Source of the DNA: a virus
Direction: 5' to 3' (one strand)
Virus record (IMG/VR): IMGVR_UViG_3300031933_000117
Location: 1-64,000 of that record
Length of the DNA stretch: 64,000 nt
Numbering within the stretch: position 1 is the stretch's first letter; each line of letters opens with the position of its first letter. Below the pieces are notes generated by a model. It was not told where the DNA came from and made no database searches. It saw nothing but the letters and a program-made list of their open reading frames with translations. Below are positions 1 to 64,000 of the stretch, piece after piece. A program made the position numbers and the translations under genes.

Positions 1-47
1 TAAAGTTTAATTGATTGGTGATTGCTCCCTTCATCAAATCTCTTGCC
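1..47. repeat. 47-bp exact direct repeat, copy 1
   Basis: Positions 1-47 are identical to 1108-1154. Both encode the same peptide repeat (…DLMKGAITNQLNF) in the tail-fibre-like gene, with a period of 1,107 bp. Confidence 0.9.
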
Positions 48-3000
48 TGAACAAAGGCATAGATTGATTCTGCCTCTTCTCCAACCAAACCATTTGTAAT
101 GGCGATGCCAACGGCATTAAAGTATTGCTTTACAAATTCAATACTATAATAATTACCACCAGTATAAAGGTCAGTAGAAACAGCATCAACAAAATAACCA
201 AGATCTCTTTTACATTTAGATTCTACATTCGGTACATCATTTAAGTCACAAATAAATTGATTATAAGTATTCGTCCAAGCGACACCAACAATCTCACTCT
301 TATTCTTTAGTACCAATCTTGTGGCATCCTTAAAACGATAACTCAAATCACTTAATGGATCATCTGGATATACAAAGTTAGAATAAGAAAGTGCGATTCC
401 AACCAAAGATTTATCTAAAATCTCTTTTCTATTCGCATCAATACGATCAGCGGCATCAAGATATCTTCCGGGAGCAGTATCAATAATCTCAAAGATAGGT
501 TCTTTTTTACCATCTTTAGTATCAGGATATATTAAAATGTTAGCAGGAAGAGTTGGAGTTCCTGGACGAGTTGCTGTGTTGATTGCGTTGTTTAGAATAC
601 CAATTAAATTATCTATTGTGGTCTTAACATTAGAACAAGAATCTTCGGTATTATTTGATCCGGTTAGTGAATCGGGAATTAGAGTGAAATCTTTTTTGTT
701 TAGTTGATTATTAATCGCAAGTTTTGAGTAATTTCTAACAGAAGTAAATGCGGTGATTGATTGAGTCTCTTCGCCCACTAATCCATTTGAAATCGGATTT
801 CCAGAAGAATCAAAATATGCGTTTGCCGCTGCGAAAATATTCGCATTAGTATTAAATTTAAGATCATTCGCCACGGCATCTACGATATAACCAATATCCC
901 GACTACACTTATTCTCTCCAGTAAGGAAAATACCGGGATTTGCCGTAGGAAGATTTGAGGTGCTTCCGGAACCAATTGTAGTCGTAACAATACCCACCAA
1001 CGTATCTATTGTGTTCTGAACGTTCGTACAGGAATTTGGACTTGTATTTGGAAGATTTCCACCAGGTCCATTATATAATGCTGGTCCCGTACTGATTCCA
1101 ACATCCTTAAAGTTTAATTGATTGGTGATTGCTCCCTTCATCAAATCTCTTGCCGCAGTAAAAGCGTAAACAGATTGAGATTCTTCTCCCACTAATCCAT
1201 TCGTAATAGCGACACCAACGGCATTAAAATATTGTTTGGTAAAGTCTCTGGAATACTTATTTCCTCCCAAGAAAACATCAGTTGAGACGGCATCCACAAA
1301 GTATCCCAGGTCTCTCATACACTTGGATGAACCAGGAGTAGGAGTGAAGACTCCTTTATTTTCAGCGAAAGTGGTTAAAAATCCAATATTAGATGTTCCA
1401 ATTACATTTGTAACAATACCAACTAAAGTATTGATTTGATGCTGAACTCCATCACAGGAGGTTGGATTTGTGTTAGATACCGGACCATTTAGCGGATTAG
1501 GATCTGGTGTAATTGTAAGATCACTATAAGCGGCGCCAACAAGAGTATTGGTGATTGCCTTTTTCATTAACTCTCTGGTTGAAGTAAATCCAACCAAGGC
1601 ACCATTTATTTCTTCTACATCATTAATACCGTTTGTAATTGGAACACCAACAGAATTAAAATAATGTTTTGTAAAATCTCTTGAGTAACGATTTCCTCCG
1701 GTGAATATATCGGTAGAAATCGCATCCACAAAGTATCCCAAATCTCTTTTACATTTTGTTTCGGTGGAAGAGAGTGTGGGATATTGATTGATGATTGCGG
1801 TCCAGGCAATACCAACTATTACAGATTTATTTAATTGAATTAACCGATAAGAATCAAAATATTGAGATCTTTCATTAGTTTGAGTATCACCCGGAAAATA
1901 AAAATCAGGATATCCAATCGCAATAGATGCTAATGATTTATCTACAATTTCTTCCTTATTTTTCTGAATCAGTCTATATGAATCCTTATATCTTGAGTAT
2001 GCCGTGGTTTGATTGTCACCGGGGAAATAAAAGTCCGGATGATCTATGGCAATAGAAGCAAGAGATTTATCTACGATTTCTTGCTTATTCAAAACAATCA
2101 TATTTGCCGCATCCTGATATCTCCCGAGATTTGTAAAGTTCGGGGAAGAATTACAGGTAAAGGCAAGTCCAGTAATTTCTACACTCATTCCTTTTTTGAA
2201 TTTGTGTGGGAAATCTGTATCAATTTGAACTACTCCGGTTATATTATTATAATCAGCATCAGTTACATTAAATGTAGGAGTATTAACATTTACTTCAAAT
2301 ATAAAATCACTAGGTTGAATTGTAGATGTTAATATTCCTGTATATTTTAATGGTCCTACTCCATTCGCAACTAATGCCTGGTTGCCGAAAGAAGAGTTGC
2401 TGTTGGTTAGGTCACAAGATCCTCCGGTATCACAATACACAGAAGTATCGGAACAAATGGTGAATAGGGACACCAACTGGGCGTATCCTTCATTGGTAAT
2501 TGAGATTCCTATTCCATTCGCATTATATTGAGTAAAACTATCAAGGACCATCGATTTTATTGGTCCGATAGCATGATTTCCGTTAATTCTTAATCCAATA
2601 CTGTTTGGAATAAAATTAGTACAGTTCTGGACGTATGTGGATTGATTGATATATTGCTTATTATCTGGATCAAACGCGGCAATCGCAAGTGGATAAGTAT
2701 TTCCTTCTTTGATAAAGGACATTCCGGTAATATAATTACCTCTTCCCACATAAAACAAATCAGCATCATTTATTGGAGTTACAGTCACTTCTCTTAGACT
2801 GTCTCCAACAACACTAACTTGAGGAGGTAATTTTATTGGATTATCTTCTACATAGGTTCCGGCAGTTACACGAATAACTGTTCCGTCTTTAGAATCCGCA
2901 ACTGCCGCTTTAATGGTTGCTTTCGCATCTCCCGCTCTTAATCCACTATTGCTGTCATTTCCGTCTGGTGTAACCCAAATCAGATTAGATATAGTCGCTC

Positions 3001-3166
3001 CTGCACCAATACGAATAATGTCCGTTCCAATTCCGGCACGATCTCTTCTAGCGGTTAATTCACCATCATAGGTGTTATATGCTAGTTCGCCAGTTAATAA
3101 TTGATCGATTGTTGGTCTTTTGCCGGGAACAGCAGACCTTCTAATTCTAATCGGAGTTCCGTCCAT
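1..3166 (-). CDS. Large virion structural / tail-fibre-like protein (C-terminus beyond window)
   Basis: The frame is open from an ATG at 3166 to the window edge, giving about 1,055 residues with the C-terminus missing. The start MDGTPIRIRRSAVPGKRPT, followed by a GELAYNTYDG segment and a GDAKATIKAAV segment, matches the large cyanomyovirus structural proteins that begin with a tail-fibre-type module and a beta-helix-like region. After about residue 370 the protein is made of repeats containing variants of RDLGYFVDAVSTD, a YSRDFTKQYFN segment and a NGLVGEE segment, seen about five times. A late promoter lies at 3218-3225. It is probably a distal tail or baseplate fibre; the exact role cannot be told. 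Short plus-strand ORFs here are shadows. Confidence 0.85.
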   Translation of the reverse strand, partial: MDGTPIRIRRSAVPGKRPTIDQLLTGELAYNTYDGELTARRDRAGIGTDIIRIGAGATISNLIWVTPDGNDSNSGLRAGDAKATIKAAVADSKDGTVIRVTAGTYVEDNPIKLPPQVSVVGDSLREVTVTPINDADLFYVGRGNYITGMSFIKEGNTYPLAIAAFDPDNKQYINQSTYVQNCTNFIPNSIGLRINGNHAIGPIKSMVLDSFTQYNANGIGISITNEGYAQLVSLFTICSDTSVYCDTGGSCDLTNSNSSFGNQALVANGVGPLKYTGILTSTIQPSDFIFEVNVNTPTFNVTDADYNNITGVVQIDTDFPHKFKKGMSVEITGLAFTCNSSPNFTNLGRYQDAANMIVLNKQEIVDKSLASIAIDHPDFYFPGDNQTTAYSRYKDSYRLIQKNKEEIVDKSLASIAIGYPDFYFPGDTQTNERSQYFDSYRLIQLNKSVIVGIAWTAIINQYPTLSSTETKCKRDLGYFVDAISTDIFTGGNRYSRDFTKHYFNSVGVPITNGINDVEEINGALVGFTSTRELMKKAITNTLVGAAYSDLTITPDPNPLNGPVSNTNPTSCDGVQHQINTLVGIVTNVIGTSNIGFLTTFAENKGVFTPTPGSSKCMRDLGYFVDAVSTDVFLGGNKYSRDFTKQYFNAVGVAITNGLVGEESQSVYAFTAARDLMKGAITNQLNFKDVGISTGPALYNGPGGNLPNTSPNSCTNVQNTIDTLVGIVTTTIGSGSTSNLPTANPGIFLTGENKCSRDIGYIVDAVANDLKFNTNANIFAAANAYFDSSGNPISNGLVGEETQSITAFTSVRNYSKLAINNQLNKKDFTLIPDSLTGSNNTEDSCSNVKTTIDNLIGILNNAINTATRPGTPTLPANILIYPDTKDGKKEPIFEIIDTAPGRYLDAADRIDANRKEILDKSLVGIALSYSNFVYPDDPLSDLSYRFKDATRLVLKNKSEIVGVAWTNTYNQFICDLNDVPNVESKCKRDLGYFVDAVSTDLYTGGNYYSIEFVKQYFNAVGIAITNGLVGEEAESIYAFVQARDLMKGAITNQLNF
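1108..1154. repeat. 47-bp exact direct repeat, copy 2
   Basis: Second copy of the repeat at 1-47. Identity at DNA level, third codon positions included, suggests recent duplication or gene conversion between repeat units. Confidence 0.9.
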
Positions 3167-3217
3167 CTATTACATTCGGTATTTACCAGAAGAAGACAGT
3201 ATATACTGCTCGATAGT

Positions 3218-3225
3218 TATTTATA
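3218..3225 (-). promoter_or_regulatory. T4-type late promoter
   Basis: Minus-strand TATAAATA about 50 nt before the ATG of the large structural gene (3166), just downstream of the HNH gene. Exact match to the T4/cyanophage late consensus. Confidence 0.7.
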
Positions 3226-3230
3226 AACTT

Positions 3231-3602
3231 TTAAGACGCATTATTTTTTCTTGGACGATAAGAATAAAGATTAGTTGGTAATGGAGGTTTTATCCAATTT
3301 TCTATTTTATCAAATCTTTTTTCACTATAAAAATCTTGCTGTACATACCATAGTTTCCAGTGCTCGTGCCCCTTGGATTGATTACAAGAATGGCAAGAGC
3401 ATACTACATTCGTGGTAGTATCCAATCCACCTTTTGATTGAGGAACTATGTGATCTATTGTAAGATTATCCTCAGACTCACAATAGGCACACTTATGATT
3501 CCAACTCTCTTTGATATCTTTTCTCCATATTCGTTTAGCATCCCCAGAACTTGTTACACAAAGATTAAACAGGTACTCTTTAGGCGAATGGAGAGGTCCC
3601 AT
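3231..3602 (-). CDS. HNH homing endonuclease (free-standing)
   Basis: 123 aa. A zinc-binding HNH core is visible at about residues 38-80: CAYC, then the catalytic DHIVPQ, an Asn in TTTNVVC, and a second CxxC (CHSC). This is the usual size of a phage free-standing HNH homing nuclease. It lies alone between the metallophosphoesterase and the large structural gene. The start codon lies in a 7-bp inverted repeat (3600-3606/3614-3620), and a near-consensus late box (TCTAAATA on minus) is just upstream. The target is unknown; the neighbouring structural gene or the adjacent intergenic DNA would be usual. Confidence 0.85.
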   Translation of the reverse strand: MGPLHSPKEYLFNLCVTSSGDAKRIWRKDIKESWNHKCAYCESEDNLTIDHIVPQSKGGLDTTTNVVCSCHSCNQSKGHEHWKLWYVQQDFYSEKRFDKIENWIKPPLPTNLYSYRPRKNNAS

Positions 3603-3620
3603 AAGTTACTGCGACTTATG
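3600..3620 (-). promoter_or_regulatory. Hairpin enclosing the HNH start codon
   Basis: CATAAGT (3600-3606) pairs with ACTTATG (3614-3620). On the minus strand the 3' arm contains the ATG of the HNH gene, so the folded RNA would hide the start. Confidence 0.6.
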
Positions 3621-3847
3621 ATTATTTAGAGTTATTGAGATGGTTTCTTTTAGACAAATCCAAATATAATGAAGTTGCTCTTGTAGTGTGGTATTATATT
3701 TCATTCTTCTTTATTTCTTCCAAAATTATAACCCCAATATATGATATAGAGGTCTATGAGAACATTAAACCAATTGATGTTTTGTATCATTCGTTATTTC
3801 CTTTTTATTATTATAGGTCATTTATGAGGTTTTGTAAAGACCTTCTA
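3603..3847. other. Intergenic stretch without a convincing gene
   Basis: About 245 nt. It holds the HNH leader hairpin and two tiny minus-strand ORFs (about 25 and 32 codons, joined by an ATGA overlap) without recognisable features. The plus-strand ORF running through here overlaps the phosphoesterase antisense and is not credible. Confidence 0.5.
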
Positions 3848-4549
3848 TCAGTACTTTTCCAAACAATATACACCATTCTTTTCAGTAATGGCAGAGCAAG
3901 TATCCACAAAATCTCCACAGCACATATAAGTGATTTTACCAAAGTTGCGAATATTTCCAGAATGTATGTGCCCACAAATTACACCAGAATATTTCTTATC
4001 TCTTTGAGCACAATAAGAAGCAATATCGGTCTCATATTGATTGATATAATTCTTTCCTCTTACCGTATTCTTGAGGAAATATACCAAAGAGAACCGAAAG
4101 AACCTTTCCAACCAAATACTCAAAGGTGTGATAAACTCATAACCTTTATTAAAGATGAGTTGCTTCCAAGAACCAGAAGAATACTCCGAATACTTATCTC
4201 CGTGAATACAAAGAAACTTATTTCCCTTTGAGTCCTTATGAACATATGCATCAACCATCTTAAAGTTCTTGTGCTCAAAGTCACAATACCTTCGTAGCAT
4301 ACCTTCGTGATTTCCAAGAATATAAACAATCTCGGTTCCTTTCTTTGCGAGATTGAGTATTTGATGAACGCATTCGGTATGTTCTTTGGTCCAACGAGTG
4401 TTATATCTTTCCATACAATGAATATCAATAACATCACCAACTAAAACTAATTTCTTGGTCTTAAGTTCTTTTAGAAATTTAAGAAACTTTTCAGTATTAC
4501 ATCGTGGGGTTCCTAGGTGAATATCACTGATAAAAGTTGCGTCGTACAT
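3848..4549 (-). CDS. Calcineurin-like metallophosphoesterase (LpxH-like)
   Basis: 233 aa. All metal-binding motifs of the superfamily are present in order: SDIHLG (about 8-13), GDVIDI (about 38), GNHE (about 79), HGDKY (about 115) and GHIHSG (about 193). The spacing resembles UDP-2,3-diacylglucosamine pyrophosphatase (LpxH), and similar genes are often given that name in cyanophages. The substrate cannot be read from sequence; a nucleotide or lipid-A precursor diphosphatase is possible. It follows two small membrane proteins on the same strand. Confidence 0.85.
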   Translation of the reverse strand: MYDATFISDIHLGTPRCNTEKFLKFLKELKTKKLVLVGDVIDIHCMERYNTRWTKEHTECVHQILNLAKKGTEIVYILGNHEGMLRRYCDFEHKNFKMVDAYVHKDSKGNKFLCIHGDKYSEYSSGSWKQLIFNKGYEFITPLSIWLERFFRFSLVYFLKNTVRGKNYINQYETDIASYCAQRDKKYSGVICGHIHSGNIRNFGKITYMCCGDFVDTCSAITEKNGVYCLEKY

Positions 4550-4575
4550 AAAAAGTTGTGGTTTTATCTTATATA

Positions 4576-4641
4576 TTATAGCAGAGACATTAGAAAGAGG
4601 AACACTCCGAATGCTATGAAGGCTGCGAGGATTGTTAGCAT
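4576..4641 (-). CDS. Possible 21-aa hydrophobic peptide
   Basis: Starts at an ATG one base after the stop of the upstream 69-aa gene and encodes MLTILAAFIAFGVFLFLMSL plus one Leu. It is one membrane span with no soluble part. The tight coupling to the upstream membrane protein is the only support besides composition; no good ribosome-binding site is seen. Confidence 0.35.
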   Translation of the reverse strand: MLTILAAFIAFGVFLFLMSLL

Positions 4642-4642
4642 T

Positions 4643-4852
4643 TTAGTTCTTATAAAGGTCTTCTAGTCTTTCTTTGGTGAGGTCAACATATAAGAGTTCA
4701 TCACCTTCTTTTGGTGCTTCTGGATGTTGAGGTTTTCTTGGAGTTCTCATTTCCTCATTGATGGATTGGATGTTTCCCCACATCATCGCAAAGGCACCTC
4801 CTGCGATGACTGCGAAGAATGTGAAGTATAGGAGAGGGAGTAGGGGGTTCAT
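4643..4852 (-). CDS. Small conserved membrane protein
   Basis: 69 aa. A hydrophobic N-terminus (MNPLLPLLYFTFFAVIAGG…) forms one membrane segment at about residues 4-27, followed by a charged tail ending YVDLTKERLEDLYKN. The pattern is familiar from hypothetical proteins of T4-like cyanophages. It overlaps the stop of the upstream endonuclease VII-like gene. Function unknown. Confidence 0.75.
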   Translation of the reverse strand: MNPLLPLLYFTFFAVIAGGAFAMMWGNIQSINEEMRTPRKPQHPEAPKEGDELLYVDLTKERLEDLYKN

Positions 4853-5229
4853 GGGGTTTTATGTGTTTGTAGGTATTTAATCATAGTCTCAAGGATTTGT
4901 ATATTATCACCAACAAGACCAAGTGCAGTATTGCAGTTGTTACAAAGAACACCACGAACTTTATTTGAAGAATGGCAGTGGTCTATACACTTCTTATCCA
5001 AAACCTTATCACATATCTGGCAGTTCTCATTTTTCATCAAGTCATTATATTGGTCTTCTGTAAATTTAAACTTTCTACGCATAAACTCGTGTGGTTTATA
5101 ATATTGTTTTCTATTTTTTGTTGCACATTTTTTACATCTTGGTTGCAATCCAACATTACCAGAATTAAAAGTTCTTTTATGAAATGCACTATCTGGCAAT
5201 TCAAGTTTACAATCGTTGCACGTTTTCAT
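4849..5229 (-). CDS. Endonuclease VII-like (His-Me finger) nuclease
   Basis: 126 aa. The N-terminus has two CxxC pairs (CNDC, CKKC) and a LPDSAFHKR motif. The C-terminal half has CQIC, the His-Me signature CIDHCHSSNKVRGVLCNNCN and a GDNIQILETMIKYL helix, typical of recombination endonuclease VII-fold proteins that often act as homing nucleases next to cyanophage psbA. A late promoter (5255-5262) fused to the psbA terminator lies just upstream. By position it is a candidate homing nuclease acting on psbA (compare F-CphI downstream of the psbA of phage S-PM2); that link is inference. Confidence 0.8.
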   Translation of the reverse strand: MKTCNDCKLELPDSAFHKRTFNSGNVGLQPRCKKCATKNRKQYYKPHEFMRRKFKFTEDQYNDLMKNENCQICDKVLDKKCIDHCHSSNKVRGVLCNNCNTALGLVGDNIQILETMIKYLQTHKTP

Positions 5230-5254
5230 ATTTGTAATGCGTATTTTCTATACT

Positions 5255-5262
5255 TATTTATA
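5255..5262 (-). promoter_or_regulatory. T4-type late promoter for the EndoVII-like gene
   Basis: Minus-strand TATAAATA immediately after the U-tract of the psbA terminator and about 25 nt before the ATG at 5229. Confidence 0.7.
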
Positions 5263-5289
5263 CAAAAAAAAGGAACTCCGAAGAGTTCC
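5263..5289 (-). terminator. psbA: psbA terminator
   Basis: GGAACTC (5272-5278) pairs with GAGTTCC (5283-5289) around a TTCG-type tetraloop. On the minus strand it is followed by an eight-T run. It lies 10 nt after the psbA stop codon. Confidence 0.85.
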
Positions 5290-5299
5290 CCTTATTATA

Positions 5300-7818
5300 T
5301 CAACCGATAGAAGGAGCAGTTAGAGCAACCGAAGTTGTTTCTGCTGCTGCCAGATCTAAAGGAAAGTTCGCTTAACCCGTAAATTTACCATCCTTACGGA
5401 GCAGACTATATCATCAACCTATTTCATTAGGTTGTCGGACGCTAATGGTGTATTACATAGGGCGCTCCCTAAACCACCTAGTCGTTGAACCTTCCTCAAA
5501 AGTTCGTTTGAGGCTTGGCTGCTGATTGCCCTTATATTTTGGAGGGGTTCCAGCAATTCATCCGATTTACATCTATCAATTACTTGATAGAGCCACCACT
5601 TTCTAATGGGCGTTACGTTCATGCCGTTTTTGTTATCGTAAGAACTCTTTATTTCTTACTTCTTACTGTCGCCAGTAAGACCAGACTATCTCTTCATCCG
5701 TTCTGGATGCTGGGCATTCGTGGGTAGATTATTGTTGGAACTCACTACCTAGTCGTTAGACCTGCCGAAGAACCTATGTCCTCTTCGGATTGGTACGGGA
5801 TTGTCTACTTGAGAGTTTCCCCGTTTAACCCAGTTTCGTCAAGGAATATTCCTATTCCAGGGTGACTACATTTCAGAAATCACTTCCATACCAAGTCCAG
5901 CACGATTTAAAATGTCAGCCCAAGTAGGAATTACTCGGTTTTGACTATCAATAAGAGACTGGTTAAAATTAAAACCGTTGCACTAGATCCATAAGTTTAC
6001 CATACTTGTGGAGTGGACTATATCTTCATCCCAGTAGGATGTCGGACGCTTATTCCTGTTATTAAGGGAACTATATCCCTCAGGTAGTCTCTGAACCTTT
6101 CTTGAGTGTACTCAAGACTTGGATGCTGATTGCCCTTTTATTTTGGAGGGTTTCCAGCAATTCATCCGATGTTTGCCGTTAAATTGCTTTAACGGAACCC
6201 CAATTGAGGTTAAATGCCATCGTGGATACACCAAGAGCGGTGAACCAGATGCCCACAACGGGCCAGGCAGCCAGGAAGAAGTGTAACGAACGGGAGTTAT
6301 TAAAGGAAGCATATTGGAAAATAAGGCGACCAAAATACCCGTGAGCAGCAACGATGTTGTATGTCTCTTCTTCTTGTCCGAACTTATATCCATAATTCTG
6401 TGACTCGGTTTCAGTGGTCTCACGAACTAGTGAAGAAGTCACTAGCGAACCGTGCATAGCACTGAAGAGTGAACCACCGAAGACACCAGCAACTCCAAGC
6501 ATATGGAATGGGTGCATAAGGATATTATGTTCTGCCTGGAAGACTAGCATGTAATTAAACGTACCAGAAATACCAAGGGGCATAGCGTCAGAGAAAGAAC
6601 CTTGACCGAAAGGATACACAAGGAATACAGCACTCGCAGCAGCAACAGGTGCAGAGTAAGCAACCATAATCCAGGGACGCATACCTAAACGATAGGAGAG
6701 TTCCCATTCACGACCCATGTAGCAATAGATGCCGATAAGGAAGTGAAATACAACAAGTTGAAATGGACCTCCATTATACAACCATTCGTCAAGACTCGCT
6801 GCTTCCCAGATAGGATAGAAGTGAAGTCCGATAGCATTTGAACTTGGAACAACAGCACCAGAGATGATGTTGTTTCCGTACATAAGAGAACCAGCAACTG
6901 GTTCACGAATCCCGTCGCTACATCTAACAAACAACCATATCTTTTGACTTAGGTTGCTTCTGTTGACGAATTTGATTTGCTCGTTTTGCGTTTTCTACTC
7001 TTCCACCGTTTTCTACCCACTCTTTCCAAGTTTGTAGGTAAGAAATAGATTCGGTTATTCTCTCTGCTCTTCTTACTCCCATATAAGGAAGTATTTTTTG
7101 TAGAATGAATAATACCTTTTCTTTTTCTCCGATGTGAAGTGTATAAACTTGTTTTCCTGTTACGGTCTTTCTTGATGGTGAAAAATAAGATTTATCTAAA
7201 AGTTTACTCAACCTTTGGATAATATCTTCATCCACCATAGAAATTTTGATAAAAGGTGCTGGTGGAGTATTAGAAACTTCATAACGGTCTTTGGAACGAT
7301 TATCTATTCCAAAGTATCCTTCACCTTCTAATAATCCAGCAATCCAAGCAATATCAGTCTCGGTTATGTTTAACATTTTGTTTTTGCTTCTACTGTACTA
7401 TTTATACAGCATTAGCAAGAAAAAGTCAACAGTAGATGTGTGGACTATATCTTCACCCTTCATTTTTATTGAAGGGGCTGGGCACTTAAACCTGTTATTA
7501 AGGGAACTATATCCCTCAGGTAGTCTCTGAACCTTTCTTGAGTGTACTCAAGACTTGGCTGCTGATTGCCTTTCGGTTTCCAGCAATTCACCCAGTTTCG
7601 TCAATACTCTTACGAGTAAGGGACACCGATTAGTTAATGTCTACGGGAGGCGCTCCAACAAACGCAATAATGAAGCAAGTAGTTGCAGCGAGCAACGTTG
7701 GAATCATAAGAACGCCGAACCAACCAACATAAAGGCGGTTGTTCGTGGAAGTAACCCAGGAACAGAAATCGTTCCAGAGATTATTAGTATTAGAACGTGT
7801 AGCAATTGTAGCAGTCAT
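5300..7818 (-). CDS. psbA: Photosystem II D1 protein, five exons (four group I introns)
   Basis: Join of 7818-7637, 6917-6207, 5980-5879, 5624-5606 and 5368-5300. The exons sum to 1,083 nt, which is 360 aa plus stop, exactly the usual D1 length. Exon 1 encodes [18 protein letters not shown]…APPVD; exon 2 DGIREP…TMAFN; exon 3 NGFNFNQ…LGMEV; exon 4 only HERNAH; exon 5 [16 protein letters not shown]…PSIG. Junctions were placed where the D1 reading continues with T before each 5' site and G at each intron end. The protein would replace host D1 during infection and keep photosystem II running. Host-type promoter at 7985-8013; terminator at 5263-5289. Splicing is predicted, not shown. Confidence 0.9.
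5369..5605 (-). ncRNA. Group I intron 4 in psbA (237 nt, no ORF)
   Basis: Lies between exon 4 (…HERNAH) and exon 5 (NFPLDL…). Group I core blocks are recognisable on the minus strand: GAATTGCTGG (P element), GGGCAATCAGCAGCC (Q), GGTTCAACGACTAGGTGG (R) and GATGATATAGTC (S). The 5' exon ends in T and the intron ends in G. Close to intron 2 in sequence. Confidence 0.85.
5625..5878 (-). ncRNA. Group I intron 3 in psbA (254 nt, no ORF)
   Basis: Interrupts the codon for Met in LGMEV/M/HERNA. Core-like blocks GGTCTAACGACTAGG and GATGAAGAGATAGTC are visible on the minus strand. It is the most diverged of the four introns, but it shares 15 nt (5828-5842) with intron 1 (7590-7604). T-before and G-last splice-site rules hold. 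Confidence 0.8.
5981..6206 (-). ncRNA. Group I intron 2 in psbA (226 nt, no ORF)
   Basis: Sits inside the Leu codon of FNLNGF. P, Q, R and S blocks are clear on the minus strand (GAATTGCTGGAAA, GGGCAATCAGCATCC, GGTTCAGAGACTACC, GAAGATATAGTCC). Positions 6055-6122 are identical to 7491-7558 in intron 1. Confidence 0.88.
6055..6122. repeat. 68-bp exact repeat shared by psbA introns 1 and 2 (copy A)
   Basis: Identical to 7491-7558. It covers the R-element side of the group I core. Confidence 0.9.
6924..7376 (-). CDS. LAGLIDADG homing endonuclease inside psbA intron 1
   Basis: 150 aa with a single LAGLIDADG-type helix ([15 protein letters not shown], about residues 10-24; catalytic acidic residue in LEGEG), so it probably acts as a dimer. 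The remainder has the expected beta-rich core ([22 protein letters not shown]). The ORF is entirely intronic. Just upstream, TATAAATA (7399-7406) sits in the loop of an 8-bp inverted repeat (7389-7396/7429-7436). It would cut intron-less psbA and drive spread of intron 1; the site is predicted to span the VDI/DGI junction. Confidence 0.9.
7389..7436 (-). promoter_or_regulatory. Overlapping early and late promoters in an inverted repeat
   Basis: TCTACTGT (7389-7396) pairs with ACAGTAGA (7429-7436). The loop holds a late promoter, minus-strand TATAAATA (7399-7406). The same TATAAA also stands 17 nt after TTGACT (7424-7429), so a host-type promoter can be read from the same bases. The 3' arm adjoins the ribosome-binding region of the LAGLIDADG ORF. 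Confidence 0.6.
7491..7558. repeat. 68-bp exact repeat shared by psbA introns 1 and 2 (copy B)
   Basis: Identical to 6055-6122. Confidence 0.9.
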
Positions 7819-7841
7819 TTGTTAAAAAGGGGGTAAGTATG

Positions 7842-7895
7842 AGTTCGGGGGACGAACTTATTAGTAACTATATTCCACGACACCCTCAGTCGTGG
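7842..7895 (-). promoter_or_regulatory. psbA: Structured psbA 5' leader
   Basis: The roughly 160-nt leader between the promoter and the psbA ATG has two perfect hairpins: AGTTCG/CGAACT (7842-7847/7853-7858) and CCACGAC/GTCGTGG (7875-7881/7889-7895). Neither is followed by a T-run on the minus strand, so they are not obvious terminators; mRNA stability or translational control is possible. Confidence 0.5.
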
Positions 7896-7984
7896 ATATG
7901 AGGGATGCTTTACTTCTCTTGATCCCGGTTTGAGAAGACACGGTTCTCAGAATTGTCACATTCCTTAACCCCGTGTATGTATAT

Positions 7985-8013
7985 ATCATACCATTGTTAG
8001 GAAATCCTGTCAA
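7985..8013 (-). promoter_or_regulatory. psbA: Host-type promoter of psbA
   Basis: TTGACA (8013-8008), 17-nt spacer, TATGAT (7990-7985) on the minus strand. Confidence 0.8.
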
Positions 8014-8039
8014 TAGGTCCAATTACCTAGGTGGCACAT

Positions 8040-8047
8040 TATAAATA
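8040..8047 (+). promoter_or_regulatory. T4-type late promoter (plus strand)
   Basis: TATAAATA, 46 nt before the GTG of the first gene in a four-gene plus-strand run (8093-8845). Confidence 0.7.
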
Positions 8048-8092
8048 AAGGGTTTTTAATAAATATAAGTGTAATAAAAACATCTCATCTCC

Positions 8093-8206
8093 GTGCCAAA
8101 ATCACCGAATAAAGGTAAGAAAGGTTCTACTGGAGGAAAGCGTCCCAAACAAAATCAGGGAAATGCGGCCGCTAAAAAAGCAAAGAATGGCGGCAAGAAG
8201 AAGTGA
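8093..8206 (+). CDS. 37-aa lysine-rich protein (GTG start)
   Basis: GTG start; encodes MPKSPNKGKKGSTGGKRPKQ and a tail ending KNGGKKK. About a third of residues are Lys or Arg, with Gly and Asn and no hydrophobic core. It begins the plus-strand run after a late promoter and ends 6 nt before the next ATG. A small nucleic-acid-binding or packaged peptide is plausible, but no family is recognised. Confidence 0.6.
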   Translation: MPKSPNKGKKGSTGGKRPKQNQGNAAAKKAKNGGKKK

Positions 8207-8212
8207 GGAATT

Positions 8213-8410
8213 ATGCCACGCGAATTCAACACTCCTCATAGAAAAGATTGGAACGCACCGATACATAACATTCTCAAAGCAATAGATAATCATACTCAAG
8301 AATACTTTAAAAGTGGCGATACTTGGCATCTACAAAAAGCACAAATACTCCGTGAGTATGTTGCGGAATTAAAAACTTGGATACATAAAACAGAAAAAGA
8401 AAACTTATGA
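8213..8410 (+). CDS. Hypothetical 65-aa protein
   Basis: Starts at an ATG preceded by AGGAA and overlaps the next gene by ATGA. Charged and probably helical (…HLQKAQILREYVAELKTWIHK). Part of the plus-strand late run. No recognised domain. Confidence 0.65.
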   Translation: MPREFNTPHRKDWNAPIHNILKAIDNHTQEYFKSGDTWHLQKAQILREYVAELKTWIHKTEKENL

Positions 8411-8547
8411 CTGACCCAGTATGGAGCGTAAATATTTTAATCGCACTAGGATTACTTGGTGCTGCCTGGATGATTTACTATATACTCACACAAGACGATA
8501 GAGAAAATGTACCAATACAAGATCAAAAAGATCAACAGGATCATTGA
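8407..8547 (+). CDS. 46-aa single-span membrane protein
   Basis: ATGA overlap with the preceding gene. One hydrophobic span (VNILIALGLLGAAWMIYYIL, about residues 8-27) and an acidic/Gln-rich C-terminus. Its end overlaps the start of the thermonuclease gene by 41 nt. Function unknown. Confidence 0.6.
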   Translation: MTDPVWSVNILIALGLLGAAWMIYYILTQDDRENVPIQDQKDQQDH

Positions 8548-8845
8548 TGGTGACACGATAGATGTCGCAATTGATGTAGGTTTTCATATTACAATCAATC
8601 AAAGAGTTCGTCTCAAAGGTATTGATGCTGCCGAAACAAGAACCAAAGACCTTACAGAAAAAACAGAAGGTCTCCTGGCAAAAGAGTGGTTGGAGAAAGA
8701 ACTTTCCAAACCCGGTGAATGGATTATTGAAACCACCAAGGATGATAAGTATGGAAGAATACTTGGAACCTTATACTTAGTTGGAGAACCAGTCACCGTG
8801 AATGAGAGAATGATAAATGATGGAATCGCAAGACCTTATATGTAA
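8507..8845 (+). CDS. Thermonuclease (SNase/TNase-like)
   Basis: 112 aa. Staphylococcal nuclease fold: IDGDTI (about residue 13), VRLKGIDAAETR (catalytic Arg/Asp/Glu, about 34-45), an AKEWLEKEL helix and YGRILGTLYL with the second catalytic Arg. A Ca2+-dependent nuclease cutting DNA or RNA. No signal peptide. It is the last gene of the plus-strand run and converges with the endolysin gene (4-nt gap). Confidence 0.9.
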   Translation: MYQYKIKKINRIIDGDTIDVAIDVGFHITINQRVRLKGIDAAETRTKDLTEKTEGLLAKEWLEKELSKPGEWIIETTKDDKYGRILGTLYLVGEPVTVNERMINDGIARPYM

Positions 8846-8849
8846 TTAC

Positions 8850-9518
8850 TTAGATAACACTAAGACACCTATTATAATACTTTTTACGATCTTCTAATCC
8901 GCGATAACCACCATTCACTTTTCTGGTTACATCTTCTACGGATGGATTACGATCACATAAGGCATTCATATTATTATTATGCCACCAAAAACCGGCGGAA
9001 GTAGCAGGATACTTGGAAGAAACATAATCTACTCCATTCATAATCTTTGGATCATTCATATACTTGGAGAATGATGCGTAGTTTGCTCTGCCCGTAAGTT
9101 GAATAAATCCGGCGCCTTTGTACTTTTTCCCATCACCCGGTTGAGTATTTCCTATATCTCTTCTTCCCTCATAAGCATCACCAGAAGCAAGTTCTTTCAT
9201 CCATTTTCCGGCACCAGATTCGTGTGAGATTTGAGAGATAAAATGTCTCATTCGGGACTGGGTATTAATCTTAAAAAGATTGAGACAACTATTCAAGTCA
9301 TTAATTACGGCGTCCGTGATTGAGTTTTCGTTTGATCCCCAAATAGAAGCAAGTTGTTTCTTGGTGATGAGTAACTTAACTTCTGGTTGTTTGCGATATA
9401 ATTTCTCAAACTCTTCTAAAACATATGGAAGAGTATTTTCTTGTAGATACTCAAATGCTTCTATTTGTTCTTTGGTTCCCTTAAAATGTTTGGCAGCGTC
9501 TGTGAATTTGATAGACAT
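8850..9518 (-). CDS. GH19-type endolysin / chitinase-like muramidase
   Basis: 222 aa. Residues about 90-215 carry the glycoside hydrolase 19 lysozyme-like core: [12 protein letters not shown] with the catalytic Glu, [15 protein letters not shown], then [13 protein letters not shown] and [12 protein letters not shown]. An N-terminal helical region of about 85 residues precedes it. It probably cleaves peptidoglycan at lysis. Ribosome-binding site AGGAGAG lies before the ATG. Neighbour of a C39-like peptidase gene, suggesting a lysis pair. Confidence 0.85.
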
Positions 9519-9569
9519 AATTAACTCTCCTGATAAACAACTTTGAATTTTCTTTTGGTGGACTCTTAC

Positions 9570-10280
9570 TTAGGGTAGAAAGATGCGACCCCATCCGGTT
9601 CCAACTCCATCAGCAGTCCATCTTTTTTCTAGTTCCATTCTTCTATAAACCACTTGTTTGCCTTCAGTAACAGGACCAGTATACCCCCGCACCAGACTTC
9701 CGTATGGGTCGTGGAAAATATAATCTCCTTTATCAGTCTTACCAATACAGCAAATCATATGACCCGAGTTTCTAGTGGGCATATGAGTTGGACCACGATG
9801 AAGAATACCTAAAACAAGCGGTCTCCCGGCGGCAAGTTCACGATCCAAATCAGAAAAATTAAGATTCTTATGGAATACAGAATTTAGTCCATATCCTTGT
9901 AATACCCTTGTTTGTACTGAGTGATCTGTGGATTTACCAATAGCAAGAACTTTTTTTAAATATGCGTCATCACCTTTTGGTCCAGAAGGAAGAGAACCTG
10001 GTTTCAGGAACTTAAGAACCATCGCACAAGAAGAAGAATTACAAGTGCTATCGGGAAGTGTGTAATTATCTGTTTGTGGATAAAACGGAACATTCAACAA
10101 AATACCAGATGGTGGTGTAGGAGCACTTGGATTTTTATAAAGACGCACCCAATTCGCATTATCTTGAAGAAGTTCAGGTGCCTTCTGTTCTAATACTCTT
10201 ACAAGGTCATCAACCGCAGCACGATGTCTTGGAAGTGTATGATCGTAATATCTAAAAAAGTTTTGTAGATCTATTTTCAT
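9570..10280 (-). CDS. C39-like cysteine peptidase
   Basis: 236 aa. Papain-like peptidase signatures: a nucleophile in STCNSSSCAMVLKFL (about residues 79-93), His in SGHMICCIG (about 173) and a third site in IFHDPYGS (about 188). An N-terminal helical segment of about 60 residues may bind the cell wall. Such domains cut peptide cross-links in peptidoglycan, and the next gene is a GH19 muramidase. No signal peptide. Role in lysis is inference. Confidence 0.75.
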   Translation of the reverse strand: MKIDLQNFFRYYDHTLPRHRAAVDDLVRVLEQKAPELLQDNANWVRLYKNPSAPTPPSGILLNVPFYPQTDNYTLPDSTCNSSSCAMVLKFLKPGSLPSGPKGDDAYLKKVLAIGKSTDHSVQTRVLQGYGLNSVFHKNLNFSDLDRELAAGRPLVLGILHRGPTHMPTRNSGHMICCIGKTDKGDYIFHDPYGSLVRGYTGPVTEGKQVVYRRMELEKRWTADGVGTGWGRIFLP

Positions 10281-10285
10281 TTCAA

Positions 10286-10317
10286 TAAAAAAACTCCTCC
10301 CTATATTTAGGAGGAGT
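10286..10317 (-). terminator. Terminator after hli
   Basis: ACTCCTCC (10293-10300) pairs with GGAGGAGT (10310-10317), followed on the minus strand by seven T. It ends the hli transcript just before the peptidase gene. Confidence 0.8.
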
Positions 10318-10381
10318 ACATTGATGCTTTAATTATAATCGCAGATACGCATAATACGATGAAAATATCCGCAATTAACAT
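10307..10381 (-). CDS. Possible 24-aa hydrophobic peptide after hli
   Basis: ATG at 10381; encodes MLIADIFIVLCVSAIIIKAS plus MYSS and stops inside the terminator stem. One membrane span. Support is only composition and position on the hli transcript. Confidence 0.3.
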   Translation of the reverse strand: MLIADIFIVLCVSAIIIKASMYSS

Positions 10382-10418
10382 TTTAGTAAGTTTGTAAGGT
10401 TGTTAAGAGTATAATATA

Positions 10419-10538
10419 CTAAAAAACTCCTGGAAGTATTTGCCTGGCGGTAAGATAAGTACCAACGGCAATTACAAATCCCAACATCGCAAGTCTTCCG
10501 TTAAGAATTTCTGCCTCGGGGGTAAATCCAAATTTCAT
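10419..10538 (-). CDS. hli: High-light-inducible protein
   Basis: 39 aa. Contains the chlorophyll-binding motif AEILNGRLAMLGFV (residues 8-21) of the Hli/ELIP family and a single transmembrane helix. In cyanobacteria Hli proteins protect photosystem II and bind chlorophyll; cyanophage copies usually accompany psbA. A strong host-type promoter (10566-10594) lies 28 nt upstream, consistent with early expression. Too short for ordinary ORF cut-offs. Confidence 0.9.
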   Translation of the reverse strand: MKFGFTPEAEILNGRLAMLGFVIAVGTYLTARQILPGVF

Positions 10539-10565
10539 AATTTTTTTATTAAGAACTATAACAAT

Positions 10566-10594
10566 ATTATATATGAGAAGACGGGTCTTGTCAA
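10566..10594 (-). promoter_or_regulatory. hli: Consensus host-type promoter of hli
   Basis: TTGACA (10594-10589), 17-nt spacer, TATAAT (10571-10566). Both hexamers match the consensus perfectly. Confidence 0.9.
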
Positions 10595-10620
10595 GGGTCT
10601 TAAGTCAGCATCCTCTAACT

Positions 10621-11415
10621 TTATGACGGGTTTGTAATTCTTCCAAGATATGGATCATAATTCATCAAGTCATCGATTGTCATATCAGAACCCTGGGTTT
10701 CCCAGAACTGAAAAAGACCATCACGACTTTGACGATGAAAAACATCAATGTGCTCTGGATGTATAGTGGACCCCAACTCTATCTTATAAAGAAATAAAGG
10801 AATTGAGAAAGTATTTCCAGAATTATAAATCAAATCATCCGCCACTGCTCTGGGTTTGACACCCTGATCGAGTTTATACTTATCACCACGACAATGAAGA
10901 TCAATTAGTTTTTTTGCGTGATGGCGAGTAATGATATATGCCGCTGTTGAAAAATCATTCACAAATCTCTTATGAAGTTTTACATGTAAATCACCAGTAC
11001 AAATAATCGCAAGTTGAATTACATCATAGTCATAAGGAACTTTAGCAACAAAATCACTCCAAGTAAAGTTCCAGAATTTTGCTGTCTGTAAATCTACATC
11101 ATCCTCCATAATGACCGCATATGGACTTTCGGAGGTTTCCACCCAGTGTTTGAGTGCCCTAAGATGAGAAGTGGTACATCCAATCTCACCGGTAGTCATA
11201 TTATCCGGATACTTTCCCTTGATAATTTCACTCAGGTCATCTTCTCTTCCGTCATAGGCAGAAATACGAGTATAGTTTTCAATCTCCCAGTACTTAAACT
11301 GCTGCTCCATATATTCACTTCTTTCTGGTTGCCCATCAAGATTTAGGTAATATATCGGTCCGATATTTTTAAATTTGTATGCTGCCTTATTTTTATCCAT
11401 CAGATTGTAGTCCAC
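10621..11415 (-). CDS. Glycosyltransferase family 25 (LPS-type)
   Basis: 264 aa. GT25 features: IYYLNLDGQPERSEYMEQQF (about 21-40), GEIGCTTSHLRALKHW (about 76) and an acidic metal site AVIMEDDVDL (about 98). The family transfers galactose or other hexoses in lipopolysaccharide synthesis. It is the last gene of the minus-strand glycan island and overlaps the fucosyltransferase gene upstream. Confidence 0.85.
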   Translation of the reverse strand: MDYNLMDKNKAAYKFKNIGPIYYLNLDGQPERSEYMEQQFKYWEIENYTRISAYDGREDDLSEIIKGKYPDNMTTGEIGCTTSHLRALKHWVETSESPYAVIMEDDVDLQTAKFWNFTWSDFVAKVPYDYDVIQLAIICTGDLHVKLHKRFVNDFSTAAYIITRHHAKKLIDLHCRGDKYKLDQGVKPRAVADDLIYNSGNTFSIPLFLYKIELGSTIHPEHIDVFHRQSRDGLFQFWETQGSDMTIDDLMNYDPYLGRITNPS

Positions 11416-12206
11416 CTTTCCGGTATTAAGTCTTTTGTATTCTTATCAGAATTATTTACACCGAACCACCTCACAGGAGCCACAACATTATCAGAACCAG
11501 ATAACCATGCACCCCACCAGGAGTATGATGAATTGGCAATAATGTGTTGCTTACAAAGACTCATTAAACACAAATCAACATATTGATCTCCAGATTCAGA
11601 AATCATAAAACGATCACCAGAAAATAGTTCTTGTTCTTTACACCATTCGGGATCATCAGAGAATACAAAAACTGAAGAAGTATCATAAAATTTGTTAAGT
11701 GCTTGCTCGTAGTAATCCAGACCCAGTATCGTATGATTTGGATTTGTAAGGTAATCAGTTCTACGAACATGAAGAGAAATTACCTCTCCAATTGAACCAA
11801 CCATTTCCTTACAAGGTTCTAGGATCTCATCCTTGAATGAAAAATCTGCACGAATTTCATCTTCAATATGTTTGAAATATTTTTCAGATTGAAAATATCC
11901 TGCAAGACTTATTTCATCGGGACACATATTAAAAAGAATTTCGTCAAAGTGAAAATGCTTTTCTTCTGCTACCGGAGCATATCCACGGTCAAGGAGTTTG
12001 ATATTGCGAGGACTTACACCACTCATCTTAAATGGATAGAACAATTCAATCTTCATATCAAATCCATAAGGATCTTTAATTACTTGATTGTGATTAGGAA
12101 TACAATAGTCACATCCACGATTCCTTGCAATTCCTTTCAGGGAAGCATACTGAAACATTTGATTTCCAAGTCTTCCAAGTTGCCCCAAATAATTAAATGC
12201 TAACAT
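11400..12206 (-). CDS. Alpha-1,2-fucosyltransferase-like, GT11 (copy 1)
   Basis: 268 aa. GT11 motifs: GRLGNQMFQYASLKGIA (about 10-26), the GDP-fucose-binding HVRRTDYL (about 146) and the C-terminal NSSYSWWGAWL (about 225). It probably moves fucose or a related deoxyhexose from its GDP form to a glycan. A second GT11 gene lies two genes upstream, and GDP-deoxysugar enzymes are in the same island. Overlaps both neighbours. Confidence 0.88.
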   Translation of the reverse strand: MLAFNYLGQLGRLGNQMFQYASLKGIARNRGCDYCIPNHNQVIKDPYGFDMKIELFYPFKMSGVSPRNIKLLDRGYAPVAEEKHFHFDEILFNMCPDEISLAGYFQSEKYFKHIEDEIRADFSFKDEILEPCKEMVGSIGEVISLHVRRTDYLTNPNHTILGLDYYEQALNKFYDTSSVFVFSDDPEWCKEQELFSGDRFMISESGDQYVDLCLMSLCKQHIIANSSYSWWGAWLSGSDNVVAPVRWFGVNNSDKNTKDLIPERWTTI

Positions 12207-13017
12207 TTAATTGATTCCTCCGATGTTTTACATAATTTTCTTCTTCGTAATATTTAACAAGAGTTTCTTTATCCCATGTTCTAATTTCATTCCACATATT
12301 CATATTATATTGCCACTTTGGATTATGATAATGAGAATTAAATGTTCTCTCATGATTCAAATGATAGCACATATCGTTGACTCTACCAACTTTACATCCC
12401 ATAACTTGAATCCTATAAAGAAATTCACAATCTTCAGGACCCCAAGCCATAAAGTTCTCATTCCACATATAAGAATCAATTTCAGATTGTCTCCGAATCA
12501 TTTGCCCCAGCCCCATAACGGACGGGCAAATATTACATCCGGGTTGAAGAACGTTCAAATCAAATTTAGATTTTAAAAATTTATCAAACATTTCAATAGG
12601 AAAATCTACTAACCACTGATAAACACCAACTCCATAGCAATAGACAGCATCAAATCCATATTGGGAGATCATATTATATGCAGTATGATAACTACTTATT
12701 GGTAGAAGATGATCCACATCATAATTATAAACAATTTCAGTTTTTGATTCCAGTAAGAGATCATTTAGTATACGAGTCTTATGAAAGAAACCATCAGGAT
12801 CATATTCAAAAATATGAGTTAAATTTTCTGGTTTTTTTCCAAACAACTGTGTAATATAAGGAAGTGCCTTTTCTTTAAAGATTGATTGAATATCGTGTTC
12901 TTTAACTATAATTTTACATTCCGGAAAATGATAAAGTAAATAACTAATTGAAGTTATGACATTTTTGAGTCTATCTTCAGACTCAATTCTACAAGGCATT
13001 AAAAATGTTAAGTTCAT
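12193..13017 (-). CDS. Glycosyltransferase, GT2/GT7-C-like
   Basis: 274 aa. Opens with a GT-A start (LTFLMPCRIESEDRLKNVI); has a DxD-type metal site in VYNYDVDHLLPIS (about 95) and the acceptor-site block FMAWGPEDCEFLYRIQVMG (about 200), as in galactosyltransferase C-terminal domains. A late histidine-rich segment (CYHLNHERTFNSHYHN) follows. Substrate unknown. Lies between the two GT11 genes. Confidence 0.78.
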   Translation of the reverse strand: MNLTFLMPCRIESEDRLKNVITSISYLLYHFPECKIIVKEHDIQSIFKEKALPYITQLFGKKPENLTHIFEYDPDGFFHKTRILNDLLLESKTEIVYNYDVDHLLPISSYHTAYNMISQYGFDAVYCYGVGVYQWLVDFPIEMFDKFLKSKFDLNVLQPGCNICPSVMGLGQMIRRQSEIDSYMWNENFMAWGPEDCEFLYRIQVMGCKVGRVNDMCYHLNHERTFNSHYHNPKWQYNMNMWNEIRTWDKETLVKYYEEENYVKHRRNQLNVSI

Positions 13018-13862
13018 GATTCAACTTTAATCCAATTTTTTGGTAATAAATCGTCCATAATATAATAGTTATATCCAGGACCAAACCAGGGGTCGGGTGC
13101 AATAATTGGTTGAGTTGGATTTTCGATTAACCAGGCACCCCACCAACTTAAAGTGCTATTTGCAATAATACCACCAGTGCAGAGAGTCATCATACAGAGA
13201 TCAAAATAAGGAATTAATGCATTTTGTTTTCCATCATTTGTATCAGACTTTTGGGGATATTTTTCTTGGTATTCAGACAACATAAATCTATCAGAAGAGA
13301 ATAATTCTTGATCTTTACACCATTCAATATCATCAGAAAATACTAATACTGGAGATGATTCATCAAAATGTTTTAGTGCATTTTCATAATATTGAAGAGA
13401 GCACAGAGGATGATGCACCTGACTACCAATATAATCACTACGCCTTACGTGTAAGAATATTGGATTTTTTAAATCATCAAATATTTCTTTACATGGAGTT
13501 AAAATCTCATCTTTAAATTCAAAATCATTTCTGATTAAATCCTCGATATTTTTAAAATACTTTTCAGTAGTAAAATAATCATGAAGATTTATATTGTCAG
13601 GACAATTATCAAAAAATTCTTGACTAAAATGAAAACATCCGGATTGAATACTCTGACCCTGAACATATCCAAAATTTTCTTCTTTTACGGAAGACATTTT
13701 AAAACAATCAAATAATCCATAATTGGAATCACCATATCCCTCAAAAGGTGGAATTACCCAGTCATATCCTTTATGCGCAGCAATACCAAGAAGTGCTGCA
13801 TATTGGAACATTTGATTACCAAGTCTCCCATTTGAACCTAAACGATTATAACCTATTGTCAT
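13014..13862 (-). CDS. Alpha-1,2-fucosyltransferase-like, GT11 (copy 2)
   Basis: 282 aa. Same motif set as copy 1: NGRLGNQMFQYAALLGIA, HVRRSDYIG and NSTLSWWGAWL. The two copies differ over most of their length, so they are diverged paralogues that may act on different acceptors. Start and stop overlap the neighbouring genes by 1-4 nt. Confidence 0.88.
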   Translation of the reverse strand: MTIGYNRLGSNGRLGNQMFQYAALLGIAAHKGYDWVIPPFEGYGDSNYGLFDCFKMSSVKEENFGYVQGQSIQSGCFHFSQEFFDNCPDNINLHDYFTTEKYFKNIEDLIRNDFEFKDEILTPCKEIFDDLKNPIFLHVRRSDYIGSQVHHPLCSLQYYENALKHFDESSPVLVFSDDIEWCKDQELFSSDRFMLSEYQEKYPQKSDTNDGKQNALIPYFDLCMMTLCTGGIIANSTLSWWGAWLIENPTQPIIAPDPWFGPGYNYYIMDDLLPKNWIKVES

Positions 13863-14482
13863 TATTTTTTTCTCACATATAGGGCATCACCCCAAATACC
13901 ACCAGACCAATCAGTCTCTACCCTATCCATTTCATATTCAGAAAGAAACTCATCAAGTTCTTCGATATAAGCATTATTCTCATAGACTTCATCTCGGTTT
14001 ACTTCACAGTAAACATAGTCAATATGTTTCAAAGTTTCAGATCCACCCTTCAAAACTTCTAATTCATACCCCTGAACATCCATATTGATAAAATTAAATC
14101 CTTGAGTTTCTTCAGAAAAACTATCAAGTCTTTTCATTTCAACTTCTTCGGTTCCATCAAATTTTACCGTTGGATGATTAGTTAGATGTAATTTTGGTTT
14201 AAGAATAGAACTACTCATCTGTTCATTATCACTCAAATACATGGTTACCATTTTTTCTTCATTTCCCAATGCAACTTGATGTCCAGAAATGTTGGCATTA
14301 GAGTTTCCAACGTTTTGTTCCAGAATTTTAAAATTGAGATTTAATGGTTCAAAAAGAATAATGTCTTGCACACCACAACTAATATAATCTTCAATCTCTT
14401 GTCCCCTATGGGCACCAACATGAATGATACCTTTAACATCCATGCTATACTTGCAAACCATGGTTCTAAAATTTAACAGCAT
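13862..14482 (-). CDS. FkbM-family methyltransferase
   Basis: 206 aa. SAM-binding segment IIHVGAHRGQEIEDY (about 20-34), acidic ILFEPLNLN, and FINMDVQGYELEVLKGG (about 130-146), the FkbM hallmark. Such enzymes O-methylate sugars; in this setting it would cap or modify the glycan. Inserted in the glycosyltransferase run, 7 nt after the GT10-like gene. Confidence 0.88.
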   Translation of the reverse strand: MLLNFRTMVCKYSMDVKGIIHVGAHRGQEIEDYISCGVQDIILFEPLNLNFKILEQNVGNSNANISGHQVALGNEEKMVTMYLSDNEQMSSSILKPKLHLTNHPTVKFDGTEEVEMKRLDSFSEETQGFNFINMDVQGYELEVLKGGSETLKHIDYVYCEVNRDEVYENNAYIEELDEFLSEYEMDRVETDWSGGIWGDALYVRKK

Positions 14483-14489
14483 TTTTAAA

Positions 14490-15311
14490 TTACTCCGATT
14501 TTAAATAAATTTGGTAAATATAATCTTCATTAATTAAAAGATCTTTTACAATTTCTAGGTTTTCATTTACTGCATCAAGTCTATCATAATACATTTCTGA
14601 AGTCAATAGTCCAATATCAAAGTCATCATTTAAAGTAATGATTCCTTTTGGATTAAAAAACTTTCCAATATCTGGTGCTCCATAATAAATTGGAATTGTT
14701 CCGGTTGCGAAACAATCTTGAACCTTTTCTGTAAAGTAGGTTTTATAACTTGCATTCTCGATTGCAACCGAGAACATATAGTCTACTAGACCTTCTTCTT
14801 TATTTTCAATCTCATTGAATCCACGACCATAAAAATCAACCTTTTCTTGAAATTTTTGTGCCCAGGTTAATCTATGATTATGCCCAGCACACATAGATTT
14901 ATTAGAACAAATCATAGAGACTAACTTACTCTTCTCATAAAGTTTTGGTTCTGGAATCCAACTTCCTTGAAGAGGAGCAAACTTAAACTTTGGATGAAGA
15001 TTTACAAGTTCTTGATTGTGAGTGAAAATTGCATCATATGTTCTAGTATAATGCAAATAATTACGCTTTACATCTTCAATAATTTCTGGATAGATATTTG
15101 CTGATTCTAATAACCAAGCATACTTTTTAAGACTATCTTCATCATCAAATGCTAGACTAATTGCATGATCCACATAAAATGTTTCGTCTGCACCAGCATC
15201 TACCCATTCAATAAACTTAGACTCTTGTTTATAAATTGAGGATGCCTTATTACCATTATCATAATGGTTAAAACCACCACCAACTAAATTATACTGTTTT
15301 TTATTTTTCAT
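14490..15311 (-). CDS. GT10-like (alpha-1,3/4-fucosyltransferase) glycosyltransferase
   Basis: 273 aa. The C-terminal block FSVAIENASYKTYFTEKVQD followed by CFATGTIPIYYGAPDI (about 178-215) is the nucleotide-binding signature of GT10 fucosyltransferases. The N-terminal half is less conserved. With two GT11 genes it makes at least three predicted deoxyhexose transferases in the island. A divergent plus-strand gene begins 24 nt upstream. Confidence 0.82.
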   Translation of the reverse strand: MKNKKQYNLVGGGFNHYDNGNKASSIYKQESKFIEWVDAGADETFYVDHAISLAFDDEDSLKKYAWLLESANIYPEIIEDVKRNYLHYTRTYDAIFTHNQELVNLHPKFKFAPLQGSWIPEPKLYEKSKLVSMICSNKSMCAGHNHRLTWAQKFQEKVDFYGRGFNEIENKEEGLVDYMFSVAIENASYKTYFTEKVQDCFATGTIPIYYGAPDIGKFFNPKGIITLNDDFDIGLLTSEMYYDRLDAVNENLEIVKDLLINEDYIYQIYLKSE

Positions 15312-15335
15312 ATATAATAAAGAATTAATGCGAAT

Positions 15336-16016
15336 ATGAAAGTTGTATCTTTTTCTTTATGGGGAAATAATCCAAAATATACAATCGGAGCAGTAAAAAA
15401 CTCGTTACTTAAAAAAAGATTTTTTCCAGAATGGGAAATGAGAGTTTATCACGACAACTCTGTCCCTTCTTATATATTAGAAGAATTAGAAAGCAATAAT
15501 GCAACTCTTGTAAAAAGAAACAATCAAAATCATTCTAATGCAATGTGGCGATTTAGTCCAGCATCTGAAAAAAATGTAGAGTGTATGATATCTAGAGACT
15601 GCGATTCTCGTTTGTTTGAACGTGATATTGTTGCGGTAGAAGAATGGTTAGCATCTGGTAAGAATTTTCATATTATTAGAGACCACCCTGGAGGACACGC
15701 TTGGGAAATCAGTGCTGGAATGTGGGGATGTAGAGAAGGTTTTATTGAAAATATTGACAATAAGATAAGTAATTATATCAAAACCAGTTCTTGGGTAACT
15801 GACCGAGCAGTAGATCAAAGATTTCTACAGGAAGTTATCTATCCCCAAGCAATGACAAGTCTTTTTCTTCATGATGAATACTTCAACTACGAAAGAATTG
15901 GAACTACAATTAAAAGAGATCGTAGATTAGATGATTTTGCTTTTATTGGAGAACCATTTGATGAAGATGATAATCAATTATCAAATCATCGAGATATGAT
16001 CATTCAAAGATACTGA
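15336..16016 (+). CDS. Predicted GT-A-like transferase, conserved hypothetical
   Basis: 226 aa. Begins MKVVSFSLWGNNPKYTIGAV and carries SRDCDSRLFERDIVAVEEWL (about 86-105), a DxD-type site with a conserved Arg, then HIIRDHPGGHAWEISAGMWG. This arrangement is known from uncharacterised transferase-like proteins of phages and marine bacteria. It is the only plus-strand gene in the island and converges with the GT2 gene (13-nt overlap). Function inferred from context. Confidence 0.7.
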   Translation: MKVVSFSLWGNNPKYTIGAVKNSLLKKRFFPEWEMRVYHDNSVPSYILEELESNNATLVKRNNQNHSNAMWRFSPASEKNVECMISRDCDSRLFERDIVAVEEWLASGKNFHIIRDHPGGHAWEISAGMWGCREGFIENIDNKISNYIKTSSWVTDRAVDQRFLQEVIYPQAMTSLFLHDEYFNYERIGTTIKRDRRLDDFAFIGEPFDEDDNQLSNHRDMIIQRY

Positions 16017-16711
16017 ATACTTTCCGGAAGAACCTTTTGCTTATAGAATGAAAGATTTTTTTGGTAAATTGATTGATCTTCAAAATGAGAGGTTGCTACT
16101 TTTCCTACAGGAAGAGAACAAACTTTAACATGCCTGAGATCTTTTACATGATATCCAAATGCCCAAGCACGATAAGCCATATCACCATCGGCACAATAGT
16201 ATTGATAATCAGAACTATACATTCCAATCTCTCTAAAAATTTTCTTGCGATAAAGACCGTAATTCATAACAATTTCACCACCAGAATCAGCATTATTGCA
16301 AAGACACCAACCCTCCGTATGATCTCTACCCTTTAACCAATTAGGATCTTTAGTATCCTCAAAAGTCCCATACTTCCAATTAAACAAATAAAAATCATGA
16401 TCTGATTCAATTTCAGAAAATACCTCAGACCACTTATTACAAAGAATTACATCGTCATTCCACTGACAGACAATATCATGTTTGGATTCTTTAATCGCAA
16501 GATTCATAAAATGTGGATATGGACTTCTCCCACCGACTTCAATTAACCTAATTTGTGGGTGATTTAATTTGTTAACATAATCAATAGTGCCGTCCGTGCT
16601 CCCACCATCAACTAATACTAATTCAATCCTTTCATCAGACATAATAGTATTCTCAATTAATCTTGGCAGCATTACAGATCTATTGAGAGTGCCAGTAATA
16701 ATGCTAATCAT
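16004..16711 (-). CDS. Glycosyltransferase family 2
   Basis: 235 aa. Classic GT2: ISIITGTLNRSVMLPRLIEN, LVLVDGGSTDGTIDYV (about 31-46) and the metal-binding CQWNDDVIL (about 79). A later ADGDMAYRAW acidic segment is the likely acceptor/catalytic site. Overlaps the 3' end of the opposing plus-strand gene. Confidence 0.9.
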   Translation of the reverse strand: MISIITGTLNRSVMLPRLIENTIMSDERIELVLVDGGSTDGTIDYVNKLNHPQIRLIEVGGRSPYPHFMNLAIKESKHDIVCQWNDDVILCNKWSEVFSEIESDHDFYLFNWKYGTFEDTKDPNWLKGRDHTEGWCLCNNADSGGEIVMNYGLYRKKIFREIGMYSSDYQYYCADGDMAYRAWAFGYHVKDLRHVKVCSLPVGKVATSHFEDQSIYQKNLSFYKQKVLPESIQYL

Positions 16712-16729
16712 TTTTTTATATAAGTAAAT

Positions 16730-17413
16730 TTAATCAATTCCAATAACATTATTTAGTCCTTTGGAATGAATTGATTCTGGATAATTTCTAACATACTTAT
16801 GCAAATGAATCTTTGGTTTATTCATCTTATAAGAGTTAATTAAATCTAAAAATCCTGTTTGCATTGTATGAATTTCTTCAGCATTCTCCAACAATTTGAT
16901 ATAATCAAACATTAAAAATTGAGAATCATTTCGAATAATTTTATAGTCTTGTCCGACTTTTCTCATATCAATTTCATATCCTCGTTCAGGAGCATCCATA
17001 TAAAAAATATATTTTTCATCATTTGGATTCAAAGTTTTACAAACTAAATCCTCTCTCTCTTCATCACGTTGAAAATAATATTCATCAAATCTTATTTGAA
17101 AATCAAGATCAATCATTTCATAAAATGCTTGATCGAAAGTCATTCTATCTAAATAAAAATCCAATCTTTCGAATCCAGTTCGTATTAAACTATTATGAAG
17201 ATTGTTTCTTTGAATAAAATTGACTATTTCAGGTTCTGTAGCAAAGTCAAATATTTCGAGATTATCGATATCCCTATACATATACTCAATATTTTTTCTA
17301 TAATGAGTATAACAAAATAATACGATATTATTATTTTTTTTACAAAAATGTCTTACCATACCATTACAAATAATATGATCGCCAAGACCAAGGTGATGAT
17401 GAATATATTTCAT
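16730..17413 (-). CDS. Putative GT-B/GT9-like transferase
   Basis: 227 aa. The opening YIHHHLGLGDHIICNGMVRH resembles the loop at the start of heptosyltransferase-like (GT9) and related GT-B domains. The C-terminal half has few recognisable motifs; the protein is shorter than a full GT9 enzyme. Lies in the minus-strand island between the GT2 and exostosin-like genes. Assignment is tentative. Confidence 0.55.
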   Translation of the reverse strand: MKYIHHHLGLGDHIICNGMVRHFCKKNNNIVLFCYTHYRKNIEYMYRDIDNLEIFDFATEPEIVNFIQRNNLHNSLIRTGFERLDFYLDRMTFDQAFYEMIDLDFQIRFDEYYFQRDEEREDLVCKTLNPNDEKYIFYMDAPERGYEIDMRKVGQDYKIIRNDSQFLMFDYIKLLENAEEIHTMQTGFLDLINSYKMNKPKIHLHKYVRNYPESIHSKGLNNVIGID

Positions 17414-17432
17414 TTTAATGTTTTTTCAAATT

Positions 17433-18314
17433 CTAAAATTTTAGATTCCAGTAATTAAAATCTATAAGATCACTATCATATTTTTTATTTTTTTGATCTT
17501 CAATTTGAGATTTTAAATAATCTTCATCGAATAATTGTTTGTAATTATCTAGTATGACTATCGGAAGTTGCGAATAAAGTTTGCTATAAATTGCATACTC
17601 ATCTCTTTGAGGAGGAATATGAAAAGATTCTCCGGGAAATGCTGTACTTATTCTAATGGTTTTTGATGAATTTGCATTAATTGTAATTGGAATCCTTTTA
17701 CAGTACAAAACTTCCCAAATTCTATGAGTATCTAAACCATTACCAATGGGGCAAAAGGTAGATTCATGATCCAAAATTTTAGATATATAACTATCATATT
17801 GATCAGGATATTCTGATATACTATTTGGAGCACAATCTTCATGATCAATATGTGGAATGGAGATGCAAAGGTTCATTATAAACGACCTGTATCCTAAGTT
17901 ACTAGTTGCACTAAAATTGGAATATATGAATTTACTAGGAATTGTATTGTTATTTAAATAGACATCAGTAAGTTTTTTTGAGGAATATTTTCCATCTTCA
18001 TATGATGCATCAGATGATATTGAAAACTGATTTAGTATATGATGCTGAAAAGAATTTCGCAATCCTATTGGTATAGGGATAATATTATCACTAACAGTTA
18101 GTGCATTTTGAGCAAAGTGATATTTTACATTTTTTGGAAGATCCTTACCAAAATTTGGATGATCGCAACTACCAGTAATTAGTATAACTTCGTGATTTAA
18201 TGAATTAATTTTTGATAATACTTCACTTACATGCTCACTATGAGAATAAAATATGGTCTTCTCATTATGCAAAGTTGCAAACTTAACAGAAGATATTGTT
18301 TCCATACTATTCAA
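17433..18314 (-). CDS. Exostosin-like / GT47-like glycosyltransferase (tentative)
   Basis: 293 aa. The segment STFCPIGNGLDTHRIWEVLY followed by CKRIPITI (about 183-210) matches the nucleotide-sugar site of exostosin-like and related GT-B proteins. The N-terminal region (FYSHSEHVSEVL, ILITGSCDHPN) is compatible with an acceptor domain. Overlaps the upstream 113-aa gene by 4 nt. Substrate unknown. Confidence 0.6.
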   Translation of the reverse strand: MNSMETISSVKFATLHNEKTIFYSHSEHVSEVLSKINSLNHEVILITGSCDHPNFGKDLPKNVKYHFAQNALTVSDNIIPIPIGLRNSFQHHILNQFSISSDASYEDGKYSSKKLTDVYLNNNTIPSKFIYSNFSATSNLGYRSFIMNLCISIPHIDHEDCAPNSISEYPDQYDSYISKILDHESTFCPIGNGLDTHRIWEVLYCKRIPITINANSSKTIRISTAFPGESFHIPPQRDEYAIYSKLYSQLPIVILDNYKQLFDEDYLKSQIEDQKNKKYDSDLIDFNYWNLKF

Positions 18315-18652
18315 ATTCCTTTATACAACTTTACAGAATCTTCCCTTAGAGATTTATTCTGAGCAATTGCATTATCAACAAGAAAATTAATTGCCTGTAC
18401 CAAACGGGGGCGTTTTACCTTGAAGCAAATATCAATCTTACGCTTTAGGTCAGCAACTTCAGCATCAGTCTTTGCCTCTTGAATTGCATCTTCCAACATC
18501 CACATACGTGTATGAAGAATTGAAAGTTTTTCAACAACTTCTCCCAGATTGTCAGTTTCAATATACTCTACATCAGGAAGTTCCCTGCGCGAAAGAACTT
18601 CATCTATAGTTTCCTTGATGCACTCGTCAATCAGATTTCCAAACTTATTCAT
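18311..18652 (-). CDS. Small protein resembling DUF4254 proteins of glycan loci
   Basis: 113 aa, mostly helical. LHTRMWMLEDAIQEAKTD and VADLKRKIDICFKVKRPRLV (about 46-85) recall the LHxxxWxxED…K.ID..N..R pattern of DUF4254 proteins that sit next to glycosyltransferases. The match is by eye and could be chance. Overlaps both neighbours, so co-translation is likely. Confidence 0.5.
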   Translation of the reverse strand: MNKFGNLIDECIKETIDEVLSRRELPDVEYIETDNLGEVVEKLSILHTRMWMLEDAIQEAKTDAEVADLKRKIDICFKVKRPRLVQAINFLVDNAIAQNKSLREDSVKLYKGI

Positions 18653-19815
18653 TAGATTTCTCCTACAATTTTTGCAAGTAGTTTCATATCATTATTAGAT
18701 ACAAATTGGTTATTGCCAATATACACACCATTTTCGTGAATTAAATCGGCATTAAAGTTTTTTTGTTTTCCAGTAATGAAATATTCCTTAAGATAAGGTT
18801 GTTTCAACAGATTACCTCCAACAACTGGACGATATTCAATTTTATATTTTTCAAAAAGTTGAATCAGTTTTTCTTTTATCTCCTTAGTTTTGCAAATAAA
18901 GGGGAAACAAAAACAACTGTTACCACTATTATACACTACTGAATAAAAATTGTCATTGGCATTTAAAATTTCAACAAACTTGCCATAAGTCTTTCTACGA
19001 TTTTGAATGAACTCATCTAACCTCTTCAACTGAGATAGTCCAAGAACTGCACCAAACTCCGTGTTCCTAAAGTTATACCCATCACTCACAAATAAAAATG
19101 ATTTCTGTATATCAGGATTCTGTTGAACATATTCATCAAATCTATCAGAAACTCTAGCAAGACCATGAGATCTCTTAAGTTTCATTAGATCATAAAGTTC
19201 TTTATTATTGGTACAAACCATTCCACCTTCTACAGTGGACATATGATGTCCAAAGTAAAAACTAAAAGTAGAACCTAAACTATTTTTACCAACACGTTCG
19301 CCACTAGCACCTAAACATCCATGAGATTCGCAAACATCATCAATAAAAAGAGCATTTGGAAGGATTTTTTTATATTCTTCAACTTTAGCTGGAATACCTA
19401 ATAGATGAGTTACAAATACAACTTTAATATCTGGAATATTTTTAGCAATAATCTTTAAGTTTGCAATATCAAAACTATAATCATCCAAACCAATATCACA
19501 AAAAATAGGAGTCAGTCCCAACTGAATGATTGGATTGATATTTGTAACCCACGTACATGCAGGAACTAGAACTTTATCTCCTAGTTGTAAATTATATTTT
19601 TCTATGATTGTAGCAATCAAAAGAAAATTTGCAGTACTGCCAGAAGTTACAAATAATGAGTAGTCACATCCCAACCATTCAGACCAAGATTTTTCAAATT
19701 CTTCTACTTTTCGACCTTGAGTGAATTTATCAGAGGTTAAAACAAACTTTGCTAATTTGATTCTATCCATAAATGAGATAGAATTTTTCATCAATGGCCA
19801 CTTAAACTCTGACAT
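18652..19815 (-). CDS. GDP-4-keto-6-deoxymannose 3-dehydratase-like (ColD-type) PLP enzyme
   Basis: 387 aa. DegT/DnrJ/EryC1 aminotransferase fold: SGSTANFLLIATII (about 58), ACTWVTNINPIIQLG, FIDDVCESHGCLG (about 157, PLP-binding Asp) and FSFYFGHHMSTVEGGMVCT (about 184). The position that holds the PLP lysine in aminotransferases is histidine here (HHMST), the hallmark of ColD, the colitose-pathway 3-dehydratase. ColD turns GDP-4-keto-6-deoxymannose into its 3,6-dideoxy product. The next gene upstream is a GDP-fucose/colitose synthase homologue, completing the route apart from a GDP-mannose dehydratase. Confidence 0.85.
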   Translation of the reverse strand: MSEFKWPLMKNSISFMDRIKLAKFVLTSDKFTQGRKVEEFEKSWSEWLGCDYSLFVTSGSTANFLLIATIIEKYNLQLGDKVLVPACTWVTNINPIIQLGLTPIFCDIGLDDYSFDIANLKIIAKNIPDIKVVFVTHLLGIPAKVEEYKKILPNALFIDDVCESHGCLGASGERVGKNSLGSTFSFYFGHHMSTVEGGMVCTNNKELYDLMKLKRSHGLARVSDRFDEYVQQNPDIQKSFLFVSDGYNFRNTEFGAVLGLSQLKRLDEFIQNRRKTYGKFVEILNANDNFYSVVYNSGNSCFCFPFICKTKEIKEKLIQLFEKYKIEYRPVVGGNLLKQPYLKEYFITGKQKNFNADLIHENGVYIGNNQFVSNNDMKLLAKIVGEI

Positions 19816-20761
19816 AATTGCTCCTATTTTTTAAGAACCAACCGATTGTAATTTTAAGACCATCTTCAAGAGAAGTAGATGCTTTCCATCCAAGAGAATT
19901 CATTTTAGAAGTATCCAATGCTCTTCTAGGAGTTCCATTTGGTTTCGTAATATCCCAAATTAATTCTCCATCATATCCAACTTGTCCAGAAATCAATTCA
20001 GAAAGTTCTTTAATACTCACTTCACGGTTTGGTCCAATATTAATAACCTCCGGATCGGAATAATTATTCATCAAGAAAATTAAACCATCGGCAAGATCGT
20101 CAGAGAACAAAAATTCCCTAGTAGGACTTCCATCACCAAAGCAAGTAACGTTAGGAAGATTCTTATCCTTTGCGGATACAAACTTATTAATGAAACTTGG
20201 AATTACGTGACATTGTTCGAGAATAAAATTATCATTTATTCCATAAAGATTATTAGGCATAACTGAAACAGTTGAAAATCCATACTGTTCCGTATATTTT
20301 TTACACATCATATACCCAGCAATCTTTGCCAATGAATATGAGATATTGGTTTCCTCTAAAGGACCTGTCATCAAATATTCTTCTTTAATTGGCACAGGTG
20401 CTAATTTTGGATAAATGCAGGCAGAACCAAGAAATAGAAGTTTTTTGCAACCATTGCGATAAGCACTATCAATTACATTAGTTTGAATCTGCAAATTTTC
20501 ACGAATAAAATCTGCAGGCACTTGCTTATTATATCCAATACCACCTACTTTAGCAGCTCCCAAAAAGACATACTCAGGTCTTTCTTCCACAAAAAACTCA
20601 TCTACATCTTTTTGGATCCGAAGATCTAATTGAATTCTATTTCTAATTACAATATTTTTACAACCTTGTTTTTCTAATTGTCGAATAATTGCGGACCCAA
20701 CTAATCCACGATGTCCGGCCACAAAAATTTTACTATCCTTATCCATAAATGTACTAAACAT
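19802..20761 (-). CDS. GDP-L-fucose synthase / GDP-L-colitose synthase (Fcl/ColC-like)
   Basis: 319 aa. Short-chain dehydrogenase: NADP-binding GHRGLVGSAIIRQL (about 17-30), LGSACIYPKLAPVPIKEEY (about 109-127), catalytic Tyr and Lys in YSLAKIAGY (about 139) and PNNLYGINDNF. Reduces and epimerises a GDP-4-keto-6-deoxy sugar. ColC and GDP-fucose synthase share this fold; the ColD-type partner just downstream favours GDP-colitose, while GT11/GT10 transferases favour fucose-like donors. Overlaps both neighbours by 8-14 nt. Confidence 0.9.
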   Translation of the reverse strand: MFSTFMDKDSKIFVAGHRGLVGSAIIRQLEKQGCKNIVIRNRIQLDLRIQKDVDEFFVEERPEYVFLGAAKVGGIGYNKQVPADFIRENLQIQTNVIDSAYRNGCKKLLFLGSACIYPKLAPVPIKEEYLMTGPLEETNISYSLAKIAGYMMCKKYTEQYGFSTVSVMPNNLYGINDNFILEQCHVIPSFINKFVSAKDKNLPNVTCFGDGSPTREFLFSDDLADGLIFLMNNYSDPEVINIGPNREVSIKELSELISGQVGYDGELIWDITKPNGTPRRALDTSKMNSLGWKASTSLEDGLKITIGWFLKNRSNYVRV

Positions 20762-21578
20762 AACAATTTGTGAAATCTATTTGACCATTTCTGGTTGCCC
20801 AGATAGGAAACTCACTCCCATAAGTGTTCCATACTCTTGCCTGATCGGGTCCGACAGGCAATCCTTGAAGACCATTTTTTTGCCATATTTCTTCATAAGT
20901 ATCATCCTCATAAAAAGTAAAGTCATATCTTTCGGCAAAGTTTTTAACTAGAAGAGATAGAATTGATTGATCGTGCCTGTTCTCCCTAAAGATTGGATCA
21001 TTCTGAAGTTCTGAAGGACTATCATCGAGGTAATGTCCATTTTCTTCTACGCAAATATCTTTCCACTTGCCAACAAGTTCTCTGGTTATTGGAGTATTCT
21101 TCAAAAGAAAAATACCGGAAATGATTTGCCTAGTCATTAGATACTCATCATTTTCTGCCATAATTCTACGATATGTATCCATCTTAGTCCACTGACATTC
21201 TGGAAGATCCAATGAAAAGAACAGTCCATTTGTATTCAGAGATTCTTGATAATATTGCTCTAGTTTAGAAAGTCCATTCTTATTTAATTCGCATCCAGAA
21301 TCCACAAAAAGAAGAACATCATCTTCTTCAATTTCATTGAGTGCCGTTTCTACAAAGTATGGTTTACAGGCATAGTACCCATAAAACTTTCCTGGCACAC
21401 CAATACGTTCTTGCATCATGTGCTGAACACTATTGTCCCAAAAAGAATTATTCTTTAAATCATCTTCACCATATTCTTTAATGGAAGAAAATACTTCAAA
21501 GTTTTCTGCTTGTTTGCGAATTCGCTTCTTACCTGGAGAAAAATTATTATCTCCAAAATAAGTTAGATGTAAATTCAT
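20754..21578 (-). CDS. GT-A-like glycosyltransferase, first gene of the glycan operon
   Basis: 274 aa. FYGYYACKPYFVETALNEIE followed by DDVLLFVDSGCELN (about 65-98) places a DxD-like site (VDSG) after a conserved YxxxKPY, a pattern seen in uncharacterised cellular and phage transferases. The C-terminus has RHDQSILSLLVKNF, typical of GT-A domains of this type. Promoter candidates lie at 21600-21628. Confidence 0.72.
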   Translation of the reverse strand: MNLHLTYFGDNNFSPGKKRIRKQAENFEVFSSIKEYGEDDLKNNSFWDNSVQHMMQERIGVPGKFYGYYACKPYFVETALNEIEEDDVLLFVDSGCELNKNGLSKLEQYYQESLNTNGLFFSLDLPECQWTKMDTYRRIMAENDEYLMTRQIISGIFLLKNTPITRELVGKWKDICVEENGHYLDDSPSELQNDPIFRENRHDQSILSLLVKNFAERYDFTFYEDDTYEEIWQKNGLQGLPVGPDQARVWNTYGSEFPIWATRNGQIDFTNCYV

Positions 21579-21599
21579 TTAATTAATTTCATTTGTTAT

Positions 21600-21632
21600 G
21601 TTATACCAAATAAAAGAAGTTTATGCAACTTC
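21600..21632 (-). promoter_or_regulatory. Promoter nested in a terminator before the glycan operon
   Basis: GAAGTT/AACTTC hairpin (21616-21621/21627-21632) followed on the minus strand by TTTTATTT. The same bases give TTGCAT (21628-21623), a 17-nt spacer formed by the stem arm and T-rich tract, and TATAAC (21605-21600). Confidence 0.55.
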
Positions 21633-21664
21633 TCTTTGAGAGGTCTTCGACTCCACCAGTTCTG

Positions 21665-21931
21665 TTATAGACCTTCCGTGTCTTCATCATCGTCCTTAAT
21701 GTAAGAAGGAACATTATCAGGATCTAACCAGCAGGTGTAAGAAAAATCTTCCATAGCGGTCATAAGTTGCATTTCATTATCCAGAAGATACATATCCCGA
21801 TATCGTCCGGTATAAGAATCTACTTTCTGAATGCGACAATCGGGTTTTCCATTAATTTCAAGAGTTCCGACCTGAACATAACGATATGGAAAACGCTCAA
21901 GAAGAACTGTGGGTTTCCGGGAAACTTTCAT
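21665..21931 (-). CDS. Hypothetical 88-aa protein
   Basis: Beta-rich N-terminus (VLLERFPYRYVQVGTLEING) and a very acidic C-terminus (KDDDEDTEGL). Overlaps the upstream gene by 4 nt. No domain recognised. Confidence 0.65.
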   Translation of the reverse strand: MKVSRKPTVLLERFPYRYVQVGTLEINGKPDCRIQKVDSYTGRYRDMYLLDNEMQLMTAMEDFSYTCWLDPDNVPSYIKDDDEDTEGL

Positions 21932-22146
21932 CCGGCAACCTCTACAGATTTGAGATCTTGGTCCAGATAATCCATCAACATTTCATAATCATCAAGAGGA
22001 TCTCCAGAAAAAATCATACCCTCATTTTCATAAAAACGACGAACTTTTTTATAAAGTTTTGGATTTTTTACATCAAGGTAAAAGTCACCATTAGAAGCAC
22101 CACGAAGAGTGCCAACATCTTTCTTGAATTTTTGAATCAGAGACAT
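21928..22146 (-). CDS. Conserved cyanophage hypothetical, 72 aa
   Basis: MSLIQKFKKDVGTLRGASNG followed by a YLDVKNPKLYKKVRRFYENEG segment is a pattern I associate with small conserved cyanophage proteins of unknown role. Acidic, probably helical. A consensus host-type promoter (22170-22198) lies 24 nt upstream. Confidence 0.75.
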   Translation of the reverse strand: MSLIQKFKKDVGTLRGASNGDFYLDVKNPKLYKKVRRFYENEGMIFSGDPLDDYEMLMDYLDQDLKSVEVAG

Positions 22147-22169
22147 TGTTCTGTTTTGTTTACCTCACT

Positions 22170-22198
22170 ATTATAGTGTATTTAATTTTCTGTGTCAA
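22170..22198 (-). promoter_or_regulatory. Consensus host-type promoter
   Basis: TTGACA (22198-22193), 17-nt spacer, TATAAT (22175-22170). Preceded by a GCCAGT/ACTGGC hairpin (22203-22220) downstream of tRNA-Pro. Confidence 0.85.
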
Positions 22199-22222
22199 GT
22201 GTGCCAGTCATAAAACTGGCAA

Positions 22223-22298
22223 TCGGAGTATTCAGATTTGAACTGAAATTATTCCGCTTCCCAAAAGCGGTGCCATGACCAAGTTAGGCGATACTCCG
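22223..22298 (-). tRNA. tRNA-Pro (UGG)
   Basis: Acceptor CGGAGTA/TACTCCG with discriminator A, anticodon stem CCGCT/AGCGG around loop TTTGGGA, T-loop TTCAAAT. No encoded CCA. Confidence 0.9.
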
Positions 22299-22301
22299 GT
22301 G

Positions 22302-22430
22302 TCAATCGTCTTCGTTCTCATCCTCGTATTTAGAAGGTTCCTCAAAGAGTTCTTCCATCTTGAGTTTTTGAATGCGACCATAAAGTTCATTATAGTCGTC
22401 ATCTGGCATTTCGTCAAAACTTACAACCAT
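22302..22430 (-). CDS. Acidic 42-aa protein
   Basis: ATG at 22430 with a good ribosome-binding site (AAAGGAG, 8 nt away). Encodes MVVSFDEMPDDDYNELYGRI and a tail ending YEDENEDD. Strongly acidic. Ends 3 nt before tRNA-Pro. Function unknown. Confidence 0.7.
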   Translation of the reverse strand: MVVSFDEMPDDDYNELYGRIQKLKMEELFEEPSKYEDENEDD

Positions 22431-22449
22431 CAGTTAATCTCCTTTCATT

Positions 22450-22596
22450 TCATAGGACCCAATGTCTTATCAACCATATGGAATGTATAATACCAAAAAC
22501 AAACAAGGAACCAATAATTCCACTAATCCATCCAACACGAATTTCGTGATTTTTTATGGATTCATTTATCATTGACTGAATTTCATTTTTATCCAT
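22450..22596 (-). CDS. 48-aa single-span membrane protein
   Basis: ATG at 22596. Charged N-terminus, then a hydrophobic stretch GWISGIIGSLFVFGIIHSIW (about residues 23-42). Overlaps the stop of the upstream gene by 8 nt. Function unknown. Confidence 0.65.
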   Translation of the reverse strand: MDKNEIQSMINESIKNHEIRVGWISGIIGSLFVFGIIHSIWLIRHWVL

Positions 22597-22789
22597 TCAT
22601 AAAATCCTCATATGTCCTTAAGATTTCTCTATCAATATCATCTAAACTTTCATAAGAAGATTTCCAATCAGACTTAATTAATCTATCAATAAATTGATAC
22701 ACTTTAGTTGTTAGAGAAATATTCATACGAACAAAGGAACTTAAAAAAAATTGTCTTTTTTGCCAATTTTTATCCTTGATGTTCTCCAT
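22589..22789 (-). CDS. Hypothetical 66-aa protein
   Basis: Basic N-terminus and helical body (FIDRLIKSDWKSSYESLDDI). Overlaps the upstream 51-aa and the downstream 48-aa genes. No recognised domain. Confidence 0.6.
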   Translation of the reverse strand: MENIKDKNWQKRQFFLSSFVRMNISLTTKVYQFIDRLIKSDWKSSYESLDDIDREILRTYEDFMNG

Positions 22790-22925
22790 TTAGATATTTT
22801 GATAATGGATCTTTTTTAGTTTTTATAATTTCACAAGCTCTTTTATAGAACATATTATCAATATTACCAGATTCTTCAAATGTTTGTTTAATTTTTACCC
22901 AATTGTTATAGGTATGATCGTCCAT
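22770..22925 (-). CDS. Hypothetical 51-aa protein
   Basis: ATG at 22925; MDDHTYNNWVKIKQTFEESG and a KRACEIIKTKKDPLSKYLNG tail. Overlaps the next gene by 20 nt. No recognised domain. Confidence 0.6.
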   Translation of the reverse strand: MDDHTYNNWVKIKQTFEESGNIDNMFYKRACEIIKTKKDPLSKYLNGEHQG

Positions 22926-23010
22926 TTAAATTTATAATTAATAATAATAATTTATCTTAAAGACAATATTGACTTTAATTTTTATGTGTGGATTTTATGA
23001 CATAAAATAT

Positions 23011-23271
23011 TCAACGAATCTCAAAATCTAAACGCCTAACTTTACGCTGGCGTCTTTCTTCTTGCCACATTAAATCCTCATTACGAAGAACATTACTTGT
23101 GGTTTTTTGAGTTTGATTATTCAGCATTACTATCATTGACAAATCAAGAGCAGTAATTTTAGCATTACGAATAATGGTTGCCATATTAGAGCAACCACAA
23201 GAAACTGATTTTGCGGCATTTCCTTCTATCTCTTTTTCACAAGAGCGACATCTAATTCTTAAGTTTTCCAT
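23011..23271 (-). CDS. Small putative zinc-ribbon protein
   Basis: 86 aa. N-terminal CRSCEKEIEGNAAKSVSCGC gives a CxxC…CxC metal site at residues 8-27, then a helical Arg-rich C-terminus. Looks like conserved cyanophage hypotheticals of this type. Nucleic-acid binding is possible. Confidence 0.7.
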   Translation of the reverse strand: MENLRIRCRSCEKEIEGNAAKSVSCGCSNMATIIRNAKITALDLSMIVMLNNQTQKTTSNVLRNEDLMWQEERRQRKVRRLDFEIR

Positions 23272-23290
23272 TTGTCATTATAAGTTAATT

Positions 23291-23725
23291 TTATTCGGTA
23301 AATGAACGCAGCATCCAAACAAACTTACCATGTGCTTCGTTTAAATCATCAGCAAGATTAACAGTTCCTCTTGACTTTTGTGCGTCTGCTTCTTCGGCAA
23401 CTTCACCTAACATATCTATAATTTTTTTATGACCCTCAAGTAGATCTTTAATCATTTCCATTTCAGAAATATTAGTTTTTGCTTCCTCAACACCAGACAC
23501 TTCTACAACTCTAGACAAAGAACTAATTGGTTTGATTCCCAAAAATCTCATATGTTCTGATATACGATCAACTTCTTCCTGAAGTTCTTCATACTGTTCT
23601 CTAAACAAATCGTGAATTTGTTTAAAGTCGGATCCCACAACGTGCCAATGATAGACCCAGGTTTTTTGAAATAACAAAAAAAGTGATGCTTGCGTATCAC
23701 TTATAAGTTTATACAGTTTTTCCAT
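23291..23725 (-). CDS. Dps-like ferritin / DNA-protection protein
   Basis: 144 aa. Dps signature: FQKTWVYHWHVVGSDFKQIH followed by DLFREQYEELQEEVDRISEH (about 19-58), supplying the His/Asp/Glu ferroxidase residues, and the long C-terminal helix with HGKFVWMLRS. Dps proteins store iron and shield DNA from peroxide, relevant for a phage that maintains photosynthesis. Late box AATAAATA at 23744-23751. Confidence 0.85.
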   Translation of the reverse strand: MEKLYKLISDTQASLFLLFQKTWVYHWHVVGSDFKQIHDLFREQYEELQEEVDRISEHMRFLGIKPISSLSRVVEVSGVEEAKTNISEMEMIKDLLEGHKKIIDMLGEVAEEADAQKSRGTVNLADDLNEAHGKFVWMLRSFTE

Positions 23726-23743
23726 TATACTAAATGTTTTAAG

Positions 23744-23751
23744 TATTTATT
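23744..23751 (-). promoter_or_regulatory. Late-promoter-like box before the dps-like gene
   Basis: Minus-strand AATAAATA, 19 nt before the ATG; fits the relaxed cyanophage late form NATAAATA. Confidence 0.5.
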
Positions 23752-23781
23752 TAGGAACCACTTATCATATAAAAATAAATC

Positions 23782-23805
23782 CCCTATAAGTATAACTCAT
23801 AAGGG
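23782..23805 (-). terminator. pstS terminator
   Basis: Imperfect hairpin CCCTTATGAGT/ACTTATAGGG followed by a T-rich run on the minus strand, between pstS and the dps-like gene. Confidence 0.6.
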
Positions 23806-23833
23806 ATGGAAAGTCAAATTAAATATTCAGTAT

Positions 23834-24796
23834 TTACTTACCAATCTGTTTCACAGCAATTCGTGATTTGTTGAGAATGCTTCCAGAGAGTGGAACATAT
23901 CCCAAATCATCAGCAAGTAATTGTGCCTTACCAGTCAAGGCATAGTTAAGTGCCTTTTGGATGTCTCCAGTCTTGGCACCATTACCATTCTTATAGGCAA
24001 GAATCCAAGTCAAAGTAGAAATTGGATAAGCACCAGAGGTAGAAGGATTAGGATTTTCTCCAGCAAGATTGACATCCAATTTAATGGAGTTGAGAGCAAG
24101 AGCACCAGATTTTGCCGTGGGAAGAACAAACTGTCCTGACTTATTTTGAAGAGCAGCGACTTGAAGTTTATTTGTTTTTACAAATCCAGTATTCACATAA
24201 CCAATTGTGCCAGGTGCGGTTTTAATAGTTCCGGCAACACCTTCATTTCCTTTTCCGCCGACACCCACAGGCCACTTGACCGACTTACCTACACCGGGTT
24301 TCCAACCACCGAAAGAATCCAGAGAATTAGTGAATGCAAAGGTAGTTCCAGAACCATCAGAACGATGAACTACTTTAATGGGTCCAGCAGAACATCCAAG
24401 TTCTTTCCAGTCCTTAATAGTTCCGGAGAATATATTTACCGTTTGTTTTTGAGTGAGTTTTAGAACACAACCGGGTTTGTTATAGGCAATCGCAATTGTT
24501 CCACCCACCATAGGAATTTGAACGACACCACGCTTTACTTTAGACGCCTCTTTTGATGAGATAGGTTCATCAGTTGCACCGAAATCAACAGTACCGGCGA
24601 TATATTGGCGCACACCGGCACCTGATCCGACACTTTGATAATTTACTCTTTCTCCAGTAGAAGATGCATAATCAGCAAACCATCGTTGATAAATTGGCGC
24701 CGGGAAGGTGGCACCAGCACCATTTAGAGCAGGTCCGGCAAGTGTTGCGGTAGGAGCAACAATCAGACCAGCAATAATAAGATTTTTGAGTTTCAT
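23834..24796 (-). CDS. pstS: Phosphate-binding protein PstS
   Basis: 320 aa. Signal peptide MKLKNLIIAGLIVAPTATLA, then GAGATFPAPIYQRW, SVGSGAGVRQYIAG, DFGATDEPIS and VHRSDGSGTTFAF, all phosphate-site segments of PstS. It would bind phosphate in the periplasm and feed the host Pst ABC transporter; cyanophage copies are host-derived and induced under phosphate limitation. No Shine-Dalgarno is visible. A Pho-box-like block lies at 24846-24864. The porin gene upstream ends with its own terminator. Confidence 0.93.
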   Translation of the reverse strand: MKLKNLIIAGLIVAPTATLAGPALNGAGATFPAPIYQRWFADYASSTGERVNYQSVGSGAGVRQYIAGTVDFGATDEPISSKEASKVKRGVVQIPMVGGTIAIAYNKPGCVLKLTQKQTVNIFSGTIKDWKELGCSAGPIKVVHRSDGSGTTFAFTNSLDSFGGWKPGVGKSVKWPVGVGGKGNEGVAGTIKTAPGTIGYVNTGFVKTNKLQVAALQNKSGQFVLPTAKSGALALNSIKLDVNLAGENPNPSTSGAYPISTLTWILAYKNGNGAKTGDIQKALNYALTGKAQLLADDLGYVPLSGSILNKSRIAVKQIGK

Positions 24797-24845
24797 AAAA
24801 ATTGAATAACTACAAAGTAAGTCTAATAGAATAAAAGATAAAAGT

Positions 24846-24864
24846 CCACTAAGATTTGGTTAAG
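24846..24864 (-). promoter_or_regulatory. pstS: Pho-box-like repeat before pstS
   Basis: CTTAACCA, 3-nt gap, CTTAGTGG on the minus strand, 50-68 nt before the ATG. The first half fits the cyanobacterial Pho-box octamer (PyTTAAPyPyW); the second is weak. Confidence 0.5.
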
Positions 24865-24893
24865 AAAAAAGACCACCCAAAAAATGGATGGTC
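24865..24893 (-). terminator. Porin gene terminator
   Basis: GACCATCC/GGGTGGTC hairpin (24886-24893/24871-24878, one G-U pair) followed by six T on the minus strand. Confidence 0.8.
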
Positions 24894-24915
24894 TCACTCA
24901 TTTTATGAGTAGTTA

Positions 24916-26400
24916 TCAGAACGTAAACTTAGTCTGAATTACGCCACCCCACTTGGAGGAGTTTTGATAACGTTGATTGTTATCAACATAGAACAGAGCA
25001 GGAGTGATACTGATGTTATCGGTGACTTGATACTTATAGAAGATTTCAATCATCGTAGCATCAGATACTCCGGCGGTTTCTGCCGAAGGTGCTTGACCCA
25101 CAGCAACACCAGCAGAGTTGCCAGCGACAAATACATCAGACCACTGAAGACCAACGAACCACGAATCTGAGTTCGTAGCATCAGTTTTACCAGTAGCACC
25201 ATTTACAGAGTTATATCCATAACCGGCACTGACTGAAGGAACCCAACCAGATTGTACGGGTTGCCAGTAAGCATTCAGGGCAACCGAGTTTGATTCCTGA
25301 CCGTCTAGAAGAGTACCATTGGCACCCAGAAGACCGTTGTAGGTGCGAGGACGGGTGTTTTCACCACCATAGCGGTAACCAACAGCAACCCCCCACTGAG
25401 GAGCACGATACCCGATTTGAGCGAGCACGTTAAGAGCACCATCAGAATCAAATACACCAGTGTCAGAAAACTCACCCTCCTGGGCGACATAGTTTAGCGA
25501 AGCAACGAGACCACCTTTACCCTTTTGAGTAGGTTGTTTCCATTGAGCACCGAAACCAGCACCAGTTGCCTTGTTATAGACACCTGGAGTACCCGCAACA
25601 GCGAAGAAGTCAAGGATTTCTGACTTATAGGCAGAAGGAACCCACGACATTTCAGTGTTACGAACCAAAGGACCAGCAGTTAGAGTTACACTCTTACTGA
25701 CTGGGAATTGATAGTACAAGCGGTCAATAGTTACTTGATCAGTAGTAGATTCTGCCTTATCAAGTTTGAACAGAGAAGAGGAAGAACCAAAAGGATCAGA
25801 ACTAAAGTTTCCTGAACGGAGACGAGTACGAAGCAAATCCTTACCCGTAAATGAAGTATCAAAATTCAGACGGAGATCATAGTTGAATGCGGTGTTGCCG
25901 ACGTTTCCACCTTTATTCGTTTCTAGACTAGGAACTCCACCCAACATAAAGTTAACTTCACCTTTGAGTTTGGTTGTGGTAGAAAATTGAGTTGCCTCAA
26001 GTTGACCTACCTTTGCATCAAGACCATCTACACGAGCAGTAAGAACTACAAGTTCTGCTTTGAACTCATTCAGCAGACGCTGAAGTTCATCAGTAACCTC
26101 TGTTACACGATCCAGGCAAGCATTCAGAAGAGCAGCAGCTTCAAAGCGAGTCATTGACTGACCACCCTTATAGGTTCCGTTAGGATACCCCGCTACACAA
26201 CCATAACGCTCTACAAGATTGCTGAGTGCTTGATACGCCCAATCAGTAGGACGGACATCTGAGAATTGAGTAATGCTAGTAACTTGTTCTTGAGAAGCAT
26301 ATTGATTTACACCCTCAAGATTCAGTTCAGCAGCAGTTGCGGTAGGAGCGATAAGTCCCAGAGCAACCGGAGCAAGCATTAATTGTTGAAAAAATTTCAT
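24916..26400 (-). CDS. SLH-domain porin (cyanobacterial Som/OprB-like)
   Basis: 494 aa from the ATG at 26400; an in-frame TTG 21 nt earlier is less likely, because the signal peptide (MKFFQQLMLAPVALGLIAPT) starts here. Residues about 45-105 form an S-layer homology domain (FSDVRPTDWAYQALSNLVER, MTRFEAAALLNACL), then a coiled coil, then a 16-strand-type beta barrel ending in aromatic FTF. These are outer-membrane porins of cyanobacteria. In a phage it is an auxiliary gene probably taken from the host; it might alter uptake during infection. Confidence 0.9.
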   Translation of the reverse strand: MKFFQQLMLAPVALGLIAPTATAAELNLEGVNQYASQEQVTSITQFSDVRPTDWAYQALSNLVERYGCVAGYPNGTYKGGQSMTRFEAAALLNACLDRVTEVTDELQRLLNEFKAELVVLTARVDGLDAKVGQLEATQFSTTTKLKGEVNFMLGGVPSLETNKGGNVGNTAFNYDLRLNFDTSFTGKDLLRTRLRSGNFSSDPFGSSSSLFKLDKAESTTDQVTIDRLYYQFPVSKSVTLTAGPLVRNTEMSWVPSAYKSEILDFFAVAGTPGVYNKATGAGFGAQWKQPTQKGKGGLVASLNYVAQEGEFSDTGVFDSDGALNVLAQIGYRAPQWGVAVGYRYGGENTRPRTYNGLLGANGTLLDGQESNSVALNAYWQPVQSGWVPSVSAGYGYNSVNGATGKTDATNSDSWFVGLQWSDVFVAGNSAGVAVGQAPSAETAGVSDATMIEIFYKYQVTDNISITPALFYVDNNQRYQNSSKWGGVIQTKFTF

Positions 26401-26440
26401 ATAGTTTGTTAAGAAATACAACTACGATGTTTATTTAGCT

Positions 26441-26458
26441 CCCCTGATATTTGAGGGG
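26441..26458 (-). other. Hairpin between the tRNA cluster and the porin
   Basis: CCCCT/AGGGG with an 8-nt loop, directly after tRNA-Gly. No T-run; may be a processing or stability structure. Confidence 0.4.
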
Positions 26459-26459
26459 A

Positions 26460-26530
26460 AGCGGATACACGGATTTGAACCGAGGATAAAAGTTTGGAAA
26501 ACTCTTGTGTTACCACTACACCATATCCGC
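26460..26530 (-). tRNA. tRNA-Gly (UCC)
   Basis: Acceptor GCGGATA/TATCCGC, anticodon loop TTTCCAA, T-arm CGGTTCAAATCCG. Confidence 0.9.
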
Positions 26531-26540
26531 ATTTGAGAGA

Positions 26541-26569
26541 ATTATAAGACATAATGAGTATTATGTCAA
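26541..26569 (-). promoter_or_regulatory. Consensus host-type promoter before tRNA-Gly
   Basis: TTGACA (26569-26564), 17-nt spacer, TATAAT (26546-26541), directly after the 3' end of tRNA-Thr. Confidence 0.85.
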
Positions 26570-26642
26570 GCCCCCAGCGAGGATTTGCACCCGCGACTAT
26601 CGCTTACAAGGCGATTATTTTAACTACTACAACTATGGGGGC
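26569..26642 (-). tRNA. tRNA-Thr (UGU)
   Basis: Acceptor GCCCCCA/TGGGGGC, anticodon stem ATCGC/GCGAT around CTTGTAA, T-arm GGGTGCAAATCC. Confidence 0.88.
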
Positions 26643-26722
26643 AAATAAAAGCAGGGTCTCTTGGATATACCGCAGTTCTTACTTTTAAATTTGAAAGACC
26701 CGAACATTTCCAGATCTTTCAA

Positions 26723-26795
26723 CTCCCCCTCCTGGGATCGAACCAGGGACATTCTGATTAACAGTCAGACGCAACTACCGCTGTGCTAAGGAGGA
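26723..26795 (-). tRNA. tRNA-Asn (GUU)
   Basis: Acceptor TCCTCCT/AGGGGGA (one T-G), anticodon stem TCTGA/TCAGA around CTGTTAA, T-arm CCTGGTTCGATCCCAGG. Confidence 0.92.
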
Positions 26796-26817
26796 ATGAT
26801 GGAGTAAAAACTCCAAG

Positions 26818-26891
26818 CGTCTTGGGAGGGACTCGAACCCCCGACCAACTCATTAGAAGTGAGTGGCTCTATCCATCTGAGCTACCAAGAC
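26818..26891 (-). tRNA. tRNA-Arg (UCU)
   Basis: Acceptor GTCTTGG/CCAAGAC, discriminator G, anticodon stem ACTCA/TGAGT around CTTCTAA, T-arm GGGGGTTCGAGTCCC. Confidence 0.93.
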
Positions 26892-26899
26892 ATAAGACA

Positions 26900-26928
26900 A
26901 TCATAACAGACGATGCTAGGATTGTCAA
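26900..26928 (-). promoter_or_regulatory. Host-type promoter before tRNA-Arg
   Basis: TTGACA (26928-26923), 17-nt spacer, TATGAT (26905-26900), between tRNA-Lys and tRNA-Arg. Confidence 0.8.
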
Positions 26929-26929
26929 A

Positions 26930-27001
26930 TGGGTCGTAGAGGAGTCGAACCTCTCTCTACCGGTTAAAAGCCGGGTGCAAAAACCGATCTGCCAACGACC
27001 C
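26930..27001 (-). tRNA. tRNA-Lys (UUU)
   Basis: Acceptor GGGTCGT/ACGACCC with discriminator A, anticodon loop CTTTTAA, T-arm GAGAGGTTCGACTCCTC. Confidence 0.9.
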
Positions 27002-27051
27002 ATAAGAAGAGAAGACCCAGACCTTCTCTATGGTCTCTCAACCACCCTCAT

Positions 27052-27080
27052 AGAATAGCACCCAAGACCCGTGCTGTCAA
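27052..27080 (-). promoter_or_regulatory. Host-type promoter of the tRNA cluster
   Basis: TTGACA (27080-27075), 17-nt spacer, TATTCT (27057-27052). The -35 box overlaps the stop codon of the histone-like gene. Confidence 0.65.
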
Positions 27081-27265
27081 TCCTTTGCTTCCTTACGGGC
27101 GTTCTTTTCTTCGGTAATCTCGCCTCTGCGGGTCTTTACCAGTTTTGACATTTCTTGTAGTGCCTTGCGAGCACGAGTTCCGGCAGCATTATTACCGGCA
27201 GCGAACTTTTCGTCTTCTACTTTCCATGCTTCAACAGCGTTCAGTAGTTCTTGTGATGTAGTCAT
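27077..27265 (-). CDS. Histone H1/Hc1-like small basic protein
   Basis: 62 aa. GNNAAGTRARKALQEMSKLV and KTRRGEITEEKNARKEAKD give a basic helical protein like the phage and algal-virus proteins with GNKAAGTRARKAL motifs related to histone H1-like Hc1. It probably binds DNA. Family assignment by eye. Confidence 0.65.
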   Translation of the reverse strand: MTTSQELLNAVEAWKVEDEKFAAGNNAAGTRARKALQEMSKLVKTRRGEITEEKNARKEAKD

Positions 27266-27309
27266 AATGATCTCTATAAAAAATAAGATATGTTTATATA
27301 GGTTAAAAA

Positions 27310-27804
27310 TTACTCAAATGGTATTTCACGAGGGTCTGGAGCAACCCAGGCACCACGAATACCCATCGTTCCGTCAGCAAACTCATAATAAATTGCGTTC
27401 TTCACAATCAATTTTTGTAGATTATCATACTTTGGTTTATTGATTTCTTCCAGAATATTTTGATTTCTCATATTAATCATGCGACTTCTTTGTTCTTCTA
27501 TTTCGTAATCTATAATCGCATAATCAACTTCGTTTTCTATTTTTTGCTGTAGAAGTTCTGGGTCTTCATTAATGCGTTGATTGAGTTGATTATCAAACTC
27601 ATCAATCATAGTATCAGGCAAATCCCACTTTATAAGTTTTCGCAGTTCGTTATAATACTTTAGAACATCTTTTTCTGAAATGTCACACTTTACCGTTAGA
27701 AAAGCGAGAAATGATGCTACTGCTACAGCAACTATAGATGCTTTTCTGGATATTTTTAGATTGAATAGAACATTAAAGTTGGGTTTTTGTTTCATAATCT
27801 TCAA
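27310..27804 (-). CDS. Membrane-anchored hypothetical protein
   Basis: 164 aa (an ATG at 27795 is an equal start candidate). One membrane span (ASIVAVAVASFLAFLTV, about residues 22-38), then a charged helical domain and a C-terminal FADGTMGIRGAWVAPDPRE. Overlaps the upstream gene by 32 nt. No recognised family. Confidence 0.65.
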   Translation of the reverse strand: MKIMKQKPNFNVLFNLKISRKASIVAVAVASFLAFLTVKCDISEKDVLKYYNELRKLIKWDLPDTMIDEFDNQLNQRINEDPELLQQKIENEVDYAIIDYEIEEQRSRMINMRNQNILEEINKPKYDNLQKLIVKNAIYYEFADGTMGIRGAWVAPDPREIPFE

Positions 27805-28057
27805 TTAGTTCGTTGACTATTCTCTTAATTCTATAACCTAATAATTCATCATCCTTAATAATATAATCATTCAGGACATCAATTCCAAGTTTTAATTGAA
27901 GAACATCAACCAAATTAAAGAGTTTTTCTTTTTTTACTCCTGGAACGAGAGAAATCAAATCAATTGAACCTTTAAGTAAAAGACCAACTTTTACATAGTG
28001 AAAAATATCATATCTTTTTTTACCATAACTAAATCTAACTTTATTCTCAGAAGTCAT
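27773..28057 (-). CDS. Hypothetical 94-aa protein
   Basis: Mixed alpha/beta, basic N-terminus (VRFSYGKKRYDIFHYVKVGL). Preceded by AAGGAG and a late promoter fused to the upstream gene's terminator (28074-28107). Confidence 0.65.
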   Translation of the reverse strand: MTSENKVRFSYGKKRYDIFHYVKVGLLLKGSIDLISLVPGVKKEKLFNLVDVLQLKLGIDVLNDYIIKDDELLGYRIKRIVNELIEDYETKTQL

Positions 28058-28073
28058 GATAAGGAGTTTTAAG

Positions 28074-28081
28074 TATTTATA
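28074..28081 (-). promoter_or_regulatory. T4-type late promoter
   Basis: Minus-strand TATAAATA right after the terminator T-run; 17 nt before the 94-aa gene. Confidence 0.75.
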
Positions 28082-28107
28082 AAAAAAGAGGGTTGGTTAG
28101 ACCCTCT
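28081..28107 (-). terminator. Terminator of the 68-aa gene
   Basis: AGAGGGT/ACCCTCT hairpin (28087-28093/28101-28107) with seven T. The block 28074-28107 is identical to 28323-28356. Confidence 0.85.
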
Positions 28108-28303
28108 CTTCATCTAAAAAATCTTCCAAAGCATCATCTAACATTTGTTTGGCATCTATTTTCTTCTGTTCTCTCATTTTTTTAGTATCAAGAGTAAGTG
28201 TTGGTACGATTTCTCCGTTTTCTTCTATATTAACCTTTGTACCAAATGGAGTTCCTTTGGGTTGAATATCAATTGAAATATTACGAATATCTTGTACGTT
28301 CAT
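28097..28303 (-). CDS. Hypothetical 68-aa protein
   Basis: Starts MNVQDIRNISIDIQPKGTPF; acidic helical C-terminus (LDDALEDFLDEERV). Its first codons and leader are nearly identical in DNA to those of the large head-protein-like gene at 36142, which starts MNAQDIRNL, although the bodies are unrelated. The stop lies in the terminator. Confidence 0.65.
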   Translation of the reverse strand: MNVQDIRNISIDIQPKGTPFGTKVNIEENGEIVPTLTLDTKKMREQKKIDAKQMLDDALEDFLDEERV

Positions 28304-28337
28304 CTTACAAATACTTTTTAGGTATTTATAAAAAAAG
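28281..28337. repeat. Duplicated promoter-leader-start cassette (copy 1)
   Basis: Nearly identical (two or three differences) to 36120-36176: late promoter, leader and first six to eight codons. Confidence 0.85.
28323..28330 (-). promoter_or_regulatory. T4-type late promoter
   Basis: Minus-strand TATAAATA, 20 nt before the ATG at 28303, directly after a terminator T-run. Confidence 0.75.
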
Positions 28338-28356
28338 AGGGTTGGTTAGACCCTCT
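28331..28356 (-). terminator. Terminator of the lysozyme-like gene
   Basis: AGAGGGT/ACCCTCT hairpin (28336-28342/28350-28356) followed by T-run; duplicate of the one at 28087-28107. Confidence 0.85.
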
Positions 28357-28375
28357 AAAGATTATCTTATGAATA

Positions 28376-29104
28376 TCAAACTGAAGTAGCAATCAGTCTC
28401 TTTGAGTAATTATAAGCATATTCAGTTCTGGCACCAGTATGCCCCCAGCGTATCCACTTTCTAGCAAGTTTCATATATTGATGAATGGTCTTGCCGGGAG
28501 TTTTCATATGAGGTTCAATCATCTTCCAATCACCTTCATACAACATATAATCAAGTTGTGTATCAAGTGCGGAAGGATTGGCACCAATACGAGCAGCATG
28601 ATACCCTAGTCCTTTATACCTTGGAGCATTCGTCCACTGTATAATTCCAAATCCACCACTTCTACAAGCGTGATAAGGCACTCGGGCACCTCCTTCACAA
28701 ATGTTTGGAGTGAAAGTGGATTCTTGGCGAATATTACCCATAATGGTCGCTAGGGCATTTTTGTCAGTAACTCCACGATCCTGGAGAAACTCCAGAGTTC
28801 GTGATTCATTATGATTACATCCTTTACAAACTAATCGTGTTTTAAGGTTTTCGGGAACAACCTCTTTGGTCTCTGTTTCTTGTGTGGAATCTTTAGTCAT
28901 TAAAGGATTTGTGCTGGCACTTGTTCCTTTTGTTTTTTCTCTTTCTGAAAGAACATCAGCAAGTTGAGGATTTGCTTTTTGCCATTCGGAAAGATTTACA
29001 GATACATTTTCTAAAGATTGAGCCATACCTTGTGTTGGCAGTGCTACCGCTGATGTTGCAACCGCACCTAAAAGCACGGCTACATTTGTTAGGTTTTTAA
29101 GCAT
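28376..29104 (-). CDS. Lysozyme-like protein with signal peptide (phage tail lysozyme type)
   Basis: 242 aa. Hydrophobic signal-like N-terminus (LTNVAVLLGAVATSAVALPT). Residues about 105-220 carry a lysozyme-like fold: LATIMGNIRQESTFTPN (catalytic Glu), CRSGGFGIIQWTNAPRYKGL and LDYMLYEGDW, as in the phage tail lysozyme family. A middle linker is Thr/Glu-rich. It may act on peptidoglycan from outside or after export. Its terminator adjoins a late promoter. Confidence 0.78.
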   Translation of the reverse strand: MLKNLTNVAVLLGAVATSAVALPTQGMAQSLENVSVNLSEWQKANPQLADVLSEREKTKGTSASTNPLMTKDSTQETETKEVVPENLKTRLVCKGCNHNESRTLEFLQDRGVTDKNALATIMGNIRQESTFTPNICEGGARVPYHACRSGGFGIIQWTNAPRYKGLGYHAARIGANPSALDTQLDYMLYEGDWKMIEPHMKTPGKTIHQYMKLARKWIRWGHTGARTEYAYNYSKRLIATSV

Positions 29105-29118
29105 TTAAGTTAATAGAA

Positions 29119-29133
29119 TTCGGCATCCGTATA
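29119..29133. repeat. 15-bp motif shared with the hsp20 leader (copy 1)
   Basis: Minus-strand TATACGGATGCCGAA, identical at 55172-55186; both sit upstream of a minus-strand gene start. Confidence 0.6.
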
Positions 29134-29205
29134 GAAGGGGGGTATACCAACCCTCTCGGGAGGCACCTTCCACGGCTCTAGTTTCAAGTCAAAGACTCAT
29201 TATGA

Positions 29206-29233
29206 AAAAACCCACCTTTAGAAGCGGGTTTGG
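29206..29233 (-). terminator. Terminator after the internal-protein-like gene
   Basis: AAACCCGC…/…GTGGGTTTTTT hairpin on the minus strand with a T6 tract. It lies immediately downstream of the promoter at 29237-29265. Confidence 0.8.
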
Positions 29234-29236
29234 GAC

Positions 29237-29265
29237 ATTATATGTGATTATTTAGGGTTTGTCAA
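29237..29265 (-). promoter_or_regulatory. Consensus host-type promoter facing a terminator
   Basis: TTGACA (29265-29260), 17-nt spacer, TATAAT (29242-29237). The -35 box overlaps the stop of the upstream gene. The start point would be at about 29230, inside the terminator hairpin. Confidence 0.8.
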
Positions 29266-29669
29266 GCCTTAGAACCCAGATGTCCCAGATTTCTTGCTGT
29301 AGCATTATTTCTGGATTGCCCCCTTACCCCACCAGACCTTCCAGAACGACGGTCTCCAAATCTTCCACCAGTAGAAGTATCTTCTCCTTCACCATCACTT
29401 GAAGGAATATTGGCAAGACTACCACCTCTTGCTCTAGTATCTTTTGGTTTTGATGCTTTTCCAGAAACCCAAGTGTTTTCTCTTTCATCTTTTTTATCCC
29501 TATCACCGGTTAGGGCACCGATTTTTGCTTGAGTTCCTGCCTGTAATTCTCCCGCCTGCATTTCAACTTCCAAAGCACCTTTCATATCTCCCTTTTGCCT
29601 AAGCATTTTTGCTTTTGCTCTAAGTTCTTGAATTGTTGCTTCTAAAATAAACTCTTGAAACGTCTTCAT
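29262..29669 (-). CDS. Predicted internal head protein with T4-like capsid-targeting N-terminus
   Basis: 135 aa. The start MKTFQEFILEA closely resembles the T4 internal-protein capsid-targeting sequence (MKTYQEFIAEA); ILE|A fits the gp21 prohead-protease pattern (L/I-x-E). The remainder is Gly/Arg/Ser-rich and basic (GRFGDRRSGRSGGVRGQSRN), suiting a DNA-associated packaged protein. A late promoter (29686-29693) lies 17 nt upstream. Similar starts occur in the nucleotidyltransferase gene at 45870. Packaging is inference. Confidence 0.7.
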   Translation of the reverse strand: MKTFQEFILEATIQELRAKAKMLRQKGDMKGALEVEMQAGELQAGTQAKIGALTGDRDKKDERENTWVSGKASKPKDTRARGGSLANIPSSDGEGEDTSTGGRFGDRRSGRSGGVRGQSRNNATARNLGHLGSKA

Positions 29670-29680
29670 ATGAATAGTTT

Positions 29681-29866
29681 CTAATTATTTATAGAATCCA
29701 TATCCATATAAATGATATCTATTTCTTTTACATTCTCAGGAATATGAATCCACTCATAAAACTCTGCTTCTAATGCTTTTGCATTCTTGTGACGATCTGC
29801 TTCGTGAAGTAAATCAATTTTGCTTACAGCCCAGTCTTTAATGTCACCCAGATACTCATTTTCCAA
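29681..29866 (-). CDS. Hypothetical 61-aa acidic protein
   Basis: LGDIKDWAVSKIDLLHEADR followed by acidic helices. SD-like TGAGGAA precedes the ATG and a consensus host-type promoter is at 29889-29917. No domain recognised. Its end overlaps the late promoter of the next gene. Confidence 0.65.
   Translation of the reverse strand: MENEYLGDIKDWAVSKIDLLHEADRHKNAKALEAEFYEWIHIPENVKEIDIIYMDMDSINN
29686..29693 (-). promoter_or_regulatory. T4-type late promoter
   Basis: Minus-strand TATAAATA, 17 nt before the ATG at 29669. Confidence 0.75.
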
Positions 29867-29888
29867 AGTTAGTTCCTCATATGTGAAT

Positions 29889-29917
29889 ATTATATTTTAA
29901 TCCAATCGCTCTGTCAA
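29889..29917 (-). promoter_or_regulatory. Consensus host-type promoter
   Basis: TTGACA (29917-29912), 17-nt spacer, TATAAT (29894-29889), driving the 61-aa gene. Confidence 0.85.
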
Positions 29918-29956
29918 GTGCTTTACCTACATACTATGATTAGGAATACTTATCAT

Positions 29957-30418
29957 ATGACTTGGCAGTACAACAAAGAGGACTTTACCGATGTACCCAA
30001 AGGTATGGAAGGATTTGTTTATGTCATTACAAATCTAACTAATGATAAAAAATATATTGGAAAGAAGAACTTCTGGACTCGTCAAAAAGATCGTAAGACT
30101 GGTCGTAGAAAAACTAAAGAAAGTGATTGGCAATCTTACTTTGGCTCCTGTGATGAACTTAAGGACGATATAAAGTTATTGGGTCAAGATAAGTTCTTTA
30201 GAGAAATCTTGTATTTGTGCCCTCATAAGAAATCTATGAGTTATTATGAGACTATGGAACAATTCAAGCGTGATGTAATCTTAAGAGAAGATTATTACAA
30301 CACAAATGTTGAAGGTAAGTATTTTTCCAACGAAATGGATCGAATTTACAATTTGGTAGAACGTTCTGCGATAAATAATGATGTCTCTAGGAACGGCAAT
30401 TCTCTACGGGCAGATTAG
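29957..30418 (+). CDS. GIY-YIG-like endonuclease (Seg-type)
   Basis: 153 aa from ATG 29957, preceded by AGGA; an upstream in-frame ATG at 29918 overlaps the divergent promoter and is less likely. MEGFVYVITNLTNDKKYIGK (about 16-35) is the GIY-YIG core in its VYVI…YIG form, followed by KNFWTRQKDRKTGRRK and the DVILREDYYNTN segment with the catalytic Glu. Free-standing, on the plus strand between divergent minus-strand genes. No late promoter is seen, unlike its neighbour. Confidence 0.8.
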   Translation: MTWQYNKEDFTDVPKGMEGFVYVITNLTNDKKYIGKKNFWTRQKDRKTGRRKTKESDWQSYFGSCDELKDDIKLLGQDKFFREILYLCPHKKSMSYYETMEQFKRDVILREDYYNTNVEGKYFSNEMDRIYNLVERSAINNDVSRNGNSLRAD

Positions 30419-30437
30419 GTGCTTTCGGGCACCTTTT
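30417..30437 (+). terminator. Terminator of the GIY-YIG gene
   Basis: AGGTGC/GCACCT hairpin (30417-30422/30429-30434) followed by TTTT. Confidence 0.75.
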
Positions 30438-30441
30438 CTAT

Positions 30442-30474
30442 TATGAACTCTTATAAATAATAATGCCGTTCATA
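30442..30474 (+). promoter_or_regulatory. Late promoter inside an inverted repeat (plus strand)
   Basis: TATGAAC (30442-30448) pairs with GTTCATA (30468-30474); TATAAATA (30452-30459) lies in the loop. The 3' arm adjoins the GAGAA ribosome-binding site of the next gene. Confidence 0.75.
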
Positions 30475-30481
30475 GAGAATA

Positions 30482-31168
30482 ATGATGACTTCACAAAGTC
30501 CAAGAATATACTTGTATAAAATTACTTTTGAAGAAGTTCCATATTACTATTATGGAGTTCACAAAGAAAAAATATTTGATAAGTATTATATGGGTTCTCC
30601 GGTATCACATAAATGGTGTTGGAAACTTTATACTCCAAAGAAACAAATATTAGAAATCTTTCCTTATACTGATGAAGGATGGATTGAAGCGCAAGAAGTT
30701 GAAAGTAGAATAATAAAAATATTTTATCAAACGGATAAATGGTGTCTTAATGAAAATTGTGGTGGGAAAATATCGTTGAATTCTCTCAAAAAAGCAGGAA
30801 TATATGTATATAAATCTAAAATAGGTTTTTTTAAATTCTCAAAAGAAGAAAGAGTAAAAATTAATAAATTAGCAGGCAAAAAAGGAGGAAAAAAATCAAA
30901 AGAACTTGGTGTTGGTATTTTTGGACTTACTAAAGAAGAAAGAAGAGAACACGGAAGTAAAATGGGAAAACTTAGTTATGAATTTGGTACTGGTATTCAT
31001 GGAAGAACAGAACAAAAAGTGGTAGAAGATTGTAAAAAAGGAGCAAAAAAAACCAATTCTCAAAAATGGATGTGTGAAGAAACTGGTTATATAACAACAT
31101 CAGGACCACTTACATTATACCAAAAGACAAGAGGTATAGATACTTCCAAAAGAGTTAGAATACTATAA
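30482..31168 (+). CDS. GIY-YIG-type homing endonuclease with NUMOD-like repeats
   Basis: 228 aa. N-terminal YLYKITFEEVPYYYYGVHK (GIY…YYG form) and YMGSPVSHKW. Residues about 125-180 are DNA-binding repeats (GIFGLTKEERREHGSKMG, GIHGRTEQKVVEDCKKGAKK). The domain order is typical of homing nucleases widespread in cyanophages. Plus-strand cassette with its own late promoter in a hairpin. The promoter at 31242-31270 reads antisense through it. Confidence 0.82.
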   Translation: MMTSQSPRIYLYKITFEEVPYYYYGVHKEKIFDKYYMGSPVSHKWCWKLYTPKKQILEIFPYTDEGWIEAQEVESRIIKIFYQTDKWCLNENCGGKISLNSLKKAGIYVYKSKIGFFKFSKEERVKINKLAGKKGGKKSKELGVGIFGLTKEERREHGSKMGKLSYEFGTGIHGRTEQKVVEDCKKGAKKTNSQKWMCEETGYITTSGPLTLYQKTRGIDTSKRVRIL

Positions 31169-31240
31169 GGACATATGTCCGTAAGAGTTCGAACGTGTCT
31201 TAAAGTACTTAAAGCTCCCTGTTCTCAAAAGCAACAAACC
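31169..31240. other. Intergenic stretch with small repeats
   Basis: Contains the direct repeat CTTAAAG-TA-CTTAAAG and a GTTCGAAC block resembling a T-loop, but no complete tRNA can be folded by eye. No ORF. Confidence 0.4.
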
Positions 31241-31241
31241 T

Positions 31242-31277
31242 ATTATAGCGACAAAAAAGCACCTTGTCAAGAGGTGC
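31242..31277 (-). promoter_or_regulatory. Consensus promoter nested in a terminator
   Basis: AAAGCACC/GGTGCTTT hairpin with a T6 tract ends the 31313-32956 gene. Its loop contains TTGACA (31270-31265); the 3' arm and T-run form a 17-nt spacer to TATAAT (31247-31242). Confidence 0.8.
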
Positions 31278-31312
31278 TTTGAGTTATGTTAAGATTTTGT
31301 AATAATTAGTCT

Positions 31313-32956
31313 TTATTTCTTTTTGGTTGGGGGGAGTTTGCGTTCATCTACTTCAGGATTATATTCTCTTTTATATTCTCCATGACTAGGTGGATTGCTA
31401 CCATCTCCTCCTTTTGTTCCTTTTTTAACAGGTACAATAGGTATAGGAACTGACTGTACTGTCGTCATTACTTCTACAATATCACCAATCATCTCAGCGT
31501 TCATCTCAAGCATCACATAATTTGCTTCTTCTAAGGTGCCTGCGTGACCCTGTGAGAGGAGATACTCAAGCACGAGGTCATAGGCATCATACTCATAAGA
31601 TTGCCTTAGAGTAGTTCTGGGAGGTGGGGGAGCTGTCTCTTTTTTAGGAGGTAGTGGAGCTGCTTTAGGATCCGCTGTTGGGGTTGGTGGTGCTGTTGAA
31701 GTCGCAGCACTTAATTTAGCAGCAAGTGGAGCAGTAGGAACTCCAAAACCACTAGGACGAGATGTTACTGCTGGTTTTGGAGCAGGTTTTGATGCCTCTA
31801 CACCTGCCTTAACCGCTGCTTCTTCAGCACCCTTTGTATTGCCTGCTGTCTTTGCTGCTTCTCTTGCTTCTCTTGCTGCTTTTAATTCTGCACTAGTTGC
31901 CGCTCTTCTTTCAAACTTAGTTCCACCTGCGGTAGTTCCAACAAACTCACGCTTTCCAGTTACAGTAGACATTCTTGTTTCAAGTGGTTTTGCTGGTGCT
32001 GGTCTAGAAGGTGTTGGTGCTGGTGTAGAAGCAGGAGGTTTTGGTGCTGGTGTAGAAGAAGTTGGTGCTGGTGTAGAAGCAGGAGGTTTTGGTGCCTCAG
32101 GTGCTGGTGTAGAAGGAGTTGGTTTTGGTGAAGGTTTTGGTGCCTTGCCTGGAACTGTGATTTCCTTTTCACCTTGAGATTTTAATCTTTTGTTAATTGT
32201 TCCCGGTAATTGATAACTATTAGTCTCCGGATCCCAAAGTTTTGTTACTCCACCTACTGTCAATTTGGACCAGTCACCACCTTTAGGTTTTTGTGATGGA
32301 AATGCAGGATCTTCTGTTATAATATAGTTTTTACCATAACTATATTCTTGCGTCAAATGTGCCGGTGGGAGATTTCTTTTAGGAGGACTTGGTTTTGATA
32401 TATCTGGTGCTGCTATGTAAGGCTTTATAGAATCAGCAGCTTGTTGGGTTTGTCGGGCAGCTTGTCCTGGACTTGGGATACTGTGTCCCGCTCTTCTTAA
32501 TGCCTGAATCGCAGATCCAGCATATTCTCTAACCTTTCCACCACTTAAATATTGATCCAATCCAGCAGCAATAGCAGCGGGAACTGCCAATTTTCCTGCT
32601 TTTGTGGCAAGTGCCTTAGCAGGACCTTTTGCTCCCTGAAAAAATGCAGTTGCAGATTTCTTAGCAGCTTCTTTTCCTGGTCCTTTTATACCTTTAACAA
32701 TTGCCGACCCAGCTTTTCCGGCAAGGGCACCTACACCTTTCAATAATGCTCCCCATCCTTCTGTTATATGATATTCATATAACTCTTCATAAGTATATTC
32801 ACTTAGATCATATCCATCTTCAATTAAGAAATCAATAACTTCAAGAAACTCTTTAATTTCTTTTTCTTCATTTAATTTATTTCTAATATCGTCATCATAT
32901 ACTGCATAATATGCTTCCATTAAAGAATTATATTGATTTTGCGCTGTCTTATTCAT
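31313..32956 (-). CDS. Large Pro/Ala/Lys-rich head-protein-like protein (family member 1)
   Basis: 547 aa. Starts MNKTAQNQYNSLMEAYYAVY, where LME|A could be a gp21-type cleavage site; then a short acidic domain (FLIEDGYDLSEYTYEELYEY), an Ala/Lys/Gly-rich segment (GVGALAGKAGSAIVKGIKG), a long Pro-rich linker of PAPTP/PKPPAS repeats and a C-terminal module (AYDLVLEYLLSQGHAGTLEE). Related modules occur in the 33019 and 34568 genes. Low-complexity, basic: a prohead core or packaged protein is likely. Late promoter at 32982-32989. Confidence 0.7.
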   Translation of the reverse strand: MNKTAQNQYNSLMEAYYAVYDDDIRNKLNEEKEIKEFLEVIDFLIEDGYDLSEYTYEELYEYHITEGWGALLKGVGALAGKAGSAIVKGIKGPGKEAAKKSATAFFQGAKGPAKALATKAGKLAVPAAIAAGLDQYLSGGKVREYAGSAIQALRRAGHSIPSPGQAARQTQQAADSIKPYIAAPDISKPSPPKRNLPPAHLTQEYSYGKNYIITEDPAFPSQKPKGGDWSKLTVGGVTKLWDPETNSYQLPGTINKRLKSQGEKEITVPGKAPKPSPKPTPSTPAPEAPKPPASTPAPTSSTPAPKPPASTPAPTPSRPAPAKPLETRMSTVTGKREFVGTTAGGTKFERRAATSAELKAAREAREAAKTAGNTKGAEEAAVKAGVEASKPAPKPAVTSRPSGFGVPTAPLAAKLSAATSTAPPTPTADPKAAPLPPKKETAPPPPRTTLRQSYEYDAYDLVLEYLLSQGHAGTLEEANYVMLEMNAEMIGDIVEVMTTVQSVPIPIVPVKKGTKGGDGSNPPSHGEYKREYNPEVDERKLPPTKKK

Positions 32957-32981
32957 TCTTTGGATATTTTGATCTTAATTT

Positions 32982-32989
32982 TATTTATA
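32982..32989 (-). promoter_or_regulatory. T4-type late promoter
   Basis: Minus-strand TATAAATA, 26 nt before the ATG at 32956. Confidence 0.75.
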
Positions 32990-33018
32990 ATGATTGCCTT
33001 TTTATTTGAGGTTTTAGT

Positions 33019-34503
33019 CTATCTACCACCCCTTTTTCCGCCCATACCTCCTCCTGCTGGTGGTTTAGGTGGAGCTGGTTTTGCTCCAACAATCTTAGGT
33101 CCAACGATCTTAGGACCTACAAGATTTTTAGAACCCTTAACTCCCAAATCTTGCTGACGTTTAATATCACTTTGAGAAGCTTGCTTCAGTTTTTGTGCCG
33201 CAAGTTTCGCATCATTTGCCTTATAAGCATTAGGATTAAATGTTCTACCAATTCTTTCAAGTGCGCTACTTGATCCTTCACCTGGTTTTGCTGCTCTTTT
33301 ATATATTGCCTTTCCGCCTTTATAAGCAAGAAAACCAGTTTCCGCTTTACCAGTTTCTGGATTTTTAACTACTGATGTTTTGGCAAGTTGAACTGTCTTC
33401 TTTTGAGAACCAGACCCAGTTGTCATAGTTCCTTTCTTGGTATCAAACGATGTTGGACCACCAATACCTTTTAGTGCTCCGCCTGCCTGTCTCTTACGAT
33501 TTGCCTCTCTATCTGCAGCTCTCTGTACCGCATTCTTTCCGGCAGCAACATCAAATGCCTTAGATGCTGCCATAGATCCACCAGTAGCACCAGCAACTGT
33601 TCCAACTGGACCAGCTACAGATCCTGCAGCACCACCAAGAGCACCACCAGCGGCAACCGCCGCACCTTTTGCCAAAGATCTAGCCCATCCAGATCCTTTT
33701 GATTTTTCGTTAGCAACCTCAAGAGCAGAGGCCGCCGGACCTGCAAGTTTACCAGCAACTCTAAGTGCTTTTCCAGCACCAGAAGGTAATTTTGGATTAG
33801 GAACATTTCTATTTGTTCTAATAACATCCGGATTTGATGGAGATCCCTTTGGAGCGGTTAGTGTTGATTTGGAGGTTGTTGCTAATGGTCCACCTTTTAC
33901 GGGTGTTGCGGATGGAGTTTTAGCGGGAGGTAATGCTGGTTTTGCGGATGTACCACCGGCAGGAGCAAGAGTTCTATTTGGCAATCTACTGGATGGTCCT
34001 TCTTTAGGAATACCTAATTGTGATTGAGGTTTCTTGGGAAACTGTTTCCAAGGATCTCTGGCGGCACCAGTTGCAGGTTTTCTTGCAGTAGACGCCAATT
34101 TACCACCGGTTTGTCCCGCAGCAGGTAATGCTGGTTTTGCGGATGTACCACCGGCAGGAGGAAGAGTTCTATTTGGTAATCTACTGGATGGTCCTTCTTT
34201 AGGAATACCTAATTGTGGTTGGGGTTTCTTAGGAAATTGGTTCCAAGGATTTCTTGCGGTAACTTTTTTTAATACTGGAGTTACAACTTTCGCAACAGCG
34301 CCAAGTCTTTCGTCTAATTGAATATAAGACTCATACATCTCTTCCCAAGTACAATCACTTAGGTCATAACCTTCTTCAATAAGGTCATTTACCCAGTTCT
34401 CAACTTCTTCCCATACCTGTTCTTCGGTAAGTTCTTGAGGGGCATATACTGCCTGATATGCCTCCATCAAACCATATACATCAGTACCAGTAAGTCTAGA
34501 CAT
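33019..34503 (-). CDS. Large head-protein-like protein (family member 2) with internal duplication
   Basis: 494 aa. MSRLTGTDVYGLMEAYQAVY (LME|A site candidate), acidic module LIEEGYDLSDCTWEEMYESY, then two tandem copies of a unit containing NQFPKKPQPQLGIPKEGPSS and NRTLPPAGGTSAKPALP, then a glycine-zipper-like stretch (GALGGAAGSVAGPVGTVAGA) that could insert into or contact membranes, and a basic Gly-rich tail. N-terminal DNA is about 90% identical to that of the 34568 gene. Probably a virion core component; function unknown. Confidence 0.7.
   Translation of the reverse strand: MSRLTGTDVYGLMEAYQAVYAPQELTEEQVWEEVENWVNDLIEEGYDLSDCTWEEMYESYIQLDERLGAVAKVVTPVLKKVTARNPWNQFPKKPQPQLGIPKEGPSSRLPNRTLPPAGGTSAKPALPAAGQTGGKLASTARKPATGAARDPWKQFPKKPQSQLGIPKEGPSSRLPNRTLAPAGGTSAKPALPPAKTPSATPVKGGPLATTSKSTLTAPKGSPSNPDVIRTNRNVPNPKLPSGAGKALRVAGKLAGPAASALEVANEKSKGSGWARSLAKGAAVAAGGALGGAAGSVAGPVGTVAGATGGSMAASKAFDVAAGKNAVQRAADREANRKRQAGGALKGIGGPTSFDTKKGTMTTGSGSQKKTVQLAKTSVVKNPETGKAETGFLAYKGGKAIYKRAAKPGEGSSSALERIGRTFNPNAYKANDAKLAAQKLKQASQSDIKRQQDLGVKGSKNLVGPKIVGPKIVGAKPAPPKPPAGGGMGGKRGGR
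33929..34052. repeat. Internal tandem repeat unit, copy A
   Basis: Matches 34124-34247 at a 195-bp offset with few differences; encodes the PKKPQ…GGTSAKPALP unit. Confidence 0.85.
34124..34247. repeat. Internal tandem repeat unit, copy B
   Basis: Partner of 33929-34052. Confidence 0.85.
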
Positions 34504-34529
34504 TTTTTATTTTAAGTTCTTTATAGTTT

Positions 34530-34537
34530 TATTTATA
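34530..34537 (-). promoter_or_regulatory. T4-type late promoter
   Basis: Minus-strand TATAAATA directly after a terminator T-run; 27 nt before the ATG at 34503. Confidence 0.75.
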
Positions 34538-34562
34538 AAAAAAAAGAGTCCCGAAGGACTCT
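34538..34562 (-). terminator. Terminator of head-protein-like gene 3
   Basis: AGAGTCC/GGACTCT hairpin (34545-34551/34556-34562, tetraloop TTCG) with a T9 tract running into TATAAATA. Confidence 0.85.
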
Positions 34563-34567
34563 GGTAA

Positions 34568-36142
34568 TTATCCACCAATAGATTTCTTTCTTGGTTTTGG
34601 TCTTAAGGATCCACGTTGGAGATAAGGTCTTCCCCTCTGCATAAGCAACCTTTCATCATCTACAGGATGTCCCTCTAAAATAGTAGATATCCATTTTTCA
34701 CTCATATTTTCAACAATAGTTGTCGCTGCTTCTTCATTATCAGCATATCCTTCATCAAGAACATAAGAAAATAGAGCATCATATTCTTCCTTTCTCAATA
34801 ATCTACCAGCAAGTCTTGCTGCACCACTTATACCAGAAGCAACTCCACTAGCAAAAGGAGCAGCAGCTTTTGCTGCTTTTCTAAGGGTTTTACCAGTTTC
34901 GCCAGCAAGACGCTCTGCATCTCGTGTTGCTTTATTATGGCGTTCTATGCCTGCATCAATCGCAGCGAATAATCCTTTTTTGGTTTGGTTTGGAGTTTCC
35001 TCAGTTTCTGGTTGATTTTTTACTGCTGCCTTTGTTGCTCTCTTTCTTGTTTTGGCAGCATCCCTTTCCTCCTGCTTTTTCTTTACTTCCTCATAGCTAG
35101 GACCTCCGGCACGTCTTCTTTTTGCTGACCTTGCCTCATTTAAGGTATAATCTTCAGCAATCTCATTAACCCAATCAACAAACTCTTCCACTCCAAGTTC
35201 TTCAATTAAAATATCAATTCCATATTCATTAAGTCCCATTTCGTAGAAATATTCAGTTGCGATCTCTACTTCTTCGGTAAGTTCTTGAGGAGAATCATAT
35301 CCTTCAACTTTATAAGACTTGTTGTTCCAAGTAAAAGTAGAACCCATCCCACTTTTAATTTTTGCTGTTTTATATGCCTTATCAAAAGACTGAGATTTAG
35401 ACAAACCTTGATCTGGATTTTTTGGACCCTGTTGTGGTTTATAATCTCCTCTCTTTAATGCGGCAGTAAGTGTTCCGGAAGCAGTAGGTCTTGGTGCAGA
35501 CACAGCAGCAGCAACACCAGCAGGAGTTATTCCTCTCAATCCAGCAAGAACACCTGCAACTTGCCCTACTCGATTGGCACCAGGTAACTTAGTTGTTGGT
35601 TTTGTAGTAGATGTTGGAGTTGGTTTTGTCGTTGTTGGTTTTGGTGCTGGTCCTAATGCAGGTTTTTCCCAAGCAGGTTTTGGTGCTCTTGAAGGAAGAT
35701 TTGTTGGGTTTGTTGTTCCCATTAGACCACCACCAGTTGTTCTGTTTAGTCTTTGAGTATCTCTAAATTGTTGAGAACGATTTGTTGAAGTTGCTGGAGA
35801 TGGTACTTTAGTGCTTTTAAATTGAAGTTCTGGTCTTGCTGCAGCGCCTGTTGGACCTCTTTGTGCCGCTTTTGCTGCCTTTGCTGCGTCTTTAGCAGCA
35901 ATACCTGCGTTCACTTGTGCAACAGAAGGTCCACCAGTTCTTCTATTCGCTGGTCTACCTTGTTCTTCAATATAAGACTCATACATTTCTTCCCAAGTAT
36001 AATCACTTAGGTCGTAACCTTCTTCAATAAGATAATTTACCAAGTTCTCAACTTCTTCCCATACCCGTTCTTCGGTGAGTTCTTGAGGAGCATATACTGC
36101 CTGATATGCTTCTTGAAGATTACGAATATCTTGTGCGTTCAT
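34568..36142 (-). CDS. Large head-protein-like protein (family member 3)
   Basis: 524 aa. MNAQDIRNLQEAYQAVYAPQ (LQE|A site candidate), acidic module LIEEGYDLSDYTWEEMYESY, Ala/Lys-rich KDAAKAAKAAQRG, a Pro/Thr linker (TKPTPTSTTKPTTKLP), a second acidic module (LNEYGIDILIEELGVEEFVD), more basic low-complexity sequence and a C-terminal module (YDALFSYVLDEGYADNEEAA) like that of family member 1. Modular, repeat-built, late-expressed; likely an internal virion protein. Not assignable to a T4 gene. Confidence 0.7.
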   Translation of the reverse strand: MNAQDIRNLQEAYQAVYAPQELTEERVWEEVENLVNYLIEEGYDLSDYTWEEMYESYIEEQGRPANRRTGGPSVAQVNAGIAAKDAAKAAKAAQRGPTGAAARPELQFKSTKVPSPATSTNRSQQFRDTQRLNRTTGGGLMGTTNPTNLPSRAPKPAWEKPALGPAPKPTTTKPTPTSTTKPTTKLPGANRVGQVAGVLAGLRGITPAGVAAAVSAPRPTASGTLTAALKRGDYKPQQGPKNPDQGLSKSQSFDKAYKTAKIKSGMGSTFTWNNKSYKVEGYDSPQELTEEVEIATEYFYEMGLNEYGIDILIEELGVEEFVDWVNEIAEDYTLNEARSAKRRRAGGPSYEEVKKKQEERDAAKTRKRATKAAVKNQPETEETPNQTKKGLFAAIDAGIERHNKATRDAERLAGETGKTLRKAAKAAAPFASGVASGISGAARLAGRLLRKEEYDALFSYVLDEGYADNEEAATTIVENMSEKWISTILEGHPVDDERLLMQRGRPYLQRGSLRPKPRKKSIGG

Positions 36143-36176
36143 CTTACAAATACTTTTTAGTTATTTATAAAAAAAA
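36120..36176. repeat. Duplicated promoter-leader-start cassette (copy 2)
   Basis: Partner of 28281-28337. Confidence 0.85.
36162..36169 (-). promoter_or_regulatory. T4-type late promoter
   Basis: Minus-strand TATAAATA, 20 nt before the ATG at 36142, directly after a terminator T-run. Confidence 0.75.
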
Positions 36177-36193
36177 GGGTCTCAAGGACCCTT
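36170..36193 (-). terminator. Terminator after nrdB and the 49-aa gene
   Basis: AAGGGTC/GACCCTT hairpin (36175-36181/36187-36193) followed by T8 running into TATAAATA. The stop codon of the 49-aa gene lies in its loop. Confidence 0.85.
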
Positions 36194-36331
36194 ATCTAAC
36201 CAAACATAAGAATAGTCGTGATCTCCAAAAAGAACATCATCATATTCGGCAGCATCTTTATAGCATTTTAGAAGTTCTTCTTCACACCACTCATCGTAAT
36301 TTCCATCACTATTGAGTAGTTTTGGTGTCAT
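36182..36331 (-). CDS. Acidic 49-aa protein after nrdB
   Basis: ATGA overlap with the nrdB stop. MTPKLLNSDGNYDEWCEEEL, then a Tyr/Asp-rich tail (FGDHDYSYVWLDKGP). The tight coupling suggests co-translation with NrdB. Function unknown. Confidence 0.65.
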   Translation of the reverse strand: MTPKLLNSDGNYDEWCEEELLKCYKDAAEYDDVLFGDHDYSYVWLDKGP

Positions 36332-37509
36332 AACTTAAATCCGGAGAAAGTATCAGATTTTACATCAGACTTAATACCACCAACCAAATATGAAGTTATC
36401 TCCGATTCTTGTGGTGCTATTTGTACTTCTCTCGAATTTAACCAGTGTGAGGTCCAAGGAAGTGGATTATTCTTCGCCGGAACATCATAAACAGGACGAA
36501 GACCGATTGCCTTCATTCTACGATTAGCGATCCATTCCACATACTGCTGAAGAAGTTTATCATTTAAACCAATCATCGAACCATCCTTAAAGAGATGCTC
36601 CGCCCAGTGTTTTTCCTGATTAACTGCGTTCTCAAAGGTCTTATAAACCCACTGCTCTTCTTCCTGTGAGATTTTCTTCATATCAGGGTCATCACCCTCC
36701 TTCCACTTGTTTAGAATGTTCTGGGTGATGACTAAATGCTGACTTTCATCTCTGGCAATCAAACCGATGATTTTTGCACTTCCTTCCATAAGTTTGAGTT
36801 CGCCAAATGCAAAACTGCAAGCGAAACTAACATAAAAGCGAATACCTTCAAGAATATTAACATTTGCAACTGCTCTGTAGAGTTTGCGTTTGAGTTCATA
36901 TCTTTCTACCTGTGCGTAAGGAACTTGTTCTTGAGCGTGTTTCCAAAGTTCAGAAGTTCCATAATGTTGAGCACTATTGATAAAGTCATTATATGCCTCA
37001 GTTACACTTGCCGCTCTTTCCATAATACGATCATCACAAAGAATTGTATCAAAAACATCAGAAGGATTTGAATATACATTCTTAATGATATAGGTATATG
37101 AACGAGAATGAATCATCTCCATAAACTCCCATACTTTCATACATGCTTCTAGTTCTGGTAGAGAGCAGTACGGAGCAAATGCCATACCGGGACCTCTTCC
37201 CTGAACCGAATCAAGCATAATCTGATATTTTAGATTACTTGTGAAAATATGTTTTTGTTCGGGTCGTAGAGTCTGATAGTCCCCACGATCTTTTTGTAAT
37301 GAGATTTCTTCGGGTCTCCAAAAGTATCCAAGTTGTTGTTGAGTCAATTTATCAAAGATTGGATACTTATAAGAATCATATCGTTGTATCCCCAGTGGTT
37401 GTCCAAAAAACATGGGTTGTTTTTTAGTATCCACTTCTTGGGAATTAAAAACGGTCATAGATTCGACCATTAGGTTCTCCTTCGTACTTTTCTTAAAACT
37501 AAAAGTCAT
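36328..37509 (-). CDS. nrdB: Ribonucleotide reductase class Ia, beta subunit
   Basis: 393 aa. Di-iron and radical residues visible: FMEMIHSRSYTYII (Glu, His and the radical Tyr, equivalent to E. coli 115/118/122), the first-shell acidic residue in the QGRGPG-LPELEACMK region, and IARDESQHLVITQNIL with Glu and His. Supplies the tyrosyl radical to NrdA for dNTP synthesis from host ribonucleotides. Directly downstream of nrdA on the same strand. Confidence 0.95.
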   Translation of the reverse strand: MTFSFKKSTKENLMVESMTVFNSQEVDTKKQPMFFGQPLGIQRYDSYKYPIFDKLTQQQLGYFWRPEEISLQKDRGDYQTLRPEQKHIFTSNLKYQIMLDSVQGRGPGMAFAPYCSLPELEACMKVWEFMEMIHSRSYTYIIKNVYSNPSDVFDTILCDDRIMERAASVTEAYNDFINSAQHYGTSELWKHAQEQVPYAQVERYELKRKLYRAVANVNILEGIRFYVSFACSFAFGELKLMEGSAKIIGLIARDESQHLVITQNILNKWKEGDDPDMKKISQEEEQWVYKTFENAVNQEKHWAEHLFKDGSMIGLNDKLLQQYVEWIANRRMKAIGLRPVYDVPAKNNPLPWTSHWLNSREVQIAPQESEITSYLVGGIKSDVKSDTFSGFKL

Positions 37510-37554
37510 TTTTTTCCTTTAATAAATTAACTCACCTTCTTATATTTAATCAAA

Positions 37555-39854
37555 TCAAATAGAGCAACTTTCGCAATCTTCTTCTTTAGAATCAGAAAGT
37601 TCTAATAGAAGTGATTGGAGGTCTTCTTTTGATTCTTCAACTACTTCATCGATCTTAATATCATATGTGTTTTGATAGTATGCTGTTTTATGCCCAACAG
37701 AGTAGGCATAAAGCATATCACCCGCCATTACGCTAACAGGAACTTCATTATCGGCATAATTCTGTGGATTATACGACCAGTTTCCAGAAATCGCTTGATC
37801 GAAGAACTTTTGCATAACTGCAACAATATTAATATAACCAGTATTGCCAGGCATATCCCACAGAAGCGTATAATTGTTCTTAAGAGTATGATACTGGGGT
37901 ACAATTTGTTTAAGAGGACCCTTCTTCGATTTTTTAACGGACAGTATCCACGAGGTGGTTCGATTCCATTAGTTGCGTTTGACACAACGGAACTGCTCTC
38001 CGAAGGCATCTGTGCCGACAATGTTGAGTTCCTGACTCCGTATTGCTTAACTTGCTCCCTAAGGTTATTCCAATCATATTTTAAGTTGTTGGGGACAATT
38101 TCATCGACTTCCTTCTTATAAGTATCTATAGGAAGAATACCACGAGAGTATTTGGTTCGGTGAAAATATTCACAGGCACCCCTTTCTTTCGCAAGATTTG
38201 TAGATGCCAGAATAAGATAATATTGGAATGCTTCCGTCAAGTCATGAACGAGTTTCCAAGCAATAGGATCCTCGTATTTAACGCCGTTCTTGGCGAGATA
38301 ATGTGCCAGACCAATATAACCCACCCCAAGAGAACGACGCCTCTTGGTGAAGTTCTCCGCCGCTTTTACGGGGTAATTCTGGTAGTCAATAATCTCATCC
38401 AAAGCACGGACAGAAAGATCGCAAAGTTCTTTCATATCATCAAGGTGCTTTAGTTTTCCCACATTAATCGCAGATAGAATACAAGTCGCAATTTCTGCAT
38501 TCTCATCATCAATATGCTGAATTGGAACTGTGGGTTCTGTGATTTCCATACAAAGGTTACTCATATTAACCTTATCCAAATAAGAACTGTGAGAGTTACA
38601 GTGATCGATATTCATAATGTAAATACGACCGGTCTCCGCTCTTTCCTTTAGAAGGTCCAGAAAAAGTTCTTGTGCTCCAATCGTTTTTCTTGGAATAGAC
38701 TCATCTTGTTCCGCATTCACATATATCTCATCGAATAAATCTGTGCCAAAGGCATCATACATTCCGGGAACTGAATGTGGAGAGAAAAGTGTAATCTCCT
38801 CATTCTTGATAAATCGCTCATAGAACAGTTTGGAGATTTGGATTCCATAGTCTAATTTACGAACACGATTATCTTCGGTTCCTTTATTATTTTTGAGAAC
38901 TAAAATATCTTCTATTTCTTGGTGCCAGATAGGAAAGAAAACTGTAGCAGAACCACCTCTGATGCCGTTCTGAGTGCAGCATCGGACAGTTGCCTCAAAC
39001 TTCTTAAGGAAGGGCACCACGCCTGTGTGCTGTACCTCTCCGCCTCTGATTTTGCTATTGATGCCACGGATTCTACCAGCGTTAATGCCGATACCAGCCC
39101 TTTGTGAGACGTATTTACCAATAGCCATATCGCTGCTAAAGATACTATCGAGGGTGTCATCAACATCAACGAGAACACAAGATGCAAATTGACGAAGTGG
39201 TGTTCTGACCCCTGCCATGATTGGTGTGGGAATGTTGATTCTGTGCCTACTGATTGCGTCATAATATCTCTTAACGTAATCCAAACGTGTTTCTTTTGGA
39301 TATTTAGAGAAGATGGTCGCAGCGATCAAAAGGTACATAAACTGCGGAGTTTCATATAGTTCTCCGGTGCTGCGATCCTGTACCAAATACTTATCCGCAA
39401 CCTGACGAAGACCGGCATAAGTGAAGAGATAGTCCCTATCGTGATTTATAAAAGACTCAAGTTTCTCGAAATCCTCATCGGTATAAAAAGACAGGATCTC
39501 ATCATCATAAACTCCCATCTCTACGCATCTTAAGGTATGCTCCTTTACGGTTGATGTCTCACGTATTCCCCCGAAGATTTGCTTACGAATCGCAAACAGA
39601 AGAAGACGAGCAGCAACAAACTGATAGTTTGGATGATCCAAATCAATTAAATCAGAAGCGGAGCGAATTAGAATCTCCTGAATCTCTGCGGTTGTAATGC
39701 CATCATAAAACTGAATGCCAGACTGCATTTCGACCTGACTTGCGGAAACTCCGGCAAGATCTTTACATGCTTCCTCCACCATTATATGAAGTTTATTTAA
39801 ATCTAGAGATTCGGTAGAACCGTTTCTTTTAAATACCTGTGTTCCGTTACTCAT
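37555..39854 (-). CDS. nrdA: Ribonucleotide reductase class Ia, alpha subunit (frameshift at about 37929-37946)
   Basis: Two overlapping frames: 39854-37930 and about 37938-37555. Together about 766 aa, the normal length. Active-site segments are intact: FASCVLVDVDD, SNLCMEITEP (thiyl Cys), IATCILSAINVG and the redox tail DCESCSI. The N-terminus (FKRNGSTESLDLNKL) is the ATP-cone. The frame breaks after NGIEPPRGY: one base is missing relative to homologues, next to an A6 tract (heptamer A AAA AAT at 37935-37929) where a -1 slip would restore frame. Sequencing error, real mutation and programmed slippage are all open. Start chosen at the ATGA overlap with primase. Confidence 0.88.
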
Positions 39855-40822
39855 ACTTTTTTCCATTCGTTAAACTTTACTTTTGCTTCTAAACCTGAAT
39901 AAGTATTTGATTCTAACATATTTTCCGGATCATAACCGGCAATTACAAGATCATTAATATCTTTTTGTTTAATACTTGTGGGCCATATGACTACCTTATC
40001 ACCTCTGTCGATGGTTTTTGAGATTCTGTTGATGATTTCTCTGTTGCGTGGTTCATTATCAAAAACCCAAATATAATCGCTCCAACCAAACGACCTAATA
40101 TCAATATCGGACCCACACATGGCAACAGCATTTTTAATAAATGTGGAGTCGAATGGTCCTTCAACGATGTAAATTGGTTTTTTGGAATCAATTTTTTCAA
40201 GTCCATAAATTTTTGGAGAATCATTATTAAGCATCACAGTGATATATTTATTGGTAGAAGATTCTATTGCTCTTCCCTGAAATCCAATCAAATTATTATC
40301 AACATCATACATGGGTATAATGATACGAGATTCATCTTTATCAATATTCTTAAATGTATGTTTTTGTTGATTTACCCATTTTTTAAAGTTTTCGGCATAA
40401 TAAAACTTTTCTGGATTGAGTTTTCTTTTCTCAAGATACTCTTTGGCAACAGGAACTTCTGATGCCTTTGGTAGATCTAATTTTTTTGTGAACTTTGGTT
40501 TACTGAACTCAAACTTTGGTTCTTCTACCACAAAGTTTTTTCCGGTGAATCCTTCTTTAAACTTCTCCAAAGTATATTGCTTATGAAGCATCGGGTCTAT
40601 CTGTTTAAGAAAGTTATTAAAGGATAAACTTACTCCACAATTATGACACTTATAATTTGTGTTGTTCTTAATCTGGTACAAGTATCCTCTTGTTTTTGTT
40701 TTGTTCTTCTGGGAGTCGCCACAAATAGGGCATCGACAATTATAAAGATCTGCCTTAACTCTCTTGAACTTTTCCAAGCGAACCGAAACTAATCCAATAT
40801 ACTTGGAATCAATTAAATCCAT
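39851..40822 (-). CDS. 61: DNA primase subunit (gp61)
   Basis: 323 aa. N-terminal zinc ribbon (CRCPICGDSQ…CHNCG, about 29-62), then TOPRIM: IYIVEGPFDS (about 219) and YIWVFDNEPRN (about 255). Makes RNA primers with helicase gp41 on the lagging strand. The stop overlaps the nrdA start (ATGA). Confidence 0.93.
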   Translation of the reverse strand: MDLIDSKYIGLVSVRLEKFKRVKADLYNCRCPICGDSQKNKTKTRGYLYQIKNNTNYKCHNCGVSLSFNNFLKQIDPMLHKQYTLEKFKEGFTGKNFVVEEPKFEFSKPKFTKKLDLPKASEVPVAKEYLEKRKLNPEKFYYAENFKKWVNQQKHTFKNIDKDESRIIIPMYDVDNNLIGFQGRAIESSTNKYITVMLNNDSPKIYGLEKIDSKKPIYIVEGPFDSTFIKNAVAMCGSDIDIRSFGWSDYIWVFDNEPRNREIINRISKTIDRGDKVVIWPTSIKQKDINDLVIAGYDPENMLESNTYSGLEAKVKFNEWKKV

Positions 40823-40836
40823 TATAAGAGGTTTTA

Positions 40837-41256
40837 TTACTTCTTGCTCTCTATTCTAACAGGTTGTGGGTCAGGAGTCAAGATGTCAATTATGACTGGA
40901 GACTGGGAAAGGGCAAATGAAATAAAAACAACGGCACCGAGTATCATCCAACGAAACTTTACAACTTCATCAATTTTAGTTTCTAATCCATCTATTCTTT
41001 TTTCTACTTCTTTATGTTGAGATTTATTTTCACTTCTCATATCTTCAATTGATTTAGATATTGATTCATCCGTCTTCGAGCACTGGTCTATTTTTTCTTC
41101 ATGGACCGCAAGCATTTTAGAAATGTTTTGACTGGTTTTACCCATGATCTGAATTGCTTCGTCTATTTTTCTCATCATGACCTCATAAGAAGATAAACGT
41201 TCTTCTAAGACAGCGAGTTTTGTTTCTGAATTTGTAGGTTTGTTATCGAAGATCAT
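40837..41256 (-). CDS. Coiled-coil protein with C-terminal membrane anchor
   Basis: 139 aa. Residues about 10-100 form a coiled coil (VLEERLSSYEVMMRKIDEAI, HKEVEKRIDGLETKIDEVVK), followed by one membrane span (WMILGAVVFISFALS). A similar layout is common in hypothetical cyanophage proteins. Late-like box AATAAATA at 41319-41326. Role unknown. Confidence 0.72.
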   Translation of the reverse strand: MIFDNKPTNSETKLAVLEERLSSYEVMMRKIDEAIQIMGKTSQNISKMLAVHEEKIDQCSKTDESISKSIEDMRSENKSQHKEVEKRIDGLETKIDEVVKFRWMILGAVVFISFALSQSPVIIDILTPDPQPVRIESKK

Positions 41257-41317
41257 TTTTAGGAACCTGAGGATTACTTGACTCTACAAAAACTAAAATC
41301 TCAAGTAGATTATATGA

Positions 41318-41569
41318 TTATTTATTGGTTTTAGATTTATTTAATTTTCTTTTTTTAGCAAAAAACTTTCTATATCCGGGAGGCAATCTTCTCATAAGAT
41401 TAGTTTTACGCCCTAATGGTTTAGGATACCCGGCAGTGGGAGATGGTGATTTCTCGCTATATCCCGCCACTTCCGGAGTACTACCAGTATTGTTTGTGGG
41501 TGCCCCTACACTCATACCTTCTTCTTTAAGATTTCTAATAATCGAAATAAGTTTATCTATTTTATTCAT
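41318..41569 (-). CDS. Conserved hypothetical, basic C-terminus
   Basis: 83 aa. Helical start MNKIDKLISIIRNLKEEGMS, a Gly/Pro/Thr-rich centre, and a basic tail (RKFFAKKRKLNKSKTNK). Recalls small proteins encoded among cyanophage structural genes. Ends in the late box of the next gene. Confidence 0.65.
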   Translation of the reverse strand: MNKIDKLISIIRNLKEEGMSVGAPTNNTGSTPEVAGYSEKSPSPTAGYPKPLGRKTNLMRRLPPGYRKFFAKKRKLNKSKTNK

Positions 41570-41570
41570 A

Positions 41571-41942
41571 TTAGATTTTTTGTAAGTGAGAAAGGCAATT
41601 CTGATCTACTTCAATATCATGTATTTGAGTTCTTGGATATTCTGGTAGGCGATTCAAAAATATTAAAAAACTTTTAATCGAAGACCAAAGATCTTTATCT
41701 AAACTATAAAACAATAGAGGAACTGCGGCATCATTAAAAACATTAAAAAGAATAATAAGATGATTCAATATTAAATGTGTTTTTAATTCTCCGGTATTCT
41801 TATATCTTTTTAATAATCTTTTTACATACCGTATTCTTTTCAAGTCAGCCTCAAAATCCTCCATCGTCACAGATTGAGGATTTTCATAATATTTAATTGC
41901 AAATAATATATAATTATTCTCATTCAACTCATCAAATCTCAT
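41571..41942 (-). CDS. Conserved cyanophage hypothetical, helical
   Basis: 123 aa. MRFDELNENNYILFAIKYYE, RYVKRLLKRYKNTGELKTHL and LILNHLIILFNVFNDAAVPL are strongly patterned helices. Familiar from T4-like cyanophages next to neck and structural genes, role unknown. Confidence 0.75.
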   Translation of the reverse strand: MRFDELNENNYILFAIKYYENPQSVTMEDFEADLKRIRYVKRLLKRYKNTGELKTHLILNHLIILFNVFNDAAVPLLFYSLDKDLWSSIKSFLIFLNRLPEYPRTQIHDIEVDQNCLSHLQKI

Positions 41943-41948
41943 ATATTA

Positions 41949-42824
41949 TTATGTGTAATCAAGAGTTGCGGCGCTAGAAGTTGCTGTTGCTCCACCAGTT
42001 GAAGTAACCACGGCACGATACTGGAATCCATCAGGAATATCAGCACCAACCGTTGTTGAACCAATTCCGACTGTTGAGGTGGTTACGTTGCTATAGATTC
42101 CAGTATTGGTGAGGTTAGTGAACCCGGCACCGACATAGGAAGCATACTGCCATTGGAATGTAAGAGCATCAGTTGGTGTTGCGGTTGCGACAACACTAAA
42201 CAATTGTGCCGCAGTTGTAGAAACTCCACTCAGACTTACTGGTTGAGTAGTAATCGTAATGTAACGGTCTGGGAATACTACATCATCAAGAGCATCACCA
42301 GTTGTACCATAAGTTGCGGGAACATTAGAACTGATGCCAGACATAGCAACAAGAACTTCTGACTTAACTCTCAGATTTCCATGCATATCAGTATAAGTAT
42401 GTATTCCAACCCAACCAGCGTGTGCTACTTTATACTTAGAACCGGTTGCAGCATTGGCGGCGGCTTCATATTCGTCTACACCGTAAACCGCATTAGTTGA
42501 AGAAGAATTACCAATACCAGGTATTGTTGAATAATTCTTATCTTCAAGAGTATAAACCGGTTTTTGAGTTAGAGTATAACCAACTCCAGAAATTGCCGCT
42601 CCACTCAGATATTGAGTTGTTGCGATTGAAATAACTCGGTCAGAAGTAATTCCAGAAATTACTGCTTGCCCGTATGTGCCCCCTACACCAATAACAATTA
42701 CAGTTCCTGTTGAAATGCCAGCAGCTGTGAATGAAGTTCCTGCTCCCGTAATAGTTTCATTTGCGTAATTTACTTCAACTGTACCAGGAGAAAATAGATT
42801 GTCTGCCTTGCCCCAAAGAGCCAT
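41949..42824 (-). CDS. Virion structural protein with Ig-like C-terminal domain
   Basis: 291 aa. MALWGKADNLFSPGTVEVNY is the start I associate with a cyanophage structural protein. Residues about 30-100 are Gly/Thr/Val-rich beta structure; residues about 195-291 form an Ig-like domain (ITTQPVSLSGVSTTAAQLFS, LTFQWQYAS, YRAVVTSTGGATATSS). Surface decoration or neck role possible. Late promoter fused to the previous terminator lies downstream. Confidence 0.75.
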   Translation of the reverse strand: MALWGKADNLFSPGTVEVNYANETITGAGTSFTAAGISTGTVIVIGVGGTYGQAVISGITSDRVISIATTQYLSGAAISGVGYTLTQKPVYTLEDKNYSTIPGIGNSSSTNAVYGVDEYEAAANAATGSKYKVAHAGWVGIHTYTDMHGNLRVKSEVLVAMSGISSNVPATYGTTGDALDDVVFPDRYITITTQPVSLSGVSTTAAQLFSVVATATPTDALTFQWQYASYVGAGFTNLTNTGIYSNVTTSTVGIGSTTVGADIPDGFQYRAVVTSTGGATATSSAATLDYT

Positions 42825-42853
42825 GTTTCTTACCCTTAATTCTTTTATACTGA

Positions 42854-42861
42854 TATTTATA
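42854..42861 (-). promoter_or_regulatory. T4-type late promoter
   Basis: Minus-strand TATAAATA, 30 nt before the ATG at 42824, directly after a terminator T-run. Confidence 0.75.
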
Positions 42862-42889
42862 AAAAAAGGAGACCTTATATTTGGTCTCC
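42862..42889 (-). terminator. Terminator of the 61-aa membrane protein gene
   Basis: GGAGACC/GGTCTCC hairpin (42868-42874/42883-42889) followed by T7 running into TATAAATA. Confidence 0.85.
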
Positions 42890-42910
42890 TTTATATTGAT
42901 TTGTTTATAC

Positions 42911-43096
42911 TCAGGGTGTTGGGTCTTTGGCACCCTTATTTTCTAGAACTTTTCTTACTTGAAGAATAACAAATGATGCAAGTCCGTTTGATTTGACTTG
43001 TGGAACCGCTCCTAAAAGTTCAGAAACGATCAAAAGAATTGTTGCTACGGCTGCCTCGTTTGCGAGTACCCAAGCCCAGATTACTGCTACTGACAT
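42911..43096 (-). CDS. Small membrane protein
   Basis: 61 aa. Hydrophobic first half (VIWAWVLANEAAVATILLIV), then a VPQVKSNGLASFVILQVRKV amphipathic region. Seen as a pattern in other phages. A holin role cannot be shown. Confidence 0.65.
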   Translation of the reverse strand: MSVAVIWAWVLANEAAVATILLIVSELLGAVPQVKSNGLASFVILQVRKVLENKGAKDPTP

Positions 43097-43140
43097 AATT
43101 TACCTCGTGTGGGGAGTATCCTGTATTATTTAGAATTAAT

Positions 43141-44649
43141 TTATCTTAATCTTGGATTTTTTTGACTGGGAGTTAATGCTGGATTATCTCTATCATCACC
43201 ATCGTCTCCGGAATTATTTTTATTACGTTTTAATTCAGGATATTTTTCCACAGGTTCACCTTTAAGCATTTTTTTCTTTTCTTTTTTTGTTCTTCCTGGA
43301 TATACTCCAATATTTGTAGGATCATAAGTACCGCGAGGATTGGCAGATTGTCTTGGTTGTCTTATTCTTTGTTCTGCTTCATCAATCACATCGCCTTCTG
43401 GTTCATAAGACATCTTAAGACCCATCGCCCTTAAATAATTTCTTCTAAGGTTATCTCGTGTCTTATTGGAACGGGGGTCATCTTCGCAAGTTTCTTCCTC
43501 ACTTTTCTTTTTTTTATCATCATAATCCATTTCTTCCTCTACTTTTACTTTTTCAGGAAGACCTTTGTGAGAAGTTCTGGCAAACTTTTTGAGTTCTTTT
43601 CTTCCCATTTTTGCCATTTGTTTTACGGCATCACTCGCATCAGGCATATTTCCATCAAGATATTCAAGAGCCATAGCAGCAAGTTGTTGTTGATTTTGAC
43701 TTACTGCTTTTTCCTGAAGAGAATGGACCTTTTTAAGAAACTTGGAATATCCGGTTTCTGCGATCATCTCACCCTCAAGTTCTTGATGCATCGTCAAGTC
43801 ATCTTTCGTTGAGGGACCATGAACTTTATAGTTATTTTTTCCTTTCATCGGTTTAATTTGTTTATTTTCATCTCCATTATCCTTTTCGCCTATAAACTCC
43901 TCTTTAACTTTTTTTTTACCGCCCATTTGATCTTTTCCGGTAGCACCAGCGATAACATCACCCCGAGTTACTTTATTATAAGGAGGATAATTATTAGCAA
44001 GATTCCCATCATTATTTTTTAGACCCTTACCTGCCGCCACACTTGCGGTTTGAGCGCCCCTTGTTCTTTCGCTTTCATTTGGTTCTGGACTTCCGTAGAG
44101 GTCAAGCATTTCTACGGAAACAATATTTGGATTTGCGCGAAGTTCGTTAATTTTTGAACGATTTGCCATCCGAATATAAGAGTTTCCAGTATCCTTATCA
44201 GTTACTCGTACCTTATATTTTCTCTCTTCTGGACCTTGATCCGCCTCACTTAATTCCCTTTTAAGTTTCTCAATATATTCTTCATCAATAACTCTAGAAG
44301 GTTGTTCCACAAAAACGGAATAAAGTGCCTTGGCAACATTCTGTGAGGCAAACTCCTTCATTTCTCTTACTTGAGTATCTCCCATCACAATTTTCCTTGC
44401 TCTTGCTTTAATTGGTTGCGAATACTCAGAAGAATCTATTTTTTCCAAGACTGCCTTTGTGACCGAAGCAGGATCCATTCTGCTATCTGGACCCATTTCT
44501 TTGCGAACTTTATACCTCGCATCATATACACACTGTTTTGCTTTTTTCTCCATATCTCCACCACCACCATCTACTGCTGGTCCTCCACCTGTACTTGCGG
44601 CAGGAGCAAACTTTCTTGCTGGCAAATCTTCAGAAATATTCCTTTTCAT
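43141..44649 (-). CDS. Large charged phage protein, probably structural
   Basis: 502 aa. Lys/Glu/Asn-rich. Recognisable parts: an N-terminal helical region (ARYKVRKEMGPDSRMDPASV), a compact KYKVRVTDKDTGNSYIRMAN segment (about 145) and MAKMGRKELKKFARTSHKGL. The pattern resembles cyanophage head-associated proteins. No enzymatic motif. Late box CATAAATA at 44682-44689. Confidence 0.6.
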   Translation of the reverse strand: MKRNISEDLPARKFAPAASTGGGPAVDGGGGDMEKKAKQCVYDARYKVRKEMGPDSRMDPASVTKAVLEKIDSSEYSQPIKARARKIVMGDTQVREMKEFASQNVAKALYSVFVEQPSRVIDEEYIEKLKRELSEADQGPEERKYKVRVTDKDTGNSYIRMANRSKINELRANPNIVSVEMLDLYGSPEPNESERTRGAQTASVAAGKGLKNNDGNLANNYPPYNKVTRGDVIAGATGKDQMGGKKKVKEEFIGEKDNGDENKQIKPMKGKNNYKVHGPSTKDDLTMHQELEGEMIAETGYSKFLKKVHSLQEKAVSQNQQQLAAMALEYLDGNMPDASDAVKQMAKMGRKELKKFARTSHKGLPEKVKVEEEMDYDDKKKKSEEETCEDDPRSNKTRDNLRRNYLRAMGLKMSYEPEGDVIDEAEQRIRQPRQSANPRGTYDPTNIGVYPGRTKKEKKKMLKGEPVEKYPELKRNKNNSGDDGDDRDNPALTPSQKNPRLR

Positions 44650-44658
44650 TTGATTAGA

Positions 44659-45870
44659 TTACTGATACGCTTTTCTATGCTTATTTATGAAGTTTTTAAT
44701 CTCTTCTATTTTTTGTTCTCTTAAACTTTTATTTCTATTTCTTGGAGCATGATACTCCGAAACATCTCTAATCCAAGACTTAAACATCATTTCAGATTCT
44801 GTTACACAGATTAGATAATTTGTTCCTCTACGAATAATTTTTCCAACCAGACCGGTATTTAGATTTTCAACCAATTGCCCGATTTGGAATATTTTTTCAT
44901 TTACATAATTTTCACGAAGAGACTTGAAATCTAACTTTGGAGCAATATCCCAGATATCCCAACTTTCTTTGATTCTCATCGAACCACGAAGAATATCAAA
45001 TAGTTCTTTTGCTTCTGATCTCTTTACATCAGGAGGAAGACCGGATCTAAATGTCTTAAAATCATTTTCCGCAGCGGCAAGTCTCATTCTTGATGCCGAC
45101 ATTCCTTCTACACCTTTCGCATCAGGATCTCTGTCCCCAGAAGAAATAATCTCAATATTATCAAATTGATATAGTTCCCCGTTATAATTATTGGATAATT
45201 TCTCAAACTCCTTTACTCTATCGGCACCACCCACAATTCTTACACCAGCATATCCATCATTATGTGCCATCCTTAACACATCAAAGATTGTTTTGGTATT
45301 AGGATCATTTACGATGTTTCCAGCGTGAGTTGGATAAAATCGCTGCATATAATCAATCTTTGTATCAGGATCTAATGGATTTTTCTTTTTATCCTGACTG
45401 CGTGATGGGAAAATTAGATATTGACCGTCTTCATCCCCTGCAGCAGCATTTGCGGCAACATCCATAAGTTGCTGATGCCCTATTGTAGGAGGATTAAATC
45501 TTCCAAAAGCAACGGTTAAAGTTCCCTTTGTTTTTTCTACCGGAGGTGGTCCAACTTGCTCTGGTGCTACTGCTTGCTGTTGTAGTGCTGGTTCTTGTTG
45601 AGGTACTGGTTGTGCCGCTGGTTGTGGTTTGTTATGGTCGTTATAACTTGGAGAAGGAATACTTTTTTCGTGTTCTGTTTGATTAGGATCTTTTGCTCCT
45701 ATTCTCTGTCTCTTGTTATAAAATACTAATTCATCTCCTTTCGTTTTCGCAACAAACTCCCCGGTTCTTGGATCTACCCATCCTCCGTGCCCGTCAGTTC
45801 CCAGATTAAGTTTTTTAGCGTGTTCTTTCGCTGAGATTGCTTCGTATATAAACTGACGAAAAGATTTCAT
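44659..45870 (-). CDS. Nucleotidyltransferase-like protein with capsid-targeting-like N-terminus
   Basis: 403 aa. MKSFRQFIYEA resembles the T4 capsid-targeting sequence, with IYE|A as the cleavage candidate. Residues about 125-290 are a cytidylyltransferase/NMN-adenylyltransferase fold: LTVAFGRFNPPTIGHQQLMD (HxGH-type site TIGH), VGGADRVKEFEKL and GMSASRMRLAA (ISSTxxR equivalent). A Pro/Gln-rich linker precedes it; a C-terminal KOW-like stretch (LVGKIIRRGTNYLICVTES) follows. Possibly an enzyme packaged in the head; substrate unknown. Confidence 0.75.
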   Translation of the reverse strand: MKSFRQFIYEAISAKEHAKKLNLGTDGHGGWVDPRTGEFVAKTKGDELVFYNKRQRIGAKDPNQTEHEKSIPSPSYNDHNKPQPAAQPVPQQEPALQQQAVAPEQVGPPPVEKTKGTLTVAFGRFNPPTIGHQQLMDVAANAAAGDEDGQYLIFPSRSQDKKKNPLDPDTKIDYMQRFYPTHAGNIVNDPNTKTIFDVLRMAHNDGYAGVRIVGGADRVKEFEKLSNNYNGELYQFDNIEIISSGDRDPDAKGVEGMSASRMRLAAAENDFKTFRSGLPPDVKRSEAKELFDILRGSMRIKESWDIWDIAPKLDFKSLRENYVNEKIFQIGQLVENLNTGLVGKIIRRGTNYLICVTESEMMFKSWIRDVSEYHAPRNRNKSLREQKIEEIKNFINKHRKAYQ

Positions 45871-46103
45871 TTTTTACTGGTAATTTTTTTCTTAATTATA
45901 TTGTTTATGAGAATCTTATTGGATAGAATATACTGAAGAATACTCTTTCTCATTTTAATATATTTATTCTTTATGATTTCTTTTTTTTCTTTTTTGATTT
46001 TTTCATCAAATGAGAAGTAAAAATATTTCAGAAAATCACCAAATGTTAATTTCTTTTCGTTTTTTATAAACTCAGCAATATAATCATTTACAAGTTGTTT
46101 CAT
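45867..46103 (-). CDS. Basic hypothetical 78-aa protein
   Basis: Very Lys/Ile-rich helical protein (FDEKIKKEKKEIIKNKYIKM). Overlaps the nucleotidyltransferase start by 4 nt. No domain recognised. Confidence 0.55.
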   Translation of the reverse strand: MKQLVNDYIAEFIKNEKKLTFGDFLKYFYFSFDEKIKKEKKEIIKNKYIKMRKSILQYILSNKILINNIIKKKITSKK

Positions 46104-46148
46104 AGAAACAGCACATTATACATTATTTATTCTTACAAAAAATACAAT

Positions 46149-46559
46149 CTAAATGTCTCCTTCTTCACGATGTTCGCTATAATACACATCGAAAAATCCG
46201 GCTGGATAACGCTTCATCAGTTTATCAATATTAGTCTCAATTACTTCGTCAAAAGAAACATCAAGGGCAATACACGCTTGTGCCACATACCACATCGTAT
46301 CACCGAGTTCTTTAATTAGGTGAGTTCGGGTCTCATCATTCCAAGATTTACCCTGAAAGACCATTTTCTTTACAATCTCCAAGAACTCGCCACCTTCGGC
46401 ATTAATACCAACAGAAGCGGTTAAAAGACGCTCAATATTAGCACCCTTTTCATCCAACTGAACCATACGATCTGATAGAGCAAGAAAATCTTTGGACGCA
46501 TCAGATGTTACTGCGTCTACAAAGTTCTGATACTTATTAAAATCTACTTTTTGTGCCAT
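46149..46559 (-). CDS. mazG: MazG-type nucleotide pyrophosphohydrolase
   Basis: 136 aa from the ATG at 46559, just after the gp41 stop; a longer reading starts inside gp41. NAEGGEFLEIVKKMVFQGK and HLIKELGDTMWYVAQACIAL (about 58-115) supply the acidic Mg sites of the all-alpha NTP pyrophosphatase fold. Cyanophage MazG hydrolyses nucleotides and has been proposed to affect ppGpp or dNTP pools. A consensus promoter inside gp41 (46609-46637) lies 50 nt upstream. Confidence 0.88.
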   Translation of the reverse strand: MAQKVDFNKYQNFVDAVTSDASKDFLALSDRMVQLDEKGANIERLLTASVGINAEGGEFLEIVKKMVFQGKSWNDETRTHLIKELGDTMWYVAQACIALDVSFDEVIETNIDKLMKRYPAGFFDVYYSEHREEGDI

Positions 46560-46560
46560 A

Positions 46561-47937
46561 CTAAAACTTAAATCCCTCGAATGATTTTTTTGGTTTGGTT
46601 TCTTCGTAATTATACTCTGGTTCCTGCCCGCTGTCAAGTATGTCTTTTTGTGCTGACTGTTCTACATCATAAAGTCTCATTTTAGCGCGGTCAATACCAA
46701 CAACAAAACGCTTGAAGATTGATTTATCACCGTAACGATTTTTTAACTGCTTTATCATAATTTGATTCAGTCCTTCTAATTCTTCGGTGCTGATAAGAGC
46801 AACAAGAAAGTCGGCAGTCGCAGGAAGTCCAAAAGATTCTGAAGTATCCGTGATTTCAACATCTGATGAACTAAAACCGCTACGTGTCGTCTGTGTGGCG
46901 CTGAAAATTGGAACATCGTGCTCCACAGCGAGACCACGAAGTTCTTCGGCAATTGATTTAATTATGCTATAAGAATTGATATTACTTCCGGCACGAAATC
47001 TAGATGACGCACAGATATTAATATAATCAATAAAAATAACATCAGGTCTGAAAGATTTCTTAAGAGAAAGTTCATTTAGAAGTGCCTTAAAGTGCCCGGA
47101 GTGTGCGGAGGCAGTTGGATACTCCTTGATAATTAAGGTTCCTTTTGTTTTTTCTGCGAGTTTAGATGCCTTATTAGTGAAAGTGGATTTTGGTAAATCT
47201 TCCAATTGATTAATAGCAACGTTTAGCATATTAGCGTCCATTCTTTTGGCAATTTCTTCTTCTGCCATCTCCATAGTAATGTAGAGAACATTTTTCGATT
47301 GAAGCAAAAAAGAAGATGCCATATGACACATCGCCAGAGTTTTGCCAACGTTTGTTCCGGCAAGAAAAATATTTAGAGTTTTATTTGGAACACCACCATT
47401 CGTAATTTTATTGAAGAAATCTAAATCAAACTCAAGACGATTTTCTTTCTTATGATAATACTCATAGCGTTCTTCATAATTAAGAAGATAATCGTGACCG
47501 ATATTATTATCAAAAGATACCGCTAGAGCATCAGAAAGAATACTGGGAATAGCATCTCTACCTTTTTTCTCATTATTTCCATCGGCAATATGAATCGATT
47601 CCATAAGTGCCAGATAAATTGCCCGGTCACGACACCACCTCTCGGTAGTATCCAGTATCCACTGACTATCTACCGGACTATCATTAAGTTTAGAAAGTAG
47701 TTCTACAATTTCCTTACTTTCGGTTTCAGTTAAATCCTTACGATTATCAATCTCAATATTGAGTGCTTCTATCGTAATAGAAGACCCATACTTAACAATA
47801 AACTTAACAATTTCCTCAAAAACTATTTTTTCTACTCTTTGTTCGTAATATTCCGGTTGAATAAATGGAATAACTTTTCTGGCATAGTCTTCATTAAATA
47901 TTAAGTTTTTAAGAATTGTAATCTCAAGTCGTTCCAT
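46561..47937 (-). CDS. 41: Replicative DNA helicase (gp41, DnaB-like)
   Basis: 458 aa from the ATG at 47937; an in-frame TTG 12 nt earlier overlaps the oxygenase stop. Walker A LAGTNVGKTLAMCHM (about 193), Walker B PDVIFIDYINIC (about 300), and the DnaB-type SATQTTRSG sensor. Unwinds DNA 5'-3' at the fork with primase gp61. Its last codons contain a host-type promoter. Confidence 0.94.
   Translation of the reverse strand: MERLEITILKNLIFNEDYARKVIPFIQPEYYEQRVEKIVFEEIVKFIVKYGSSITIEALNIEIDNRKDLTETESKEIVELLSKLNDSPVDSQWILDTTERWCRDRAIYLALMESIHIADGNNEKKGRDAIPSILSDALAVSFDNNIGHDYLLNYEERYEYYHKKENRLEFDLDFFNKITNGGVPNKTLNIFLAGTNVGKTLAMCHMASSFLLQSKNVLYITMEMAEEEIAKRMDANMLNVAINQLEDLPKSTFTNKASKLAEKTKGTLIIKEYPTASAHSGHFKALLNELSLKKSFRPDVIFIDYINICASSRFRAGSNINSYSIIKSIAEELRGLAVEHDVPIFSATQTTRSGFSSSDVEITDTSESFGLPATADFLVALISTEELEGLNQIMIKQLKNRYGDKSIFKRFVVGIDRAKMRLYDVEQSAQKDILDSGQEPEYNYEETKPKKSFEGFKF
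46609..46637 (-). promoter_or_regulatory. Consensus host-type promoter inside the gp41 coding sequence
   Basis: TTGACA (46637-46632), 17-nt spacer, TATAAT (46614-46609), written in the codons for LDSGQEPEYN. It would drive mazG. Confidence 0.75.
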
Positions 47938-47945
47938 TATTTTAT

Positions 47946-48491
47946 TCAAAGATTGCTTTTATGATGCGGAACGTCAAATACAAAAGTAATTCTAACGTTG
48001 TCGCCAATATTAACTGCCTTATGAGGTAGTTTATTATTAAACCAGAAGAGTGTTCCGGGTTCGACAATTATGGTTTCGTCCCCAACAGTATATTCGTATT
48101 TGCCCTGAATGGAAAGATGATATCTGTCTTTTGTAAGATAATAAGTTCCTTCGTCAATATGAGAACCCACAATTTCACCAACTGGAAGCGCCAGAAACGC
48201 ACAACGTCGAAGTTTCTTAAAATACTTACTTAAGTAATTAAGAATCTCTGTATGTTTTTCATATGCCGGGGTTTTAATACATATTTCAGTATTTCCAACA
48301 TATTGACCTTCAGTCTCAACTCCACCCACAATAAGTTGTAGAACATCCACAGTAACTGTATATTTTGTGGGGTCTAATTGTTCCACATCTTTAATATTTT
48401 TTTGAGAACCCCAATCTTCTGGATGTTCCTTAAGTTGTTCTAATATTTTAGAGACATTTACATTAGTTTTTATAATGCGAATATTTTTCAT
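47946..48491 (-). CDS. 2OG-Fe(II) oxygenase, aspartyl/asparaginyl beta-hydroxylase-like
   Basis: 181 aa. Double-stranded beta-helix with VGSHIDEGTYYL (iron-binding His/Asp), YHLSIQGKYEYTV and FWFNNKLPHKAVN (second His) and a 2-oxoglutarate-binding Arg in VRITFVF. Such enzymes are common in cyanophages; the target residue or metabolite is unknown. Overlaps the start of the uvsX 3' part by 4 nt. Confidence 0.85.
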   Translation of the reverse strand: MKNIRIIKTNVNVSKILEQLKEHPEDWGSQKNIKDVEQLDPTKYTVTVDVLQLIVGGVETEGQYVGNTEICIKTPAYEKHTEILNYLSKYFKKLRRCAFLALPVGEIVGSHIDEGTYYLTKDRYHLSIQGKYEYTVGDETIIVEPGTLFWFNNKLPHKAVNIGDNVRITFVFDVPHHKSNL

Positions 48492-48961
48492 GCTCCATAA
48501 CTGAAATTACCCTTGGCGATTACATCAAGTTTTTCCATTACTTCTGGCGGAAAATATTTTTCAATATTTTTCAGGATGTCTTTGGCATAAAGTTTTTTAC
48601 CATCAATTTCATATCGTCCGGCAACATTCTTCCACATTCCACCCAATTCACCAAGTTCAAGAAGACCATAATAACGATCAAGACCTCGTTCATCATAGAA
48701 CAACCGAATTTGAACCTCTTGATTTTCTTTACTTAAACGAGACTTTTGAGTTTTAGCACGAATGATATTTCCAATTATTTCTGTTCCATCTTTTTCTTTT
48801 GATTTGGAAAGATAGATGATTGTAGAGGCAGCATATTGTAATCCACTATTATGAGTTACTACACCATTTTCTAAAATATAATTTTCATATTTTTCCACGG
48901 AGATATCATAAACATCTCCAACGCCAACACTTGTGATGGATTTTATTTTTTTAGTTTTCAT
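48488..48961 (-). CDS. uvsX: Split intein C-half fused to UvsX C-terminal part
   Basis: 157 aa. Residues 1-38 are an intein C-terminal fragment (VYDISVEKYENYILENGVVTHN ends in His-Asn, block G), then Ser+1 and the UvsX C-extein (SGLQYAASTIIYLSKSK, LDRYYGLLELGELGGMWKN). With the N-half (49685-50605) protein trans-splicing would give a 338-residue UvsX. Its ATG overlaps the stop of the HNH gene (ATGA). Confidence 0.9.
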   Translation of the reverse strand: MKTKKIKSITSVGVGDVYDISVEKYENYILENGVVTHNSGLQYAASTIIYLSKSKEKDGTEIIGNIIRAKTQKSRLSKENQEVQIRLFYDERGLDRYYGLLELGELGGMWKNVAGRYEIDGKKLYAKDILKNIEKYFPPEVMEKLDVIAKGNFSYGA

Positions 48962-49620
48962 AATCTTTCTATCCTTATAATATTGTAGTTTTTTAATAAA
49001 TGCTGAAATTGAGATTTAACTAACTTACACCCAAGATGTCCGGATTTCCCCAAATATATCCCCAAATACTTATACTGACTAAAAATAATAAATGTACCAT
49101 CATCGAAATAAACTTTTATGGGATTACTTTTCTTTATTGATAGTATTTTTTTAGTTTCTTCTGTGTGTTTTTTTCCGTAAAATGAATTATTATTTAATAA
49201 GTTATATTCCTTATTTTTTATACTAATTAATTTTCTAGTTTCTTCAGTATGAGTTTTTCCATAAAATGAATTATTTTTTCCCATACTATGAAGTCTATTA
49301 TTTTCTATTATAGATTGATATATTTTTGAGTTTATTTTAATACAACTTCTACCAGAGTTTTTTCCCATAAATCTAACTAAAGCGCAATACATTTTTTTCA
49401 CATATTGAGACTCTACAGATTTAGAAAGTAACAGATGCGCTATAAAATGTTCTCTGGGGGTTAATAAGACTTTATTAGATGGGTTATTACTACCACCCAT
49501 ACATTTTGGAACTATATGGTGAGAGTCATATATTCCACCATCTCCTTTACTCCTATTCATTTGTTTTCTTGTATTTACAAGATTCATATAAGTTTTAGTG
49601 TATTTGTTACAATTAAACAC
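48958..49620 (-). CDS. HNH homing endonuclease between the split intein halves
   Basis: 220 aa, apparently from a GTG. HNH core DSHHIVPKCMGGSNNPSNKV followed by LLTPREHFIAHLLL (about 32-65), then NUMOD3-like repeats (NNSFYGKTHTEETRKLISIK and NNSFYGKKHTEETKKILSIK). It takes the place the endonuclease domain has in a contiguous intein but is a separate ORF. Leader: late promoter in a 10-bp inverted repeat (49626-49664). Confidence 0.88.
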   Translation of the reverse strand: MFNCNKYTKTYMNLVNTRKQMNRSKGDGGIYDSHHIVPKCMGGSNNPSNKVLLTPREHFIAHLLLSKSVESQYVKKMYCALVRFMGKNSGRSCIKINSKIYQSIIENNRLHSMGKNNSFYGKTHTEETRKLISIKNKEYNLLNNNSFYGKKHTEETKKILSIKKSNPIKVYFDDGTFIIFSQYKYLGIYLGKSGHLGCKLVKSQFQHLLKNYNIIRIERL

Positions 49621-49625
49621 AACAT

Positions 49626-49664
49626 AAAATACGAACCTAATACTATTTATAATATTCGTATTTT
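49626..49664 (-). promoter_or_regulatory. Late promoter inside a 10-bp inverted repeat
   Basis: AAAATACGAA (49626-49635) pairs with TTCGTATTTT (49655-49664). TATAAATA (minus, 49644-49651) is in the loop; the 3' arm ends 6 nt before the HNH start. Confidence 0.8.
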
Positions 49665-49684
49665 ACACCGATACCGATTATAAG

Positions 49685-50605
49685 TCAAATACAACAAACT
49701 TCATTATCAACAACTAAATCTTTTGCCTCAATCCACATACCATCAATAAAAAATTTATGTTCTGGCGTACAGGTAACTTTATATCCATCATCAAATTCTA
49801 TCTGTAAAAGTTCTTTGTCCTTAAAATTGTGAGTTTCTAAAACTTTCATAAACTCACCTTCTTTTGTATATACAAAATCATTTTCAGTTATATCTTCGAT
49901 ATTTTTATACCCACCACGAGTAAAAATTTTAGTTCCGGGAGATAAGCACCCCCCGCTCATTTGTTTTCCACCATAAAGAGACATACTATCATAGGTGTGA
50001 TTTGTCACCAGCATAGGAATCTTTGCTTGACCCAGTTTGAGAGTAAGCATACGGAAAGCACCCTTAATCAATTGTGCCTTCGTCATATCACGAGTATCCT
50101 TCTCCGCAAGAGCATCATTAATCTCTTTATTTGTAGAAAGCATTCCCAAGGAATCCAACACAAAGATACAAGGTTTTCTTTCTTCCTCCTTTTTCTTAAG
50201 GTAAATATCAACTGCCTTAAGTGTCTTGGTGCGAAACTCTTCAACCGTGACTACATTAACGACCACCAAACGATTTATATCAACTCCACGAGACTCTAAT
50301 AGTGATTTAGTAATTGCGGATTCAGTATCAAAGTATAGACAATACCCATCAGGATGAGTATCAAGAAAGTTCTTAACAACAGCGAGACTGAAGAAAGTTT
50401 TTCCCGTAGAAGTTTCACCCGCGATAGCAGTAATCTTATTGCCAGATACACCACCAAATATACTACCGGATACAAGAGCATTAAAAATGTATGAACCCGT
50501 ATCCACATAAGTTTCAGTTTCATCAATCTCTGATGCGAGTTGCGTATATTCTCCCCCAATCTCCTTTACAATATCTTTAAGAAAACTTAATCCAGAATCA
50601 GTCAT
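49685..50605 (-). CDS. uvsX: UvsX N-terminal part fused to split intein N-half
   Basis: 306 aa from ATG 50605 (AGGAGG 6 nt before). Residues 1-219 are UvsX/RecA-like: Walker A AGETSTGKTFF, Walker B CIFVLDSLGML, LVTNHTYDS and the end KQMSGG. At Cys (49948) the intein starts: CLSPGTKIFTRGGYKNIEDI (block A) and CTPEHKFFIDGMWIEAKDL (block B), 87 residues in all. UvsX is the phage strand-exchange recombinase. The insertion site, MSGG/SGLQY, is the conserved loop of the ATPase core. Confidence 0.93.
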   Translation of the reverse strand: MTDSGLSFLKDIVKEIGGEYTQLASEIDETETYVDTGSYIFNALVSGSIFGGVSGNKITAIAGETSTGKTFFSLAVVKNFLDTHPDGYCLYFDTESAITKSLLESRGVDINRLVVVNVVTVEEFRTKTLKAVDIYLKKKEEERKPCIFVLDSLGMLSTNKEINDALAEKDTRDMTKAQLIKGAFRMLTLKLGQAKIPMLVTNHTYDSMSLYGGKQMSGGCLSPGTKIFTRGGYKNIEDITENDFVYTKEGEFMKVLETHNFKDKELLQIEFDDGYKVTCTPEHKFFIDGMWIEAKDLVVDNEVCCI

Positions 50606-50606
50606 T

Positions 50607-50744
50607 TCATTCCTCCTTTTGTTTTTGTTTGTTGTCATAATTCATCTTATATCGCCAAAGTTTTTGATACAGGGCAACATCTCCACCTAATCTCATAGCA
50701 CTAACAATCGTATCAAGTTCTTTTTCGTTAATTGGCAAGTTCAT
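50607..50744 (-). CDS. 45-aa protein between gp43 and uvsX
   Basis: ATG overlaps the gp43 stop (TAATG). MNLPINEKELDTIVSAMRLG and a basic Lys/Gln tail. Ends 2 nt before uvsX and carries its ribosome-binding site. Function unknown. Confidence 0.65.
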   Translation of the reverse strand: MNLPINEKELDTIVSAMRLGGDVALYQKLWRYKMNYDNKQKQKEE

Positions 50745-51889
50745 TAGATAAAAAATGAATCAAGGTTTGCTGTATGTTCTGTTTTCCATCCAATCGAATC
50801 TAAAATAGACTTAAGTGGGTCCAAGAAGCTCTTCTCAAATTGTAGTTCATAATCAATATATTTGTCAAGTCCCAATTCTTTAGGAAAATCAGAAATAAAG
50901 GAAATGACATTCTCTCGTATGATATTCGGTTTTTTTAAGAAAATATACTTCACTTTCTCTCCATTATTAATAAGTGAATATTTATGAGTAAGTTTTTTCT
51001 CCTTTATATAATGATTAAACAAAAGAGAACCACGAATATGAATTGGAGTTCCTTTTGAGTATATTTCATTACGAGAACTATACTTCCTTATATCTGACGC
51101 TGTTCTGGGAAAGGCAATTTGCTCCGGAGAAAAAGTTCTAAACTCTTGCCGACATTCATTAATAAACTTGATTACCTCATCTTCGGTTCCACTCATCATA
51201 ATCTTTAACCCATCCTTAATCATTTTACGACAAGGTGCTGGAGTTGAGGATTTGACCGCCTCAATTCCCATCATCTTGAGTTTTGGTTCGGCATAACGAA
51301 CACCTTCACTATCCCAGACATTTAGAATATAACGCTTCTTCGCAGTCCAGATTCCTCGGTCGGCAATATTCTCCCGCTTCATAATCATCTTCTGGTCGTA
51401 GGCATTCATATACTCCGCTAGTTCCTCATAGCAACCCTGAATATATTTTTCAATTTCGGTCTTACAGATTTTATCAAGAAACGAAACAACAGATTCGGTA
51501 GTTTTTTTCTTTTCCTTATATACGGCATTTACCAGAGGTCCCATATTCAGGTAAATGGAGTCGGTGTCGGACGCAATCACATAATCATAATCCTCAGTTT
51601 TAAGTATTTTATTGAAATATCTATTCATCTTATTTTCAATCCAACGAATCGCAACCTGCCCCGAAAGAGTAATCGCTTCGGCATTCTCAAGTTTATAATA
51701 CCTGAAGTATTGATTTCCACAAGCACCGTAGGCAGAATTGAGAGATATTTTTTTAGACATCTGAATATTATTACATCTTGAAATCTCCTTTATAGTTTTT
51801 TCCCTCAAAGATTTTAATTGAGAATCGGACATTTCAGATAAGTTCACATTTCCATCCCTTTGCTTTACCTTTTGTAATAACTTTACCAT
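50744..51889 (-). CDS. 43: DNA polymerase gp43, C-terminal part (split gene)
   Basis: Up to 381 aa; an internal ATG at about 51832 (MSDSQLKSL) is an alternative start free of overlap. Contains polymerase motif B (KISLNSAYGACGNQYFRYY), motif C (IASDTDSIYL) and the thumb. The N-terminal part with exonuclease and motif A is a separate ORF (52567-54036); a GIY-YIG gene sits between. The two chains would have to associate to make an active family B polymerase, as reported for some other T4-like phages with split gene 43. Confidence 0.9.
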   Translation of the reverse strand: MVKLLQKVKQRDGNVNLSEMSDSQLKSLREKTIKEISRCNNIQMSKKISLNSAYGACGNQYFRYYKLENAEAITLSGQVAIRWIENKMNRYFNKILKTEDYDYVIASDTDSIYLNMGPLVNAVYKEKKKTTESVVSFLDKICKTEIEKYIQGCYEELAEYMNAYDQKMIMKRENIADRGIWTAKKRYILNVWDSEGVRYAEPKLKMMGIEAVKSSTPAPCRKMIKDGLKIMMSGTEDEVIKFINECRQEFRTFSPEQIAFPRTASDIRKYSSRNEIYSKGTPIHIRGSLLFNHYIKEKKLTHKYSLINNGEKVKYIFLKKPNIIRENVISFISDFPKELGLDKYIDYELQFEKSFLDPLKSILDSIGWKTEHTANLDSFFI

Positions 51890-52538
51890 TTTTACTACTA
51901 CTAACCCAAAGAGTAGAATGAGGTAAATTATTTTCTTTACACCAGTCTTCTAATCTATTGGTAATAATTTCTTCACCAATTGGAGACGTTATTTTAAATG
52001 TTGAAGATAAACAATCTCTCATATGATCTTTATTTTCTTTCCAGTGGTTAGTAGACCAATCTCTCATAAATTCAGAATGTTCTGGTCTTTTTTTACCAGT
52101 ATTAACTTCAAGTGCTTTTTTTAAGTTTTCTTTTGCTATACTAACATATTTTGGATTTCCAGTTTTAAGTTTTTTTTGAGATTCTGAAACTTTATTTCTA
52201 ACTTCTAATGATTTTTTCATAGGATTATTATCTCCCTTACATAAACCATTAGCATTTACATAGTTCCAACCACCTTTTCCACCAACATTCATATTATAGC
52301 ATTTATCTTTTTTATAATGCTCCTCAACTATTTTTTCTTCTTTTAAATACATTTCATTTTCCTCATTACAAAATTCAACTATTTCTCTATAAAAATTTTC
52401 TTTACCATGTTTTTCTATTGCCTTTTTTAAAGCAACACCAGAACCTAAATATTCATCATTTATGTTTTTAGTGGAGTGTGCTCCATAATAGTACTTACCA
52501 TTTTTCATATTTGTTGTTTTGTATATGAAATAATACAT
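51834..52538 (-). CDS. GIY-YIG homing endonuclease splitting gp43
   Basis: 234 aa. YYFIYKTTNMKNGKYYYGAH (GIY…YYG core), YLGSGVALKKAIEKHG and a Glu in EEKIVEEHY complete the catalytic set; the C-terminus has DNA-binding GKKRPEHSEFMRDWS and a KGWKCEL end. It overlaps the gp43 C-part in another frame by 56 nt and begins 28 nt after the N-part stop. No group I core fits in the gap. Its late promoter overlaps the N-part stop codon. Confidence 0.87.
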   Translation of the reverse strand: MYYFIYKTTNMKNGKYYYGAHSTKNINDEYLGSGVALKKAIEKHGKENFYREIVEFCNEENEMYLKEEKIVEEHYKKDKCYNMNVGGKGGWNYVNANGLCKGDNNPMKKSLEVRNKVSESQKKLKTGNPKYVSIAKENLKKALEVNTGKKRPEHSEFMRDWSTNHWKENKDHMRDCLSSTFKITSPIGEEIITNRLEDWCKENNLPHSTLWVSSSKNGKVITKGKAKGWKCELI

Positions 52539-52563
52539 CTAAAATACCTGTTTCCTACAGCAC

Positions 52564-52571
52564 TATTTATA
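52564..52571 (-). promoter_or_regulatory. T4-type late promoter of the gp43 GIY-YIG gene
   Basis: Minus-strand TATAAATA within the palindrome ACTATT-ATA-AATAGT; its TAA is also the stop codon of the gp43 N-part. Flanked by direct repeats AGGAAAC. Confidence 0.7.
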
Positions 52572-54036
52572 ATAGTTTCCTTTTTTTCATTTCCGATTCA
52601 ATTTGCTCCAATTCTTTTTTTTCCTTAATCATCAGGTCCTTATACACAACGCGGTCGTTATACATTTTCTCCATGAGTTCGGGAAGGAATCCCCTCACAT
52701 CTTTACGATACATCGCACCATTAGGACATACCGCATAGTCCTTATACTTCTCAAAAGTTAGTTCTTGGTTGAGAATCTTATCTACAGTTACGGTGGGGTG
52801 CCTTTTATCAACAAGAGTTTCTGGACTCACGTTAAATTCCATAATTAAATGCGGATAAAGTGAATTCAAATCGAAATTAACGACCCAATCATAAACTCCG
52901 GGTACGGGTTCTTTTACATAGGCACCAGCATACTTTTCACTTTTTTCTGATTTAGTTTTAGGAGGAATTACAATATTCCTATCCTTAAGATAATTGTAAA
53001 TGATAGTATCCCACATAGAAACTTGAGAGAATACATCATTATAATTAACCTTGGCATCATATGCCATCGTAAGTGCCAGTTCAATTAGTTTCATCTTGTC
53101 TTCCAATCGGTCAACAAGTTCTACGTCCTTTATGTTATACTCACAAAATTTCTGCCAACCTTTGGTATAAAAATCCTTAAAGGTATCAAACTCGGAGTGG
53201 TCCAGTTTTTTCTGCCCGAGTTCCACTTCGGCAATATAATCCAGACGATATGATTCCTGTGCCTTATAGGTAAACTTTTTATAAAGATCCAAATAATCTA
53301 ATTGTGATATGCCACCAATATTATAATAGATTTGATTTCTTCCCAAAACAAATGTCTCCTTTTCGGATACTATTCCCCACGGAGAAATACGCTTCATTAA
53401 CTTTTCGCCAAGTATTTTTTCGAGACGACGAACCAAATAAGGAATATCGTAAAACATACTATTCCATCCAGTAATAACCTCTGGTGTATTTTCCTCAATC
53501 ATCCACCAGCAAATAAAATCATTTAACAGATCATACTCGGAAGAAAATTGCCGGTAAGTAACATTTTTTTGATTATTTTGATAAGGTCCAAGTCCCCAAG
53601 TTCGGATTTGTTTTGTATTGTAATCCTGTAAAGTAATCAAAAGAACCTCTTCTGCTGCGGATTCTACATCAGGAAATCCATTCTCCGATGCGACCTCAAT
53701 ATCAATAGTGGTTAGTTTAATTTTACCAATATCAAACTTAATTTCAGTTTCTGGATATTTGTCAGAAATGTATTGATAAATGTACCGGTCATTCCCATAG
53801 ATTTTAAAGTTTTCTACATTATCATACTTTTTAAGAAACTCTCTACATTCTTTTACCGAACCCGGTTGAATAGATTCTACATATTCTCCCTGAAGTGTTT
53901 TATATTTGGTTGGTTTTTTAGACGAAACAAAAAGAGTTGGAGAAAACTTTTCACGAGTCATAAAGTGGTTTCCGTCTTTATAACCTCTAACTAAAAAGTA
54001 ATCTCCAATCATAAGTACATTTGTATAAAAATTCAT
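52567..54036 (-). CDS. 43: DNA polymerase gp43, N-terminal part (split gene)
   Basis: 489 aa. 3'-5' exonuclease motifs TTIDIEVASENG (Exo I), GWNSMFYDIPYL (Exo II) and YNIKDVELVDRL (Exo III), then polymerase motif A NFDLNSLYPHLI (about 400). Ends in the fingers helix (LEQIESEMKKRKLL). Motifs B and C are on the other ORF. The start MNFYTNVLMIGDYFLVRGY is that of cyanophage gp43. Confidence 0.93.
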   Translation of the reverse strand: MNFYTNVLMIGDYFLVRGYKDGNHFMTREKFSPTLFVSSKKPTKYKTLQGEYVESIQPGSVKECREFLKKYDNVENFKIYGNDRYIYQYISDKYPETEIKFDIGKIKLTTIDIEVASENGFPDVESAAEEVLLITLQDYNTKQIRTWGLGPYQNNQKNVTYRQFSSEYDLLNDFICWWMIEENTPEVITGWNSMFYDIPYLVRRLEKILGEKLMKRISPWGIVSEKETFVLGRNQIYYNIGGISQLDYLDLYKKFTYKAQESYRLDYIAEVELGQKKLDHSEFDTFKDFYTKGWQKFCEYNIKDVELVDRLEDKMKLIELALTMAYDAKVNYNDVFSQVSMWDTIIYNYLKDRNIVIPPKTKSEKSEKYAGAYVKEPVPGVYDWVVNFDLNSLYPHLIMEFNVSPETLVDKRHPTVTVDKILNQELTFEKYKDYAVCPNGAMYRKDVRGFLPELMEKMYNDRVVYKDLMIKEKKELEQIESEMKKRKLL

Positions 54037-54290
54037 CAGGTAGTTAGTTCAAGATACTTTTCAGTAATTTCTTTTTTTGGATCAACAATCGTTAAAATAC
54101 TATCAGAATGAATCAACATTTCATTTTGATCTGTAACATCAGGCCAAGGAGTTAGATTCCCTTCCTTATCAATTTGATGTGGATTGATAAGTTTACAATC
54201 TGGTTCACCAAGTTGAGATCCCAATTCAGCAATTTCGGTAATTAATACCGTATTAATCTTCAAAAGAAGACACTTCACATTCCGTTCCAT
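54036..54290 (-). CDS. Conserved small protein upstream of gp43 (paralogue of next)
   Basis: 84 aa. KCLLLKINTVLITEIAELGS, INPHQIDKEGNLTPWPDVTD and SILTIVDPKKEITEKYLEL. The pattern (beta strands around NPH and IV-P-EI) is shared with the 111-aa product upstream, so the two are probably paralogues. Sm-like fold is possible. Overlaps the gp43 start by 1 nt. Confidence 0.7.
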   Translation of the reverse strand: MERNVKCLLLKINTVLITEIAELGSQLGEPDCKLINPHQIDKEGNLTPWPDVTDQNEMLIHSDSILTIVDPKKEITEKYLELTT

Positions 54291-54588
54291 TTACTTTTTC
54301 CTCGTACATTTTTTTAATATCGTTGACTGGTTCAACAATTGTTACAATCCAATCCGGTCGAACTGGAATCTCACTATCACTCGTAAACATAATCCAAGAA
54401 GAGAATGTTACACTAACGGTGCCGTCTTCAGGTTCTGCTGGTTCTTCGGTTAAGAAAATTGAATTGCTGATTTGCATTTTATGCGGATTTTTAAATAAGT
54501 ATCCACATACCTTCTCATCAGAAATTAATTCCTTAATATCAGCGATTACGGATTCTCCAGATTTTAATAGAGCAATTTTTACAGACAT
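54253..54588 (-). CDS. Conserved small protein (paralogue of previous)
   Basis: 111 aa from ATG 54588 (GAGAGGAAAAC before it); a longer reading would run through the hsp20 terminator. MSVKIALLKSGESVIADIKE, FKNPHKMQISNS and WIVTIVEPVNDIKKMYEE parallel the next gene. Typical of small beta-barrel phage proteins; role unknown. Promoter nested in the hsp20 terminator at 54610-54638. Confidence 0.7.
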   Translation of the reverse strand: MSVKIALLKSGESVIADIKELISDEKVCGYLFKNPHKMQISNSIFLTEEPAEPEDGTVSVTFSSWIMFTSDSEIPVRPDWIVTIVEPVNDIKKMYEEKVNGTECEVSSFED

Positions 54589-54609
54589 TTTTAGTTTTCC
54601 TCTCAATTC

Positions 54610-54661
54610 ATTATAGCACAAAAAAAGGGGAGGTGCAACTGGTTTTTGCCAGTCACCTCCC
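54610..54661 (-). promoter_or_regulatory. hsp20 terminator with nested promoter
   Basis: GGGAGGTG…CACCTCCC hairpin with inner ACTGG/CCAGT stem and a T7 tract (minus). TTGCAC (54638-54633) lies in the 3' arm; 17 nt of arm and T-run separate it from TATAAT (54615-54610). Confidence 0.7.
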
Positions 54662-54693
54662 TGTAGCAACGATATTTGGGTGGACCTCTGTAT

Positions 54694-55128
54694 TTAGATG
54701 TAATCTTTCCTCTTATGATGATCCGGGACAACTCTTCCGAGAGTAATTGATAAGAGTCCGTCCTCAAAATCAACAGATCTAACTTCTGTATCATCAGAAA
54801 GCGTCCAAGATCTGGTGAAGGATCTTTGAGCCAATCCTTTATGGAGGTAATTAGATTCTGTCTCTTTATCTTCTTTTTGACCTTCAACGAAAAGTTTTCC
54901 ATCTTGAGTATAAACAAAGACTTCTTTTTTTCTAAATCCGGCAAGAGCCAATTCGAGTCTTGATTCTAAATTATTGATTTGAACCAAGTTGTATGGAGGA
55001 TAATTTGAAGTTGTTTCATGAAGATTAAACAAACGATCAAAATATTCATCCAGTCCAATACTGTTTCTTGTGATCTTATCCATTAGATTGGGAAGATCCG
55101 CAGCAGTATACCTTGTAAGATTAGTCAT
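54694..55128 (-). CDS. hsp20: Small heat shock protein Hsp20
   Basis: 144 aa. Alpha-crystallin domain at about 45-135: YNLVQINNLESRLELALAGF, VFVYTQDGKLFVEGQKED, RSFTRSWTLSDDTEVRSVDF and EDGLLSITL. A chaperone common in T4-like cyanophages, perhaps supporting photosystem or head proteins. Ribosome-binding site AAGGAGA before the ATG. Confidence 0.93.
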   Translation of the reverse strand: MTNLTRYTAADLPNLMDKITRNSIGLDEYFDRLFNLHETTSNYPPYNLVQINNLESRLELALAGFRKKEVFVYTQDGKLFVEGQKEDKETESNYLHKGLAQRSFTRSWTLSDDTEVRSVDFEDGLLSITLGRVVPDHHKRKDYI

Positions 55129-55171
55129 TTTAGTATCTCCTTAAAAAGCGAGGTTTGATTGTGTGGATCCT

Positions 55172-55186
55172 TTCGGCATCCGTATA
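55172..55186. repeat. 15-bp motif shared with the lysozyme-like gene leader (copy 2)
   Basis: Minus-strand TATACGGATGCCGAA, identical to 29119-29133; here it follows TATAAT (minus 55193-55188) closely. Confidence 0.6.
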
Positions 55187-55204
55187 TAATTATAAGACTT
55201 TCAT

Positions 55205-55230
55205 AAAAAAAGCGGGATAGTATTTCCCGC
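55205..55230 (-). terminator. Terminator after the regA-region genes
   Basis: GCGGGA/TCCCGC hairpin (55212-55217/55225-55230) followed by T7 on the minus strand; a -10-like TATAAT follows 9 nt later. Confidence 0.8.
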
Positions 55231-55235
55231 ACCTT

Positions 55236-55484
55236 TTATTCGGTTTTTTCTACTTCCTCAAGATGTTCCTTTAGAGCATTTTTCCACTGCTTTTCAGTAT
55301 AACCACAAGCAATAAAAAATCTCCTTACCATTTCTAAAAATTGATTTTCATTTAGATATGGATCATCGCATATAATATCCACATCCTCTTTGGGCAAAAT
55401 AAACTTGGCATCCGGATTTGTGTGCCAAGCAGCGTTTTCATTACTATGATTATAACGAAATTGAAAACTTCCAGAAGCCATCAC
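55236..55484 (-). CDS. Hypothetical 82-aa protein after regA
   Basis: MASGSFQFRYNHSNENAAWH, ILPKEDVDIICDDPYLNENQ and an acidic C-terminus. Overlaps regA by 4 nt. Conserved position in the replication block; role unknown. Confidence 0.68.
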   Translation of the reverse strand: MMASGSFQFRYNHSNENAAWHTNPDAKFILPKEDVDIICDDPYLNENQFLEMVRRFFIACGYTEKQWKNALKEHLEEVEKTE

Positions 55485-55921
55485 TCAGCATCCTCAACAA
55501 TTTTCTTTTTAGAACCAATATTATACTTAGTTTCCAAAACCCAATCTTCCTTATCCTTATAAGCAAGAACTTTGATTTGATTTAGTGGAGCAATATCCTG
55601 AATCTTGGCAACATCCACAATCTCAATCAAACCCCAATCCGCAAGAAGTTGAGCGATTCGATTACGACGCTGAACGTCATTCACAGTAAGATTTGCGTGT
55701 TTGCCATCAAGTGCGAAAAGCTCTTTAAAATGCGTAATATAATAACGACCTTGCTTATGAAGAATATGACAAGATTGATAAAGTTTTTTCTCTTTTCTTG
55801 ATGCTACACCGATTCTCGTAAGAGTTTCACGAACCTTTAAAAAATCATCCGGTTCATTAAGAATTACTTCCACCATTTGATCTGGAGTCCATTTCACAAT
55901 AGGTTCATTTACGACTGACAT
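55481..55921 (-). CDS. regA: RegA translational repressor
   Basis: 146 aa from ATG 55921 (GAGGAAAATT before it). FLKVRETLTRIGVASRKEKK followed by LYQSCHILHKQGRYYITHFK (about 28-70) and LLADWGLIEIVD match T4 RegA closely. Binds translation start sites of early phage mRNAs and represses them. Placed between gp62 and gp43 as in T4. Confidence 0.94.
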   Translation of the reverse strand: MSVVNEPIVKWTPDQMVEVILNEPDDFLKVRETLTRIGVASRKEKKLYQSCHILHKQGRYYITHFKELFALDGKHANLTVNDVQRRNRIAQLLADWGLIEIVDVAKIQDIAPLNQIKVLAYKDKEDWVLETKYNIGSKKKIVEDAE

Positions 55922-55986
55922 AATTTTCCTCAAAATTATTTACATATCTTTTATTTAGGTTTTGTATCCTTTGGGTCATTTATAAA

Positions 55987-56373
55987 TTATTTTGTTCCTC
56001 CGGTTTCAATTTTTGACTTTATAAAATTAAGTTGCTCTTTGGTGAGAACTCTCAACGCTTGTTTTGCCTTCTCATTACTATATCCATAATAACTTTTAAC
56101 ACAATCAAGATCTTTGATTTTATCTTTATAAATCCAAGGAGAATATCTTTTCCTTTTTCTCAAACTATTTAAGTAAAATGAATATTGAATATCTTTGTCA
56201 AGATGATGATTGATATTCATTTCGTTCACATACATAATTGTATCTATCTCACCGGATAAGCATTTGTTAATCACAAACGGAACATATTCCTTGATAAGAG
56301 ATGGATCTTCCTCCAACAGATTTTTCTTGGAGAAATTGATCGAGTTTAACCAGTCTTTTAATTCAGTCACCAA
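55987..56373 (-). CDS. 62: Clamp loader small subunit (gp62)
   Basis: 128 aa. SFYLNSLRKRKRYSPWIYKD and CVKSYYGYSNEKAKQALRVL (about 68-112) are the gp62 core. Works with gp44 to load clamp gp45. Overlaps the dam-like gene by 11 nt. Confidence 0.9.
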   Translation of the reverse strand: MVTELKDWLNSINFSKKNLLEEDPSLIKEYVPFVINKCLSGEIDTIMYVNEMNINHHLDKDIQYSFYLNSLRKRKRYSPWIYKDKIKDLDCVKSYYGYSNEKAKQALRVLTKEQLNFIKSKIETGGTK

Positions 56374-57265
56374 TCAATCCCTCACTTTTTAATCTATTGT
56401 AATTATAACATCCATCAAAATTAAATTGGATTTTTGGAGTTTTATTATAATTAAATAACAATAGTTCCTTTCTTTGCTTTTGATCTCGCATATATTCACC
56501 AACCGAACGCATCGTATAAGTTAAATCAAACTCTGCGGCAGTCCAGTTCTTAAATCTATCTTTTACTAACTGATCTGAATTGTAACTAATCAACTGATCC
56601 ATAGTATTAGCATCACAATCAGCAGCAAACTTATCGTGATCGAATCCTTTGTGCATTGCTCCCTTGCGCCCATAGAGATTATCCTTAATATCATAAGGAG
56701 GATCAAGATACATAAAGGCACCCATATTTCCATCCATCAAATAATCATAGGAATAATTGGTTATTCTCCATTTAGAGATAAGTTTAGAATACTCGGGCAG
56801 TTTCTCAATTCCACGAAAACTAAAATTAGATTTGGATGCCTGTGCCGAAAATGAAGAACTTTCAGTAAGACCACTAAAAGAACACTTATTCACAATATAA
56901 AATGCTATGGCACGATCTACTGAAGTTTCTGCCGGATCATTAATCATATCCTTTGCGGCAAGAAAAAGTTCCTTTGCTGCCTCTGGATTATAGTGATTGG
57001 ATTTTTCACGAGAAAGAGTATCTCGTAAATCATCCGGAAATGTCTGTAGTACCTGCCAGAAGTTTACAAGAGGTTCATAAAGGTCATTTACCCAAATCTT
57101 AATGTTTGGATATTTTTTTGTAATATGAATGGCAACACTTCCACCACCAACGAATGGTTCCCGAAACTCATCATAGTTTCGTAGGTCGGGAAAATGTGGA
57201 TCCATCTTGACGCAAGCACGAGACTTACCGCCTGGATATCTTAAAGGAGTTTTAAGAGATTTCAT
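56363..57265 (-). CDS. D12-class N6-adenine DNA methyltransferase (Dam-like)
   Basis: 300 aa from ATG 57265 (2 nt after the upstream stop). PLRYPGGKSRACVKM and REPFVGGGSVAIHI form the SAM site; YLDPPYDIKDNLYG (DPPY, about 202) is catalytic. The family includes Dam and T4 Dam (GATC). In the phage it could protect its DNA or pair with the nuclease-like gene directly upstream. It sits between gp62 and gp44, which are adjacent in T4, so this is an insertion in the replication block. Confidence 0.88.
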   Translation of the reverse strand: MKSLKTPLRYPGGKSRACVKMDPHFPDLRNYDEFREPFVGGGSVAIHITKKYPNIKIWVNDLYEPLVNFWQVLQTFPDDLRDTLSREKSNHYNPEAAKELFLAAKDMINDPAETSVDRAIAFYIVNKCSFSGLTESSSFSAQASKSNFSFRGIEKLPEYSKLISKWRITNYSYDYLMDGNMGAFMYLDPPYDIKDNLYGRKGAMHKGFDHDKFAADCDANTMDQLISYNSDQLVKDRFKNWTAAEFDLTYTMRSVGEYMRDQKQRKELLLFNYNKTPKIQFNFDGCYNYNRLKSEGLIGD

Positions 57266-57266
57266 A

Positions 57267-57836
57267 CTACCACTCATAGGTTTCATCCTCCCATTTATAA
57301 AGTTCATCTACAATTTGATGATAAAGTTCCTTGACTTGTTTTTTGGGAGCAAGAGAAATATCTTTGGCGAGGTATTCTACATCTCCCTTATCAATAACAA
57401 TCTTAAGTCCAGATTTAGAAATATTTTTTTCAGGATCAAATTTCTTAAGAGCATTCTCAAAAGATACCACTCCAATATGTCGTTGTGTTTGATCGATCAA
57501 AATCATTTCATCAAACTTTTTTTCTGGGAAATTATTATTTACAGTTCCCTGAAAGTTTTTAAGAGTTATTTCTTTCGTGTTGATGGTTTTATTAGTTTGA
57601 AATAATTTATCCAAACCCTTCGCCTCATATCTCCACAATTCCTCATTTACTTTAGTAGTAAAATCATGACCCAGAGTATCATTCAATCCAACATAAACCA
57701 AGTTTTTACTTGTCTTTTCAATTGCCTTTTCGATAAATACTGCTCGACTAAACTTTTGACCACCAAATCTTAAACGACGAGTGTATTCAACTACTCCCAT
57801 CACCATTTCAAAATCAAAATCAATTTTAGTTTTCAT
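57267..57836 (-). CDS. Uncharacterised protein, possible PD-(D/E)xK nuclease paired with the methylase
   Basis: 189 aa. No family recognised with certainty. LNDTLGHDFTTKVNEELWRY followed by EAKG (about 52-75) gives a spaced D…ExK, then ITLKNFQG and FDEMILIDQTQRHIGVVSF, an order seen in type II restriction endonucleases. It abuts the Dam-like methylase gene. A restriction-modification-like pair is an inference; a specificity or accessory protein is equally possible. Confidence 0.55.
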   Translation of the reverse strand: MKTKIDFDFEMVMGVVEYTRRLRFGGQKFSRAVFIEKAIEKTSKNLVYVGLNDTLGHDFTTKVNEELWRYEAKGLDKLFQTNKTINTKEITLKNFQGTVNNNFPEKKFDEMILIDQTQRHIGVVSFENALKKFDPEKNISKSGLKIVIDKGDVEYLAKDISLAPKKQVKELYHQIVDELYKWEDETYEW

Positions 57837-58032
57837 AATCTGCTGGGTGATACTTCAAATATTCTCTAAAGGTTAATTTCATTTCCTTGTGCGTCATACC
57901 ACAATGTTTTGCGGCAGCGGGAACAGTCATTTTAGCGCGAAACAAACCTTCGTTTGCTTCTTTTACATTTTCCGGAGTTGTCTTGACCGGAACCTCACAT
58001 AATGATGCCTTGTCAATCTTATATGAGTTCAT
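57826..58032 (-). CDS. Small HTH-like conserved protein
   Basis: 68 aa. VPAAAKHCGMTHKEMKLTFR (about 37-56) reads as a helix-turn-helix. Overlaps both neighbours. Lies next to gp44; a regulator or replication accessory role is possible. Confidence 0.68.
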   Translation of the reverse strand: MNSYKIDKASLCEVPVKTTPENVKEANEGLFRAKMTVPAAAKHCGMTHKEMKLTFREYLKYHPADYEN

Positions 58033-58988
58033 TTAAACTCAACCTCACACATAATTTCCGTTAGTGCCGCCAAAAGATTTATCTCTTGGTCCATTACAAA
58101 ACAACACTGATATTGATATTTAGATATAATAAGAATAGCAGAAGGAATGGTAGATGGCACTAGACATTCATAAAGAGCATCATAAATCTTACGAAGAATA
58201 GCGGAGGCATCATTATCCAAGTTCTTTACCACCCAGTTTCTAACCTCCGTAAAGTTCTTATCTTTAAGATGTTTCATAAGGTCATTTATGGCAATATCAG
58301 AAAAGGAAGCAAGAATACCGGAGTCAATTGTTCCGCCGGCAGAATATCGCTGAAGAACATTTAGTAGTTGTCGCGTATCCGGGAAATAATTCTTTACGAG
58401 TTCGAGTATAACTTTTTTATCATAATCGATTTTTTCCTGTTCGAGTATGTGCGTCATCCTCTTAAAGATGTCGGACATCATCTGTGGTTTTTCTTCTTTT
58501 TGGATGGGCGTATATTTGAGAACAACACATCTTGATTGAATTGGTTCAATAATTTTATTCAGGTTGTTACAGGTAAAAATAAAGCACACATTATTATGAA
58601 GTTGCTCTATCACCCCACGAAGACACAGCATTACATCATTTGTGGTCCCATCAAACTCGTCAAAAAACACCACCTTCTTCTTGTCATTAAACATCGAAAC
58701 TGTGGTTCCAAAATTAATGACTTGATTGCGAACCGTATCCAAGTATCTTCCTTCTGAAGACCCATTTAGAAACAAAACATCTTGCTTTGTGATTTTACAT
58801 AGTGTTTTGATTGTTTGAGTTTTACCACACCCCTGCGAACCCTGAAGAATAAGATTTTGATTTAATTGACCTTCCTTAGCGACATTAAGAAAGAACTCCT
58901 TAACATTTTTAGTGAGAATCAAATCTTCGACAGATTGTGGTGCCCAACGCTCAACCCAGAGAAATGGTTTATTATCAGTTAATTCCAT
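58029..58988 (-). CDS. 44: Clamp loader large subunit (gp44)
   Basis: 319 aa. AAA+ ATPase: Walker A LQGSQGCGKTQTIKTL (about 48), Walker B KKVVFFDEFDG (about 108), sensor FIFTCNN and the SRC motif IEPIQSRCVVLKY (arginine finger). Loads gp45 onto primed DNA with gp62. Confidence 0.95.
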   Translation of the reverse strand: MELTDNKPFLWVERWAPQSVEDLILTKNVKEFFLNVAKEGQLNQNLILQGSQGCGKTQTIKTLCKITKQDVLFLNGSSEGRYLDTVRNQVINFGTTVSMFNDKKKVVFFDEFDGTTNDVMLCLRGVIEQLHNNVCFIFTCNNLNKIIEPIQSRCVVLKYTPIQKEEKPQMMSDIFKRMTHILEQEKIDYDKKVILELVKNYFPDTRQLLNVLQRYSAGGTIDSGILASFSDIAINDLMKHLKDKNFTEVRNWVVKNLDNDASAILRKIYDALYECLVPSTIPSAILIISKYQYQCCFVMDQEINLLAALTEIMCEVEFK

Positions 58989-58991
58989 AAT

Positions 58992-59504
58992 TTAATTTAT
59001 CCACGAAGGTTTTCTTGACGGCATACGAAGATAATTATCTCTAACCCAAGTCTTGGTGTTAATGTAATTCTTGTAAGCAGTAAAAGTGTCAATAGTTGTA
59101 TCCAGTTTAATCTCATCTGGCATCGCACGAGCAAAGGGAGTTACTTTATCAATTTTACCTTTTGGGAATAGATAGTATGCCCCCAAAAGAGTATTATAGC
59201 ACGAATGAGGTTTTCCGTACCTCAAATGAAACTCATCACACAGGTTCATTCCATGCTTGATTAACCAATAGGCATTATCAATTGATTTTGCCGCCCACTG
59301 GGTACAGGGATGATTGCGAAATGCTCCTTTTTCTGTAGCATATGGTTCTCCATTTTTTTTAGCGAGAGTTCCATAGTTATGATACCATTTGGACGCTACG
59401 ATAGAAAGCATTTGACAGGTTTCTAACGCCATTTTAGTTACGTGGCGGTCAGGAAGTACAATAGCACTCTCCGCTGGATACGGAGAAGTTACAAAAATAT
59501 TCAA
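58992..59504 (-). CDS. Conserved phage protein, pyrimidine-dimer-glycosylase-like N-terminus (tentative)
   Basis: 170 aa. MNIFVTSPYPAESAIVLPDR followed by HVTKMALETCQMLSIVASKW, an arrangement (…DRHVxKMxLETxQML) found in many phage proteins sometimes linked with pyrimidine dimer DNA glycosylases. NHPCTQWAAKSIDNAYWLIK follows. Located between gp45 and gp44 with replication genes. No catalytic residue can be assigned. Confidence 0.6.
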   Translation of the reverse strand: MNIFVTSPYPAESAIVLPDRHVTKMALETCQMLSIVASKWYHNYGTLAKKNGEPYATEKGAFRNHPCTQWAAKSIDNAYWLIKHGMNLCDEFHLRYGKPHSCYNTLLGAYYLFPKGKIDKVTPFARAMPDEIKLDTTIDTFTAYKNYINTKTWVRDNYLRMPSRKPSWIN

Positions 59505-59514
59505 AGTTAGTTCC

Positions 59515-59940
59515 TCAAAAACAATACTTTTTGACTACATATTTTACTTCATTTGGTTTATCTTCCATCCAAAATGCTTCCATTTCAATTTGCCGAATAC
59601 TAGGACCAACCAATCTTACAGCAGATTCCACATCTTGCCTTCTTCTGTCAGAAAGATTCATATTAGAAGATGAGATTCCTAATGGAGTCATAGATTTATT
59701 CTTACAGTATTGTGCCAAATGAACTGACTCGTGTAGTAATGTTTCGTTGATGTAATATTTTACATTATCTCTCGAAACAATACGATTAGTACAAATATTC
59801 ATAGTTTTTTCGGTTGGACTGAACCACCCATAGATGTCGTGTTTTCTACAAATTGGAGCATTTTCAACTACTCGAATCTTGCGAGAAACCATTTGATAGA
59901 TTTCCATAGATTGAGGAGAAAGATAAAATAAGAAATCCAT
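59515..59940 (-). CDS. HExxH-type metallopeptidase-like protein
   Basis: 141 aa. NETLLHESVHLAQYCKN (about 64-80) contains HESVH, the zinc-binding site of gluzincin-type peptidases; IEMEAFWMEDKP (about 118) may give the third ligand Glu. No signal peptide, so intracellular. Sits between gp45 and the 170-aa gene. Substrate unknown; possibly a scaffold of the fold without activity. Confidence 0.7.
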   Translation of the reverse strand: MDFLFYLSPQSMEIYQMVSRKIRVVENAPICRKHDIYGWFSPTEKTMNICTNRIVSRDNVKYYINETLLHESVHLAQYCKNKSMTPLGISSSNMNLSDRRRQDVESAVRLVGPSIRQIEMEAFWMEDKPNEVKYVVKKYCF

Positions 59941-60608
59941 TACTCAAAGGTAGAATCGGGTTCCATCGCAATCCAATAAGAAAGATTGTATTTGGTGTTT
60001 GTAAATTGAGAAAGAAGTTTTTCTGACAGAACTACATCATAAGCACCAGAAATAATCTTACTGAGATTCTCTACTTTGAAATTAAAAGTAAAGACATTAT
60101 CAGTCTCTCCCACAACGATAGAATACTCATTAGAGGTATTATTCTTTTTATCACGAACCACCAGACGAATTACTCCTGCTTCACCAATCGCAGAAATATC
60201 GGGAAGTTGATAGACAGATGCTGCCTTAACAAGTCTTTCGGTAATTCCACTTTCGAGTTGAAAAGAAACATCTTTGGAAGGAAGATTGATTTGCTTTTCT
60301 GGTGGAGAGACGATTACATTTGGATCTGAATAGAAATACTTGACCCTCCGCTTTCCATCACGAATTGTAATGTAACTATCTTCAGAAAAGTCCAAATCAG
60401 GATCCTGATGAAGACTCAATCCATTCAGAAACTGATTTAGGTCATAAATCGCAAAATCACGGGGAAAGTTTTCGGCAATTTCTGCTTCGGAAAGAATATT
60501 TTTGGCGATTGAGATTGTTCTCAATACATTACCTTTCTTAACCAAAATAGATTGATTAATACCAGAGAAGTTTTTGAGAATAGTAATCGTGTTTTCAGAG
60601 AGTTTCAT
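59940..60608 (-). CDS. 45: Sliding clamp (gp45)
   Basis: 222 aa from the ATG at 60608, which aligns with the T4 start (MKLS…); ATGs 21-27 nt earlier are in frame. MKLSENTITILKNFSGINQS, FAIYDLNQFLNGLSL and VFTFNFKVENLSKIISGAYD match gp45. Trimeric processivity clamp; in T4 also activates late transcription, which fits the many late promoters here. Confidence 0.93.
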   Translation of the reverse strand: MKLSENTITILKNFSGINQSILVKKGNVLRTISIAKNILSEAEIAENFPRDFAIYDLNQFLNGLSLHQDPDLDFSEDSYITIRDGKRRVKYFYSDPNVIVSPPEKQINLPSKDVSFQLESGITERLVKAASVYQLPDISAIGEAGVIRLVVRDKKNNTSNEYSIVVGETDNVFTFNFKVENLSKIISGAYDVVLSEKLLSQFTNTKYNLSYWIAMEPDSTFE

Positions 60609-60631
60609 AGTGTTAGGTTTAAGTTTCATAA

Positions 60632-61057
60632 TCAACGGAATTCGGAGAGACCATTATCCTTACGAGAATAATGCTTATCAAAGTGAAGTAGTAGCATAGC
60701 ATAGTGAATGACCTTCAGCAAATCTCGTTTGTTGCGTCCGTCCTTATTCCCATAGCGACTACCATACTTGAGAATATTTGATTGACAAAATCCGGCGGCA
60801 AGTTTTTTGGCTGCCATCAGGTCAATAGTTTGAATGTCTGCGTAATCTTCTTCATCTCCACAGTAATGCCCGCTGTATGTGCTGCTGACATAATTTTCAA
60901 CATCCTTAAGGATTTTATCTTCATTATATTTCCAAAGATGATTTTTTGGTTCGTTCATAGCAGGAGTTTTTGTCAAATCAACATATCCAGAGTGTTCGTT
61001 CATAGTCATTTTATACTCAAGTGATTGCCTTTCATTTTCGGCATTAGAGAAAGCCAT
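60632..61057 (-). CDS. DUF3310-like protein
   Basis: 141 aa. DLMAAKKLAAGFCQSNILKY followed by GSRYGNKDGRNKRDLLKVIH (about 80-119) is the DUF3310 pattern (KY..RY..K…DL.K) found in phages. The N-terminal half is variable. A host-type promoter (61089-61117) precedes it. Role unknown. Confidence 0.75.
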   Translation of the reverse strand: MAFSNAENERQSLEYKMTMNEHSGYVDLTKTPAMNEPKNHLWKYNEDKILKDVENYVSSTYSGHYCGDEEDYADIQTIDLMAAKKLAAGFCQSNILKYGSRYGNKDGRNKRDLLKVIHYAMLLLHFDKHYSRKDNGLSEFR

Positions 61058-61088
61058 AATTAAGAAAAGTCATAATTAACCTCTCTCA

Positions 61089-61117
61089 ATTATAGCAGAT
61101 TTAAGGTTGTTGGTCAA
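61089..61117 (-). promoter_or_regulatory. Host-type promoter of the gp45 transcription unit
   Basis: TTGACC (61117-61112), 17-nt spacer, TATAAT (61094-61089); overlaps the 3' end of the HNH gene. Confidence 0.8.
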
Positions 61118-61604
61118 GTTGTTTCTGAATGAGTTTTTGTCGCTCGTCAAAAGAAAGATTTATCCAATAACTATGTTTTACTGCCATTTCAGCATCACTA
61201 TGTTTTTTGTGACAAGTTCTACAAAGGAGACGACACTTCTCAACTTCTTTCCACCACAAGTCTAAAGAACAACCAATTTTTCCAATAGTTAGGATTTTAT
61301 GTGCTGGGTCAATATGGTCAAACTCAAGATTTTCAGTTTTTCCACACCAAACACATTTTCCTCCAAGTTTTTCTTTTGCTTGTTCTTTTAATTGTTTTCT
61401 TCGGTTGTTATTATTTTTAGTGTTTTGTTCTTTTAATTTTTCTTTGTTTTTTTCATAATACTTTAAATGCCTATCATTACATTTTTCTTTATTTTTGGAA
61501 TAATATTCTCTATCAGCAAGGCGTTTTGCTTCTTTTTGCTCCTCCGTCATTTTTTGACGATATTTTTTATTGTATTCTGATTTTTCTTCTTTTGTAAGTG
61601 CCAT
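61101..61604 (-). CDS. HNH endonuclease with Lys/Glu-rich N-terminal coil
   Basis: 167 aa. Residues 1-75 are a charged coiled coil (EYYSKNKEKCNDRHLKYYEK). HNH core at about 82-140: CVWCGKTENLEFDHIDPAHK and CRLLCRTCHKKHSD (two CxxC pairs around DHID). Free-standing, inserted between cobS and the gp45 unit. Late promoter in an inverted repeat (61612-61649). Confidence 0.85.
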   Translation of the reverse strand: MALTKEEKSEYNKKYRQKMTEEQKEAKRLADREYYSKNKEKCNDRHLKYYEKNKEKLKEQNTKNNNNRRKQLKEQAKEKLGGKCVWCGKTENLEFDHIDPAHKILTIGKIGCSLDLWWKEVEKCRLLCRTCHKKHSDAEMAVKHSYWINLSFDERQKLIQKQLDQQP

Positions 61605-61611
61605 AATTACC

Positions 61612-61649
61612 GAAAAGTGCTATTAATATTTATACGAATAACACTTTTC
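61612..61649 (-). promoter_or_regulatory. Late promoter inside an inverted repeat
   Basis: GAAAAGTG (61612-61619) pairs with CACTTTTC (61642-61649), extended by TATT/AATA. TATAAATA (minus, 61627-61634) is in the loop; the 3' arm ends 7 nt before the HNH ATG. Confidence 0.75.
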
Positions 61650-61664
61650 AGTAAAAAAGTTTTA

Positions 61665-62795
61665 TTAGAAAAGAACTTCGTGACCACCCTCAATAGTCAG
61701 TTCAAGTTCGGTGGGCATCTTAAAATCGGCATCTACTTTATCATACAGTTCAAGAAAAGCAGTTTTAGTTTCATCATCAAAACGATTAGTACAAACCTGA
61801 ATTGCCTTTGCCTTATCGCCAAAAATAGCATAAGCACGAATGATATGAACCAAACGACGAGTGCTGATGATTTCTTCAATACCGCCATCATAGAAGGTTT
61901 TACGAATAATATCCCCCCAATCGCACAATTTCTTACAGAAATCATCAATCTCAGTCAGACCCAGAGTGGCAGCAATACCCTGAAGAATACGGATTTCCAC
62001 AGAACTGGCGGGATAAGGTTGCTCGAAAGTGACCGGGAAGCGTTCCAAGAATGCCTCATTAAGCACGTTGGTGCCGATAAAGCGACCATCATCAGAACCC
62101 TTACCCTTGGTGTTTGCGGTCGCAATCACATTAAATCCGGCAGCGGGTTTGACGAAGCGACCAATCTTCTTCAGGAAGACACCTTTACCTTCCAGAACAG
62201 ACTGAAGACACAGGATTTTATTGGAAGCAAGGTCAATCTCATCGAGAAGCAATATGGCACCACGCTCAAGTGCTTCGATGACTGGACCATTATGCCACGC
62301 AGTTTCACCATTCACAAGGCGAAATCCCCCAATCAAATCGTCCTCATCTGTTTCGATAGTCACATTCACCCTAATCATTTCACGTTTCAACTGAGCACAC
62401 GCCTGCTCCACCGAGAACGTTTTGCCATTACCCGAAAGACCCGTAATGAATGTAGGGTAAAAGAGACGGGACTGAATAATGCGTTTAATGTCAGCAAAAT
62501 TACCAAACTTGACGAAGGTATCATCTTTATCGGGAATAAGGTCTTGTTGATGGTCGGGAAGAACGGCAACACTCTGAAAAGAACGCTCGATTTCTTCTAC
62601 TTTATCTTGTGTGATTTCGAGGTTCCACTTACCACGACCAATCTTATGATGAGAAAGTTTGTTGCTTACGGTTTGGTAGTTAAGACCACGAGAGGCACAA
62701 AACCCTTTGAGGTCTCCAGAAGTGATTTCTGGACCATAAAGTTCTTGAATGCTTTCAATAAGTTGCTGGTCGTTCACGGATGATTTACGAGGCAT
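61665..62795 (-). CDS. cobS: CobS-like AAA+ ATPase
   Basis: 376 aa. MoxR/CobS-type ATPase: Walker A TGLSGNGKTFSVEQA (about 118), VTIETDEDDLIGGFRLV, Walker B GAILLLDEIDLAS (about 180), sensor NVIATANTKGKGSDDGRF. An N-terminal HTH-like region (LKGFCASRGLNYQTVSNKLS) is present. CobS is a subunit of aerobic cobaltochelatase; cyanophage copies are common, but their partner and substrate (cobalamin or chlorophyll) are unproven. A VWA-domain gene follows upstream, as in CobS/CobT. Confidence 0.9.
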   Translation of the reverse strand: MPRKSSVNDQQLIESIQELYGPEITSGDLKGFCASRGLNYQTVSNKLSHHKIGRGKWNLEITQDKVEEIERSFQSVAVLPDHQQDLIPDKDDTFVKFGNFADIKRIIQSRLFYPTFITGLSGNGKTFSVEQACAQLKREMIRVNVTIETDEDDLIGGFRLVNGETAWHNGPVIEALERGAILLLDEIDLASNKILCLQSVLEGKGVFLKKIGRFVKPAAGFNVIATANTKGKGSDDGRFIGTNVLNEAFLERFPVTFEQPYPASSVEIRILQGIAATLGLTEIDDFCKKLCDWGDIIRKTFYDGGIEEIISTRRLVHIIRAYAIFGDKAKAIQVCTNRFDDETKTAFLELYDKVDADFKMPTELELTIEGGHEVLF

Positions 62796-62833
62796 AATGT
62801 AGTTAGGTCGTTTTGTTTAACTGAAGTTATTAT

Positions 62834-62862
62834 ACGACAAAAAAGGGGGTCGTGGGACCCCC
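62834..62862 (-). terminator. Terminator before cobS
   Basis: GGGGGTC/GACCCCC hairpin followed by T6 on the minus strand, then GTCG and a -10-like TATAAT. Confidence 0.8.
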
Positions 62863-62867
62863 AGTGG

Positions 62868-63053
62868 TCAGTTTGCCAACTGGTTCTTCAGGGTTTCAAG
62901 GTGCTCCCGACTTACAATTTTCCCAGTATATCCGGGATAAAACTTTTTCACAATCGCAGAAACACCCATCGCAGTAATCGCACTATCACAAATTACACAC
63001 ACCTCTTTGGTGGTGTAATTTACAACGTGTTCGAGAGGAAACTTATATTTCAT
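62868..63053 (-). CDS. Hypothetical 61-aa protein
   Basis: ATG at 63053, 4 nt after the VWA gene stop. MKYKFPLEHVVNYTTKEVCV, CDSAITAMGVSAIVKKFYPG; compact, no domain recognised. Ends at the terminator before cobS. Confidence 0.65.
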   Translation of the reverse strand: MKYKFPLEHVVNYTTKEVCVICDSAITAMGVSAIVKKFYPGYTGKIVSREHLETLKNQLAN

Positions 63054-63057
63054 AGTA

Positions 63058-64000
63058 TCAAGCGACCAAAGAAACGAACTCACCAAGAATACGCCTATTC
63101 ATTTTCTTGGATTTCAGACTTTTCACAAAAGCGGTCTTAATCTGTGATTTAGAGGCATCTTCAGAAACAGAAAACTCCGTGTCCTGTGATATGGAGGTAG
63201 AAGAAATACCAAAATAAGCGTGATATCCAGAAGTCTTAAGAGTAAAACTCTTTTCTTTCTTCCAGGAGTTCATCACATCATCATAATCAGACCCAGAGTA
63301 TCCACAATACCTGCGAATAAAGTTTCCGGCATCACGAGATTCGATTACACGAATACCAATAAAGTTCGTATTCACAAAAGTATCTCTTAAATTGTGAAGA
63401 ATGACATCCGTAAATTTCCACCAGGCACTACCCAAAGAATAAGTATTTCCGGTTTTTCGGTCTCTCAAAAAGGAATTTGGTCCAATAGAACACGTTCCCA
63501 TATAGGGACTTTCTTCCCATTTGCGTATAAACTCGTGATGATATTTTGGAGCATTTGCCTCACCATCAGTCAAGATTACACACTGGACTTTCTGTAGTTT
63601 ATTTTGTTTCTGAAATTGTGGAAGAATTTGATGAAGAGAAATTAGTGCCTCGTTTAGAGGTGTTCCAGAAAGACTCAATCCCATAGGAATATTATATTTA
63701 CAAGAATATGATTCTTGAAAATGATTAGCAAGACGAAAGATATTTTTCATCTGTTCGTCAAGAGTCTTATTATTTACTTTACTTGTAAAAAGATTCATCA
63801 TAGAAAAATGTTCTTCTACTCGAATCAAATTATCTTTCTTTTGATATGAAAGTTGCCTAATATTTGACTTACCTTCGGCATCATAAGAGATCAAAGGATA
63901 GTCGTGAGTGAAGGCATAAACCTCAAATGGAATAGCAACTTTTTTACAGAACCAAATCAGATTAAAGAGTTGTTTCACAGTATCTGACATTACACTTGCC
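63058..64000 (-). CDS. VWA-domain (CobT-like) protein, N-terminus beyond window
   Basis: At least 314 aa; the frame is open through 64000, and ASVMSDTVKQLFNLIWFCKK at the edge looks like the inside of a von Willebrand A domain just after its metal-site motif, so MSDT is not the true start. CVILTDGEANAPKYHHEFIR (about 138) is a further MIDAS-side segment. Cyanophage genomes pair such proteins with CobS. Partial; function inferred from the pair. Confidence 0.8.
   Translation of the reverse strand, partial: ASVMSDTVKQLFNLIWFCKKVAIPFEVYAFTHDYPLISYDAEGKSNIRQLSYQKKDNLIRVEEHFSMMNLFTSKVNNKTLDEQMKNIFRLANHFQESYSCKYNIPMGLSLSGTPLNEALISLHQILPQFQKQNKLQKVQCVILTDGEANAPKYHHEFIRKWEESPYMGTCSIGPNSFLRDRKTGNTYSLGSAWWKFTDVILHNLRDTFVNTNFIGIRVIESRDAGNFIRRYCGYSGSDYDDVMNSWKKEKSFTLKTSGYHAYFGISSTSISQDTEFSVSEDASKSQIKTAFVKSLKSKKMNRRILGEFVSLVA

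Follow-up and report, generated by a model that had tools for sequence, protein, structure and literature searches.

Two genes in a marine viral genome fragment begin with a short peptide that resembles the sequence by which phage T4 sends internal proteins into its head, and one of the two encodes a putative nucleotidyltransferase. The fragment is a 64,000-nt stretch of DNA (IMG/VR record IMGVR_UViG_3300031933_000117, positions 1 to 64,000; hereafter the window). We asked whether this peptide is a genuine capsid targeting sequence, whether the enzyme behind it is carried in the virion, and what such an enzyme could do in a newly infected host.

Genomic context of the nucleotidyltransferase

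The window is part of a T4-like marine cyanophage. The complete 70.7-kb record encodes psbA, UvsX, gp43, gp41, and the clamp loader, as well as a ribonucleotide reductase small subunit. This record is itself a fragment, on which gp21 and gp23 were not found; a gp21-type protease and the gp23 capsid protein were identified in S-CREM2 and in three leader-bearing viral records longer than 40 kb, including the largest (146 kb).

Several other features of the window were observed. UvsX is apparently split by a homing endonuclease gene (window 48488-50638; N-part 49685-50638, endonuclease 48958-49620, C-part 48488-48961), and the DNA polymerase is in two parts (50744-54036) with a homing endonuclease ORF at the junction (51834-52538). 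The psbA gene, encoding D1, adjoins an HNH endonuclease gene (6179-7376). Three adjacent large proteins (31313-36142) matched phrog_3708/phrog_27516, and each is preceded by a TATAAATA late promoter element.

The nucleotidyltransferase gene (Table 1) directly follows a 78-aa ORF and the gp41 region, and the ATGA overlap with the 78-aa ORF suggests that the two genes apparently form one unit. The gene that follows resembles a P-SSM2 gene at the same place, and in cyanophage S-SCSM1 the genes on both sides of the orthologue are labelled virion proteins. The 403-aa product (pI 8.6) is an orthologue of the cyanophage T4-GC190 'cytidyltransferase', orthologues being annotated as T4-GC 190. The only Pfam domain found was PF01467 (CTP_transf_like; residues 121-224, E 3.6e-5, above the Pfam cut-off), and phrog_395 matched the protein with an E value of 1e-99, placing a cytidylyltransferase-like domain at about residues 115-300. 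The AlphaFold model shows a confidently modelled core (pLDDT of ~90), a disordered linker at residues 54-105, and a helix at residues 4-11.

Table 1. Positions in the window of the two leader-bearing genes, their parts, and their late promoter elements
Feature	Position	Strand	Evidence
Leader-bearing nucleotidyltransferase gene, 403 aa, starts MKSFRQFIYEA	44659..45870	(-)	ORF, PF01467, phrog_395
Leader MKSFRQFIYE (residues 1-10) of the capsid targeting type, with a predicted cut after E10	45841..45870	(-)	Orthologue conservation, predicted helix 4-11
Small module DGHGGWYD...GEFVAKT, residues 12-62	45685..45837	(-)	tblastn and profile matches
Nucleotidyltransferase core, residues 115-301, motifs FGRFNPPTIGH and GMSASRMR	44968..45528	(-)	AlphaFold, VIA, conservation
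Small beta-barrel, SH3/KOW/Tudor type, residues 312-374	44749..44937	(-)	Model pLDDT 92.7; structure comparison
78-aa ORF, ATGA overlap with nucleotidyltransferase start	45867..46103	(-)	ORF, sequence
T4-type late promoter element (A)ATAAATA, AATAAATA, ahead of 78-aa ORF and nucleotidyltransferase	46124..46130	(-)	Position statistics
Second leader-bearing gene, 135 aa, starts MKTFQEFILEA, basic, Gly/Arg-rich tail	29262..29669	(-)	ORF
Leader MKTFQEFILE of 135-aa protein	29640..29669	(-)	ORF start, motif scan
Late promoter element TATAAATA	29686..29692	(-)	17 nt upstream of 135-aa leader gene

Two small domains accompany the core. The module at residues 12-62 was also detected, by tblastn and profile searches, in cyanophage serine/threonine kinases and in a Cas9-like virion protein of S-CREM2. 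The C-terminal barrel reached Z scores of up to 7.9 against Tudor and Spt5 KOW domains, values below 8 that define the fold class only; a PDB profile search with the C-terminal domain gave no match. The same SH3/KOW-like barrel stands alone behind a leader in another locus (L072). Residues 313-384 also matched phrog_4808, named 'ribonucleotide reductase alpha subunit'. This identity was rejected because the region takes a small SH3/KOW-like barrel fold in the model, and the name is apparently a mis-annotation.

The leader is not a chance similarity

When all six frames of the window were searched for [FY]xx[FYL][ILVM]xE[AGS], only the two leader genes matched at ORF starts, both where the initial annotation had placed them. 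At the DNA level, the 70.7-kb record contains two copies of the leader pattern and none of its reversed control. Across the whole IMG/VR collection the pattern (MK, then S/T or R, then FxxFIxEA) had at least 120 matches vs 6 for a control with reversed residue order, on which basis chance similarity was rejected.

In the loci of the matches listed, the looser motif F..F[IL].E began at residue 4 behind a Met 139 times and lay elsewhere 24 times. Because 136 of these 139 lie within 25 codons of an upstream stop, the leader-bearing starts are true gene starts. Residues M1, K2, F4, F7, I8, E10, and A11 were invariant in 83 carriers, but the search pattern demanded them, so this invariance is no evidence by itself. 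Position 6, which was free in the search, is Q or E in ~69% of carriers among the matches listed; it is E in T4.

Correspondence with the T4 capsid targeting sequence

The ipII and ipIII genes of T4, checked in its genome sequence, share the start MKTYQEFIAE. Mutagenesis of T4 IPIII has assigned targeting mainly to residues 4 and 7 and processing to residues 8 and 10, with gp21 cutting after L/I-x-E (PMC9026906). Both window leaders, whose likeness to the T4 sequence the initial annotation had pointed out, carry these targeting and cleavage residues, and residues 8 and 10 fit the L/I-x-E rule for a predicted gp21-type site. To this can be added the evidence from 18 nucleotidyltransferase orthologues picked by their core or annotation (IMG/VR loci L003-L015, S-SM1, Syn33, Syn9, S-SM2, P-SSM2, S-CREM2, and the window), the named phages among which had also matched a leader scan. 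M1, K2, F4, F7, and E10 are present in all 18, and position 8 is either I or L. The codons differ among them, and conservation drops to only 41% across the linker (residues 63-115). The leader is kept at the positions identified by T4 mutagenesis (4, 7, 8, and 10) and therefore matches the T4 capsid targeting sequence where function lies. The identification of the first ten residues of the 403-aa protein as a T4-type capsid targeting sequence is strongly supported.

The resemblance to T4 IPII and IPIII (MKTYQEFIAE|A) extends to leader length, the MK start, aromatic residues at positions 4 and 7, an acidic residue or Gln at position 6, I/L at 8, E at 10, and Ala at 11, as well as to basic cargo, late genes, and a T4-like phage. 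The marine leaders differ in having F at position 4, where T4 has Y, and their cargo includes many recognizable enzymes; cleavage after E10 is a prediction in the marine case. The leader is not universal, in that the T4-like relatives P-HM2 and HTVC008M have the enzyme without it. In T4 itself, the 54-aa gp61.1, a protein of unknown function (NC_000866, 19130..18966, minus strand; locus L163), starts MKTFKEFIKED; this targeting-sequence-like start suggests that gp61.1 may be an unrecognized internal head protein.

The promoters of both leader genes are of the T4 late type. Of 20 ATAAATA sites on the minus strand of the window, 14 precede a gene start by 8-45 nt, where 0.74 would be expected (P 3e-16), an enrichment by position only and not by count. 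Judged from promoter sequence alone, late expression of both genes would fit that of T4 internal proteins.

The second gene encodes the type of protein that the initial annotation expected of an internal protein, being basic (pI 10.2 past residue 10) and Gly/Arg-rich, with 20 Gly in 135 aa. Leader-bearing homologues were found in three other loci (L102, L120, and L137), and a search of named phages for relatives gave no match.

Leader-bearing orthologues in virions

Published proteomes place orthologues of the enzyme in virions. T4-GC190 was detected by mass spectrometry (MS) in purified S-SM1 virions (PMC3037559), and the corresponding gene, SSM1_190, starts MKKFSAFLNEA. The S-SCSM1 orthologue, labelled both NMNAT and virion protein, was detected by MS in virions (PMC9602691) and starts MKSFLQFLKEA. 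For S-CREM2, virion MS yielded 3 peptides of ORF154 (PMC10665884), which starts MKNFSSFLTEA. An NMNAT in S-CBWM1 virions is also cited in PMC9602691. The S-PM2 copy of the enzyme has a different N-terminus without the leader, and it was one of the proteins that went undetected in S-PM2 virions (PMC3037559). No N-terminal peptide is reported in the texts of these virion studies (PMC3037559, PMC9602691, and PMC10665884).

Leader genes are also enriched among the virion proteins of S-CREM2. Six annotated CDS have a leader-like start (gp6 SAM hydrolase, gp13, gp14 kinase, gp136, gp154, and gp175), under a motif that was loosened to allow L/F/M at position 8 after relatives had been seen. Five of the six have been identified in the virion, which contains the products of 52 of the 219 CDS (Fisher P 0.003), and the set includes 'regulatory' proteins whose presence in the virion puzzled the authors. 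Of the two leader genes in S-SCSM1, only one carries the label of a virion protein; since the other, SSCSM1_30, does not, the enrichment rests mainly on S-CREM2. The Cas9-like gp12 (OR473000, L141 7704-10313), a separate S-CREM2 virion protein, was left out of the six; RFASFMAEA begins at its residue 18, near the N-terminus, and it also carries the small module found at residues 12-62 of the nucleotidyltransferase.

Taken together, the presence of leader-bearing orthologues in the virions of relatives is strongly supported. The suggestion in the initial annotation that the window enzyme may be packaged is supported by MS on three leader-bearing orthologues, by the leaderless S-PM2 copy having gone undetected in virions, and by the exact match to T4 functional positions, the basic carriers, and the late promoters. 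We consider it probable that the leader is what it appears to be and that the 403-aa protein is packaged in the virion.

Fold and likely substrate of the enzyme

PF01467 and fold comparison together confirmed a nucleotidyltransferase core, which the initial annotation had read from the sequence as of cytidylyl/NMN-adenylyltransferase type. The protein has the Rossmann-like fold and the (H/T)xGH and SxTxxR-type motifs of the HxGH nucleotidyltransferase superfamily. Foldseek returned human NMNAT as the best match of the model, and VIA-align gave Z scores of 13.7 for CoaD, 13.0 for NadD, and 12.5 for NadM, a near tie that puts CoaD no farther from the model than NMNAT. Sequence identity to solved structures was only 12-18%. 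Across 37 homologues, P127, P128, H132, N164, P165, K171, and R263 were invariant, and NCBIfam matches were of the NadD type in 19, the NadR type in 17, and CoaD in 8. Some leader-bearing homologues have SKEH, SKNH, or TAH instead of xxGH; the notion that these diverged forms are dead enzymes was rejected, as H132 and R263 are kept.

NMNATs have a second motif that ends in Arg, whereas CoaD has Lys there; in this enzyme the motif ends in an invariant Arg (SASRMR). Three loci (L035, L113, and L126) encode fusions of the leader-bearing nucleotidyltransferase with an AAA_33/zeta-type P-loop kinase, recalling the two-domain layout of NadR. The protein is thus like NadM, NadD, and NadR in fold, signature motifs, and NCBIfam matches, and unlike them in its low identity to solved structures and in its added leader, N-terminal module, and C-terminal barrel. 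Overall, the enzyme most resembles NMN/nicotinate-nucleotide adenylyltransferases. NMN or NaMN is the likeliest substrate on account of the NCBIfam counts, the invariant residues, the NadR-like kinase fusions, and the fold; we infer this assignment tentatively, at somewhat less than even odds.

The same leader on many unrelated proteins

BLASTP with the first 11 residues removed separated 125 carriers into at least 42 clusters among the IMG/VR matches listed, showing that the leader is portable, with the same leader on unrelated cargo. The idea that it is peculiar to nucleotidyltransferases was rejected, because at least 42 unrelated clusters carry it. Among the matches listed, carriers had a median pI of 9.7, and the 917 remaining ORFs in these loci had one of 6.0 (P 3e-29, in a test whose family members are not independent); the carrier median rose to 10.3 once the nucleotidyltransferases were left out. 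Neither pI nor position relative to late promoters was used in selecting carriers. The leader is a general tag that relatives of this phage put on many unrelated, mostly basic proteins. Some of the clusters consist of small basic proteins.

Pfam domains on the carriers included nucleotidyltransferases, GNAT acetyltransferases, glucosaminidase, adenylate kinase, AAA_33/zeta-type kinases, S-adenosylmethionine (SAM) lyase, DUF5661, DUF6267, and DUF6321. One carrier had a PARP/ART match below the Pfam cut-off, a weak hint of a possible ADP-ribosyltransferase. PADLOC gave three matches, each on single members. Three loci (L030, L071, and L111) contain pairs of different leader-bearing genes with a 4-nt overlap, an arrangement that suggests putative cargo operons; one of these pairs consists of an ADP-ribosyltransferase-like and a GNAT-like protein.

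A proposed model for a packaged enzyme and its alternatives

In the model that we favor, the 403-aa protein would be a capsid cargo enzyme of a T4-like cyanophage. It would be made late from a TATAAATA-type promoter and carried by its leader into the prohead core, where a gp21-type protease would probably cut after E10. The protein would then stay in the head with the DNA and enter the host with it. Once there, the core would most likely adenylylate a small phosphorylated substrate, NMN or nicotinate mononucleotide, so that NAD or its precursor would be produced as infection begins. The benefit may be that NAD is kept up for phage replication or against NAD-depleting defences; phage pathways that rebuild NAD are known (PMC12774641).

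Co-purified contaminants are a concern that the S-SCSM1 and S-CREM2 authors themselves raise (PMC9602691, PMC10665884), and on such an account the leader would not be a targeting sequence and an abundant late protein would merely soil the virion preparations. We regard this as very improbable. The enzyme was found independently in three phages, all with the leader, and its leaderless S-PM2 counterpart was not seen; nor does contamination explain why the leader is kept on at least 42 unrelated clusters or why leader genes are enriched in the S-CREM2 virion. A subtler alternative accepts that the leader targets the prohead and holds that the protein is just a core or DNA-binding component whose activity goes unused after infection. 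The basic character of the carriers, the SH3/KOW-like barrel that forms the sole cargo in L072, and the altered motifs of some homologues speak for it. Against it, H132, N164, P165, K171, and R263 are invariant in 37/37 homologues and other cargo proteins are clearly enzymes (SAM lyase, adenylate kinase, and GNAT), making a purely structural role unlikely.

The substrate is the part of the model where an alternative carries more weight. Phosphopantetheine (as for CoaD), CTP with an alcohol phosphate, or a nucleotide-activated defence signal is possible, if doubtful, as the true substrate. The top structural Z score belongs to CoaD (13.7 vs 12.5-13.0 for NadD/NadM), in a near tie at low identity to solved enzymes, whereas NCBIfam favors NadR and NadD over CoaD and the Arg that closes the second motif is NMNAT-like.

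The initial annotation had likened the enzyme to T4 Alt, a comparison that holds for delivery and not for activity. Like Alt, the cyanophage protein would be an enzyme packaged in the head and injected. They are unrelated enzymes: neither Pfam nor fold comparison, which indicated a nucleotidyltransferase, gave an ADP-ribosyltransferase domain in the 403-aa protein. Enzymes of its class normally adenylylate small phosphorylated molecules, not proteins. The processing sites differ as well, Alt being cut at ITE-6 and at its C-terminus (PMC5694885).

Implications for T4-like marine phages

A T4-type targeting sequence is a known kind of signal, and the presence of the enzyme in virions has already been published. 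By annotation and alignment, leader included, the window gene is the same as T4-GC190 'cytidyltransferase' (S-SM1, S-SM2, Syn33, and P-SSM2) and the S-SCSM1 NMNAT, and the S-SM1 and S-SCSM1 copies were detected in virions; the window enzyme is only 47-62% identical to the closest of these. The texts of the corresponding papers do not describe the leader (PMC3037559, PMC9602691), and injection of the enzyme had been suggested as a possibility (PMC9602691, PMC10665884). The literature searched, which mostly excludes subscription papers, yielded no study connecting this enzyme, or the others that cyanophages package, with a T4-type leader. Cyanophage proteome authors were unsure whether the nucleotidyltransferase, kinases, and SAM hydrolase were packaged or contaminants, and the leader offers a mechanism.

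More broadly, we think it reasonably probable that this portable leader marks a large effector repertoire pre-loaded in the heads of T4-like marine phages. Its members would range from nucleotidyltransferases, kinases, and acetyltransferases to SAM lyases, ADP-ribosyltransferase-like proteins, and even a Cas9-like nuclease. Entering along with the viral genome, these proteins would disarm or reprogram the host before phage gene expression; most are of unknown function, and a ten-residue motif finds them. The motif could therefore serve as a search tool for probably injected proteins of very abundant viruses of the sea, most of which are unannotated. It suggests that anti-restriction (SAM lyase) and NAD-related functions may be delivered at the first moment of infection.
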